A DNA stretch of 30,686 nucleotides from a virus. The stretch is from IMG/VR virus record IMGVR_UViG_3300044630_003015, positions 1 to 30,686 of that record. One strand, written 5' to 3'. Positions 1 to 30,686 of this stretch are shown here, one piece after another. The notes below the pieces were generated by a model. The model was not told the DNA's origin and searched no databases. It saw only the letters and a list, made by a program, of their open reading frames with translations. Each line of letters begins with the position of its first letter. Position 1 is the stretch's first letter. Made by a program: the position numbers and the translations under genes.

Positions 1-645
1 ACCCCATGAGTAGGCCATGTACACCAGCAACCCAATGTTACGCCACTCATACTTGGTGAATGCCTTGTCCATGAATTGCTTGATGTGTTTCTTTTCCCAC
101 ACCACACGGCGCGGCTTGTCTTGCCGTCTGCTCACCTCAGTGAAGGGGTTGTGCTTTGTAAAGCCATTGCGGATAGCAAAGCTAAACAACAAACGATAGA
201 CTGCCAGTGTGTGATTGGCAAGGCTAACACTGTTCTCTGCATGCTTGTCGTAGATACGCTGGCACATTGGTGTGGCAATGTCACACAGCCTTGTGTTGAG
301 TAGCTCCTGTGACACTGTAGCATCATGAAACCATTGCTTCAGGTAGTAGACATAATCAGTCTTGCTCTTTGGAGACAGGGCTTTGTAGCCTATGCTGTTG
401 ATGTAAGACTTGAACAGGTCTTCAACCCTTGACTTCTCAGACAAGTCTTTTAAGTAGCGGTGTTCCTTACGCCACGAGTCCATGATTGCATTATGCTTCT
501 CAGCATACTCGACAGCAGCTTCGTAGTCTGTGCCACACGCCTTACGCTCAACTATACCAGCATCAATCGCATCTACTGGAGGGTTGTAGCGGTAGTGTGT
601 AGTGTCATAGCGGATGAAGGATAATAGGTAGCGTGGTAGTTTCAT
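1..645 (-). CDS. Tyrosine recombinase integrase, N-terminal part (cut by window edge)
   Basis: The frame is open from the ATG at 645 to the left edge, giving 215 codons without a stop, so the C-terminal catalytic part lies outside. The visible part fits an N-terminal SAM-like core-binding domain (about residues 60-165, helical, with a run like SPKSKTDYVYYLKQW), then a linker (VSRRQDKPRRV) and the start of the catalytic domain (RNIGLLVYMAYSWG). In phage integrases that last stretch sits just before the first catalytic Arg. The Arg, His and Tyr residues themselves are not visible. Such enzymes integrate and excise phage DNA at att sites. The start overlaps the stop of the upstream gene in an ATGA, so translation is probably coupled. 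The family call is from recognisable sequence character; activity cannot be judged. Confidence 0.85.
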   Translation of the reverse strand, partial: MKLPRYLLSFIRYDTTHYRYNPPVDAIDAGIVERKACGTDYEAAVEYAEKHNAIMDSWRKEHRYLKDLSEKSRVEDLFKSYINSIGYKALSPKSKTDYVYYLKQWFHDATVSQELLNTRLCDIATPMCQRIYDKHAENSVSLANHTLAVYRLLFSFAIRNGFTKHNPFTEVSRRQDKPRRVVWEKKHIKQFMDKAFTKYEWRNIGLLVYMAYSWG

Positions 646-920
646 ATGAGCATCCTGCCTATGTACATACCAGTGAATATTAAAAGCGCAGCCGCCACTA
701 TAAGTGCTGCAAATATTGCACCGATAAGCATCTGTCCAATGCTGTACCACTCTATGCTAAGCTCTTCAATATCATCTGGAACGGACGGATATGGTTTGAT
801 CTTACGAGTCTCCACAGGATCAAGTCCTGCATTGTTAAACCCGCAACTCACTGTGCAATCCTGTGGGTGTGGGCAAGGGGTATTCCCGCCCATCCCGTCA
901 CACATTCTTTTCATTGTCAT
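642..920 (-). CDS. Small membrane protein with Cys-rich N-terminus
   Basis: 92 aa. The N-terminal 30 residues carry four Cys and a His (motifs CDGMGG, PCPHPQDC, SCGF). The last 30 residues form one strongly hydrophobic segment (IGQMLIGAIFAALIVAAALLIF), so this is a C-tail-anchored membrane protein, probably with its Cys-rich head in the cytoplasm. It overlaps the ADP-ribosylglycohydrolase upstream and the integrase downstream by 4 nt each (ATGA junctions), so the three form one translation unit. I do not recognise a family. Confidence 0.7.
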   Translation of the reverse strand: MTMKRMCDGMGGNTPCPHPQDCTVSCGFNNAGLDPVETRKIKPYPSVPDDIEELSIEWYSIGQMLIGAIFAALIVAAALLIFTGMYIGRMLI

Positions 921-1747
921 TCTCCTTCGTACAGATAGTACAAATCGTTTGCCATGACAAGCAACTCATCATGCTTGACCAGCTTGTCGAGCCAGCGCTG
1001 AGGGATGGCAGAGTAGCCATAGATACGGCCAGCAATCATACCAGTGACAGCACCCACTGTGTCAGCGTCACCACCCTTGTTGATGGCATGTACAACAGCG
1101 TCTTTAAAGCTTGTTGTACGAGCAATGCTATCCCATGCTGAAGCATAGCAGCCCATCACAGAACCATCAGGCTTTGCTGCACCTTTGACACGCAGACCAT
1201 CATAGCAAGACAGTCTGCTGCCACGATGAAGCTCTTCAGCCAGTGCCGATACATATTGCACAGTGTCTTTTGTGCCGTGTGTAATCAGTGCTGTCGCAAC
1301 AGACTCACCAATAGCCAGTGCCATGCATCGATGATTGACCATAACATTAGCTGCCATTCGCATGATAGAACCATTGCCGCTGGTCTTGTAGTCTGTGCTG
1401 CCACCATAGATGCGGGACTTCTCAATGCTCGACAGTGCATCAGATGTTGTACGGCCAATGTCAAAGCAATAGTCACGAGTACCATGTGTGCCGTAGCGTT
1501 TCCAATCAACGAAATTATTAGCAATCACCTTCGGTGAAAAGGTTTTGAAGTTGATGTACGCATCGGCAATGCATACCATCATGGCTGTGTCATCTGTCCA
1601 CTCACCAACAGCAGTATCGTGAGCGCCACCACCCACCATCTCAGTGAGCGGATGCCCTGTGTTTGGCTGTGTAAATTCTAGCGGTGCGCCAAGCGCATCA
1701 CCGATAGCTGTGCCAATGAACATGCCAATTGCATAGTCTTTATCCAT
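917..1747 (-). CDS. ADP-ribosylglycohydrolase (DraG/ARH family)
   Basis: 276 aa from the ATG at 1747, chosen because AAGGGG lies 7 nt upstream; a longer frame begins at 1783. Family hallmarks are clear: GDALGAPLEF near residues 16-25, the metal-binding WTDDTAMM (T51, D52, D53), GNGSIMR (125-130) and GGDADTVGAV (D227, D229, T230), which supplies the other metal ligands. ARH/DraG enzymes use a binuclear Mg/Mn centre to remove ADP-ribose from modified proteins or free substrates. Length and motif order match the family, so the enzyme is probably intact. It sits in an accessory block with an integrase. Its target in infection is unknown. Reversal of host ADP-ribosylation, including that made by toxin-type defences, is a reasonable inference only. 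Confidence 0.92.
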   Translation of the reverse strand: MDKDYAIGMFIGTAIGDALGAPLEFTQPNTGHPLTEMVGGGAHDTAVGEWTDDTAMMVCIADAYINFKTFSPKVIANNFVDWKRYGTHGTRDYCFDIGRTTSDALSSIEKSRIYGGSTDYKTSGNGSIMRMAANVMVNHRCMALAIGESVATALITHGTKDTVQYVSALAEELHRGSRLSCYDGLRVKGAAKPDGSVMGCYASAWDSIARTTSFKDAVVHAINKGGDADTVGAVTGMIAGRIYGYSAIPQRWLDKLVKHDELLVMANDLYYLYEGE

Positions 1748-1815
1748 ACATATACCCCTTGTGTTGTTGTCAATGCACACCATACTTAAATGATGTGCAT
1801 CAAGTACTACACTAG

Positions 1816-2658
1816 TTACGCAGCCATCTCTTCAGCAATGTCCCACAACTCGCCATTGATGCGGATGTTTTCTTTCACGCTGTTGATGGGTCGAGCCTTA
1901 CGGATAGAGCCGTATGGTGTTGCCTCAGTCAGGCTCTTGACGAATGCCTTGCCACGGATGACGCTCTCTTGAATGCGGTTGAACACAGTGAATGCATCCA
2001 TGTGGTCATCCTCATTGCGGTTGATGGCAAGCACATCGGTGATGGTTTTCTCGATGGCATAGACACCCTTCTCCTGTGTATCGTACATGTCCCAACGAGT
2101 AGCAACGCTACGCTTAGCCATCTCATACGCTGATGCACTGGACAGTTGCACACTCTTGAGCAGGTTGATACGCTCCATCATAGCTGGCAGGTTAGCCACT
2201 GTGTTACGCAGCATGTCTTCAAAGCCTGACAATGCAGAGGTGTTGTGATACATACGATTCTGGAAGCCGTCACCAGCAACGATGCCGTTAGAGCAGATGA
2301 AACGGAATGCACCAGCAAACAACTTGACGCTGCTGCTGCCATCATGGCTGTTGTACAAGATGATTTCAGGACGCACATCACCCTGAGCAAAGTCAGTGTC
2401 GATAGTACGAGCAAAGGCAATCATGTGGGCCGAATGCTCAGCAGCTACCTTACGGCTACGCTTCTGTGCTGCTTGCACTGGAGCATATCCATAGTCCTGC
2501 ATCACAGGGATGAGGTCGCTAGTGTGCAGCGCAACATAACGATCAGTCAAGCGGTCATGCTTGGTAGTGGCAAACACAGCAGGGGATAGCTGTTGGATGC
2601 GCTCTGTTGTCAGGGCCGTGTTGTTTGCATTGCGGGAGAAGATGACATGTTTAGACAT
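1816..2658 (-). CDS. DUF932 family phage/plasmid-like protein
   Basis: 280 aa from the ATG at 2658, preceded by AAGGAA 6-7 nt upstream; an in-frame start at 2679 lacks such a site. It resembles the DUF932 (LGT/TIGR03299-like) proteins common on phages and plasmids. Features are an N-terminal segment RIQQLSPAVFAT, a central stretch HMIAFARTIDTDF followed by PEIILYNSHDGSSS, and FRFICSNGIVAG, a typical conserved segment. Function is unknown in the family; a nucleic-acid role has been suggested because of mobile-element association. It has its own promoter (2704-2733) and a 5' leader hairpin (2679-2692), so it is expressed separately from the small genes upstream. Confidence 0.85.
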   Translation of the reverse strand: MSKHVIFSRNANNTALTTERIQQLSPAVFATTKHDRLTDRYVALHTSDLIPVMQDYGYAPVQAAQKRSRKVAAEHSAHMIAFARTIDTDFAQGDVRPEIILYNSHDGSSSVKLFAGAFRFICSNGIVAGDGFQNRMYHNTSALSGFEDMLRNTVANLPAMMERINLLKSVQLSSASAYEMAKRSVATRWDMYDTQEKGVYAIEKTITDVLAINRNEDDHMDAFTVFNRIQESVIRGKAFVKSLTEATPYGSIRKARPINSVKENIRINGELWDIAEEMAA

Positions 2659-2678
2659 TGAAGTTTCCTTAAAAGACA

Positions 2679-2692
2679 CAGCGACATTGCTG
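2679..2692 (-). promoter_or_regulatory. Leader inverted repeat CAGC-N6-GCTG of the DUF932 gene
   Basis: Four-bp inverted repeat with a 6-nt loop, starting 11 nt downstream of the -10 box and so near the expected mRNA 5' end. The surrounding 18 bp (2675-2692) match 9333-9350 with one difference. A similar repeat follows the promoter at 10459-10488. It could be an operator or a 5' stabilising stem; the sequence does not decide. Confidence 0.5.
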
Positions 2693-2703
2693 CTAGGGGT
2701 TAG

Positions 2704-2733
2704 AGTGTAAACGATAAGTTAAATGTTTGTCAA
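2704..2733 (-). promoter_or_regulatory. Sigma70-type promoter of the DUF932 gene
   Basis: On the - strand, TTGACA (2733-2728), an 18-bp spacer and TACACT (2709-2704). The -35 box overlaps the last codon and stop of the gene ending at 2730. The same -35 and spacer length recur in three other leftward promoters. Confidence 0.75.
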
Positions 2734-3008
2734 GTAATGTCCGACTCAGGTGAAGGGTCTTTATCAAGTGCTGGTATTCGAAGCCTGACCCTTTCAAGCG
2801 GATGCACACTCTGCCATGCAGCCAAGTGACACACCTCACCGAACATGTTCAGGCAGTAGCTGTACGAGCCGTCAATGTGATCGTAGTAGAACACATCACC
2901 AGTTGGTAGCTGCACATAGCTCCTTGGCCTACACTTGTAAAGCTCACGGACAGGATGGATTTCAAAGTCATTGATATCAATTGCGGTAATCATATAAGCG
3001 CCTTTCAT
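2730..3008 (-). CDS. Hypothetical protein, 92 aa
   Basis: No family recognised. The start at 3008 has AAGGGA 7 nt upstream, inside the end of the preceding gene; an alternative ATG at 2993 also has an AAAGG, so the first five residues are uncertain. The protein has a compact mixed sequence with a stretch VQLPTGDVFYYDHIDGSYSY that looks like short beta strands. It follows the 117-aa gene with a 1-nt gap, and its 3' end contains the -35 box of the next gene. Confidence 0.65.
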   Translation of the reverse strand: MKGAYMITAIDINDFEIHPVRELYKCRPRSYVQLPTGDVFYYDHIDGSYSYCLNMFGEVCHLAAWQSVHPLERVRLRIPALDKDPSPESDIT

Positions 3009-3009
3009 T

Positions 3010-3363
3010 TTAAATCCCTTGCTCTTCAGCCATCAGTGCTGCCCACTTGAGCCACATATAACGCATACCTTGCACATCGTGGGTGATGCTTTCATACACA
3101 TCAGGTTGGTCGCCATATTTCTCAAACAAAGTATGACTTCCTACTTTACATCCCATATTAGTTAATCCTTTCATGACTTGATCACGCAATATTTCTGAAT
3201 CAAAACCATAAAAGTTACCAGTTATGTCACGGATGGCATAGTAGACTGCACAGCATGAGAACCTTTCTTTTAAATGATCTGCCTCATATCGTGAATTAGA
3301 AACTAAATATTTATCAGCAGCGGTATGTAATATATCTGCAATGGTGTATTGTTTCTTTGTCAT
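3010..3363 (-). CDS. Hypothetical protein, 117 aa
   Basis: No family recognised. Mostly helical and soluble, with a Cys pair (SCCAVYYAIRDITG) and a C-terminal amphipathic part (MRYMWLKWAALMAEE). The start overlaps the TGA of the upstream 54-aa gene by an ATGA junction, which supports both genes. Confidence 0.65.
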   Translation of the reverse strand: MTKKQYTIADILHTAADKYLVSNSRYEADHLKERFSCCAVYYAIRDITGNFYGFDSEILRDQVMKGLTNMGCKVGSHTLFEKYGDQPDVYESITHDVQGMRYMWLKWAALMAEEQGI

Positions 3364-3524
3364 TTGTTGTACCTATTAACTAGTTGTCTCAGTATCATTA
3401 TGTCACCCTCATATAACGCAAACCCTTTTAAGTATCCGGCATTGTATTCATCACTGACATTTTGCCGGAAACGAAATTGTCCTCTGCGTCCTTGCATATA
3501 TCCAAGCATATATTCTAGTGACAT
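3360..3524 (-). CDS. Small hypothetical protein, 54 aa
   Basis: Starts at the ATG at 3524 and ends in a TGA that overlaps the next start (ATGA). It contains YMQGRRGQFRF and EYNAGYLKGF; the Gly-Tyr-x-x-Gly pattern is common in small phage proteins but does not identify a function. It follows the 82-aa gene with a 1-nt gap. The coupled position and sensible composition make it likely real. Confidence 0.65.
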   Translation of the reverse strand: MSLEYMLGYMQGRRGQFRFRQNVSDEYNAGYLKGFALYEGDIMILRQLVNRYNK

Positions 3525-3525
3525 A

Positions 3526-3774
3526 TTAATTATCTAACACAATTGATGATCTGCTAATCTTCTTTGTCTCAATGTTTTGTTTGAAACAAGCGTAGTCCAC
3601 ACCATCCTTAGCCACGAAGGCTTCGAACTTATCTTTAGCATAACATCTACTTTGAACATGTGCATCAACAAGCTCTTGCTTCATGCGCTCATATTCACCA
3701 CCTGCCCAAAAGTTTGCTACATTAGATGCTAATACTAACGCACAGAAAATTGTAACCTTTATTAGATTAGACAT
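3526..3774 (-). CDS. Small exported or membrane-anchored protein, 82 aa
   Basis: The N-terminus (residues 1-22: short basic start then TIFCALVLASNVANFWA) looks like an uncleaved signal anchor or signal peptide. The rest is hydrophilic with two Cys (SRCYAKDK and YACFKQN), which could pair in the periplasm. The start lies 8 nt inside the upstream 48-aa gene. No family recognised. Confidence 0.6.
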   Translation of the reverse strand: MSNLIKVTIFCALVLASNVANFWAGGEYERMKQELVDAHVQSRCYAKDKFEAFVAKDGVDYACFKQNIETKKISRSSIVLDN

Positions 3775-3913
3775 CTGCTATATCCTCAAGAGTTCTTTTC
3801 GCCATCTCAAGTGACTCAATAGCCTCTTCATATTCTTTATCTTTAAACTCATGTATGGCAGCGTTCACTAGTTTATATACCAGTGTAATTGATGGCACTC
3901 TAGTATCAATCAT
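3767..3913 (-). CDS. Small hypothetical protein, 48 aa
   Basis: ATG at 3913, overlapping the TGA of the upstream gene as ATGA; stop at 3767, 8 nt into the next gene. The C-terminal half is Glu/Lys-rich and helical (EYEEAIESLEMAKRTLEDI), like one helical hairpin. No function assigned. Confidence 0.55.
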   Translation of the reverse strand: MIDTRVPSITLVYKLVNAAIHEFKDKEYEEAIESLEMAKRTLEDIADV

Positions 3914-4182
3914 GTTGCGCTTTCTGTGGAGTAACTAGAGTATGAACGGATGCGGCTGTTATTATCAGTGTGCTTCTCAACAAACTTAATGCGAGTTGTT
4001 TCAGGCAGTGCCTCCATTAATAGCCTAAGATCGCAATCTTCTTCAAGATATACATTGTCCTTGTACTGGTAGCTGTATGTAGACACCTTGTCTGCAATGC
4101 CTAGATTCACCAGCACTTGACGCTTCACCTTACCCCATGCATGCCCTGCATCGGAGTATACAATAACTGTGAATGTTTTCAT
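3910..4182 (-). CDS. Conserved small phage protein, 90 aa
   Basis: It begins MKTFTVIVYSDAGHAWGKVKR and contains VYLEEDCDLRLLMEAL and a basic C-terminal part. I recall similar small proteins in many phages; no biochemical role is known to me. Its start overlaps the upstream stop (4179) by ATGA and its end overlaps the next start in the same way, so it is an inner gene of a translationally coupled string. Confidence 0.75.
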   Translation of the reverse strand: MKTFTVIVYSDAGHAWGKVKRQVLVNLGIADKVSTYSYQYKDNVYLEEDCDLRLLMEALPETTRIKFVEKHTDNNSRIRSYSSYSTESAT

Positions 4183-4412
4183 TTTGTTTCCTTGTTTAAT
4201 GCGAAAGCCAGAGATTGCAGTTCTTTATCGATTAATTCCTCTTCACCGAATGCACCCATGTCGCCATCCATTAGAGCTAGCAACTCAGCGCACTCACCTG
4301 ATACTTCCTCAGCAAGTGAGATGGATGCCTTGTCTCCGTTCACCACCTGTACTGCCAATTCATAGGCACGACCTAACATGTCTTCAAGTCTTGAATAGTC
4401 TGATTGTTTCAT
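4179..4412 (-). CDS. Hypothetical acidic protein, 77 aa
   Basis: Predicted all-helical and strongly acidic (ISLAEEVSGECAELLALMDGD, then FGEEELIDKELQS). ATGA overlaps on both sides. No family recognised. Confidence 0.65.
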   Translation of the reverse strand: MKQSDYSRLEDMLGRAYELAVQVVNGDKASISLAEEVSGECAELLALMDGDMGAFGEEELIDKELQSLAFALNKETK

Positions 4413-4585
4413 TTTGATTCCTCTACTATTTGTGTTTCAAGACTAATTAAAAAATCAATGATCACTGCAATGCTTTCCTCAAATGTATCATTCTCAGTTG
4501 GTCGTGAACCTAAACCCATGACAATCATGGAATTACTTAGATCATATGCAGCGAATAACGCTATCTGAACATCTTCTAGTTTCAT
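4409..4585 (-). CDS. Small hypothetical protein, 58 aa
   Basis: ATG at 4585 and TGA at 4409, both in ATGA junctions with the neighbours. The C-terminal helix FEESIAVIIDFLISLETQIVEE is amphipathic. Its helical, acidic character resembles the following 77-aa protein. No family recognised. Confidence 0.65.
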   Translation of the reverse strand: MKLEDVQIALFAAYDLSNSMIVMGLGSRPTENDTFEESIAVIIDFLISLETQIVEESK

Positions 4586-4758
4586 TTTGTTTCCTCTAGG
4601 TAAGCAATTTCATAATCTAATATAAAGTCTGTCTCCCACACATGCTGCTCTGGAGTATCTAATACTTGCTGCACAGCTTCTGATTTAGAGGACGCTTCTA
4701 TTTCAATTTCAGCACATTGATAAACTGTACGGGTCATAACTATTGTAAATGTTTTCAT
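4582..4758 (-). CDS. Conserved small phage protein, 58 aa
   Basis: The start at 4758 has GGAG 8 nt upstream; the longer frame would need a TTG start at 4803. It begins MKTFTIVMTRTVYQC and continues EIEIEASSKSEAVQQVLD, an alternating strand and helix pattern seen in small phage proteins I recall with the same N-terminus. Function unknown. It is coupled to the next gene by ATGA. Confidence 0.7.
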   Translation of the reverse strand: MKTFTIVMTRTVYQCAEIEIEASSKSEAVQQVLDTPEQHVWETDFILDYEIAYLEETK

Positions 4759-4771
4759 TTGCAATGCTCCA

Positions 4772-4837
4772 TCAATGGATAATAAAAAGTATAACGATCT
4801 CAATCATGTGCAGCAAGTATATAACTGCGTCACTCAT
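4772..4837 (-). CDS. Possible 21-aa hydrophobic peptide
   Basis: Sequence MSDAVIYLLHMIEIVILFII plus His, almost entirely a single membrane helix. Its ATG overlaps the TGA of the preceding 76-aa gene as ATGA, the junction used throughout this operon. It fills the gap before the start at 4758. It is too short to be sure; chance is possible. Confidence 0.35.
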   Translation of the reverse strand: MSDAVIYLLHMIEIVILFIIH

Positions 4838-5064
4838 TTTGAATCCTCTATATATGTAGTGATGGCATGCTCCAAACTATCCCATGTGATGCCATAGTTA
4901 GCATCGAAACTCTCCGCTACCATCTCAAGCACACGGACACAATCGTCATCTGTGAAAGATTTAATTCGTGCATTGTCAGTGGATTCTATAACAGCACGAA
5001 CATCATCAATACCCCAATCATTCCTGAGAATATATTGATTGTTTTCAAATACTACTTTAGCCAT
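4834..5064 (-). CDS. Conserved small phage protein, 76 aa
   Basis: It starts MAKVVFENNQYILRNDWGIDDV and is acidic and helical through ESFDANYGITWDSLEHAI. I recall close relatives in other phages without known function. A good TAGGAGC site lies 8 nt before the ATG. The leader TAGGAGC(A/G)AAT(G/A)AA and the first codons recur at the gene starting at 5634, suggesting a shared or duplicated start region. Confidence 0.75.
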   Translation of the reverse strand: MAKVVFENNQYILRNDWGIDDVRAVIESTDNARIKSFTDDDCVRVLEMVAESFDANYGITWDSLEHAITTYIEDSK

Positions 5065-5082
5065 TTCATTTGCTCCTAATAA

Positions 5083-5634
5083 TTAAATTGGTGTACCATG
5101 CCCTTGACAATCAGGGCATTTAGTCCAAACAGGGGACAGTTTTTCGTCAAGGTTAATGCCCCAATGTTCGGCACATGTTTCGCATCCATGAGTATCATTC
5201 CAAATAGACTCAGCTTCCTGTTCAACTTCACCCAAGGCAGCATAAAAGCGCTTGTGAAATTCCTCTGGTTCTTCGTCCAATTGATTGGCTTCGACTTCAA
5301 TACTTTCTGTGCATTGGACTATGCCTTCGACAATGCTGCCAACCATCATTGCAGTGACCAGCACTCCCTGTTGGTCTAAGTCTTTCCAAGTTCCAAGTTG
5401 GTGTAGTGCGTCACTATGAACCCACTCGCTGATAAGTTTGTCAAAAGGAAAGTCATTAAACCCATCGGGTTCTATGGTTTTGTAGTATTCGATTTGCATA
5501 CTTAGATATGCACCACAAGCGGTGTATTTGTACACTTGGCGATACAGTTCAGCGGGACTATCAGCATCGGGAAATGCATCCGCAAAAAATACATTGCTTA
5601 ATTGGTCTTCGTGGGATTGTTCTGCTTTAGCCAT
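5083..5634 (-). CDS. Hypothetical protein with C-terminal CxxC zinc-ribbon-like motif
   Basis: 183 aa from the ATG at 5634, chosen for the TAGGAGC site 8 nt upstream; an earlier in-frame start at 5676 lacks one and would overlap the upstream gene. The C-terminus has two CxxC pairs (CETC and CPDC, about 20 residues apart) with a His after each, which suggests a structural zinc site. The rest is acidic. I recall similar phage proteins ending in the same CPDCQGHG pattern, without known function. Confidence 0.75.
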   Translation of the reverse strand: MAKAEQSHEDQLSNVFFADAFPDADSPAELYRQVYKYTACGAYLSMQIEYYKTIEPDGFNDFPFDKLISEWVHSDALHQLGTWKDLDQQGVLVTAMMVGSIVEGIVQCTESIEVEANQLDEEPEEFHKRFYAALGEVEQEAESIWNDTHGCETCAEHWGINLDEKLSPVWTKCPDCQGHGTPI

Positions 5635-5635
5635 T

Positions 5636-5854
5636 TTATTCGCTCCTAATACGGGTTCTAACATGTGGGCTACCATCTAACATCTCACATGTTACATTGA
5701 TGGCATCAAGTATGTCTGATATAATATATGAGCCGGGAAACTCATTGGGGTCATCAACAGAGTATATCTTCACTGTGTATACAGCACCTTGTAACTCTGC
5801 CATCTCCCATGTGTAGTAGTTGTCTACATTAAACATGTCTATGTATGTTGTCAT
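5636..5854 (-). CDS. Hypothetical protein, 72 aa
   Basis: Aromatic-rich N-terminus (MFNVDNYYTWEM) followed by strand-like sequence. GAGGTGA lies about 6 nt before the ATG. It ends 1 nt before the ATG at 5634, so the Shine-Dalgarno site of the next gene lies inside its coding sequence. No family recognised. Confidence 0.65.
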   Translation of the reverse strand: MTTYIDMFNVDNYYTWEMAELQGAVYTVKIYSVDDPNEFPGSYIISDILDAINVTCEMLDGSPHVRTRIRSE

Positions 5855-5858
5855 GCTC

Positions 5859-6071
5859 TCACCTCTTCAATATACCTAGTTGAACAAACTGTCCTATAAC
5901 ACCATTCCAAAAGTATAGGCAAGGGTTTAGTTTAAAACTCTCAGCACAGCGCACAGCTTCAGGGAATGTACGCTTGCTGCATATTGGTGACCCATCTACA
6001 ATGACGCTCCAATTATTAATATCGTCATCGGCTGATTGAGAAAAGCTGTAATAACATTTAGGTGTTTCCAT
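5859..6071 (-). CDS. Hypothetical protein, 70 aa
   Basis: Cys- and aromatic-rich small protein (PKCYYSFSQ, IVDGSPICSKRTF, FKLNPCLYFWNG). The start lies 14 nt inside the end of the upstream gene. A weak TTCT-GAA-AGAA inverted repeat precedes the ATG, a degenerate likeness of the hairpins further right. Function unknown. Confidence 0.6.
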   Translation of the reverse strand: METPKCYYSFSQSADDDINNWSVIVDGSPICSKRTFPEAVRCAESFKLNPCLYFWNGVIGQFVQLGILKR

Positions 6072-6360
6072 TGTGTTCTTTCAGAAAGGTTATAACCTGT
6101 GCCATATCCTCAGCAGATACCTGCCATGCTGGCACTCCACCATCTAGGCACAGTCCGTTAGAGTACTCACCTCCACGGCTGTCTTGACTAAGTATAGTGG
6201 AGATATAATAGCGTGAGACAAACTGCCCATAGTCAGTATGCGGATATCTATTATCGTAGAACTCTACCATCGGTGCTTTGTCATTAGGAAGACGCCACCC
6301 GCCATATTGATCGCCAATATTAACAATGCGAACATTCCATATGCCTAGTTTAAGTAACAT
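6058..6360 (-). CDS. Hypothetical protein, 100 aa
   Basis: Start taken at the ATG at 6360, 5 nt after the upstream stop; a TTG start at 6375 would overlap that gene. The N-terminal half reads IWNVRIVNIGDQYGGWRLPN, then VEFYDNRYPHTDYGQFVSRYYISTIL; the C-terminal half ends in a helix (SAEDMAQVITFLKEH). I recall similar proteins of this size in other phages. No role known to me. Confidence 0.7.
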   Translation of the reverse strand: MLLKLGIWNVRIVNIGDQYGGWRLPNDKAPMVEFYDNRYPHTDYGQFVSRYYISTILSQDSRGGEYSNGLCLDGGVPAWQVSAEDMAQVITFLKEHNGNT

Positions 6361-6365
6361 ATTAT

Positions 6366-6755
6366 TTAGTCCCAAGTGTGGATGGATGGACGCTTGCTGT
6401 CGCTGACATTCAGCGCTACAAGTCGGGCAGATGTTATCGGATGCTCACCATACAAGTGAACGAATGTGCTGTACCTGTAAGGGTTGTACATAATGGCAGA
6501 GCCATTGATGGTGGTGAATGCAATAGTCCTGCCCTGAACATCATCATCGCCAAACCATGTGCCACTGACACCAGCATGTACATTCTTACGCCGCTCACGG
6601 ATGACACGCTGCCGTCCTGCCTCAGACACCTTGAATGTCGCATCATTGAGCAGCACCTGTTGACGATGTGCTATGACACGCCCCTTCATGTCACCCTCAA
6701 GTGCCTTGATACTGAACAGCTTGCGGTGCAGGTTAAAGTATACGAATACTTTCAT
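6366..6755 (-). CDS. Conserved phage protein, 129 aa
   Basis: It starts MKVFVYFNLHRKLFSIKALEG and contains RVIAHRQQVLLNDATFKVSEAGRQRV followed by a basic ERRKNVHAGVSGTW. This N-terminal signature recurs in many phage hypothetical proteins that I recall. The basic middle could bind nucleic acid, but nothing shows it. Hairpin element 6764-6774 with its AGGA precedes the start. Confidence 0.8.
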   Translation of the reverse strand: MKVFVYFNLHRKLFSIKALEGDMKGRVIAHRQQVLLNDATFKVSEAGRQRVIRERRKNVHAGVSGTWFGDDDVQGRTIAFTTINGSAIMYNPYRYSTFVHLYGEHPITSARLVALNVSDSKRPSIHTWD

Positions 6756-6763
6756 AATATGTT

Positions 6764-6774
6764 TCCTTTCAGGA
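6764..6774 (-). promoter_or_regulatory. Stop-hairpin-SD element H1 (TCCT-GAA-AGGA)
   Basis: Read on the - strand, 4-bp stem with a GAA loop, 9 nt before the ATG at 6755. The TGA stop of the upstream gene (6771-6769) forms the top of the hairpin and the AGGA arm is the Shine-Dalgarno site of the next gene. Confidence 0.7.
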
Positions 6775-7137
6775 TATTAATTGTCTAGCCACTATACCCT
6801 TGCCAACAGCAACAGGTGTTTTATAACGCACAGCATTCTCTAAGAAATACATGAACTTGCCTGTGCCTTCTTTAAAATAAAAGGCATTGTCCTCAGTCAC
6901 CATGTGCAGGGGCTGATAGGTATCGAAAATTGATTTACTATTTGTCCAACTAAAACCAGTGATAGTAACTTCGCCTATGGCAAATGCCTTACCCATACCT
7001 GTCCTGACAATTGCTATTCGCTTGCCAACATAGGGATATAAGCTATTGCTTTCCCGTGTCTCTATAGTTTTAAAACCATCGACAATTAAATCAGCAAAGG
7101 GTTTGTCCTTTGTGTTTCTAACATTAATGCCTAACAT
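6769..7137 (-). CDS. ASCH-domain protein
   Basis: 122 aa. The N-terminal part (FADLIVDGFKTIETRES, then PYVGKRIAIVRTG and FAIGEVTI) matches the ASCH/PUA-like fold: a GxKTIETR motif followed by strands with AIGxV. ASCH domains are thought to bind RNA or modified nucleotides; some have nuclease or deacylase activity. The length equals one domain. The protein may act on RNA in the infected cell, an inference from the fold. It lies between two hairpin elements that link it to its neighbours. Confidence 0.75.
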   Translation of the reverse strand: MLGINVRNTKDKPFADLIVDGFKTIETRESNSLYPYVGKRIAIVRTGMGKAFAIGEVTITGFSWTNSKSIFDTYQPLHMVTEDNAFYFKEGTGKFMYFLENAVRYKTPVAVGKGIVARQLIS

Positions 7138-7145
7138 AATATGTT

Positions 7146-7156
7146 TCCTTTCAGGA
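7146..7156 (-). promoter_or_regulatory. Hairpin-SD element H2 (TCCT-GAA-AGGA)
   Basis: Same hairpin as at 6764-6774, 8 nt before the ATG at 7137. Here the upstream gene ends in TAA 1 nt before the stem, yet the TGA-containing hairpin is kept. Confidence 0.65.
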
Positions 7157-7157
7157 G

Positions 7158-7409
7158 TTAATCAAACGATTCATCTAATGCATAACCATTATCTCGCAGC
7201 ATTTTAACCACTGCCTTTGGCAGCATATAATCACCATCAAAATCTGCCAGTTCTTTACCCTCAAACCACAGCCCACCACCCTCGCTGCCGTATCCATGTT
7301 CCCAATACCCATACTGTGTAGAGGGTGATATCTTGACGATACCCATGCCCACATCCTCACCATATGGGTAAAGGGTAATTGTATAATTGTGTTTTTGGCA
7401 ATAAGTCAT
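7158..7409 (-). CDS. Hypothetical protein, 83 aa
   Basis: Start taken at the ATG at 7409, next to hairpin element 7417-7429; a longer frame to 7451 would overlap the upstream gene. It contains a Gly/Trp-rich stretch (YGYWEHGYGSEGGGLWFEGKEL) and a C-terminal helix. It resembles small phage proteins with a similar EGGGLWFE core that I recall, with no known function. Confidence 0.7.
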   Translation of the reverse strand: MTYCQKHNYTITLYPYGEDVGMGIVKISPSTQYGYWEHGYGSEGGGLWFEGKELADFDGDYMLPKAVVKMLRDNGYALDESFD

Positions 7410-7416
7410 AATATGT

Positions 7417-7429
7417 TTCCTTTCAGGAA
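7417..7429 (-). promoter_or_regulatory. Stop-hairpin-SD element H3 (TTCCT-GAA-AGGAA)
   Basis: 5-bp stem with a GAA loop, 7 nt before the ATG at 7409. The TGA of the cysteine-peptidase-like gene (7425-7423) lies in the hairpin. Confidence 0.7.
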
Positions 7430-7851
7430 TGTTTATACACTGCAATGACACGGCTGTTAGACCGATTTAAATTCATGTCAACGACACCACCATTGACCAC
7501 AGCCAATGCATGCCGTGTAATGATGACTATGTAGCTGCCATTTGTAAGCTTAGGCAATATGCTGCCAAGGGTTGTGCCATTCTGTGCCACAACAGATATC
7601 TTCTTCGCTAGGTATCGTGCCCCTTTGGTTGTGCCGTAGACACCTACCAGTGACATGCCATTGGAAATGTATGCATCGTGCCACACATTACAGGTGCAGC
7701 CTCGCTTGTCTTTCCTGCCATGTTGACGCAGTATGTTATGGGCATTGCCATATCGTAGACCAGTGCTGTTAGCTAGTGCCCTGACTGTACAGTCTGCACT
7801 CTCACCCCATGTTGATACACCAGCAGTGACAGGGATAATTGTTTTAGCCAT
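7423..7851 (-). CDS. Putative papain-like cysteine peptidase
   Basis: 142 aa. The layout suggests a papain-like cysteine-peptidase fold: C21 at the start of a helix (DCTVRALANSTGL), then a C-terminal strand pair with H114 (ITRHALAVVNGGVV) and D125. A His-Ala-x-Ala-Val plus Asp pattern after a distant Cys is typical of C39/NlpC-like folds. Three more Cys/His residues (CTCNVWH, 52-58) are extra. I recall small phage proteins starting with the same DCTVRALA motif. There is no signal peptide, so it acts inside the cell. Substrate unknown; some family members are inactive. It is the first gene after promoter 8128-8157. Confidence 0.6.
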   Translation of the reverse strand: MAKTIIPVTAGVSTWGESADCTVRALANSTGLRYGNAHNILRQHGRKDKRGCTCNVWHDAYISNGMSLVGVYGTTKGARYLAKKISVVAQNGTTLGSILPKLTNGSYIVIITRHALAVVNGGVVDMNLNRSNSRVIAVYKHS

Positions 7852-7856
7852 GTTTA

Positions 7857-7871
7857 TTTCCTTATAGGAAA
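7857..7871 (-). promoter_or_regulatory. Hairpin-SD element H4 (TTTCCT-ATA-AGGAAA)
   Basis: 6-bp stem with an ATA loop, 5 nt before the ATG at 7851. This copy follows a promoter, not a gene, and it lacks the TGA. Confidence 0.7.
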
Positions 7872-8094
7872 GCGAAGCGAAATAGCTTCAGGCAATGCAT
7901 CAAAATACACTGTCTGAAACCCATTGTCTAGCCATCACCCAACAGCCACAATGGATTCACTCACATATTATCAGCATGATATGTCAGCATGCCCTGTACA
8001 TTCACCCTGTACAGATTGGGCTAGTCCATAGTGGTGATGCATGCCCTGCTAAGAAACACACACCCTCACCGACACTAGCATTAGATTTTTAAAG

Positions 8095-8105
8095 AGCGAC
8101 TTGCT
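8095..8105 (-). promoter_or_regulatory. Leader inverted repeat AGC-N5-GCT after promoter
   Basis: Short inverted repeat 22 nt downstream of the -10 box at 8128-8133. It is a weaker relative of the CAGC-N6-GCTG repeats at 2679, 9335 and 10434. Confidence 0.35.
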
Positions 8106-8127
8106 GCACTACGATCAGTGCCCTTAC

Positions 8128-8157
8128 ATTATACAAACATCTTGCTTCGCTTGTCAA
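8128..8157 (-). promoter_or_regulatory. Consensus sigma70-type promoter, leftward
   Basis: On the - strand, TTGACA (8157-8152), 18-bp spacer, TATAAT (8133-8128), both boxes perfect. It would drive the cysteine-peptidase-like gene and the string to its left. Confidence 0.85.
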
Positions 8158-8333
8158 CTGTTGCAGAAAAACAACCCTACAACTTAGTCGGCTTTTGCCT
8201 CGCATAACATATGCTTAGCTTGGCCTAGATCCCTGTGCCACAATGCAACCCATCATCACATGGCTATTCGCATCATCATGGCACAGACACTCTGCATAAG
8301 GCTGACTCGCAACCTTACACGGAATGCCTAAGC
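8158..8333. other. Intergenic stretch, no gene seen
   Basis: About 175 bp between the end of the gp88-like gene and the promoter at 8157. I see no convincing open frame and no terminator. A 14-bp perfect palindrome (8326-8339, GCCTAAGCTTAGGC) spans the stop codon of the gp88-like gene. Confidence 0.4.
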
Positions 8334-8339
8334 TTAGGC
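8326..8339. repeat. 14-bp perfect palindrome at gene end
   Basis: GCCTAAGCTTAGGC reads the same on both strands and contains the TAA of the gp88-like gene. No T-run follows in either direction, so it is not a typical terminator; a protein-binding site is possible. Confidence 0.5.
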
Positions 8340-9089
8340 GGCTTGCAGCATGAATACAGGCTTAGCTGCATCAACGACAAAGCCTGTCATATCAAGCTTC
8401 GCTTTGCCCTTGGCATACAGCGCAACAACCACACCCTTATCCTCTAAGTGACGAATGTCACTGTTGTCGCCACCGATGACCGACATGCCTTTAAATACCT
8501 TCGGTATAGCAGCAACACTACGGAAAACAACAGCGAGTCGCATACCATTTTCAATGGCTTTGTTTACAAAAGGCTGAAAGCCTACAACACCACTGTAGCT
8601 GAATGTAAGATCGTAATTTAAAGGCAAAGCCTTACGATTCACATCCTTTGTGTAGTCGTAGAATTGCACTGTAGGGAAAGCATCGAAGATGCTAGAGTAT
8701 TCCACACCATCGGTGTCTGTAAAAGCTACGCTTTCCCAGCGAATGTCGCTAGTACCATTGAGTCTAACCAATGGGATTAAGCTTTGCTTAGCAGCTTTGC
8801 TCACTAGCTGTCGAATGTTTACAGCAAGCTGTTGCATGAAGCTGTTTCGTTCAGTAAAAAACCAAATGGTTTTGTTGATACGGCCATTTGCCACAGTGGA
8901 CATCGCACCACGGCCAGCAGTGTACAAGCAAGCTTCGCCGCACTCAGCGATCTTAGCCATGCTGCATGTATTCCACTTTGTGGAAAGGTAAGGTGCTAGA
9001 TAGAGAATGCCTGTCAGAAAACCGAAGGTTTCACCCTTGCTAGTTTTTGCATCGGCATTGATGGAAAGCAAAGCTTTAGACTTGAACAT
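8334..9089 (-). CDS. Gp88-family phage protein
   Basis: 251 aa. It matches what I recall of the 'gene product 88' family of actinophages and other phages and plasmids: an N-terminal KTSKGETFGFLTGILYLAP, a Cys cluster C42, C50, C54 in CSMAKIAECGEACLYTAGRG, a helical part with FFTERNSFMQQL, and the signature VRLNGTSDIRWE (108-119). The Cys spacing suggests a metal site. Biochemical function is not established. The C-terminal part continues as alpha/beta (MSVIGGDNSDIRHLEDKG). A hairpin-SD element (9097-9109) precedes the start, and the stop lies in a palindrome. The gene is intact and full length for the family. Confidence 0.85.
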   Translation of the reverse strand: MFKSKALLSINADAKTSKGETFGFLTGILYLAPYLSTKWNTCSMAKIAECGEACLYTAGRGAMSTVANGRINKTIWFFTERNSFMQQLAVNIRQLVSKAAKQSLIPLVRLNGTSDIRWESVAFTDTDGVEYSSIFDAFPTVQFYDYTKDVNRKALPLNYDLTFSYSGVVGFQPFVNKAIENGMRLAVVFRSVAAIPKVFKGMSVIGGDNSDIRHLEDKGVVVALYAKGKAKLDMTGFVVDAAKPVFMLQAA

Positions 9090-9096
9090 GATGTGT

Positions 9097-9109
9097 TTCC
9101 TTTCAGGAA
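9097..9109 (-). promoter_or_regulatory. Stop-hairpin-SD element H5 (TTCCT-GAA-AGGAA)
   Basis: 5-bp stem, GAA loop, 7 nt before the ATG at 9089. It contains the TGA of the 69-aa gene (9105-9103). Confidence 0.7.
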
Positions 9110-9312
9110 TAATTTTTCAAACGCAAAATGTGGGATTGATTGAATGTTGGCACTTTCAAGGTTACTTTGTAACCTAGTACCGCAACATCGGCAAGTACTT
9201 TGTAAGTAAGTGTTTTAGTCCCTGCAATTGAAGCAAAAAGCTTTGCTTTATTGCATACAGGGTAGACTTGCTCTACTCCGTAGACATTTTTAATTTCAAC
9301 GATAATTTCCAT
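9103..9312 (-). CDS. Hypothetical protein, 69 aa
   Basis: Start at the ATG at 9312, behind hairpin element 9317-9329 with its AGG; a longer frame to 9336 would run into the leader. Predicted mostly beta (MEIIVEIKNVYGVEQVYPV, then VLGYKVTLKV). No family recognised. First gene after promoter 9361-9390. Confidence 0.65.
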   Translation of the reverse strand: MEIIVEIKNVYGVEQVYPVCNKAKLFASIAGTKTLTYKVLADVAVLGYKVTLKVPTFNQSHILRLKNYS

Positions 9313-9316
9313 TTGT

Positions 9317-9329
9317 TTACCTATGGTAA
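9317..9329 (-). promoter_or_regulatory. Hairpin-SD element H6 (TTACC-ATA-GGTAA)
   Basis: 5-bp stem with an ATA loop, 4 nt before the ATG at 9312. A promoter-proximal copy without TGA. The stem differs from the TCCT/AGGA type at paired positions. Confidence 0.7.
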
Positions 9330-9334
9330 GTGAC

Positions 9335-9350
9335 ACAGCGAAATTGCTGT
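9335..9350 (-). promoter_or_regulatory. Leader inverted repeat ACAGC-N6-GCTGT
   Basis: 5-bp inverted repeat 10 nt downstream of the -10 box, like those at 2679-2692 and 10434-10447. Confidence 0.5.
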
Positions 9351-9400
9351 TTCGGCCTCAATTATAACGACTTTGCAATAACCCTGTCAAGTCTAGGGCT
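9346..9400. repeat. Promoter cassette repeat, copy 1
   Basis: About 55 bp similar to 10444-10498. The first 21 bp (9346-9366) are identical and the -35 region is nearly so. It carries a full leftward promoter, so this is a duplicated or transplanted promoter module. Confidence 0.7.
9361..9390 (-). promoter_or_regulatory. Consensus sigma70-type promoter, leftward
   Basis: TTGACA (9390-9385), 18-bp spacer, TATAAT (9366-9361) on the - strand. It lies inside the last codons of the gene ending at 9362 and would drive the 69-aa and gp88-like genes. Confidence 0.85.
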
Positions 9401-9616
9401 TTCATCCCAAGCTTTATAAACCTGCGGTTTCGTATGCTTGCCTCTGGATGCTACCCATATGCCACCCTTGTATATGCTTGCACCACCATGTCTGCCATAG
9501 CATGCTGCCCACTCAGCAGCTTCGCTGAATGTGAATGTGTAATGGCGTTTCTTGCTGCCCTTACCAATGACTGTAAAGCCTACGGCTTTTGCGAGAATGT
9601 TGCGGATAGTTTGCAT
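9362..9616 (-). CDS. Hypothetical protein, 84 aa
   Basis: Basic small protein. After a helical start (MQTIRNILAKAVGFTVIG) it has GSKKRHYTFTFSEAAEWAACYG and GGIWVASRGKH. No family recognised; the basic, aromatic pattern could suit a small nucleic-acid-binding protein. Its 3' end was taken over by promoter 9361-9390. Confidence 0.65.
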   Translation of the reverse strand: MQTIRNILAKAVGFTVIGKGSKKRHYTFTFSEAAEWAACYGRHGGASIYKGGIWVASRGKHTKPQVYKAWDESPRLDRVIAKSL

Positions 9617-9618
9617 TG

Positions 9619-9634
9619 TTTACTTTCAGGTAAA
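9619..9634 (-). promoter_or_regulatory. Hairpin-SD element H7 (TTTAC-CTGAAA-GTAAA)
   Basis: 5-bp stem with a 6-nt loop that keeps CTGAAA, 2 nt before the ATG at 9616. The upstream gene stops at a TAA 8 nt earlier. The downstream arm is GTAAA, not AGGA, so the pairing is kept while the ribosome site is poor. Confidence 0.6.
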
Positions 9635-9642
9635 TCTACGAT

Positions 9643-9834
9643 TTAATATGTGAAGCCGATTACGACAGGCTTATCAGCCTTGATAAATATCTCACGGCAA
9701 ATGTCTTCGACATCAATGCAGCTAAACGACTTTGTCGTTCTGTCATATGCACCCTTGATGTATACAGCTTTGCTGTCAGCTTTGCGTTTAATGTATTCAC
9801 CAATTTTGGCGGTTTTCAATGTGACGATTTGCAT
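9643..9834 (-). CDS. Hypothetical protein, 63 aa
   Basis: Small alpha/beta protein (MQIVTLKTAKIGEYIKRKAD, then SFSCIDVEDICREIFIKADKPV). No family recognised. It is coupled to the upstream 35-aa gene through hairpin 9838-9850. Confidence 0.65.
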   Translation of the reverse strand: MQIVTLKTAKIGEYIKRKADSKAVYIKGAYDRTTKSFSCIDVEDICREIFIKADKPVVIGFTY

Positions 9835-9837
9835 AAG

Positions 9838-9850
9838 TTACTTTCAGTAA
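9838..9850 (-). promoter_or_regulatory. Stop-hairpin element H8 (TTACT-GAA-AGTAA)
   Basis: 5-bp stem, GAA loop, 3 nt before the ATG at 9834. The TGA of the 35-aa membrane gene (9846-9844) is in the hairpin. Both arms differ from H5 yet still pair. Confidence 0.7.
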
Positions 9851-9951
9851 GTGAAAATGGCGAACATCACAGCAAGCACTATGACGGGTGACATGAATGT
9901 CATTAATGACACAGGCTGAGGGTTTGTCAGCCAATTGAGCAAATGTTTCAT
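9844..9951 (-). CDS. Small membrane protein, 35 aa
   Basis: Short protein with a hydrophobic C-terminal segment (VSLMTFMSPVIVLAVMFAIF), one likely membrane helix. It lies between two hairpin elements in the same way as its neighbours, which supports it despite its size. Function unknown; a small phage membrane protein such as a lysis or exclusion peptide is possible but unproven. Confidence 0.6.
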   Translation of the reverse strand: MKHLLNWLTNPQPVSLMTFMSPVIVLAVMFAIFTY

Positions 9952-9952
9952 G

Positions 9953-9967
9953 TTATCTTTCAGATAA
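9953..9967 (-). promoter_or_regulatory. Stop-hairpin element H9 (TTATCT-GAA-AGATAA)
   Basis: 6-bp perfect stem, GAA loop, 1 nt before the ATG at 9951. It contains the TGA of the 65-aa gene (9962-9960). There is no AGGA, so structure is kept over ribosome-site sequence. Confidence 0.7.
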
Positions 9968-10157
9968 TGTTGTAGGTTTGGCTGCCGCTTTGCAATTCGC
10001 AAAACATTTCATACAATACTTTGTATGTTGCAACATTCCCTGTCGCCACTGCAATAATCATTGACAGTTTGTCAATGTTAGAGTTATTGCATTGCAGCTT
10101 CGCTGCTTCGTACAGCTTCGCATTGTGTAAGGCAGTGATAATTTGTTCGGTTTGCAT
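9960..10157 (-). CDS. Hypothetical protein, 65 aa
   Basis: Helical small protein (MQTEQIITALHNAKLYEAAKL, then VATGNVATYKVLYEMF). No family recognised. It holds two GCGAAGC sequences on its coding strand (10121-10115 and 10103-10097), part of a local enrichment. Confidence 0.6.
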   Translation of the reverse strand: MQTEQIITALHNAKLYEAAKLQCNNSNIDKLSMIIAVATGNVATYKVLYEMFCELQSGSQTYNII

Positions 10158-10162
10158 GATGT

Positions 10163-10177
10163 TTATCTTTCAGATAA
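10163..10177 (-). promoter_or_regulatory. Stop-hairpin element H10 (TTATCT-GAA-AGATAA)
   Basis: Same 6-bp stem and GAA loop as H9, 5 nt before the ATG at 10157. It contains the TGA of the 76-aa membrane gene (10172-10170). Confidence 0.7.
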
Positions 10178-10400
10178 TGTTAATGCTGTTACGCTTTTCA
10201 TTCCGGTAAATTACATTTACCAACACAACTGTCATCAAGGCAAAGCCTATTGCAGCACCTAGGGCAAGCTCACCAGCAAAGCTTACCGATGACGGAATAG
10301 CAAAGTAGCAAGCTACTTCAAGCAGTGACATGGCGGCAAAGAACACAGCGAGAGTAGCTTCGCTATAGATAAAGAAAATGCGTTTGAGTGATTTTTTCAT
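10170..10400 (-). CDS. Small two-helix membrane protein (holin-like shape)
   Basis: 76 aa from the ATG at 10400, next to hairpin 10407-10417; the frame extends to 10442 but that part is leader. A short basic N-terminus (MKKSLKRIFF) is followed by two hydrophobic segments (about residues 14-32 and 45-68) and a basic tail (YRNEKRNS). The size and topology resemble small holins or other phage inner-membrane proteins, but there is no endolysin nearby, so the role is open. First gene after promoter 10459-10488. Confidence 0.65.
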   Translation of the reverse strand: MKKSLKRIFFIYSEATLAVFFAAMSLLEVACYFAIPSSVSFAGELALGAAIGFALMTVVLVNVIYRNEKRNSINII

Positions 10401-10406
10401 GGTGTT

Positions 10407-10417
10407 TACCTTCGGTA
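10407..10417 (-). promoter_or_regulatory. Hairpin-SD element H11 (TACC-GAA-GGTA)
   Basis: 4-bp stem with a GAA loop, 6 nt before the ATG at 10400. A promoter-proximal copy: the loop is GAA but no TGA is present. Confidence 0.65.
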
Positions 10418-10433
10418 GTGTAGCGTTTTGAAG

Positions 10434-10447
10434 CAGCAACATCGCTG
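10434..10447 (-). promoter_or_regulatory. Leader inverted repeat CAGC-N6-GCTG
   Basis: 4-bp inverted repeat starting 11 nt downstream of the -10 box, matching the layout at 2679-2692 and 9335-9350; the loop differs. Confidence 0.5.
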
Positions 10448-10498
10448 TTTCGGCCTCAATTATACAAACATTTCAATAGCCCTGTCAAGTGTAGGGTT
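10444..10498. repeat. Promoter cassette repeat, copy 2
   Basis: Counterpart of 9346-9400: identical for its first 21 bp and strongly similar over the rest, including TTGACA. Confidence 0.7.
10459..10488 (-). promoter_or_regulatory. Consensus sigma70-type promoter, leftward
   Basis: TTGACA (10488-10483), 18-bp spacer, TATAAT (10464-10459) on the - strand. It is the rightmost leftward promoter and drives the 76-aa membrane gene and the string after it. Confidence 0.85.
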
Positions 10499-10503
10499 TC
10501 TCA

Positions 10504-10625
10504 GGCAGCAAAGCTGCGGCGTATGACGCTTGCATTACATGCGCGAGTGATGCCTATGTCATGCGAGGCTTTTCGTCATTTAATTGTTTTGTTGTTTGTT
10601 GTTGGCAGCAAAGCTGCTGCGTATG
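10504..10625. repeat. Direct repeat pair with internal GCAGC-AAA-GCTGC inverted repeats
   Basis: 10504-10525 and 10604-10625 match at 21 of 22 positions by my reading, exactly 100 bp apart. Each holds the inverted repeat GCAGC-AAA-GCTGC. Further similarity (GCGAGGCTTT around 10563 and 10662) suggests an old tandem duplication of about 100 bp. Confidence 0.7.
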
Positions 10626-10691
10626 TATGCCTGAAGCTTGGCGTAGACAAGCCTTCGGTTTGTGCGAGGCTTTCATCAACATTGTCGTTTG

Positions 10692-10757
10692 TTGCATTGC
10701 AGCATTGGGATATATAAGCTGTTGATTATTTGCATCGTTTATTGCATTGCAGCATTG
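10692..10757. repeat. 16-bp direct repeat, 50 bp apart
   Basis: TTGCATTGCAGCATTG occurs at 10692-10707 and 10742-10757. A related TTATTGCATTGCAGC lies at about 10084-10098. Such iteron-like repeats can bind replication or repressor proteins. Confidence 0.65.
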
Positions 10758-10789
10758 ACTCATTAGTTGCAATGTAGACTGAGTAGTCA

Positions 10790-10804
10790 CTATACGATGT
10801 ATAG
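10790..10804. repeat. Inverted repeat CTATAC-GAT-GTATAG
   Basis: 6-bp perfect stem with a 3-nt loop in the non-coding control region. It is followed at once by the near-palindromic GGATATAGATATACC. Confidence 0.6.
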
Positions 10805-10884
10805 GGATATAGATATACCGACCCTTCACAGTGTAGGGGTATGGTATTTAATGACCGGTTAGTCAGTAACATATCATGTCGCAG

Positions 10885-10938
10885 CTGATTTTGAATCAGT
10901 TTCAAGAGTCTTATAAGTCATTGATTCTTAAGACTCTT
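10885..10938 (+). terminator. Two adjacent hairpins, possible terminator
   Basis: The first is CTGATT-TTG-AATCAG (10885-10899). The second has 10-bp arms AAGAGTCTTA (10904-10913) and TAAGACTCTT (10929-10938) with a 15-nt loop, followed by TT on the + strand. The stem is AT-rich and the T-run short, so it may instead be a protein-binding or origin structure. Confidence 0.4.
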
Positions 10939-10980
10939 TTGAATGACGGGTGAATTTACGCAGGGCTGTAGCGCTCACCT

Positions 10981-11060
10981 GCCGCTGGATGTGCAGGGCT
11001 GCGCGAGTGTGCGCCAGTGCGCGGCTAAGCGTGGGCGGGTGTGGGCCAGTGGGGGGTACG
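10981..11060. other. GC-rich island
   Basis: By my count 59 of 80 bases are G or C, far above the flanks. GCAGGGCTG occurs at 10960-10968 and 10993-11001. It may be a structured RNA, an origin element or foreign DNA. Confidence 0.45.
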
Positions 11061-11098
11061 GCGCTATATGTATACAGCCACACTCAAAAATCAGGAAA

Positions 11099-11236
11099 AT
11101 GAGTCTGTTAACCACACAGCTTTCTACAGCCATTCCCACACGCTATGATTTGTGGAGAGCAATAACACAGGCGTTTAAAGTGGTTAAGCTACCCACCCCT
11201 CAGCCATCTAAAACAAATGCCACCACAGTCGTTTAA
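11099..11236 (+). CDS. Possible 45-aa protein
   Basis: ATG at 11099 with CAGGA just upstream (very close spacing). It reads MSLLTTQLSTAIPTRYDLWRA and ends in a basic, Pro/Thr-rich tail. The same frame extends back to 10943, but that part translates the GC-rich island and looks random. Weak evidence; no family recognised. Confidence 0.3.
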   Translation: MSLLTTQLSTAIPTRYDLWRAITQAFKVVKLPTPQPSKTNATTVV

Positions 11237-11559
11237 TCCATGCTAAGCTATGCTGTAGCAGACATAGACGGATGCTATTTGCACTAGGGCCATTGTTGTT
11301 TGTCTTCCTAAGTGTGCTACAATTCAACATGAAAGCAACACCATGTAAAAATAACACTTGACAAGATTTCTCAAAACGGTAAAACTACCTCTATTGGGGG
11401 ATTAGGGGGCTTAGAAGACAACAACGCTGATGATGCTTGTAGCTTCTGTGTAACAAACAACAAACAATTAATATAGTAATTAATGAATCCCTGTAGCGCT
11501 AAAGAGCTTTAAAGTCTATATAGTAGACAATAGATAGAATAACAATAATAATTCACGAT
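11237..11559 (+). other. Leader region of the rightward gene cluster
   Basis: About 320 bp without a gene, holding the candidate rightward promoter 11358-11385 and AT-rich leader with small inverted repeats such as GTCTA-TATAG-TAGAC (about 11514-11528). No tRNA and no frame with support seen. Confidence 0.4.
11358..11385 (+). promoter_or_regulatory. Candidate rightward promoter of the late cluster
   Basis: TTGACA at 11358-11363, 16-bp spacer, TAAAAC at 11380-11385. The -35 is perfect, the -10 poor and the spacer short, so the promoter would be weak or need an activator. This would fit late genes. Confidence 0.45.
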
Positions 11560-11838
11560 ATGAAATGCACTAATGCCATTAAACTGAATGTTTGTTCAAC
11601 AAAAGAACAAGTGATTAATGCAGGTCTTCTTGATGTGTTACCCTATAGCGCGGCGACTCATGTCTATAAAGCTATATATAAAGACAAAGCTGAAACTGTT
11701 CACATCCCTCATTCTGATGTTTACTTTGTTAGAGCGGCGCTGGAAAAGCATACAGGTTTCTATTTTCCGTTAGACAGAGTTGAAGCGGCTATGAAGGCTG
11801 AGGGCTGGCGCGATAGGAAAGGCAAGGGTCGTTACTAA
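11560..11838 (+). CDS. Hypothetical protein, 92 aa
   Basis: First gene of the rightward cluster. Soluble alpha/beta sequence with IPHSDVYFVRAALEKHTG and a basic C-terminus (AEGWRDRKGKGRY). No Shine-Dalgarno site is evident, as for several genes in this cluster. The stop overlaps the next start as TAATG. No family recognised. Confidence 0.7.
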   Translation: MKCTNAIKLNVCSTKEQVINAGLLDVLPYSAATHVYKAIYKDKAETVHIPHSDVYFVRAALEKHTGFYFPLDRVEAAMKAEGWRDRKGKGRY

Positions 11839-12107
11839 TGATTAAACGTGGCAAAGAAGAGTTTTCAGGGTATAACAAGCCTAAAGCTACACCGAAGCAT
11901 CCAACTAAGAGTCATGTTGTGTTAGCCAAAGAGGGTGACAGCGTGAAGCTCATTAGGTTTGGACAGCAGGGTGTTAGCGGTGCTGGTGCTTCTCCAAAGA
12001 CTGAGAAGGACAAGAACAGGCAAGAGAGCTTCAAGGCTAGGCATGCCAGCAACATTGCTAAAGGCAAGATGTCAGCAGCCTATTGGGCTGATAAGGTTAA
12101 GTGGTAA
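11838..12107 (+). CDS. Conserved small basic phage protein, 89 aa
   Basis: It begins MIKRGKEEFSGYNKPKATPKHP and contains HVVLAKEGDSVKLIRFGQQG; it ends ESFKARHASNIAKGKMSAAYWADK. I recall many relatives of this pattern in the virion-gene regions of aquatic phages. Very basic, so DNA or virion association is likely. Function unknown. The tRNA-Trp follows 14 nt after the stop. Confidence 0.8.
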   Translation: MIKRGKEEFSGYNKPKATPKHPTKSHVVLAKEGDSVKLIRFGQQGVSGAGASPKTEKDKNRQESFKARHASNIAKGKMSAAYWADKVKW

Positions 12108-12121
12108 TACTTGTTAAGAAT

Positions 12122-12195
12122 ATGCCTCTGATGTAACGGCAGCATAGCAGTCTCCAAAACTGTTAGTCGGAGTTCGAATCTCTGGGGGTGTGCCA
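12122..12195 (+). tRNA. tRNA-Trp (CCA anticodon)
   Basis: All arms can be folded: acceptor 7 bp (with T-G and G-T wobbles near the end), D stem ATGT/GCAT, anticodon stem GCAGT/ACTGT with loop CTCCAAA (anticodon CCA), T stem CGGAG/CTCTG with TTCGAAT loop, then G plus encoded CCA. It lies between two small + strand genes and would be co-transcribed with the late cluster. The encoded CCA is normal for many phage tRNAs. Confidence 0.88.
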
Positions 12196-12208
12196 ATAAA
12201 GGTGAATA

Positions 12209-12385
12209 ATGAAAATAAAATCTACTGTTAATGCTGCTGGCAATTACACCAAACCAACAATGCGTAAGGCGTTGGTGGCTAAAGTGAAGGCTGGTAGCAA
12301 GGGTGGTGACCCCGGCGAGTGGAGCGCTCGTAAGGCGCAGATGGTTGCCAAAGAATATAAAGCTAAGGGTGGTGGATACAAATGA
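12209..12385 (+). CDS. Conserved small basic phage protein, 58 aa
   Basis: It reads MKIKSTVNAAGNYTKPTMRK and then KAGSKGGDPGEWSARKAQMVAKEYKAKGGGYK in pattern. I recall very similar short proteins next to virion genes in aquatic phages. Lys/Gly-rich with no membrane segment. ATGA overlap with the next gene. Role unknown; the sequence is too conserved in type to be chance. Confidence 0.82.
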   Translation: MKIKSTVNAAGNYTKPTMRKALVAKVKAGSKGGDPGEWSARKAQMVAKEYKAKGGGYK

Positions 12386-12615
12386 AAGCTCCTCAGAAGT
12401 CTTTGAAGGATTGGGGCGATCAGAAATGGAAAACAAAGTCTGGTAAGCCTTCCTCTGAGACAGGGGAGCGCTACCTGCCTGAGAAGGCCATCAAGGCTTT
12501 GTCTTCACAGGAATATGCTGCCACCACCAAAGCCAAGCGTGAGGGCACAGCAAAGGGTAAACAGTTTGTTGCTCAGCCAAAGAGCGTAGCAAAGAAGACG
12601 GCTAAATATCGTTAG
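12382..12615 (+). CDS. Small basic phage protein (DUF5872-like)
   Basis: 77 aa. It starts MKAPQKSLKDWGDQKWKTKSG and continues KPSSETGERYLPEKAIKALSSQEYAATTKAKR; the Lys-rich tail ends KKTAKYR. This resembles the DUF5872-type small proteins as I recall them; the family number is from memory. A role is not known. It is coupled to the preceding gene by ATGA. Confidence 0.8.
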   Translation: MKAPQKSLKDWGDQKWKTKSGKPSSETGERYLPEKAIKALSSQEYAATTKAKREGTAKGKQFVAQPKSVAKKTAKYR

Positions 12616-12617
12616 TT

Positions 12618-12818
12618 ATGTATATAGCGCAGTTCATTGTATGCATGGCACAGGTGTGTACTTTGTTAGAACGAGAGCCATATGTTATGCACACCAACAT
12701 AGGAAGCTGCAAACTTGCAGCGTCTATGCAAATGAAAGAGTTGGTGGTTTTGTTGAAAGACAAACCTATTGAAGCTGTAGCGGTTGTCTGTATAGATCGC
12801 ACTAACAGCATTATTTAA
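12618..12818 (+). CDS. Possible small protein, 66 aa
   Basis: Starts 2 nt after the previous stop, with no clear ribosome site. Cys- and Val-rich (MYIAQFIVCMAQVCTLLERE, then IEAVAVVCIDRTNS). No family recognised. The whole gap between its neighbours is filled by this frame, which gives modest support. Confidence 0.5.
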   Translation: MYIAQFIVCMAQVCTLLEREPYVMHTNIGSCKLAASMQMKELVVLLKDKPIEAVAVVCIDRTNSII

Positions 12819-12832
12819 TTGAAAGAAATATA

Positions 12833-13123
12833 ATGGCTACTGAAACTCCTGAACAAATGGCTGCACGATTCCGTAAGATGGCTGAAGACAAGAGCTTGCC
12901 ACAAGCTGTCCGTAACACCTATCTCGACAAAGCCAACGCTGTTGAGAAAGCAGCTGCTAAGCCTACAATGAACAAGGGTGGTGCAATGTTGCCTGTAAGG
13001 GGTAGCCGCACAGCCAAGCATAAAGAGACAAAGATGATGGGTGGTGGTTATGCAATGAAGACACCAATGATGGCTAAGGGTGGTGTGGCTAAGAAACCCA
13101 CTTCGGCTAAGAAAGGTAAATGA
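12833..13123 (+). CDS. Small Lys/Gly-rich 'KGG' protein, 96 aa
   Basis: Helical N-terminal part (EQMAARFRKMAEDKSLPQAV) and a tail with repeated NKGGAM, MMGGGYAMK and AKGGVAKK motifs. Such tails are common in small proteins near structural genes of aquatic phages. The very basic, flexible tail suggests DNA or capsid association; this is inference. Confidence 0.75.
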   Translation: MATETPEQMAARFRKMAEDKSLPQAVRNTYLDKANAVEKAAAKPTMNKGGAMLPVRGSRTAKHKETKMMGGGYAMKTPMMAKGGVAKKPTSAKKGK

Positions 13124-13125
13124 TA

Positions 13126-13296
13126 ATGGCTACTAAGAAAGCGTTTAAACCTTGTGAGGGATGCCCTACACCAGCCAAATGTAAAGCTGCCGGTAAGTGT
13201 ATGGCTAAAGAGGGCAAGGGTGGTAAGCCAGCTATTGCCATCATGATTGGTGTTGCTAAGCCAGCTGCTAAGCCAATAGCTAAGAAGGGTAAATAA
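13126..13296 (+). CDS. Small Cys-containing basic protein, 56 aa
   Basis: ATG 2 nt after the preceding stop. Four Cys in CEGCPTPAKCKAAGKC (C10, C13, C19, C25) could bind zinc. The rest is Lys/Ala/Gly-rich with a short hydrophobic patch (PAIAIMIGVAKP). It shares the KKGK ending with its neighbour. No family recognised. Confidence 0.65.
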   Translation: MATKKAFKPCEGCPTPAKCKAAGKCMAKEGKGGKPAIAIMIGVAKPAAKPIAKKGK

Positions 13297-13298
13297 TC

Positions 13299-13757
13299 AT
13301 GTCTATTCTAGGTAAATTTGCAGCAAAGGCAATTAAGAAAGATGCTACCGGCGCTGTGCAATCTGAGGTTGAGCATCTAACTAAAATGAGGGAAATGGTT
13401 TCAAAGAAAAAGGCTGAGCTTGAATCCATTGCCAAATCAGGTGAAACGGACGATAAGTACTATTCTAAAATGGAACTTGAACGCAGATCAGAAAACAAAG
13501 AAACAGTTAAGTCTTTGAAAGAGAAAGAACGCGAAGGTTCACTCAGCAAGAAGCAAGTTGAAAACAGAATTGATGCCAATAAGAAAAGACCAATGAGTAG
13601 CGAAAGTATGCGCGACAGCATTCAAAAAGCTGCTGATCGTGAATCAGATGCTATGGATTTTAACAAAGGTGGCATGGCTAAAAAGTATGCCAAAGGCGGC
13701 ATGATCATGGCAAACTGTGGCGCTTCAGTACCACCAACACAGAAAGCTAAGAAATGA
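13299..13757 (+). CDS. Lys-rich coiled-coil-like protein, 152 aa
   Basis: The body is a long charged helix (about residues 18-120, rich in KK, KE and ER pairs). It ends with the KGGMAKKYAKGGMIMANCGASVPP motif also seen in other aquatic-phage proteins. Probably a virion or DNA-associated protein. Coupled by ATGA to the 34-aa frame that follows. Confidence 0.72.
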   Translation: MSILGKFAAKAIKKDATGAVQSEVEHLTKMREMVSKKKAELESIAKSGETDDKYYSKMELERRSENKETVKSLKEKEREGSLSKKQVENRIDANKKRPMSSESMRDSIQKAADRESDAMDFNKGGMAKKYAKGGMIMANCGASVPPTQKAKK

Positions 13758-13858
13758 AAGATAATATAGAGCGTTTCATTAAAGAAACTTTAGAAAGTGT
13801 AAAGCTGTTGGTAGTCAAACTTAAAGATCGTTTGAAATATTGTCTGAAGTTAAAGTGA
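13754..13858 (+). CDS. Possible 34-aa amphipathic peptide
   Basis: MKDNIERFIKETLESVKLLV and on, a single Lys-rich helix. Its ATG overlaps the preceding stop as ATGA and it fills the gap to the next gene. Short, so only moderately supported. Confidence 0.45.
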   Translation: MKDNIERFIKETLESVKLLVVKLKDRLKYCLKLK

Positions 13859-13874
13859 AACAGAAAAAGAAATA

Positions 13875-15116
13875 ATGAGCATAACCTCCTATCCAGAACT
13901 TGTACGCATTGCTAGCAGTGGCAACACTGTTAGCTTTGGCGGTACTAACACAGATGCCTTTGGTAGACTTCGTGTTAGTGAGCCTTACACGTTGTTCGAT
14001 AGTCAGAACAGATATGCTATTGATGGGCAGTTTAGCACCTCTACTGCTGGTAGTGGAGCAGCCACTCATTTATCTAATGAGTCTTCTGTAAGTATGGCTG
14101 TGTCAACAACTTCAGCTGATGAAGTAGTAAGACAGACATTCAGAGTGTTTCCTTATCAGCCGGGTAAGAGTTTGTTGTTGTTGGCTACATTTAAAATGGA
14201 TACAGCCAAGACCAATCTAAGACAGCGAGTTGGTTACTTTAATACAGGCAATGGTGTATTCTTAGAACAAGGTGCTAATGGCATTACATTTGTTTTAAGA
14301 ACATCCACAAGCGGCAGCGCAAGTGATGCGCGATATGCAGCTAAGGCTAGTTGGAATGGGGATAAGCTAGATGGTACAGGTTCTAGCGGAATTACGCTAG
14401 ACTTAACTAAAACTCAGATTTTATTTCTAGATTTTGAATGGTTGGGTGTTGGTAGTGTTAGGTGTGGATTTGTAATCAATGGAGTGTTTATTGTTGCTCA
14501 TACGTTTCACAATGCCAATGAGCAAACAGCTGTGTATATGACAACAGCAATCTTGCCTGTCAGGTATGAAATTACTAATACTGGCACTGTAGCTTCTTCA
14601 TCAGCATTGAAACAAATTTGTTCTTCAGTAATGTCTGAAGGTGGATATGAAGCGGTGTCACAAGAACATTCAGCTAGGATGACATCTGCTACAACAGGTA
14701 CATTTTTAACAACAACATTCAAGCCACTGGTGTCTATTAGACTAGCCTCAGCAGCATTTGGTGCTGTAGTTTTGCCATACAATTTAAATTTCTTACCAAC
14801 CACTTCGGATAATTATGAGTTGGCCCTGTTTAAAAATACAACACTAACAACGCCAACATGGACAACAGCTTCTTCTACTAATAATGTTGAACAAGATATA
14901 GCATCAACATCAATGAGTGGTGGAACTATTTGTTACACTGAATTTACCACAGGAAAATCAGGTAGAGTGCCATTAGCTACAGGGTCTGGTTACAACTGGG
15001 ATTTACAACTTGGCAGTTCTTTAGCTGGTGATAGTGATATTTATACACTGGCTGCTAGAACATTGACAGGAACTGGTGGTGGTATTGGTTCTCTTACTTT
15101 TTATGATCTTACATAA
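13875..15116 (+). CDS. Virion structural protein
   Basis: 413 aa, Ser/Thr/Gly-rich and mostly beta. The N-terminus holds DAFGRLRVSEPYTLFDSQNRY (about residues 27-47), a signature I recall from structural proteins of marine and cyanobacterial phages, followed by VRQTFRVFPYQPGKS. The role is probably a capsid-associated or baseplate/fibre-like protein; the family's exact place in the particle is not known to me. The N-terminal motif suggests a self-assembling beta-rich protein. It lies just upstream of the terminase genes. Confidence 0.8.
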   Translation: MSITSYPELVRIASSGNTVSFGGTNTDAFGRLRVSEPYTLFDSQNRYAIDGQFSTSTAGSGAATHLSNESSVSMAVSTTSADEVVRQTFRVFPYQPGKSLLLLATFKMDTAKTNLRQRVGYFNTGNGVFLEQGANGITFVLRTSTSGSASDARYAAKASWNGDKLDGTGSSGITLDLTKTQILFLDFEWLGVGSVRCGFVINGVFIVAHTFHNANEQTAVYMTTAILPVRYEITNTGTVASSSALKQICSSVMSEGGYEAVSQEHSARMTSATTGTFLTTTFKPLVSIRLASAAFGAVVLPYNLNFLPTTSDNYELALFKNTTLTTPTWTTASSTNNVEQDIASTSMSGGTICYTEFTTGKSGRVPLATGSGYNWDLQLGSSLAGDSDIYTLAARTLTGTGGGIGSLTFYDLT

Positions 15117-15118
15117 AC

Positions 15119-15454
15119 ATGGCATCTAAAAACAGAACACTTGGTAAGGAGTTGCTGACAACTAACAGCACTGTCTACACCGTACCTTCACGCTTTGAAG
15201 CTAGCGTAGACAGCATTATTGTTTCTAATGCGTCTAGCAGCAATGTCACCTTCTCACTTGATTGGTATGACTCAAAGACTACAACATTTTACACCATTGC
15301 TGAGCAAGTGGTGATGTATCCAAATAGCGTTCTTCAACTGACAGACGGATTCATTCTTCAGCCTAATGACACTCTGCGTGGCTTAGCTTCTGTTGCCAAC
15401 GTCATCACCGTATCTGTCAAAGTTAAAGAAGAGTATCTGGCAGCAACCAAATAA
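15119..15454 (+). CDS. Small virion-type protein, 111 aa
   Basis: Beta-rich domain of about 110 residues (NSTVYTVPSRFEASVDSIIV, NVTFSLDWYDSKT, LRGLASVANVITVSVKVKEE). This layout is common in small phage structural proteins, including the one at 29011, which has an analogous order of strands. Starts 2 nt after the preceding stop, without a clear ribosome site. Confidence 0.7.
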   Translation: MASKNRTLGKELLTTNSTVYTVPSRFEASVDSIIVSNASSSNVTFSLDWYDSKTTTFYTIAEQVVMYPNSVLQLTDGFILQPNDTLRGLASVANVITVSVKVKEEYLAATK

Positions 15455-15466
15455 CGAAAGAATAAA

Positions 15467-15835
15467 ATGGCAAAAGAACTTACAGAACAACATAAGAAAT
15501 TCCTTGATGTATTATTTGGTGAAGCCAAAGGTAGCATCAACAAAGCTAAACAGCTAGCTGGTTTCTCTGAGGGCTACAACAGCCGTCTGCTCACCAACTA
15601 TCTCAAAGAAGAAATCATTGAAGCCACTCAGCTTTACATTGCAATGAATGCGCCACGCGCTGCTCTTGCTATGGTTGATGGTATTCTTGACCCAACAGAG
15701 CTTGGCATCAAAGAGAAGATGAGTGCTGCCAAAGATTTGCTTGATCGTGCTGGTCTTGCCAAAACAGATAAGATTCAAGTTGAAGCTACAAATGGTGTTA
15801 TGATCTTGCCAGCAAAGGAACGCGAGGAAGACTGA
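15467..15835 (+). CDS. Terminase small subunit
   Basis: 122 aa. An N-terminal HTH region (KFLDVLFGEAKGSINKAKQLAGFSEGYNSRLL, about residues 11-42) is followed by a helical oligomerisation part (EEIIEATQLYIAMNAPRAALAMVDGIL) and a C-terminal stretch ending GVMILPAKEREED. This is the usual small-terminase plan: DNA recognition, ring formation, and a tail that contacts the large subunit. It sits two genes before the large terminase. The stop overlaps the next start as TGATG. Confidence 0.82.
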   Translation: MAKELTEQHKKFLDVLFGEAKGSINKAKQLAGFSEGYNSRLLTNYLKEEIIEATQLYIAMNAPRAALAMVDGILDPTELGIKEKMSAAKDLLDRAGLAKTDKIQVEATNGVMILPAKEREED

Positions 15836-16290
15836 TGCAAGAACTTGAGCTTGGTAAATGGATACTGCCACAACCAGAAGATAAAAAAGAATATGTTCCT
15901 ATTCCACGATTGGCTAGGACAGTTCCTTTTGGTTATAGAAAAGATGAGAACGATGACAACTGGCTTATCCCTATACCACAAGAACTTGAAGCGCTTGAAA
16001 AAGCAAAGCTGTATGTTAAACAATACGCTGTGCGAAAGGTGGCTATATGGCTAACGAAAGTAACTGGTCGAGAAATCAGCCATGTCGGTTTATCTAAACG
16101 ATTAAAAAATGAGCAGTCCCACAAACGAAAATCGTCTACTTATAGAAAGCTTGCCGACAGGTACGAAGAAGCCCTTAAGAAAGCGGAAGAGTACGAAAAA
16201 AGAACAGGCACCGGCCAAGAAAGTTTCTTTACCACAGATCGTTACGGAGCCATCAGAAATACCTTCAGCGACAGCAGCACCCGTAGTTGA
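15835..16290 (+). CDS. Conserved protein between terminase subunits, overlapping terL
   Basis: 151 aa. It contains VPIPRLARTVPFGYRKDENDD, then a basic helical part (KQYAVRKVAIWLTKVTGREISHVGLSKRLKNEQ, about residues 61-94) that looks like a helix-turn-helix. The C-terminal helix is charged (YEEALKKAEEYEKR). I recall the same motif order just before the large terminase in aquatic phages. The last 182 nt overlap the large-terminase frame, which runs +1 to it. A DNA-binding aid to packaging is a fair inference. Confidence 0.78.
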   Translation: MQELELGKWILPQPEDKKEYVPIPRLARTVPFGYRKDENDDNWLIPIPQELEALEKAKLYVKQYAVRKVAIWLTKVTGREISHVGLSKRLKNEQSHKRKSSTYRKLADRYEEALKKAEEYEKRTGTGQESFFTTDRYGAIRNTFSDSSTRS

Positions 16291-17686
16291 ATTACAGAAC
16301 ATCATCTTCAAGCCTAATGCTGGCCCACAGACTTCTTTCTTAGCAGCGCCAGAGCGTGAAGTATTGTATGGTGGCTCTGCTGGTGGTGGTAAGAGTTATG
16401 CGATTTTAGCAGACCCGTTGCGTTACATGGGTCATCCACAGTTTTCTGGACTTGTTCTACGCCACACTACTGAGGAACTTCGTGAACTGATTTGGAAAAG
16501 TCAGGAGATGTATCCAAAGATATATCCCGGCATCAAGTGGAGTGAGCGAAAGATGCAGTGGCAAGCTCCTTCGGGCGCTAGATTGTGGATGTCTTACCTC
16601 GATAGAGATGAAGACGTTATGCGATATCAGGGTTTGAGCTTCTCGTACATAGCTTTTGATGAGCTTACACAGTGGGCAACCCCCTTTGCGTACAACTATA
16701 TGCGTTCACGGCTGCGTACTGCTGCTCATGATCTGCCTTTGTACATGAGAGCCACTACGAATCCGGGTGGTCCCGGCCACCAATGGGTTAGGAAGATGTT
16801 TATTCTTCCTTCTCCACCGAATAAATCGTTCCTTGCCACCGATATTGAGACAGGCGAGGTGATGAGATTCCCTAAAGGGCATAGCAGAGAGGGTGAAGCG
16901 CTATTTAAACGCAAGTTTATACCAGCAAAGCTGTCAGATAACCCGTATTTGGCTGAGTCTGGTGACTATGAGGCCATGCTGCTGTCCCTTCCAGAGCATC
17001 AACGCAAGCAATTGCTTGATGGCAACTGGGATATTGCAGAAGGTGCAGCTTTCTCTGAGTTTAACAGGGCGATTCACGTTGTTGAACCCTACGAAATACC
17101 ACATAGCTGGCCTAGATTCAGAAGTTGCGACTATGGCTACGGAAGTTACAGCGCTGTGCTGTGGTTTGCTGTAGCTCCTGACGATTCTGTGGTGGTATAT
17201 CGAGAATTGTACGTTAGCAAGGTGCTAGCAGAGGATTTAGCCGTCAAGATTTTGAATCTTGAAAGTAATGAGAAGATTAGATATGGTGTATTGGACAGTA
17301 GTTGCTGGCATAAGCGTGGCGACACTGGTCCATCCATTGCAGAGCGTATGATTATGAAGGGATGCCGCTGGCGACCCGCTGATCGTAGCTCTGGTAGCCG
17401 TGTTGCTGGTAAGAATGAGGTGCATAGGCGCTTGCAAGTGGATGGTTTTACTGAAAATCCACGCATTACATTCTTTAACACATGTATTCAGATCATTGGT
17501 GACCTCCCTACATTGCCCTTAAGTAAGGTGAATCCAGAGGATATCAACACTAAAGTGAGCAATGATCACACCTATGATGCCCTTCGTTATGGGCTTATGA
17601 GCCGTCCTCGTAGCGGATTATTTGATTATAACCCACTAACTTCTCAATCTGGAATGATTATTGCAGACCCTGTTATGGGTTATTGA
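16109..17686 (+). CDS. terL: Terminase large subunit
   Basis: 525 aa. ATPase domain: Walker A GGSAGGGKS (88-96), Walker B YIAFDE (180-185) and ATTNPG (215-220) as the coupling motif. C-terminal nuclease domain: D341 in CDYGYG, D396 in VLDSS and D486/D490 in SNDHTYDA fit the RNase H-like acidic cluster. The motor packages DNA into the prohead through the portal. The ATG at 16109 lies 182 nt inside the previous gene and has only weak ribosome-binding sequence. No later ATG precedes Walker A, so the start is either here or the protein is made by +1 frameshifting. The first 60 residues are low-complexity and Lys-rich. Confidence 0.95.
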   Translation: MSSPTNENRLLIESLPTGTKKPLRKRKSTKKEQAPAKKVSLPQIVTEPSEIPSATAAPVVELQNIIFKPNAGPQTSFLAAPEREVLYGGSAGGGKSYAILADPLRYMGHPQFSGLVLRHTTEELRELIWKSQEMYPKIYPGIKWSERKMQWQAPSGARLWMSYLDRDEDVMRYQGLSFSYIAFDELTQWATPFAYNYMRSRLRTAAHDLPLYMRATTNPGGPGHQWVRKMFILPSPPNKSFLATDIETGEVMRFPKGHSREGEALFKRKFIPAKLSDNPYLAESGDYEAMLLSLPEHQRKQLLDGNWDIAEGAAFSEFNRAIHVVEPYEIPHSWPRFRSCDYGYGSYSAVLWFAVAPDDSVVVYRELYVSKVLAEDLAVKILNLESNEKIRYGVLDSSCWHKRGDTGPSIAERMIMKGCRWRPADRSSGSRVAGKNEVHRRLQVDGFTENPRITFFNTCIQIIGDLPTLPLSKVNPEDINTKVSNDHTYDALRYGLMSRPRSGLFDYNPLTSQSGMIIADPVMGY

Positions 17687-17729
17687 TGGTATACCTTCAA
17701 CGGTACAATAAATTTAATGTGGAAAATAC

Positions 17730-19811
17730 ATGGCACTAATTGATAAACCCTCTAATGATAAGTCATTAGCCCTTGATGATGCTTCTAAAAAAGCAGATGA
17801 TTTCAAGGGGGATAGTTTGCTTAGCTTTATTGAGAAACGATTTAGTCGTTCTGAAGAAAGCCGCCGATCTGATGAAACTCGTTGGCTCAAAGCTTATCGG
17901 AACTATCGTGGTTTGTATGGTGCTGATGTACAGTTTACTTCTACTGAAAAGAGCAGGGTGTTTGTAAAGGTTACAAAGACTAAAACGCTTGCTGCCTATG
18001 GTCAGATTACAGATGTGTTGTTTTCTAACAACAAGTTCCCGTTAAGCATCGACCCTTCTGTTTTACCAGATGGTGTTCTTGAAGCTGTACATTTTGACCC
18101 TGCTGCTGCTCCTAGTGTTCCTTCCATTCCTTTTGGCGATGAGGGTTCTGCAAGCATTGGCAAAGACTTCAGCTTAGACAATATTGAAGATATGCTTGGT
18201 GCTTTGAAAGAAGACCTTAAGGATGTTAAAGGTCTTAAGAAGGGTCCGGGCGTTACACCATCGTCACTTACATTTAGTCCAGCTATGGTGGCTGCTAAGA
18301 AGATGGAGAAGAAAATCCATGACCAGCTAGATGAGAGTGGAGCGAGTAAGCATCTTCGCGCTACGGCATTTGAAATGGCACTGTTTGGTACAGGCGTTAT
18401 GAAGGGTCCGTTTGCAGTCAACAAAGAATATCCAAACTGGACAGATCAAGGCGAGTACAAGCCAGTAATCAAAACTGTACCAGAGGGTTCGCATGTTTCT
18501 CTTTGGAACTTCTATTGGGACCCTGACGCTAGCAACACAGAAGATTGTCAGTATATTATTGAACGACACAAGATGTCGCGCACTCAGCTTCGCGCTCTGA
18601 AACGCCGTCCACATTTCCGCAAGAATGTCATTGACCAACTCATTGAGCAGGGTGAGTCCTATGTTAAAAAGTATTGGGAAGACGATCTGAAAGACTACGC
18701 TCCGAACTATGGAGTTGATCGTTTTGAAGTGTTGGAGTATTGGGGCAATGTCACCATTGAACTGCTCAAAGAAAACGAGATTGATGTTCCTGAAGAGTTT
18801 GATGACGGTGATGAGATGCAAGCCAACATCTGGTATTGCAACGGCAAGATTATTCGTCTTGTCCTTAATCCGTTTAAACCATCTCGTATTCCCTACTACG
18901 CAACTCCATACGAACTGAACCCATACTCACTTGCTGGTGTTGGTGTTGCTGAGAACATGGACGATACCCAAACATTGATGAATGGCTTCATGCGGATGGG
19001 CGTTGATAACGCCGTCTTGTCTGGCAATCTAATCTTTGAGGTTGATGAAACCAACATGGTGCCCGGTCAAGACATGTCTGTATATCCCGGCAAAGTATTT
19101 CGCCGTCAGGGTGGCGCTCCCGGCCAAGCAATCTTCGGTACAAAGTTTCCAAACGTGTCTCAAGAAAACATGCAGATGTTTGACAAGGCGCGTCAGCTTG
19201 CTGATGAATCCACTGGCATGCCATCGTTTGCTCACGGACAAACTGGAGTGTCCGGTGTAGGCCGTACAGCGTCTGGCATTTCTATGTTGATGAACGCAGC
19301 CGGTGGCTCAATAAAGACTGTCATTAAAAACATTGATGACTATCTTATTAGCCCAATGGGTAAAGCATTCTTTAACTTCAACATGCAGTTTGACTTTGAC
19401 CCTGAGATTAAAGGTGACTTGGAAGTTAACGCTCGTGGCACTGAAAGCTTGATGGCAAATGAAGTTCGCAGCCAGCGTCTAATGCAATTCTTGCAGATAG
19501 CTAGCCAGCCATCTCTGATGCCGTTTGCTAAGTTCCCATACATTATCCGTGAAATTGCTAAGAGCATGGACTTAGACCCTGATCGTGTCACTAACAATAT
19601 GGAAGAAGCAGCTAAGCAAGCCATTCTGTTGCAACAGACATCTGGTGCCACACCTCCTCCTGCCGGTGGCGTTCCAGCACAAGGCGTTGGTGGACCTCCG
19701 GGCGTTGCTGACATGTCTGGTGGTGGTGGTGGCAACATTGGTGTTGGCGCTGCTCCAGTTCCGGGCGAACAAGGCTTCTCTGCTGCACCTCCACAGGCTC
19801 CGATGGCATGA
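17730..19811 (+). CDS. Portal protein
   Basis: 693 aa, the right size for a podovirus-type portal. The N-terminus has FIEKRFSRSEESRRSDETRWLKAYRNYRG (about 32-60), then a long alpha/beta body (VSLWNFYWDPDASNTEDCQYIIERH; PYYATPYELNPYSLAGVGVAENMDDTQ) and the stem/crown region (GVGRTASGISMLMNAAGG). The C-terminal tail is Pro/Gly-rich. It forms the dodecameric ring for DNA passage at one capsid vertex. It stands directly after the large terminase. The stop overlaps the next start as ATGA. Confidence 0.93.
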   Translation: MALIDKPSNDKSLALDDASKKADDFKGDSLLSFIEKRFSRSEESRRSDETRWLKAYRNYRGLYGADVQFTSTEKSRVFVKVTKTKTLAAYGQITDVLFSNNKFPLSIDPSVLPDGVLEAVHFDPAAAPSVPSIPFGDEGSASIGKDFSLDNIEDMLGALKEDLKDVKGLKKGPGVTPSSLTFSPAMVAAKKMEKKIHDQLDESGASKHLRATAFEMALFGTGVMKGPFAVNKEYPNWTDQGEYKPVIKTVPEGSHVSLWNFYWDPDASNTEDCQYIIERHKMSRTQLRALKRRPHFRKNVIDQLIEQGESYVKKYWEDDLKDYAPNYGVDRFEVLEYWGNVTIELLKENEIDVPEEFDDGDEMQANIWYCNGKIIRLVLNPFKPSRIPYYATPYELNPYSLAGVGVAENMDDTQTLMNGFMRMGVDNAVLSGNLIFEVDETNMVPGQDMSVYPGKVFRRQGGAPGQAIFGTKFPNVSQENMQMFDKARQLADESTGMPSFAHGQTGVSGVGRTASGISMLMNAAGGSIKTVIKNIDDYLISPMGKAFFNFNMQFDFDPEIKGDLEVNARGTESLMANEVRSQRLMQFLQIASQPSLMPFAKFPYIIREIAKSMDLDPDRVTNNMEEAAKQAILLQQTSGATPPPAGGVPAQGVGGPPGVADMSGGGGGNIGVGAAPVPGEQGFSAAPPQAPMA

Positions 19812-20023
19812 GCGATAAGACATATCTACCAAAGCTGAAGGGGATGCTCACTGCTCCCCATCAGTGGGATGCATTTGTTGAAATGCTTGAATATCAAATT
19901 GAACAGCAGCGGCGTAAGCTGGAACAATCAAATGAAATGAGTGATGTCTTTAAAGCGCAAGGTGCAATTGGCGCACTAAGGCAACTTAAATATCTGAAGG
20001 ATGAAATCAATGTACACAACTGA
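19808..20023 (+). CDS. Small helical protein after portal, 71 aa
   Basis: Predicted as two helices (WDAFVEMLEYQIEQQRRKLEQ, GAIGALRQLKYLKDEINVHN), a size and fold common for small proteins in phage head modules. ATGA overlap with the portal; its end overlaps the next gene. No biochemical role known to me. Confidence 0.75.
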   Translation: MSDKTYLPKLKGMLTAPHQWDAFVEMLEYQIEQQRRKLEQSNEMSDVFKAQGAIGALRQLKYLKDEINVHN

Positions 20024-21449
20024 AACAGATCGCATGCTTGCTGAAGGCGGCGTAATGCAAGAGGGCAACACAGTAGACCCCGTGTCTGGCAATGATGTAC
20101 CTCCCGGTGCTTTGCAAGAAGAAGTGCGTGATGACATTGATGCACAAATAAGTGAAGGTGAGTTTATTTTCCCTGCTGATGTTACTCGATACATTGGTCT
20201 TTCTACGCTCATGAAGATGCGCGACAAAGCCAAAGAAGGCTTGAAAAAGATGGAAGAGATTGGGCAGATGGGTAACGCTGAAGAAGTACCTAATGCTGAA
20301 GCTCTTCATGGTGGTGAGTCTGAAATGGACGATGAAACATTTGGTGCTGAAGTTGATTCCATTATGAACGAAGACATGGGCACTGAAGAGCCAGCCTTTG
20401 CTGAGGGTGGTTATGTTGATCCCGCTAACGCACCTTTGTATAAGTCATCCCCAATTAAAGGGTTTGAGATGGTGACCATGACCAACGAGTCTGGTAACAC
20501 CATTTATATTCCGCATGTAAATGGAAAACCATTACTGGCTGTTCCTGCTGGTTATATCGCTAAGAAGGGTATTCTTCCAACTATAGAAGACCCTGCTGCT
20601 GTGGCTGCAAAAGCAGCCGCTGGTAAAACTGTCGATACCGGCGGTGGGGGAGATGGTCCAACAAGCGGACCAGCACCGGGGACATCACAAGGTGGTGCTG
20701 TTCCAAGTATTAGTAACACAGGCGTTGTAACTGCCGCTAATACTGGTCTTACTAATACACAGGCTGGTATTCTTGGTACGGTAATTGGGCTGGTAACAGG
20801 TGTTCCTTTGCTTGGACTTGTTGGAAGACAAATGAATGATACATTAAATAAAGGTTATGCAAAAGATGCGGCTGATGTGGTACAAGGAATTGTAGATGGT
20901 AATGAAATGGGTATTCCGGGCGGTGCTACACCTGCCACCGCTGGCCCTCAAGGCACAGGTGGTCAAGCTGCTAATGCTGGCACTGCTGCTGCTGCCGCTG
21001 CCGTTGCTGCTGGATATTCTTCGGAAGCTGTTGCTGCTGCTGCACAAGCCGCTGCCAACGCTACGCTTGGTGGAGCAAACGCTACATCCGCTGCACAAGC
21101 AGGTGTGGCTGCTGCCATTGCTGCCGAAAGTGTGAATAATTCTGGCCTTACCGTTGCAGCAGAAAATGAAGCTGTTGCTGTTCAAAATACTGGCGCAATT
21201 AGTAGTCCTGTAAGCGCACCAGATATTACTACAACAAACTTTGGTCCTGAAGTAGATACTAGCTTGGAATCGCAAGGTGCTTACAGTGGCAATACAGGCG
21301 CTGACAGTGGTTACAGTGGGGGTACTACTGGCGCAGGAAACGAAGGTGGTGGTATTGGGGCAGGAGAAGGACTTGCTAAAGGCGGCTTCGTTACAAAGAA
21401 AAACAAACCAGCAGTTAAAGCTAAAAGAGGACTTGCTTCTCGTAAGTGA
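20010..21449 (+). CDS. Virion protein with acidic N-terminus and Ala/Gly-rich C-terminus
   Basis: 479 aa from the ATG at 20010, preferred because AAGG lies about 9 nt upstream; a start at 20001 adds three residues. Residues 1-90 are a conserved domain (DPVSGNDVPPGALQEEVRDDIDAQISEGEFIFPADVTRYIG) that I recall in structural proteins of aquatic phages. The middle is acidic. Residues ~310-400 are almost only Ala, Gly, Asn and Thr. It ends with a basic tail (KKNKPAVKAKRG). It is probably an internal head or head-tail protein. Confidence 0.78.
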   Translation: MYTTETDRMLAEGGVMQEGNTVDPVSGNDVPPGALQEEVRDDIDAQISEGEFIFPADVTRYIGLSTLMKMRDKAKEGLKKMEEIGQMGNAEEVPNAEALHGGESEMDDETFGAEVDSIMNEDMGTEEPAFAEGGYVDPANAPLYKSSPIKGFEMVTMTNESGNTIYIPHVNGKPLLAVPAGYIAKKGILPTIEDPAAVAAKAAAGKTVDTGGGGDGPTSGPAPGTSQGGAVPSISNTGVVTAANTGLTNTQAGILGTVIGLVTGVPLLGLVGRQMNDTLNKGYAKDAADVVQGIVDGNEMGIPGGATPATAGPQGTGGQAANAGTAAAAAAVAAGYSSEAVAAAAQAAANATLGGANATSAAQAGVAAAIAAESVNNSGLTVAAENEAVAVQNTGAISSPVSAPDITTTNFGPEVDTSLESQGAYSGNTGADSGYSGGTTGAGNEGGGIGAGEGLAKGGFVTKKNKPAVKAKRGLASRK

Positions 21450-21468
21450 TATATAATATAGATACCAA

Positions 21469-21518
21469 AGCCAGTGGTGGGCTGGTTGGTAAATAATAAT
21501 TTCCCACCATTATTGGCT
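21469..21518 (+). terminator. Composite hairpin in gap before the scaffold gene
   Basis: Arms AGCCA and TGGTGGG (21469-21481) pair with CCCACCA (21503-21509) and TGGCT (21514-21518), with a bulge and a 21-nt loop. No T-run follows, so it may be an RNA-processing or attenuation site, not a clean terminator. Confidence 0.45.
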
Positions 21519-21570
21519 ACCTACTCCCTAGATTTCTAGCTACAGATGGCCCCAACTTTAAAAGGTATTT

Positions 21571-22437
21571 ATGACAGAAGTAGTTGCTGAACAAAAGACG
21601 CAGAAGACTGCAATGGTTCCATTCGGTACACGCAATGCAAATCGTGAGCGTATCGAAACTGAAGAGGCTGAACTGAAACGCCTTATGGAAGGCTCTGATA
21701 AAAAGAAAGAAGAGACTGAAGAGGGTGATGACTCTTCGTTGAATGCTGAAGAGAAAAGCTTTAAGAAGCGGTATGGTGATCTTCGCCGTCATTCTCAACA
21801 GCAGCAAACAACCTTTCAAAAGCAGATTGATGAGTTGAAAGAACAACTTACTAAGTCCACTGAGAAACAAATTAAGCTTCCCACATCTGAATCTGATCTT
21901 GCTGAATGGGCTAAGACCTATCCAGATGTTGCAAAGATTGTTGAAACCATTGCAATTAAAAAAGCAAAGGAACAATCGTTAGCCATTGAAGATCGCCTTA
22001 ATAAGCTTGATGAGCGTGAGAAACTAACGGCTCGTGAAAAAGCTGAGCTTGAACTTAACCGCTTGCATCCAGACTTTGACAAGATTCGTGACACCGATGA
22101 GTTCCATACATGGGCTGAAGAACAGCCTTCTTGGATTCAACAGGCTCTGTATGAGAATGATAACGATGCTCGTTCTGCTGCTCGTGCCATTGATCTTTAC
22201 AAAGCCGACATGGGTTTGACTAAGGCTAAGAAACCTAAAGAAGATACTAGTGCTGCTCAAGGAGTTGGCACTCGCAGTAGTAAGTCTGCCCCGTCTGATA
22301 ATGATACAGATGGTGTAATTTATGAATCAGAAGTTGCTAAACTAACATCAAAGCAGTACGAACATCACCAAGAAGATATTGCTAAAGCAATGCGTAGTGG
22401 TAAATTTGTTTATGATTTGAGCGGAAAAGCTCGATGA
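21571..22437 (+). CDS. Capsid scaffolding protein
   Basis: 288 aa, very charged and almost wholly helical (EEKSFKKRYGDLRRHSQQQQTT; coiled coil about 75-100; KKAKEQSLAIEDRLNKLDERE about 135-155). It has an acidic start and a basic, flexible C-terminus (SGKFVYDLSGKAR). Position (between the portal-side genes and the capsid gene) and composition are those of a scaffold that directs prohead assembly and leaves before packaging. Little sequence similarity is expected among scaffolds, so the call rests on context and composition. Confidence 0.82.
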   Translation: MTEVVAEQKTQKTAMVPFGTRNANRERIETEEAELKRLMEGSDKKKEETEEGDDSSLNAEEKSFKKRYGDLRRHSQQQQTTFQKQIDELKEQLTKSTEKQIKLPTSESDLAEWAKTYPDVAKIVETIAIKKAKEQSLAIEDRLNKLDEREKLTAREKAELELNRLHPDFDKIRDTDEFHTWAEEQPSWIQQALYENDNDARSAARAIDLYKADMGLTKAKKPKEDTSAAQGVGTRSSKSAPSDNDTDGVIYESEVAKLTSKQYEHHQEDIAKAMRSGKFVYDLSGKAR

Positions 22438-22452
22438 CTTAATAATTAATGG

Positions 22453-22528
22453 CGCGGAGTATGGAAGTGGTCATCCGCTTGGCCTCATAAGCCAAGAATC
22501 GGGGGTTCGAATCCCTCCTCCGCAACCA
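22453..22528 (+). tRNA. Initiator-like tRNA-Met (CAT anticodon)
   Basis: Acceptor CGCGGAG pairs with CTCCGC, leaving C1 opposite A72 unpaired: the mark of bacterial initiator tRNA. D stem TGGA/TCCG gives G11-C24 (purine-pyrimidine, also initiator-like). Anticodon stem TTGGC/GCCAA has three G-C pairs beside loop CTCATAA, though in the order GGC/GCC, not the classic GGG/CCC. T arm GGGGG-TTCGAAT-CCCTC, then ACCA encoded. An elongator Met or Ile2 tRNA would not have the C1-A72 mismatch. It sits between scaffold and capsid genes. Confidence 0.85.
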
Positions 22529-22540
22529 AATTAAGATCGC

Positions 22541-22570
22541 TTGACAACTTCCTAAGTTTAGTGATATAAC
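22541..22570 (+). promoter_or_regulatory. Strong internal promoter before the capsid gene
   Basis: TTGACA at 22541-22546, 18-bp spacer, TATAAC at 22565-22570. It has the same 18-bp spacer as the leftward promoters. It would give extra transcripts of the 60-aa gene and the capsid gene. A TAGC-AAG-GCTA inverted repeat (22574-22584) follows, covering the AAGG before the ATG at 22586. Confidence 0.75.
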
Positions 22571-22585
22571 TTTTAGCAAGGCTAC

Positions 22586-22768
22586 ATGAGTAGCTTTGCT
22601 TTGTATCTTAAGTACTTGCTTGCAACCTGTACTAAAGATCAAACTGTAACGCAAATAGCACTGTCAGAACTACCTGAAGTTTTGATGGCCTATGTAGATG
22701 AGGGGGCACTCAACACTCTACATACACCCATTAACGCCAGCCTCTGTATGTATGTTCAGCGTATTTAA
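22586..22768 (+). CDS. Possible small protein, 60 aa
   Basis: Lies just behind the promoter; AAGG is 4 nt from the ATG, a tight spacing. Sequence MSSFALYLKYLLATCTKDQT then ELPEVLMAYVDEGALNTLH; helical, no family recognised. It is either a real small protein or part of the capsid-gene leader. Confidence 0.5.
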   Translation: MSSFALYLKYLLATCTKDQTVTQIALSELPEVLMAYVDEGALNTLHTPINASLCMYVQRI

Positions 22769-22801
22769 ATATATGCCAATATATCTATAGGAGATTTAAA
22801 A

Positions 22802-23872
22802 ATGGCTTTTCCATCAGCTTCCGGTTACGGCAATTTACCCAATGGTAATTTCTCTGCTGTAATTTATAGCAAACAAGTACAACTCGCTTTCCGTAAAGCA
22901 TCTACCGTTGAAGACATCACTAACAGTGACTACTTCGGTGAGATCGCCGCAATGGGCGATAGCGTTAAGATCATCAAAGAACCTGAAGTGTCGGTGCAAG
23001 CCTATGCTCGTGGTACTCAGATCACCGCTCAAGATCTCGATGACGAAGATTTCTCGCTGGTTGTTGACCAAGCTAACTACTACGCATTCAAGATTGATGA
23101 CATCGAAGCTGCTCATTCGCATGTGAATTTCATGCAGATGGCTTCTGACCGTGCCGCCTATCGTCTGCGCGACCAGTATGACCAAGACGTTCTTGGCTAT
23201 CTGACCGGCTTCCAACAGTCTGCTAAGCATGCAAATGCTGACACTGCTCGTACTGCCGCTTCCGGTACTAAAGCCGTCAGCACTGCCGGTTCAGACGAAC
23301 TGTTGACTACAATGAAGTTGATCAAGAGCAGCTTTGGCAACATCACCACAGCTTCTGCTGGTGATCATTCGATTCCTTTGGCTCCACGCCTTCCCGGCGC
23401 TACCGCTCTTCCCACTGCTACAGCTTCGCCATTGATGGTGATTTCGCGCATGGGTCGTTTGCTTGATCAACAGTTTGTTGACACGCAAGGTCGCTGGGTT
23501 GTTGTTGACCCAACCTTTATCGAGATGCTAAAAGACGAAGACAGCCGTCTTCTGAATGGCGACTTTGGTGGTTCTGGTCTGCAAAACGGTTTGGTCATCA
23601 ACAATCTGCACGGCTTCCGTGTGTATGTGTCAAACAACCTGCCAAAAGTTGGTACTGGTCCCGGCACCGCTGGCTCCGCTAACCAGAACTCCAACTATGG
23701 TGTTATGGTTGCCGGTCATGACAGCGCTGTTGCAACTGCTCAGCAGATCACCAAGACCGAGAGCTATCGTGACCCTGACAGCTTCGCTGACATTGTTCGC
23801 GGTATGCACCTCTATGGTCGCAAAATCCTTCGTCCTGAAGGCATCGTGACTGCCAAGTACAACGTGGCTTGA
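22802..23872 (+). CDS. Major capsid protein
   Basis: 356 aa. TAGGAGA lies 7 nt before the ATG, the best ribosome site in the late cluster, as expected for the most abundant protein. The sequence has an N-arm (FSAVIYSKQVQLAFRKASTVEDITNSDYFGEI), an extended-loop region (EPEVSVQAYARGTQITAQDLDDEDFSLVVDQANYYAFKID), a long helix with ASDRAAYRLRDQYDQDVLGYL and a P-domain ending in HLYGRKILRPEGI. This is an HK97-fold capsid of the kind found in podovirus-type aquatic phages; the fold is inferred from this layout. Its GC content and codons are more biased than those of its neighbours, consistent with high expression. A terminator follows. Confidence 0.93.
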   Translation: MAFPSASGYGNLPNGNFSAVIYSKQVQLAFRKASTVEDITNSDYFGEIAAMGDSVKIIKEPEVSVQAYARGTQITAQDLDDEDFSLVVDQANYYAFKIDDIEAAHSHVNFMQMASDRAAYRLRDQYDQDVLGYLTGFQQSAKHANADTARTAASGTKAVSTAGSDELLTTMKLIKSSFGNITTASAGDHSIPLAPRLPGATALPTATASPLMVISRMGRLLDQQFVDTQGRWVVVDPTFIEMLKDEDSRLLNGDFGGSGLQNGLVINNLHGFRVYVSNNLPKVGTGPGTAGSANQNSNYGVMVAGHDSAVATAQQITKTESYRDPDSFADIVRGMHLYGRKILRPEGIVTAKYNVA

Positions 23873-23879
23873 TGAAACA

Positions 23880-23902
23880 GGGGAGGCTCACAAGGCTTCC
23901 CC
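23880..23902 (+). terminator. Terminator after the capsid gene
   Basis: GGGGAGGC pairs with GGCTTCCCC through a short loop (TCACAA), with one G-T pair. The tail GTTTATATATT has only a weak T-run, so termination may be partial. Confidence 0.65.
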
Positions 23903-23934
23903 GTTTATATATTTACACATAAAGGAAATTTAAA

Positions 23935-24426
23935 ATGGCTACTGTTACAACTCTTGCTGGTGGCGCGACTGCTGGTCGCACCGCTGGCTCCGTGCCTTAT
24001 CTGGTTGATAAAACTATTAACTTTGCCACTGCTGCAACCGCTAAAGGTTCTGCCTTGGCTGCTGCTGATGTGATTGAGTGCATCTCTGTTCCCGTCAATA
24101 CTGTCATCTTGAATGCTGGTATCGAAATCACTACGCTCCTCGCTGGTGAGTCAAGCGACACCACTTTCGATTTGGGTATCACTGGTGTTGACGCTGATGT
24201 ATTCGTTGATGGTTTTGATGCTGACGCTGCTGCCGCTGGTGATTATGCACAGAACGCTGCTGCTTTCCAGCCTGTCGTGATTGGCGCTACTGCTGACACT
24301 ATTGACTTGTTGATCGCCACTGCTACCACTGCACCTACTTCTGGTGTTGCTCGTGTGTGGGCTGTGTTGATGAATGTTGATGGCCGTCCTGCAACCGATG
24401 AAGTTGACCGCGACCAACTGGCTTAA
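23935..24426 (+). CDS. Head decoration-like structural protein
   Basis: 163 aa, Ala/Thr/Asp-rich beta protein with AAAGG about 8 nt before the ATG. It has repeated ADV, TTLAGESSDTTFDLGITGVDADVFVDG and a C-terminal ARVWAVLMNVDGR. A small beta-rich acidic protein directly after the capsid gene, between two terminators, is the usual place for a decoration or head-stabilising protein. A fibre or adaptor role cannot be excluded. Confidence 0.68.
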   Translation: MATVTTLAGGATAGRTAGSVPYLVDKTINFATAATAKGSALAAADVIECISVPVNTVILNAGIEITTLLAGESSDTTFDLGITGVDADVFVDGFDADAAAAGDYAQNAAAFQPVVIGATADTIDLLIATATTAPTSGVARVWAVLMNVDGRPATDEVDRDQLA

Positions 24427-24440
24427 TAGCTAGTAACTAG

Positions 24441-24462
24441 GAAGAGGGCTTTGGCCCTCTTC
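24441..24462 (+). terminator. Strong intrinsic terminator
   Basis: Perfect 9-bp stem GAAGAGGGC/GCCCTCTTC with a 4-nt loop, followed by TTTTCTGTTTT. Confidence 0.9.
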
Positions 24463-24485
24463 TTTTCTGTTTTAACAAAGCTAAT

Positions 24486-25202
24486 ATGTCATCAACCTAC
24501 CTTGCCCTTACGAATGAATTGCTACGGCGCTTAAATGAAGTAGAGCTTGACTCTACAAACTTTGCCGCTTCCCGTAATGTCCAAGCTCTTGCTAAAGACT
24601 CTATCAATTCATCCGTAAGGGAACTGTTGCATTCCGCACAGGAATGGCCGTTCACACTAGTTACATATCCACAAACCCTCACTGTTGGTGAGGCAACATA
24701 TTCTTTTCCAGCAACCTTGAACAGTGTTGATTGGCAAACCTTCTATCTTAAGCAGCTAAATAATAGTAATGAACCCGGCAATCTAGAAGTTATTTCATAT
24801 ACACAATACATTGAAGAATATCGTGGTAAAGACGAATCTTCTGGCACTGGTGGATATGGACCACCTAGAATAGTTAGCCAGACTAAAGAGAATAAGTTTA
24901 TTGTATCTCCACCTCCAAACTTAGCATATATTATTGAGTACAAATACTGGAGCTTTCCAACTTCTCTTTCTTTGTTCTCTGATGTATGTATTATTCCAGA
25001 GCGTTTCAACAATGTAATTATTGATGGCGCTATGATGTTCATGATGCTGTTTCGCAGTAATGAGCAAAGCGCTTCTATTCACAAAGATAAGTTTGAACAA
25101 GGCGTTAAGACAATGCGAAGGCTGCTCATGGATGAGCCGCTATCGGTGCGATCTGCTATGCTGACTAGGCCAACTCTTTCCACTAGGGTGATGAATGGCT
25201 GA
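24486..25202 (+). CDS. Tail tubular protein A-like adaptor
   Basis: 238 aa. N-terminal helices (YLALTNELLRRLNEVEL, VQALAKDSINSSVRELLHSAQEWPF), then a beta part and C-terminal helices (NNVIIDGAMMFMMLFRSNEQS). The QEWPF-like element and size fit the gp11-type (T7) head-tail/tail-tube adaptor as found in aquatic podoviruses. It joins portal to nozzle. The stop overlaps the start of the next gene by 8 nt. Confidence 0.75.
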   Translation: MSSTYLALTNELLRRLNEVELDSTNFAASRNVQALAKDSINSSVRELLHSAQEWPFTLVTYPQTLTVGEATYSFPATLNSVDWQTFYLKQLNNSNEPGNLEVISYTQYIEEYRGKDESSGTGGYGPPRIVSQTKENKFIVSPPPNLAYIIEYKYWSFPTSLSLFSDVCIIPERFNNVIIDGAMMFMMLFRSNEQSASIHKDKFEQGVKTMRRLLMDEPLSVRSAMLTRPTLSTRVMNG

Positions 25203-26751
25203 TAAGATTCAGGCATATAAAGTAAGCTGTCAAGGTGGCTTAGATACCAACAAGGACATGTTAGCGCAGGGAGAGTTGTATCCCGGCAGCGGTCTTCAGC
25301 TTGTTAATTATGAGCCATCTATTACTGGTGGATATCGCCGCATTAGTGGCTATACAAATACATATGGCACAGTTCCCGGCGAAGGTTCTGTACTTGGTGT
25401 AAACATCTCTGAGAATCTTAACAATGGGATATTTGCTTGCCGTAAGCCCACATCTCCATCGACTGATTATTTCTATCGCTGGAATACTTCTACGTCTGCA
25501 TGGGTCGCCATTACCCTTGCTGGTAGTCCAACAATGGTTGGTGTCAAGAAGGTTCGTTTTGAGAACCTGTCTTGGGGTACCGATAAGATGGTGCTGGCAG
25601 ATGGTATCAATCGTGCTGCTGTCTATGATGGTACAACCTATACACAGCTTGCTTCACCAGCACCGGCAAAGCCTAAGTTTGTAACGCATTTTGCTAATCA
25701 TTTATTTCTAGCTGGTGATACAACTGACCCTTACAACTTATATTTCTCTGCACCGCTGGCTGAGACAGACTTTACTCCAGCCAATGGTGCTGGTGTTATT
25801 AATGTTGGTTTTCCAATTGTACAAATTAAAAGCTTTCGTGATTCGCTGTACATCTTCGGTAAGAATGCAATCAATCGTCTTTCTGGAACAAGTATTGCAG
25901 ACTTTAAGATTGAAGAAGTTACTAGCAACCTTGGTTGTGTTGCTTCTGATAGTGTTGTTGAGATTGCTGGTAACTTAATATTTCTTAGCCATGACGGATT
26001 TAGACCAATCTCTGGCACTGCTCGTATTGGTGACATTGAACTTGAGACTATTTCTAAACAGGTACAAAGTACTGTTGTTTCGATTGTAGATGAACTAGTT
26101 GCAGGTAGCATCGACACTGAGACAGTTAGCATGATCGTGCTAAATAAGAAGAGTCAGTTTCGGTTTATGTTACCAACTGAAGGCTTGTTTGGATTTCTTG
26201 GTGGCATTCGTAAAACAGATCGTGGCTCTGGCTTTGAATATAGCTTGTTGTTTGACATGGTGGTGTCATGCGCTACCAGTGGCTACATTGGTTTTAATGA
26301 AATTATTATTCATGGCGCATCTAATGGCAAGGTTTATAAGCAAGAAACTGGCAGCAACTTTGATACTCGTGAAATTCTTAGCATCTATCAAACTCCATAT
26401 TTCTACTTTGAAGACCCCACTATCCGCAAGAACTTCTACAATATAACTACATTCTTGCGTAGTGAAGGAAGTACTAACATTGTTTTTTCTGTATCTTATG
26501 ACTTTGAAGACAGCGTTAATGTTTTTAATCCCTCAAACTATGCTATAACAACGGCTGGTGCAGCAGCGTATTATAATACTGCTGTGTACGATAGTGGTGT
26601 TATATACGATGGCAACCCTTCACCAGTGGTGAAGACAAACATTTCAGGTTCTGGTTTCTCTGTTTCATTTAAGTATGTTACGTTTGATACAAATGCCAGT
26701 CATAACATTCAAGGTATGGTCTTGAACTTTTCATTTAACGACAGGAGATAA
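25195..26751 (+). CDS. Tail tubular protein B-like nozzle protein
   Basis: 518 aa, beta-rich throughout, with repeated YFYRW, NLSWGTDKMVLADG, ANHLFLAGD, DSLYIFGKNAINRLSG and NLIFLSHDGFRPISG segments like a beta-propeller. This is the pattern of podoviral tail nozzle (gp12-like) proteins, which form the end of the tail tube and bind fibres. It overlaps the adaptor gene by 8 nt and precedes the fibre gene. Assigned from fold pattern and order; sequence signatures of the family are weak. Confidence 0.78.
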   Translation: MADKIQAYKVSCQGGLDTNKDMLAQGELYPGSGLQLVNYEPSITGGYRRISGYTNTYGTVPGEGSVLGVNISENLNNGIFACRKPTSPSTDYFYRWNTSTSAWVAITLAGSPTMVGVKKVRFENLSWGTDKMVLADGINRAAVYDGTTYTQLASPAPAKPKFVTHFANHLFLAGDTTDPYNLYFSAPLAETDFTPANGAGVINVGFPIVQIKSFRDSLYIFGKNAINRLSGTSIADFKIEEVTSNLGCVASDSVVEIAGNLIFLSHDGFRPISGTARIGDIELETISKQVQSTVVSIVDELVAGSIDTETVSMIVLNKKSQFRFMLPTEGLFGFLGGIRKTDRGSGFEYSLLFDMVVSCATSGYIGFNEIIIHGASNGKVYKQETGSNFDTREILSIYQTPYFYFEDPTIRKNFYNITTFLRSEGSTNIVFSVSYDFEDSVNVFNPSNYAITTAGAAAYYNTAVYDSGVIYDGNPSPVVKTNISGSGFSVSFKYVTFDTNASHNIQGMVLNFSFNDRR

Positions 26752-26753
26752 TC

Positions 26754-28997
26754 TTGGCTGGATATCAAAGACAATCTGCTGCCGACATCGTGCCAACAGC
26801 CGTTGTACGAGCAGCACCAATCAATAACGAACTCAATGCGTTGCGTGATGCCTTCCTGCTTGCTAGTGGTCACCGCCATGATGGCAGCGCCACTGAGGGT
26901 AACTATGTCACCCTGATTGCAGACTCTGACGCTCTTAACAAAGTTGCTGTAGACACTGCCAACAATCGTGTTGGTGTATTTGTTGAAGTTGCCGCTGCTG
27001 CTGTTGAGCAAGTGCGCGTTCAAGACGGTGCCATTGTTCCTGTCACAGATAACGATATTGATCTTGGCACTGCTGCTCTTGAGTTTAAAGACCTGTACAT
27101 TGATGGCACAGCAAACATTGATAGTCTTGTTGCTGACACTGCTGACATCAATGCAGGTACTATTGACAACACTGTTATCGGAGCTACAACACCTGTTGCT
27201 GCTACAGTTACTAACTTGACAGTCAACACAGCAGCAGTTATTGCGTCTGCTGATATCAATGCTGGTACGATTGATGGTGCAGTGATTGGTGGCTCTTCTG
27301 CTCAAGCAATTACTGGTACAACTATTACAGCCAGTACAGGTTTTGTTGGTGGTCTTACTGGTGCTGTCACTGGTAATACAGCCGGTACGCACACTGGTGC
27401 TGTTGTCGGCAATGTCACTGGTAATCTTACTGGTAATGTAACAGCTTCTAGCGGCACTTCTACATTTAACGATGTCACCATCAACGGTGGTTTGAATATG
27501 GATGCTGGCACTGCTGCCACCATTACCAATCTTACATCACCCACCAATACCGGAGATGCTGCTACCAAGGGATATGTTGACACTGCTGACGCATTAAAAC
27601 TAAACCTTAGTGGTGGCACCATGTCTGGTGTCATTGCAATGGGTACAAGCAAGATCACTGGACTAGGTGATCCGACACTTGCACAAGACGCTGCGACTAA
27701 AACATATGTAGATACTTCTATCAGCAACTTAGTAGCTGCTGCTCCCGGAGCGTTAGACACACTAGATGAACTTGCTGCTGCTCTTGGTGATGACGCTAGC
27801 TTTTCCACTACTGTAACCAATTCTATTGCCGCTAAGCTGGCACTTGCTGGCGGCACTATGTCTGGTGCCATTGCTATGGGGACTAACAAGATCACTGGTA
27901 TGGGTGATCCAACGCTGGCGCAAGACGCAGCCACTAAGACATATGTTGACACCGCTGATGCGTTAAAACTCAACTTAGCTGGTGGCACAATGTCGGGTGC
28001 AATTGCTATGGGTACCAGCAAGATCACTGGTATGGGTGATCCTTCAGCAAATCAAGACGCTGCCACTAAAGTATATGTTGACACTGCCGATGCGCTGAAG
28101 TTGTCACTGTCTGGCGGCACAATGTCTGGTGCTATTGCAATGGGTACCAGCAAGATCACTGGAATGGGTGACCCAACGCTGGCACAAGATGCTGCTACAA
28201 AGAACTACATTGATGTGTTGTTTGGCTCGACAACATCTGCTGCTGCTTCTGCCGCTGCCGCTGCCACCTCTGCCAGTAACGCTGCCACTTCAGCTAGCAA
28301 TGCCTCTACTTCTGCTAGCAATGCTTCTGCTAGCGCCACTTCTGCTGCTGCCAGCTACGACAGCTTTGATGATCGTTATCTTGGACCAAAAGCTTCTGCT
28401 CCATCGGTAGATAATGATGGCAACACTTTGCTGGTTGGTGCGTTATATTGGAATAGCACAAGCAATGAATTGTATTTGTGGACAGGCAGTGCTTGGACAC
28501 AGGCAACTTTAACAGCTGCTAACTTCGTAGACGTTGTTAATAATCAAACTGTTGCTGGTGTAAAAACACTTAGTAGCGCTCCTGTGCTATCATCGTTAAC
28601 TGCATCTAGGGCAGTGTTTACAGATGGTACAAAAGCCCTTGTAAGTAATGGTATAACTGGTACTGGTGATGTGGTTATGTCTACTAGCCCTACGCTAATT
28701 ACTCCAGCGCTTGGAACTCCAACATCTGGAAACTTTAGCACCGGCACTTTTACATTTCCTACATTTAATCAGAACACTACAGGTACTGCTGCTACAGCAA
28801 CCAATGTTGATTATAGCGGTTTAACTGGAACTGTTCCAACATGGAATCAGAACACTACAGGGACGGCTGCTAATGTAACTGGTATAGTGGCTATTGCTAA
28901 TGGTGGCACTAACGCTTCAACAGTGGCTAATGCTCAGATTAGTTTGCAAGTGGACCCCGCTGGAACCGCTGTTGCTTTGGCAATTGCGTTAGGATAA
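26754..28997 (+). CDS. Tail fibre built from repeated modules (TTG start)
   Basis: 747 aa. It starts at a TTG, placed by AGGAGA 6 nt upstream. Residues 1-50 (IVPTAVVRAAPINNELNALRD) form an N-terminal attachment-like part. Next come coiled/beta segments with DLYIDGTANIDSL, then four copies of GGTMSG(A/V)IAMGTxKITGxGDP ending QDAATKxYxD at about 287-318, 366-397, 409-440 and 453-484. A Ser/Ala/Asn tract follows (about 494-530), like the spacer of lambda side fibres. The rest includes YWNSTSNELYLWTGSAWTQA, typical of fibre proteins. It likely forms trimeric fibres for receptor binding. Confidence 0.88.
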   Translation: MAGYQRQSAADIVPTAVVRAAPINNELNALRDAFLLASGHRHDGSATEGNYVTLIADSDALNKVAVDTANNRVGVFVEVAAAAVEQVRVQDGAIVPVTDNDIDLGTAALEFKDLYIDGTANIDSLVADTADINAGTIDNTVIGATTPVAATVTNLTVNTAAVIASADINAGTIDGAVIGGSSAQAITGTTITASTGFVGGLTGAVTGNTAGTHTGAVVGNVTGNLTGNVTASSGTSTFNDVTINGGLNMDAGTAATITNLTSPTNTGDAATKGYVDTADALKLNLSGGTMSGVIAMGTSKITGLGDPTLAQDAATKTYVDTSISNLVAAAPGALDTLDELAAALGDDASFSTTVTNSIAAKLALAGGTMSGAIAMGTNKITGMGDPTLAQDAATKTYVDTADALKLNLAGGTMSGAIAMGTSKITGMGDPSANQDAATKVYVDTADALKLSLSGGTMSGAIAMGTSKITGMGDPTLAQDAATKNYIDVLFGSTTSAAASAAAAATSASNAATSASNASTSASNASASATSAAASYDSFDDRYLGPKASAPSVDNDGNTLLVGALYWNSTSNELYLWTGSAWTQATLTAANFVDVVNNQTVAGVKTLSSAPVLSSLTASRAVFTDGTKALVSNGITGTGDVVMSTSPTLITPALGTPTSGNFSTGTFTFPTFNQNTTGTAATATNVDYSGLTGTVPTWNQNTTGTAANVTGIVAIANGGTNASTVANAQISLQVDPAGTAVALAIALG
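27612..28205 (+). repeat. Four coding repeats in the fibre gene
   Basis: About 96-bp units at 27612-27707, 27849-27944, 27978-28073 and 28110-28205, coding the GGTMSG...ATK module. Nucleotide matches are long enough to recombine, which could change fibre length. Third-base differences between copies show that they are not recent duplicates. Confidence 0.85.
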
Positions 28998-29010
28998 AAT
29001 AGGATAAATT

Positions 29011-29337
29011 ATGGCTAATACTTTTAAAAACTTCCTGAGCAAGAACGTGGGCACATCTGCTGCTACGGTCTACACATGCCCATCGGCTACGCAGACCACC
29101 ATCATCGGGTTCTCGATAGCCAACACTTCGGCGTCTCCCATCACCTGTGATGCGTACATCACCTCCAGCGCGGTTAACTACTACCTGATTAAGTCGGGCG
29201 TGGTTCCTGTAGGGGGTTCGCTGGTCATAGTAGGTGGCGACCAGAAGGTGGTGCTTGAGGCGGCTGATGTCTTGCTGGTTGTGACTTCGGCGGCTACGTC
29301 TGCTGATGCAGTCTGCTCACTGCTGGAGATTGCTTAA
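29011..29337 (+). CDS. Small virion-type beta protein, 108 aa
   Basis: Beta-rich single domain (SAATVYTCPSATQTTIIGFSI, VNYYLIKSGVVPVGGSLVIV). Comparable to the 111-aa protein at 15119. Codons are richer in G and C than in the neighbours (many CTG, GTG, ATC), suggesting recent acquisition. AGGA lies before the ATG. The stop overlaps the next start as TAATG, so it is coupled to the following fibre gene. Confidence 0.72.
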   Translation: MANTFKNFLSKNVGTSAATVYTCPSATQTTIIGFSIANTSASPITCDAYITSSAVNYYLIKSGVVPVGGSLVIVGGDQKVVLEAADVLLVVTSAATSADAVCSLLEIA

Positions 29338-30662
29338 TGTCTTATATAGGCTCCACACCGACAACCCAGAGCTTCATTGCTGGGACGGACTACTTCAACG
29401 GGGATGGGACAACTGTCAACTTCACCCTGAGCAGGGCAGTCAACTCGGTCAATGACATCGAGGTGATCGTCAACAATGTCGAACAGATTCCCAGTGGCTA
29501 TTCTGTGTCGGGCACAACCCTGACATTCTCAGCAGCGCCATCATCGGGTACGAGCAATGTGTATGTGAGGTACTTGAGCACGACCAACCTGAGCTTGGCT
29601 ATTCCGTCTGGCACTTCGGCTACGTTTAACACGGTGACGGCTACGAACCTGACGGCTACAACGCTGGCTGCAACGACCCTAGCTGTAACGGGCGTTACAA
29701 CCTTTGCGGCGGGTTCAGCGGCATTACCAGCCATCACCACCACAGGCGACACCAACACCGGCATCTTCTTCCCTGCGGCTGACGCAGTAGCTGTCAGCAC
29801 TGGTGGTTCAGGGAGAGTGTTTGTTAACAGCAGTGGATATTTTGGAATTGGTAAATCGTCTCCAGAATCTGGACTTGATATTCGACCCGGAATAACAGGA
29901 AATTTCAATGCAATTACTATGGGATACGGCAGAAGTGCTAATCCTACGGATGCAGTCCACAAGATTTCTTGGTCTAGTGATTCTCTAAATATTGAAGCGG
30001 ATACCGCCAATAGTATTGCCAGCAATATTACATTTACCAATGACGGCACAGAGCGTATGCGTATCGACTCCAGCGGTAACTTGCTGGTGGGGACTACAAC
30101 TGCATACGGAAAAATAACTTCTAACGGTAGTTTTGATACGGGGGCTGGCTGGGACACTACTGCCGCTTTGACAACAACGGGTTCTTTTGGCGGCGGCATC
30201 ACAATGATAGATGGCACAAGAGGTTACGGCTTCTTTTGCTCTGATAACGGCAACGACTTTTATATTCAAGGGGCAAGTTCGCTTACCACTGCTTTGACAG
30301 GGGGCGTGTACCTCAATGACCGTGGTACTTCATGGACATCGGCTTCAGATGAGCGTCTAAAAACAATCATTGAGCCTATTACGGATGCCATCACCAAAGT
30401 TTGCCAACTGCGTACAGTAATTGGTCGCTACAACTACGAACCCGAGGAAAAACGGCATCCGTTCCTGATTGCCCAAGATGTGCAAGCAGTCTTGCCAGAA
30501 GCCGTCAGCGTTGCAGACAAGAAAAGCGAAGAGCAGTACCTTGGAGTCTCGTACACCGACACCATCCCGCTTTTGGTCGCCGCCATCAAAGAGCAACAAG
30601 CCCTCATCACAGCCCTGACAACCCGCATCACCGCACTGGAGAACAACAATGCCACTCAGTAA
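29337..30662 (+). CDS. Tail fibre/spike with C-terminal S74 intramolecular chaperone
   Basis: 441 aa. Residues 1-85 form an N-terminal virion-binding-type domain (FIAGTDYFNGDGTTVNFTLSRAV, VRYL). A Thr/Ala-rich stretch follows, then a region with WSSDSLNIEADTANS and TERMRIDSSGNLLVGT. The C-terminus from about 333 matches the peptidase S74 / endosialidase chaperone: SDERLK (S337, K342) for self-cleavage, HPFLIAQDVQAVLPEAV, YTDTIPLLVAAIKEQ and a final coiled coil. The chaperone drives trimerisation and then cuts itself off. The gene is a mosaic: a GC-rich 5' third and more AT-rich sequence after about 29820. Confidence 0.92.
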   Translation: MSYIGSTPTTQSFIAGTDYFNGDGTTVNFTLSRAVNSVNDIEVIVNNVEQIPSGYSVSGTTLTFSAAPSSGTSNVYVRYLSTTNLSLAIPSGTSATFNTVTATNLTATTLAATTLAVTGVTTFAAGSAALPAITTTGDTNTGIFFPAADAVAVSTGGSGRVFVNSSGYFGIGKSSPESGLDIRPGITGNFNAITMGYGRSANPTDAVHKISWSSDSLNIEADTANSIASNITFTNDGTERMRIDSSGNLLVGTTTAYGKITSNGSFDTGAGWDTTAALTTTGSFGGGITMIDGTRGYGFFCSDNGNDFYIQGASSLTTALTGGVYLNDRGTSWTSASDERLKTIIEPITDAITKVCQLRTVIGRYNYEPEEKRHPFLIAQDVQAVLPEAVSVADKKSEEQYLGVSYTDTIPLLVAAIKEQQALITALTTRITALENNNATQ

Positions 30663-30686
30663 AATAGACAGCGACAGCCTGACCGC
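30649..30686 (+). CDS. Start of a further fibre-type gene (cut by window edge)
   Basis: ATG at 30649, overlapping the end of the previous gene by 14 nt. The visible peptide is MPLSKIDSDSLTA, which resembles the N-terminus of tail-fibre proteins that I recall from aquatic phages. Only 12-13 codons are visible. Confidence 0.55.
   Translation, partial: MPLSKIDSDSLT

Follow-up and report, generated by a model that had tools for sequence, protein, structure and literature searches.

A proposed array of DNA mini-hairpins in the early region of freshwater HMO-2011-like phages

Hairpins at gene starts in the early region

The window, meaning the whole stretch of 30,686 nucleotides analysed here (viral record IMGVR_UViG_3300044630_003015), has eleven short hairpins just ahead of minus-strand gene starts. 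All eleven were found where a preliminary description had placed them, and its tally of the loops (eight GAA, two ATA and one CTGAAA) was right. Three of them have 4-bp stems (10407, 7146 and 6764), three have stems of 6 bp, and the stems of the remaining five measure 5 bp. As had been described, the TGA of the upstream gene lies within the hairpin in six of them (10163, 9953, 9838, 9097, 7417 and 6764), and the three start hairpins lacking it at 7857, 9317 and 10407 each stand behind a TTGACA-18-TATAAT promoter with 12 of 12 matches (8157, 9390 and 10488, respectively). Hairpins of the same type, missed by the preliminary description, are also dense within the coding sequences. The features are as follows.

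8334..10900, minus: mini-hairpin array, dense stretch (early genes), continuing more weakly to about 6.4 kb
10605..10617, minus: hairpin gcagc-TTT-gctgc, ahead of early promoter 1
10505..10517, minus: hairpin gcagc-TTT-gctgc, ahead of early promoter 1
10459..10488, minus: early promoter 1, TTGACA-18-TATAAT, consensus match
10407..10417, minus: start hairpin tacc-GAA-ggta; the ATG at 10400 follows the loop centre by 12 nt
10205..10221, minus: in-gene hairpin ggtaaat-GTA-atttacc
10163..10177, minus: start hairpin ttatct-GAA-agataa; includes the upstream TGA
10094..10106, minus: in-gene hairpin gcagc-GAA-gctgc
9953..9967, minus: start hairpin ttatct-GAA-agataa; TGA inside
9838..9850, minus: start hairpin ttact-GAA-agtaa; TGA inside
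9764..9776, minus: in-gene hairpin acagc-AAA-gctgt
9725..9739, minus: in-gene hairpin aacgac-AAA-gtcgtt
9701..9713, minus: in-gene hairpin atgtc-GAA-gacat
9631..9645, minus: hairpin taaatc-GTA-gattta, at a gene end
9619..9634, minus: start hairpin tttac-CTGAAA-gtaaa
9575..9589, minus: in-gene hairpin aaagcc-GTA-ggcttt
9418..9430, minus: in-gene hairpin aaacc-GCA-ggttt
9361..9390, minus: early promoter 2, TTGACA-18-TATAAT, consensus match
9317..9329, minus: start hairpin ttacc-ATA-ggtaa; follows promoter 9390, lacks a stop codon
9237..9249, minus: in-gene hairpin aaagc-AAA-gcttt
9159..9175, minus: in-gene hairpin aggttac-AAA-gtaacct
9097..9109, minus: start hairpin ttcct-GAA-aggaa of the GP88 gene; TGA inside
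8334..9089, minus: GP88 family gene, 251 aa; 12 triloop hairpins, many positionally conserved in relatives
9065..9077, minus: GP88 in-gene hairpin aaagc-TTT-gcttt
9019..9031, minus: GP88 in-gene hairpin aaacc-TTC-ggttt
8971..8985, minus: GP88 in-gene hairpin ttccac-AAA-gtggaa
8778..8790, minus: GP88 in-gene hairpin taagc-AAA-gctta
8722..8734, minus: GP88 in-gene hairpin aaagc-GTA-gcttt; in relatives covaries to aaacc/ggttt and gaagct/agcttc
8679..8693, minus: GP88 in-gene hairpin agcatc-TTC-gatgct
8621..8633, minus: GP88 in-gene hairpin aaggc-TTT-gcctt
8571..8583, minus: GP88 in-gene hairpin aggct-TTC-agcct; relatives show several covarying stems
8545..8557, minus: GP88 in-gene hairpin ccatt-GAA-aatgg
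8495..8507, minus: GP88 in-gene hairpin atacc-GAA-ggtat; atgcc-TTC-ggcat in relatives
8128..8157, minus: early promoter 3, TTGACA-18-TATAAT, consensus match
7857..7871, minus: start hairpin tttcct-ATA-aggaaa; follows promoter 8157, lacks a stop codon
7417..7429, minus: start hairpin ttcct-GAA-aggaa; TGA inside
7146..7156, minus: start hairpin tcct-GAA-agga, 4 bp
6764..6774, minus: start hairpin tcct-GAA-agga, 4 bp; TGA inside

The excess over shuffled sequence that the preliminary description had proposed to check is present: a stem of at least 4 bp occurs at all eleven starts versus 19.5% of shuffled leaders, and one of at least 5 bp at eight of them versus 4.4%. Of the 17 further minus-strand starts in the window that were tested, four and one, respectively, reach these lengths. 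By pooling 37 loci (36 non-redundant loci and the window), we found a perfect start stem of at least 5 bp at 34.9% of 307 early genes (2.9% after shuffling) and at 3.8% of 666 non-early genes (2.0% after shuffling).

A regional array, mostly inside genes

The start hairpins are the edge of a larger array that spans about 8.3–10.9 kb and lies mostly inside genes. Perfect hairpins with a 3-nt loop and a stem of at least 5 bp number 27 versus 2.0 expected at positions 8001–10000 (about 13 times), and 24 versus 2.5 expected at 9001–11000. The peak disappears under synonymous shuffling (12 observed in the window against a mean of 2.0 and a maximum of 7 in 200 shuffles), and the hairpin excess thus survives control for the encoded protein.

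A similar peak was found in all 10 long relatives and in 59 of 80 related loci. Counts in this analysis are not independent, because peaks were defined by hairpin density and the rows are related. The array belongs to the early region of a clade of freshwater HMO-2011-like phages, and no named phage bearing such an array was found. Across 33 peak cores, 402 typical hairpins fall in coding sequence, 97 within 20 nt upstream of starts and 70 in other noncoding DNA, and their density is 5.9 per kb in coding versus 2.6 per kb in other noncoding DNA. Of the typical loops, 62% of those within coding sequence and 99% of those in start hairpins are on the sense strand. Among gene families present in both settings, six of seven are hairpin-rich only within hairpin-rich neighbourhoods.

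Start sites are only moderately richer than gene interiors: a hairpin lies within 40 nt before the ATG in 133 of 351 genes of the pooled peaks, and 689 of 2553 41-nt windows inside genes contain one. What distinguishes the starts is fixed position rather than frequency: among 142 upstream hairpins, 76 have their loop centre at -12. The eleven start hairpins of the window are array members with one arm that also serves as the Shine-Dalgarno site or takes its place.

Stem, loop and closing pair

The element consists of an uninterrupted Watson-Crick stem of 5–7 bp, an R-N-A triloop or its complement, and a closing pair with a 5' pyrimidine and a 3' purine around the structured triloop G/A-N-A, C-GAA-G and C-GTA-G being best. 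GAA, AAA and GTA loops are at chance with stems of 0–3 bp, rise to 30-, 39- and 74-fold at 5, 6 and 7 bp, and fall at 8 bp. Better loops get by with shorter stems: C-GNA-G is 13.8-fold enriched already at 4 bp, T-GNA-A 18-fold at 5 bp, and G-RNA-C only 1.6-fold at 5 bp and 8.7-fold at 6 bp. Most leading loops are also enriched as their reverse complements. T-GAA-A and C-AAA-G are as common as the C-GNA-G loops of the phage N4 rule. The biophysical motif d(GCGNAGC) is a stable DNA mini-hairpin, which the array resembles in having C-GAA-G and C-GTA-G among its most enriched loops; unlike that motif, the array is genomic, and C-GCA-G, though a GNA loop, is barely enriched (4 versus 1.0).

Covariation and maintenance of the arms

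The preliminary description held that the arms change together and that the hairpin is kept for itself, and comparison with relatives bears out both points, with the compensatory changes expected of a conserved secondary structure. For typical loops we counted 53 concerted arm changes to 95 core-broken cases inside the peak and 3 to 80 outside it. Loss is thus common even for typical loops in the peak. Over 40 GP88 genes, cells changed on both sides number 202 versus 103.9 after shuffling (reached in 0 of 500 shuffles; slid structures gave 55–78), although measures that count pairs and pair types are not above the shuffles (391/500 and 486/500). In line with the proposal that structure is kept over ribosome-site sequence, the Shine-Dalgarno sequence is sacrificed to pairing in some relatives: most GP88 leaders have an AGGAA arm, and those of L017, L018, L019, L021, L022, L023 and L065 have TTACC/GGTAA. 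The closing pair of GP88 helix 4 is GC in 20 and GU in 19, and another hairpin overlaps this helix.

Folding as DNA or as RNA

Hairpins in early mRNA might instead protect transcripts, pace or couple translation, or bind an RNA-binding protein, and at starts might sequester the ribosome site pending termination by the ribosome upstream. In termination-coupled translation hairpins hide the Shine-Dalgarno site, and the overlap of stop codon, hairpin and Shine-Dalgarno site in six of the eleven is alike; unlike that system, most array elements lie away from start codons and G-U is scarce. The fixed -12 position, the sense orientation of start hairpins and the higher density in coding sequence agree with a role in mRNA, as do RNA folding energies of -2 to -7.1 kcal/mol for five examples. 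The leaders of L038, L067 and MW202701 read GTTC-N4-GGAC, a putative hairpin that would need one G-U pair. G.T defects are also about twofold commoner than A.C at pairs 2–4 of 5-bp frames pooled over both loop sets (69 versus 44.5 expected, and 37 versus 47.1) and threefold at outer pairs 6–7 of 7-bp frames (58 versus 20), and 7-bp frames with R-N-A loops and one internal defect gave observed/expected counts of 36/4.7 for G.T and 12/3.8 for A.C. Some constraint on the sense-strand RNA would have this effect.

However, any single mismatch strongly reduces the enrichment: 5-bp stems are 23-fold enriched when perfect and 1.6-fold with one G.T, 1.3-fold with one A.C and 1.35-fold with one transversion. 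G.T is not preferred in near-hairpins at starts (4 versus 10.0 expected; A.C 14 versus 12.0) or among the single core defects that distinguish close relatives (7 G.T, 10 A.C). Over 360 windows the sense strand folds no better than the antisense (z of -1.32 and -1.27; difference -0.053 ± 0.066), and the enrichment extends to triloops that the mRNA would show as UUC or UUU. Within the window an Rfam covariance-model search at gathering score returned two tRNAs only. On the other side, generic DNA parameters predict the hairpin excess about as well as RNA ones. The cost of G.T and the equal folding of both strands favour DNA over mRNA, and we regard an explanation at the mRNA level as unlikely. 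The translation-coupling or RNA-protein switch at start codons suggested in the preliminary description is not favoured on the same grounds and since most elements lie inside coding sequences; its third option, a single-stranded DNA signal, fits best, with some probability left to a role in RNA.

Template switching

The array could also be a mutational footprint of no function, in which replication template switching perfects imperfect inverted repeats and keeps their arms alike, the conserved Shine-Dalgarno arm at gene starts being the template for the free 5' arm. Template switching does act here, by loop inversions that are few but exact. Two exact triloop inversions lie in otherwise identical 49-nt stretches (gatct-GAA-agatc and gatct-TTC-agatc in L052 and L050; tgttgga-GAA-tccaaca and tgttgga-TTC-tccaaca in L091 and L039), and among identical 5-bp cores three of nine fully changed loops are exact inversions versus 11.6% expected. 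Loops of 4–5 nt are inverted once in the peak (L025/L026) and three times outside, where one arm conversion was also seen. Stems that are Watson-Crick only, on both strands and in coding and noncoding DNA alike, would be its natural outcome, and template switching is reported to homogenise arms and invert spacers in coding DNA (PMC8604942) and to create and maintain hairpins (PMC8794818).

Against this as the whole explanation, like hairpins do not behave alike genome-wide: typical-loop hairpins outside the peak are not maintained, and the hairpin alone is therefore insufficient. Of the multi-base clusters, a nearby reverse complement accounts for just 4 out of 445 in the peak and 7 out of 1076 beyond it, and control transformations explain 1–3 and 1–6, respectively. 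Stems fall off beyond 7 bp where unchecked copying should leave a longer tail, and hairpin density in coding sequence exceeds the noncoding level. A purely mutational origin appears rather improbable. The published cases share arm homogenisation and exact loop inversion, in coding DNA too, but are single inferred events in RNA genes and yeast coding genes (PMC8794818, PMC8604942), whereas the array is dense and regional, follows a loop rule and is maintained inside its region only.

A proposed DNA mini-hairpin array and its relation to known systems

We tentatively propose, with a probability of roughly 45%, a DNA mini-hairpin array in the early region that is folded as DNA and kept there. Under negative supercoiling of the early region, or once it is opened by replication or by transcription, presumably from the three sigma-70-type promoters, the DNA itself would fold into small cruciforms or into hairpins of a single strand. 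The hairpins may be retained because they are required at these places by early-region topology or by a putative factor from host or phage, and template switching inside them, to which the loop inversions point, may help to remake them. A more specific version, in which supercoil-extruded mini-hairpins are selected on top of the protein sequence and read by a putative factor in the first minutes of infection, is conceivable and somewhat doubtful. Counted against the DNA array are the excess of G.T over A.C, the sense-strand bias, the higher density in coding sequence, the GC/GU pair of helix 4, the barely enriched C-GCA-G, the frequent loss, the pair-count measures at shuffle level and the similar performance of DNA and RNA parameters.

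If true, this would be a new kind of genome-encoded DNA structure, dense and written into early coding sequences, where the same bases serve protein and nucleic-acid structure. The functional phage DNA hairpins compared here (N4 and BPP-1) occur one to three at a time, while the array fills a whole gene region. Whether DNA, RNA or mutation is responsible can be addressed directly through the loop rule and the almost exclusively Watson-Crick covariation, and the cause can be searched for along the divide between relatives that bear the hairpins and those that lack them.

An explanation by N4-type promoter hairpins, with a virion-carried polymerase as their reader, is very improbable. The N4 hairpins (PMC4496689) need a C:G closing pair and a loop with 5' G and 3' A to extrude, do so at sub-physiological supercoiling, and tolerate exchange of stem bases that stay paired. 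The array is like them in its short stems, 3-nt loops, C-GNA-G rule and early-region location. N4 differs in that its three hairpins are each promoters of conserved sequence served by a cognate virion polymerase (PMC4496689), whereas here dozens of copies lie inside genes and on both strands, with three sigma-70-type promoters ahead of the early genes. The T7/N4-type RNA polymerase model PF00940 matched in none of 10 relatives, a search in which built-in controls were silent and a very divergent polymerase could escape, and matched in Pelagibacter phage HTVC134P as a positive control. The 1745-aa late protein of G001 matched no Pfam family at E 0.01.

The target of the diversity-generating retroelement of phage BPP-1 (PMC3240598) likewise carries a DNA hairpin or cruciform in which the stem counts by structure and not by sequence and the loop is constrained, there to G-R-N-A, and which forms under negative supercoiling; unlike the array, it has one element per target, with 7–10 GC-rich bp and a 4-nt loop. 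The reverse transcriptase model PF00078 matched in none of the 10 relatives, and its controls matched in 3 of 14 genomes. Inverted repeats in coding DNA are also kept alongside protein function in the mitochondria of Nematomorpha (PMC6649704), yet those palindromes are mitochondrial and reach 284 bp, and the hairpins described here are of 13–17 nt with a fixed geometry.

Triloop hairpins are concentrated in the early region

Perfect triloop hairpins (3-nt loop, stem of 5 bp or more) number 79 in the whole 30,686-base window, a virus record, versus 36.9 expected. The excess is concentrated in the early region (27 versus 2.0 expected in 8001-10000; 24 versus 2.5 in 9001-11000); it is milder at ~3-8 kb, and most late genes are at chance level. 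The majority of the window's triloop hairpins lie inside genes. Chance was ruled out as their source by dinucleotide shuffles, and no Rfam element was found. The 251-aa gene at 8334-9089 was assigned to Pfam GP88 via its copy in the long relative contig G001, and matches at 76-78% to Puniceispirillum phage HMO-2011 and spring phage MW202701 cover parts of the window's capsid and portal region. Two tRNA genes lie among the late genes:

12122-12195, tRNA-Trp (CCA)
22453-22528, tRNA-Met (CAT)

Through the GP88 gene we collected 80 of 172 related IMG/VR loci; among them, L013 has a 100% match to the window's gene and probably represents this virus itself or one almost identical to it. In 59 of the 80 loci the richest 2 kb contains ten or more triloop hairpins, where an average 2 kb expects ~2; the other 21 are mostly at or below ~66% protein identity (exception L038, 73%). 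Ten contigs of 55-62 kb, of unstated completeness, were examined almost whole, and in each the density maximum falls at the early region, with 9-15 hairpins per kb versus ~1-2 over most of the rest; in G010 the peak has a wide shoulder, and other bins reach 7. GC skew changes sign at the peak in 8 of the 10, and in G006 and G009 the peak sits at the contig end.

The typical array, defined by perfect 5-7 bp stems, R-N-A triloops or their complement and a Y-R closing pair, is absent from the first 50 kb of MW202701 and from the whole record of the isolate Limnohabitans phage DC31, whose GP88 is 65% identical and which has AT-rich bins of up to 7. A tie to the GP88 gene itself was rejected, as no typical array is present in DC31 or around GP88 in five further named phages. 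Locus L134 has downstream early genes in common (63-94% identity) and an early region without enrichment; GP88 was not found in its 47.6-kb record by a search run without a positive control. The first 1 kb of HMO-2011 (GU557055; L094:80-988), a homologous early position, contains seven triloop hairpins, of which only two have typical loops; C-GGA-G loops occur in two of the seven. This might represent the array in a weaker or older state. A host search by prophage gave just distant matches, in four uncultured genomes.

Seven gene families occur in both hairpin-rich and other neighbourhoods among the 80 loci plus L134-L136. Six are denser in hairpin-rich neighbourhoods, the exception being a 63-aa gene that is rich in either setting; the pooled rank correlation is 0.40 (n=428). 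The trait therefore seems to belong to the region, with which clade membership is confounded.

Loop and stem preferences

Across 36 non-redundant peaks, 3-nt loops were over-represented 5.8-fold, 4-nt loops 3.2-fold, 2-nt loops 2.6-fold and loops of at least 5 nt 1.0-1.9-fold. Stems around GAA, AAA and GTA loops were at chance level at 0-3 bp, rose from 4.3-fold at 4 bp through 30 (5 bp) and 39 (6 bp) to 74 at 7 bp, and then dropped. Pooling the peaks, the closing pair was C-G or T-A in 860 of 1070 hairpins. With strands collapsed, the leading loops were T-GAA-A (181 versus 2.5 expected), C-AAA-G (134 versus 2.0), C-GAA-G (95 versus 0.8) and C-GTA-G (59 versus 0.7), while C-GCA-G was scarcely raised (4 versus 1.0). 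Shorter stems suffice for better loops: C-GNA-G is enriched 13.8-fold at 4 bp, T-GNA-A from 5 bp and G-RNA-C from 6 bp, the last perhaps due to a single conserved GP88 site. This trade-off between loop quality and stem length points to folding ability as the property that matters. Weak 4-bp hairpins were depleted in the pooled peaks (G-RNA-C 7 versus 28.4 expected; T-ANA-A 8 versus 19.4), as if lengthened or avoided. Reverse-complement loop pairs at sites numbered 7 versus 5.0 expected with loops shuffled among sites, and the bulk test was not significant.

The hairpin excess survives control for the encoded protein

Codon usage was ruled out by synonymous shuffles of GP88 from 74 loci and the window (L039, L048, L060, L079, L087 and L089 were left out). 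Of 65 open frames retained, 48 carry 4-12 triloop hairpins and 17 fewer than 4, and permuting synonymous codons within each gene left a mean of 0.6-2.1. The hairpins are thus not a by-product of the encoded protein. Amino-acid conservation shows only a weak trend at hairpin columns, and 365 of 397 GP88 hairpins occupy positions common to at least four genes. Copies of one mobile element were rejected, given that stems vary freely and the GP88 proteins align with few gaps at these sites.

The preliminary description had seen both arms change together within the window, and compensatory changes were likewise seen in the GP88 genes of relatives. In 40 of the 48 hairpin-bearing genes, aligned over a structure taken from the same sequences (17 sites in at least four rows), both sides of a pair had changed in 202 cells versus 103.9 with partners shuffled (0/500), and slid structures gave 55-78; pair-count and pair-type measures, from a tool that accepts G-U as a pair, were not raised. 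Further comparisons used related pairs deduplicated by sequence only. Pairs ~90% identical showed 31 paired double changes versus 9 expected. Among close relatives, concerted versus core-broken changes numbered 53 versus 95 in the peak and 3 versus 80 outside for typical loops, and 14 versus 172 and 22 versus 396 for other loops. Identical flanks surround some of the concerted changes, such as AAAGC-GTA-GCTTT/AAACC-GTA-GGTTT (L043, L056) and TAAACC-GTA-GGTTTA/TAAATC-GTA-GATTTA (L033, L091). Of 714 differing hairpin pairs, taken regardless of place or loop, one arm was broken in 574 and only the loop differed in 69; the change was concerted but accompanied by a break in 42, and purely concerted in 29.

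A strong rival is that template-switch mutation is the whole cause of the hairpins. Such mutation is reported to be able to make and maintain hairpins (PMC8794818), and it explains how perfect arms can be remade; its signature is exact inversion (PMC8604942), and in two pairs of relatives a triloop inversion is the sole difference across 49 nt. Loops of 4-5 nt were inverted once in the peak and three times outside, and one arm conversion was found, outside. Alone, however, template switching leaves unexplained both the loss of like hairpins outside the peak and the fall-off of stems beyond 7 bp.

DNA or RNA structure

G-U pairs are usual in RNA stems. An origin in mRNA-level structure would fit the excess of G.T at core pairs 2-4 of 5-bp frames (both loop sets; 69 versus 44.5 expected, with A.C at 37 versus 47.1) and at outer pairs 6-7 of 7-bp frames (G.T 58, A.C 20), a closing pair of one GP88 helix split GC:20/GU:19, the sense-strand preference of R-N-A loops (432 to 180) and the favouring of CDS and starts, counted in the 33 of 37 loci that hold at least 15 hairpins in 3 kb. 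We nevertheless consider it the less likely reading: one G.T cuts the 23-fold enrichment of perfect 5-bp stems with R-N-A loops to 1.6-fold (A.C 1.3, transversion mismatch 1.35), G.T is not preferred at gene starts (4 versus 10.0 expected; A.C 14 versus 12.0), and antisense folds about as well as sense (RNA folding z of -1.27 and -1.32 in 360 peak windows from 15 chosen loci; controls -0.35 and -0.37). Single defects between close relatives in typical peak hairpins were G.T 7 and A.C 10 in the core and G.T 13 and A.C 7 in outer pairs, and generic nearest-neighbour energies did not tell RNA from DNA. On balance we think that the constraint acts on DNA, perhaps mainly the coding strand, and RNA may play some part. 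Folding DNA mini-hairpins are the best explanation of the early-region array, with a probability of about 45%.

Candidate mechanism and readers

Hairpins of phage N4 extrude below physiological supercoiling and require a C:G closing pair and the loop's 5'G and 3'A (PMC4496689), and the BPP-1 DGR hairpin depends on the structure of its stem and on a G-R-N-A loop (PMC3240598). Because of the analogy with these hairpins, we propose that the early region, transcribed from three consensus promoters, would extrude or expose a mini-hairpin array. That supercoiling extrudes the array, and that it is kept on top of protein sequence and read by some factor, is a rather doubtful extension. The promoters are 12/12 sigma-70-type matches with 18-nt spacers, in tandem across 2.4 kb and likewise present in G001:

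10459-10488, sigma-70-type promoter
9361-9390, sigma-70-type promoter
8128-8157, sigma-70-type promoter

Among possible readers, neither an N4-type RNA polymerase nor a reverse transcriptase was found in ten relatives, and a DGR was rejected. G001 encodes a Toprim-DnaB primase-helicase, family A DNA polymerase, Gp2.5-like single-strand binding protein, exonuclease and tyrosine integrase; a 1745-aa protein ending its late operon (L097:5127-10361, minus strand) has no Pfam family and one marginal PHROG. A like array was not seen in the titles and abstract openings of mostly non-subscription literature on phage triloop hairpins (among the matches listed) and on conserved start-codon stem-loops, nor among the matches listed on inverted repeats within coding sequence or early regions of phages, and a term search of the main paper on HMO-2011-type phages (PMC9038755) gave no hit for hairpin, inverted repeat, palindrome or stem-loop.

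Hairpins at start codons

The eleven hairpins reported upstream of minus-strand starts are present as described, including the loop tally and stop codons, and they exceed shuffled expectation, with stems of at least 4 bp at 11/11 starts and at least 5 bp at 8/11 (19.5% and 4.4% of base-shuffled leaders). Among the window's 17 other minus-strand starts, 4 and 1 have such stems. The three copies labelled promoter-proximal indeed each lie downstream of a perfect TTGACA-18-TATAAT. These hairpins are of the same class as the rest of the array. One occurs within the last 40 nt before 133 of 351 genes and in 689 of 2553 windows inside genes, making starts just moderately higher. The loop centre lies at -12 in 76 of 142 upstream cases in the pooled peaks, mostly with T-GAA-A loops. 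One arm usually reads AGGA(A), and one subclade changed both arms to TTACC/GGTAA; therefore pairing was kept and the Shine-Dalgarno site given up, in line with the earlier view that structure outranks the ribosome site. In leaders of L029, L032, L034 and other loci, a second hairpin lies ~25-40 nt ahead of the GP88 start. Its loop recurs (GATTTT in several), its stem differs between loci (GTAGC/GCTAC, GTAAC/GTTAC, GGC/GCC), and it may correspond to the transcript's 5' end.
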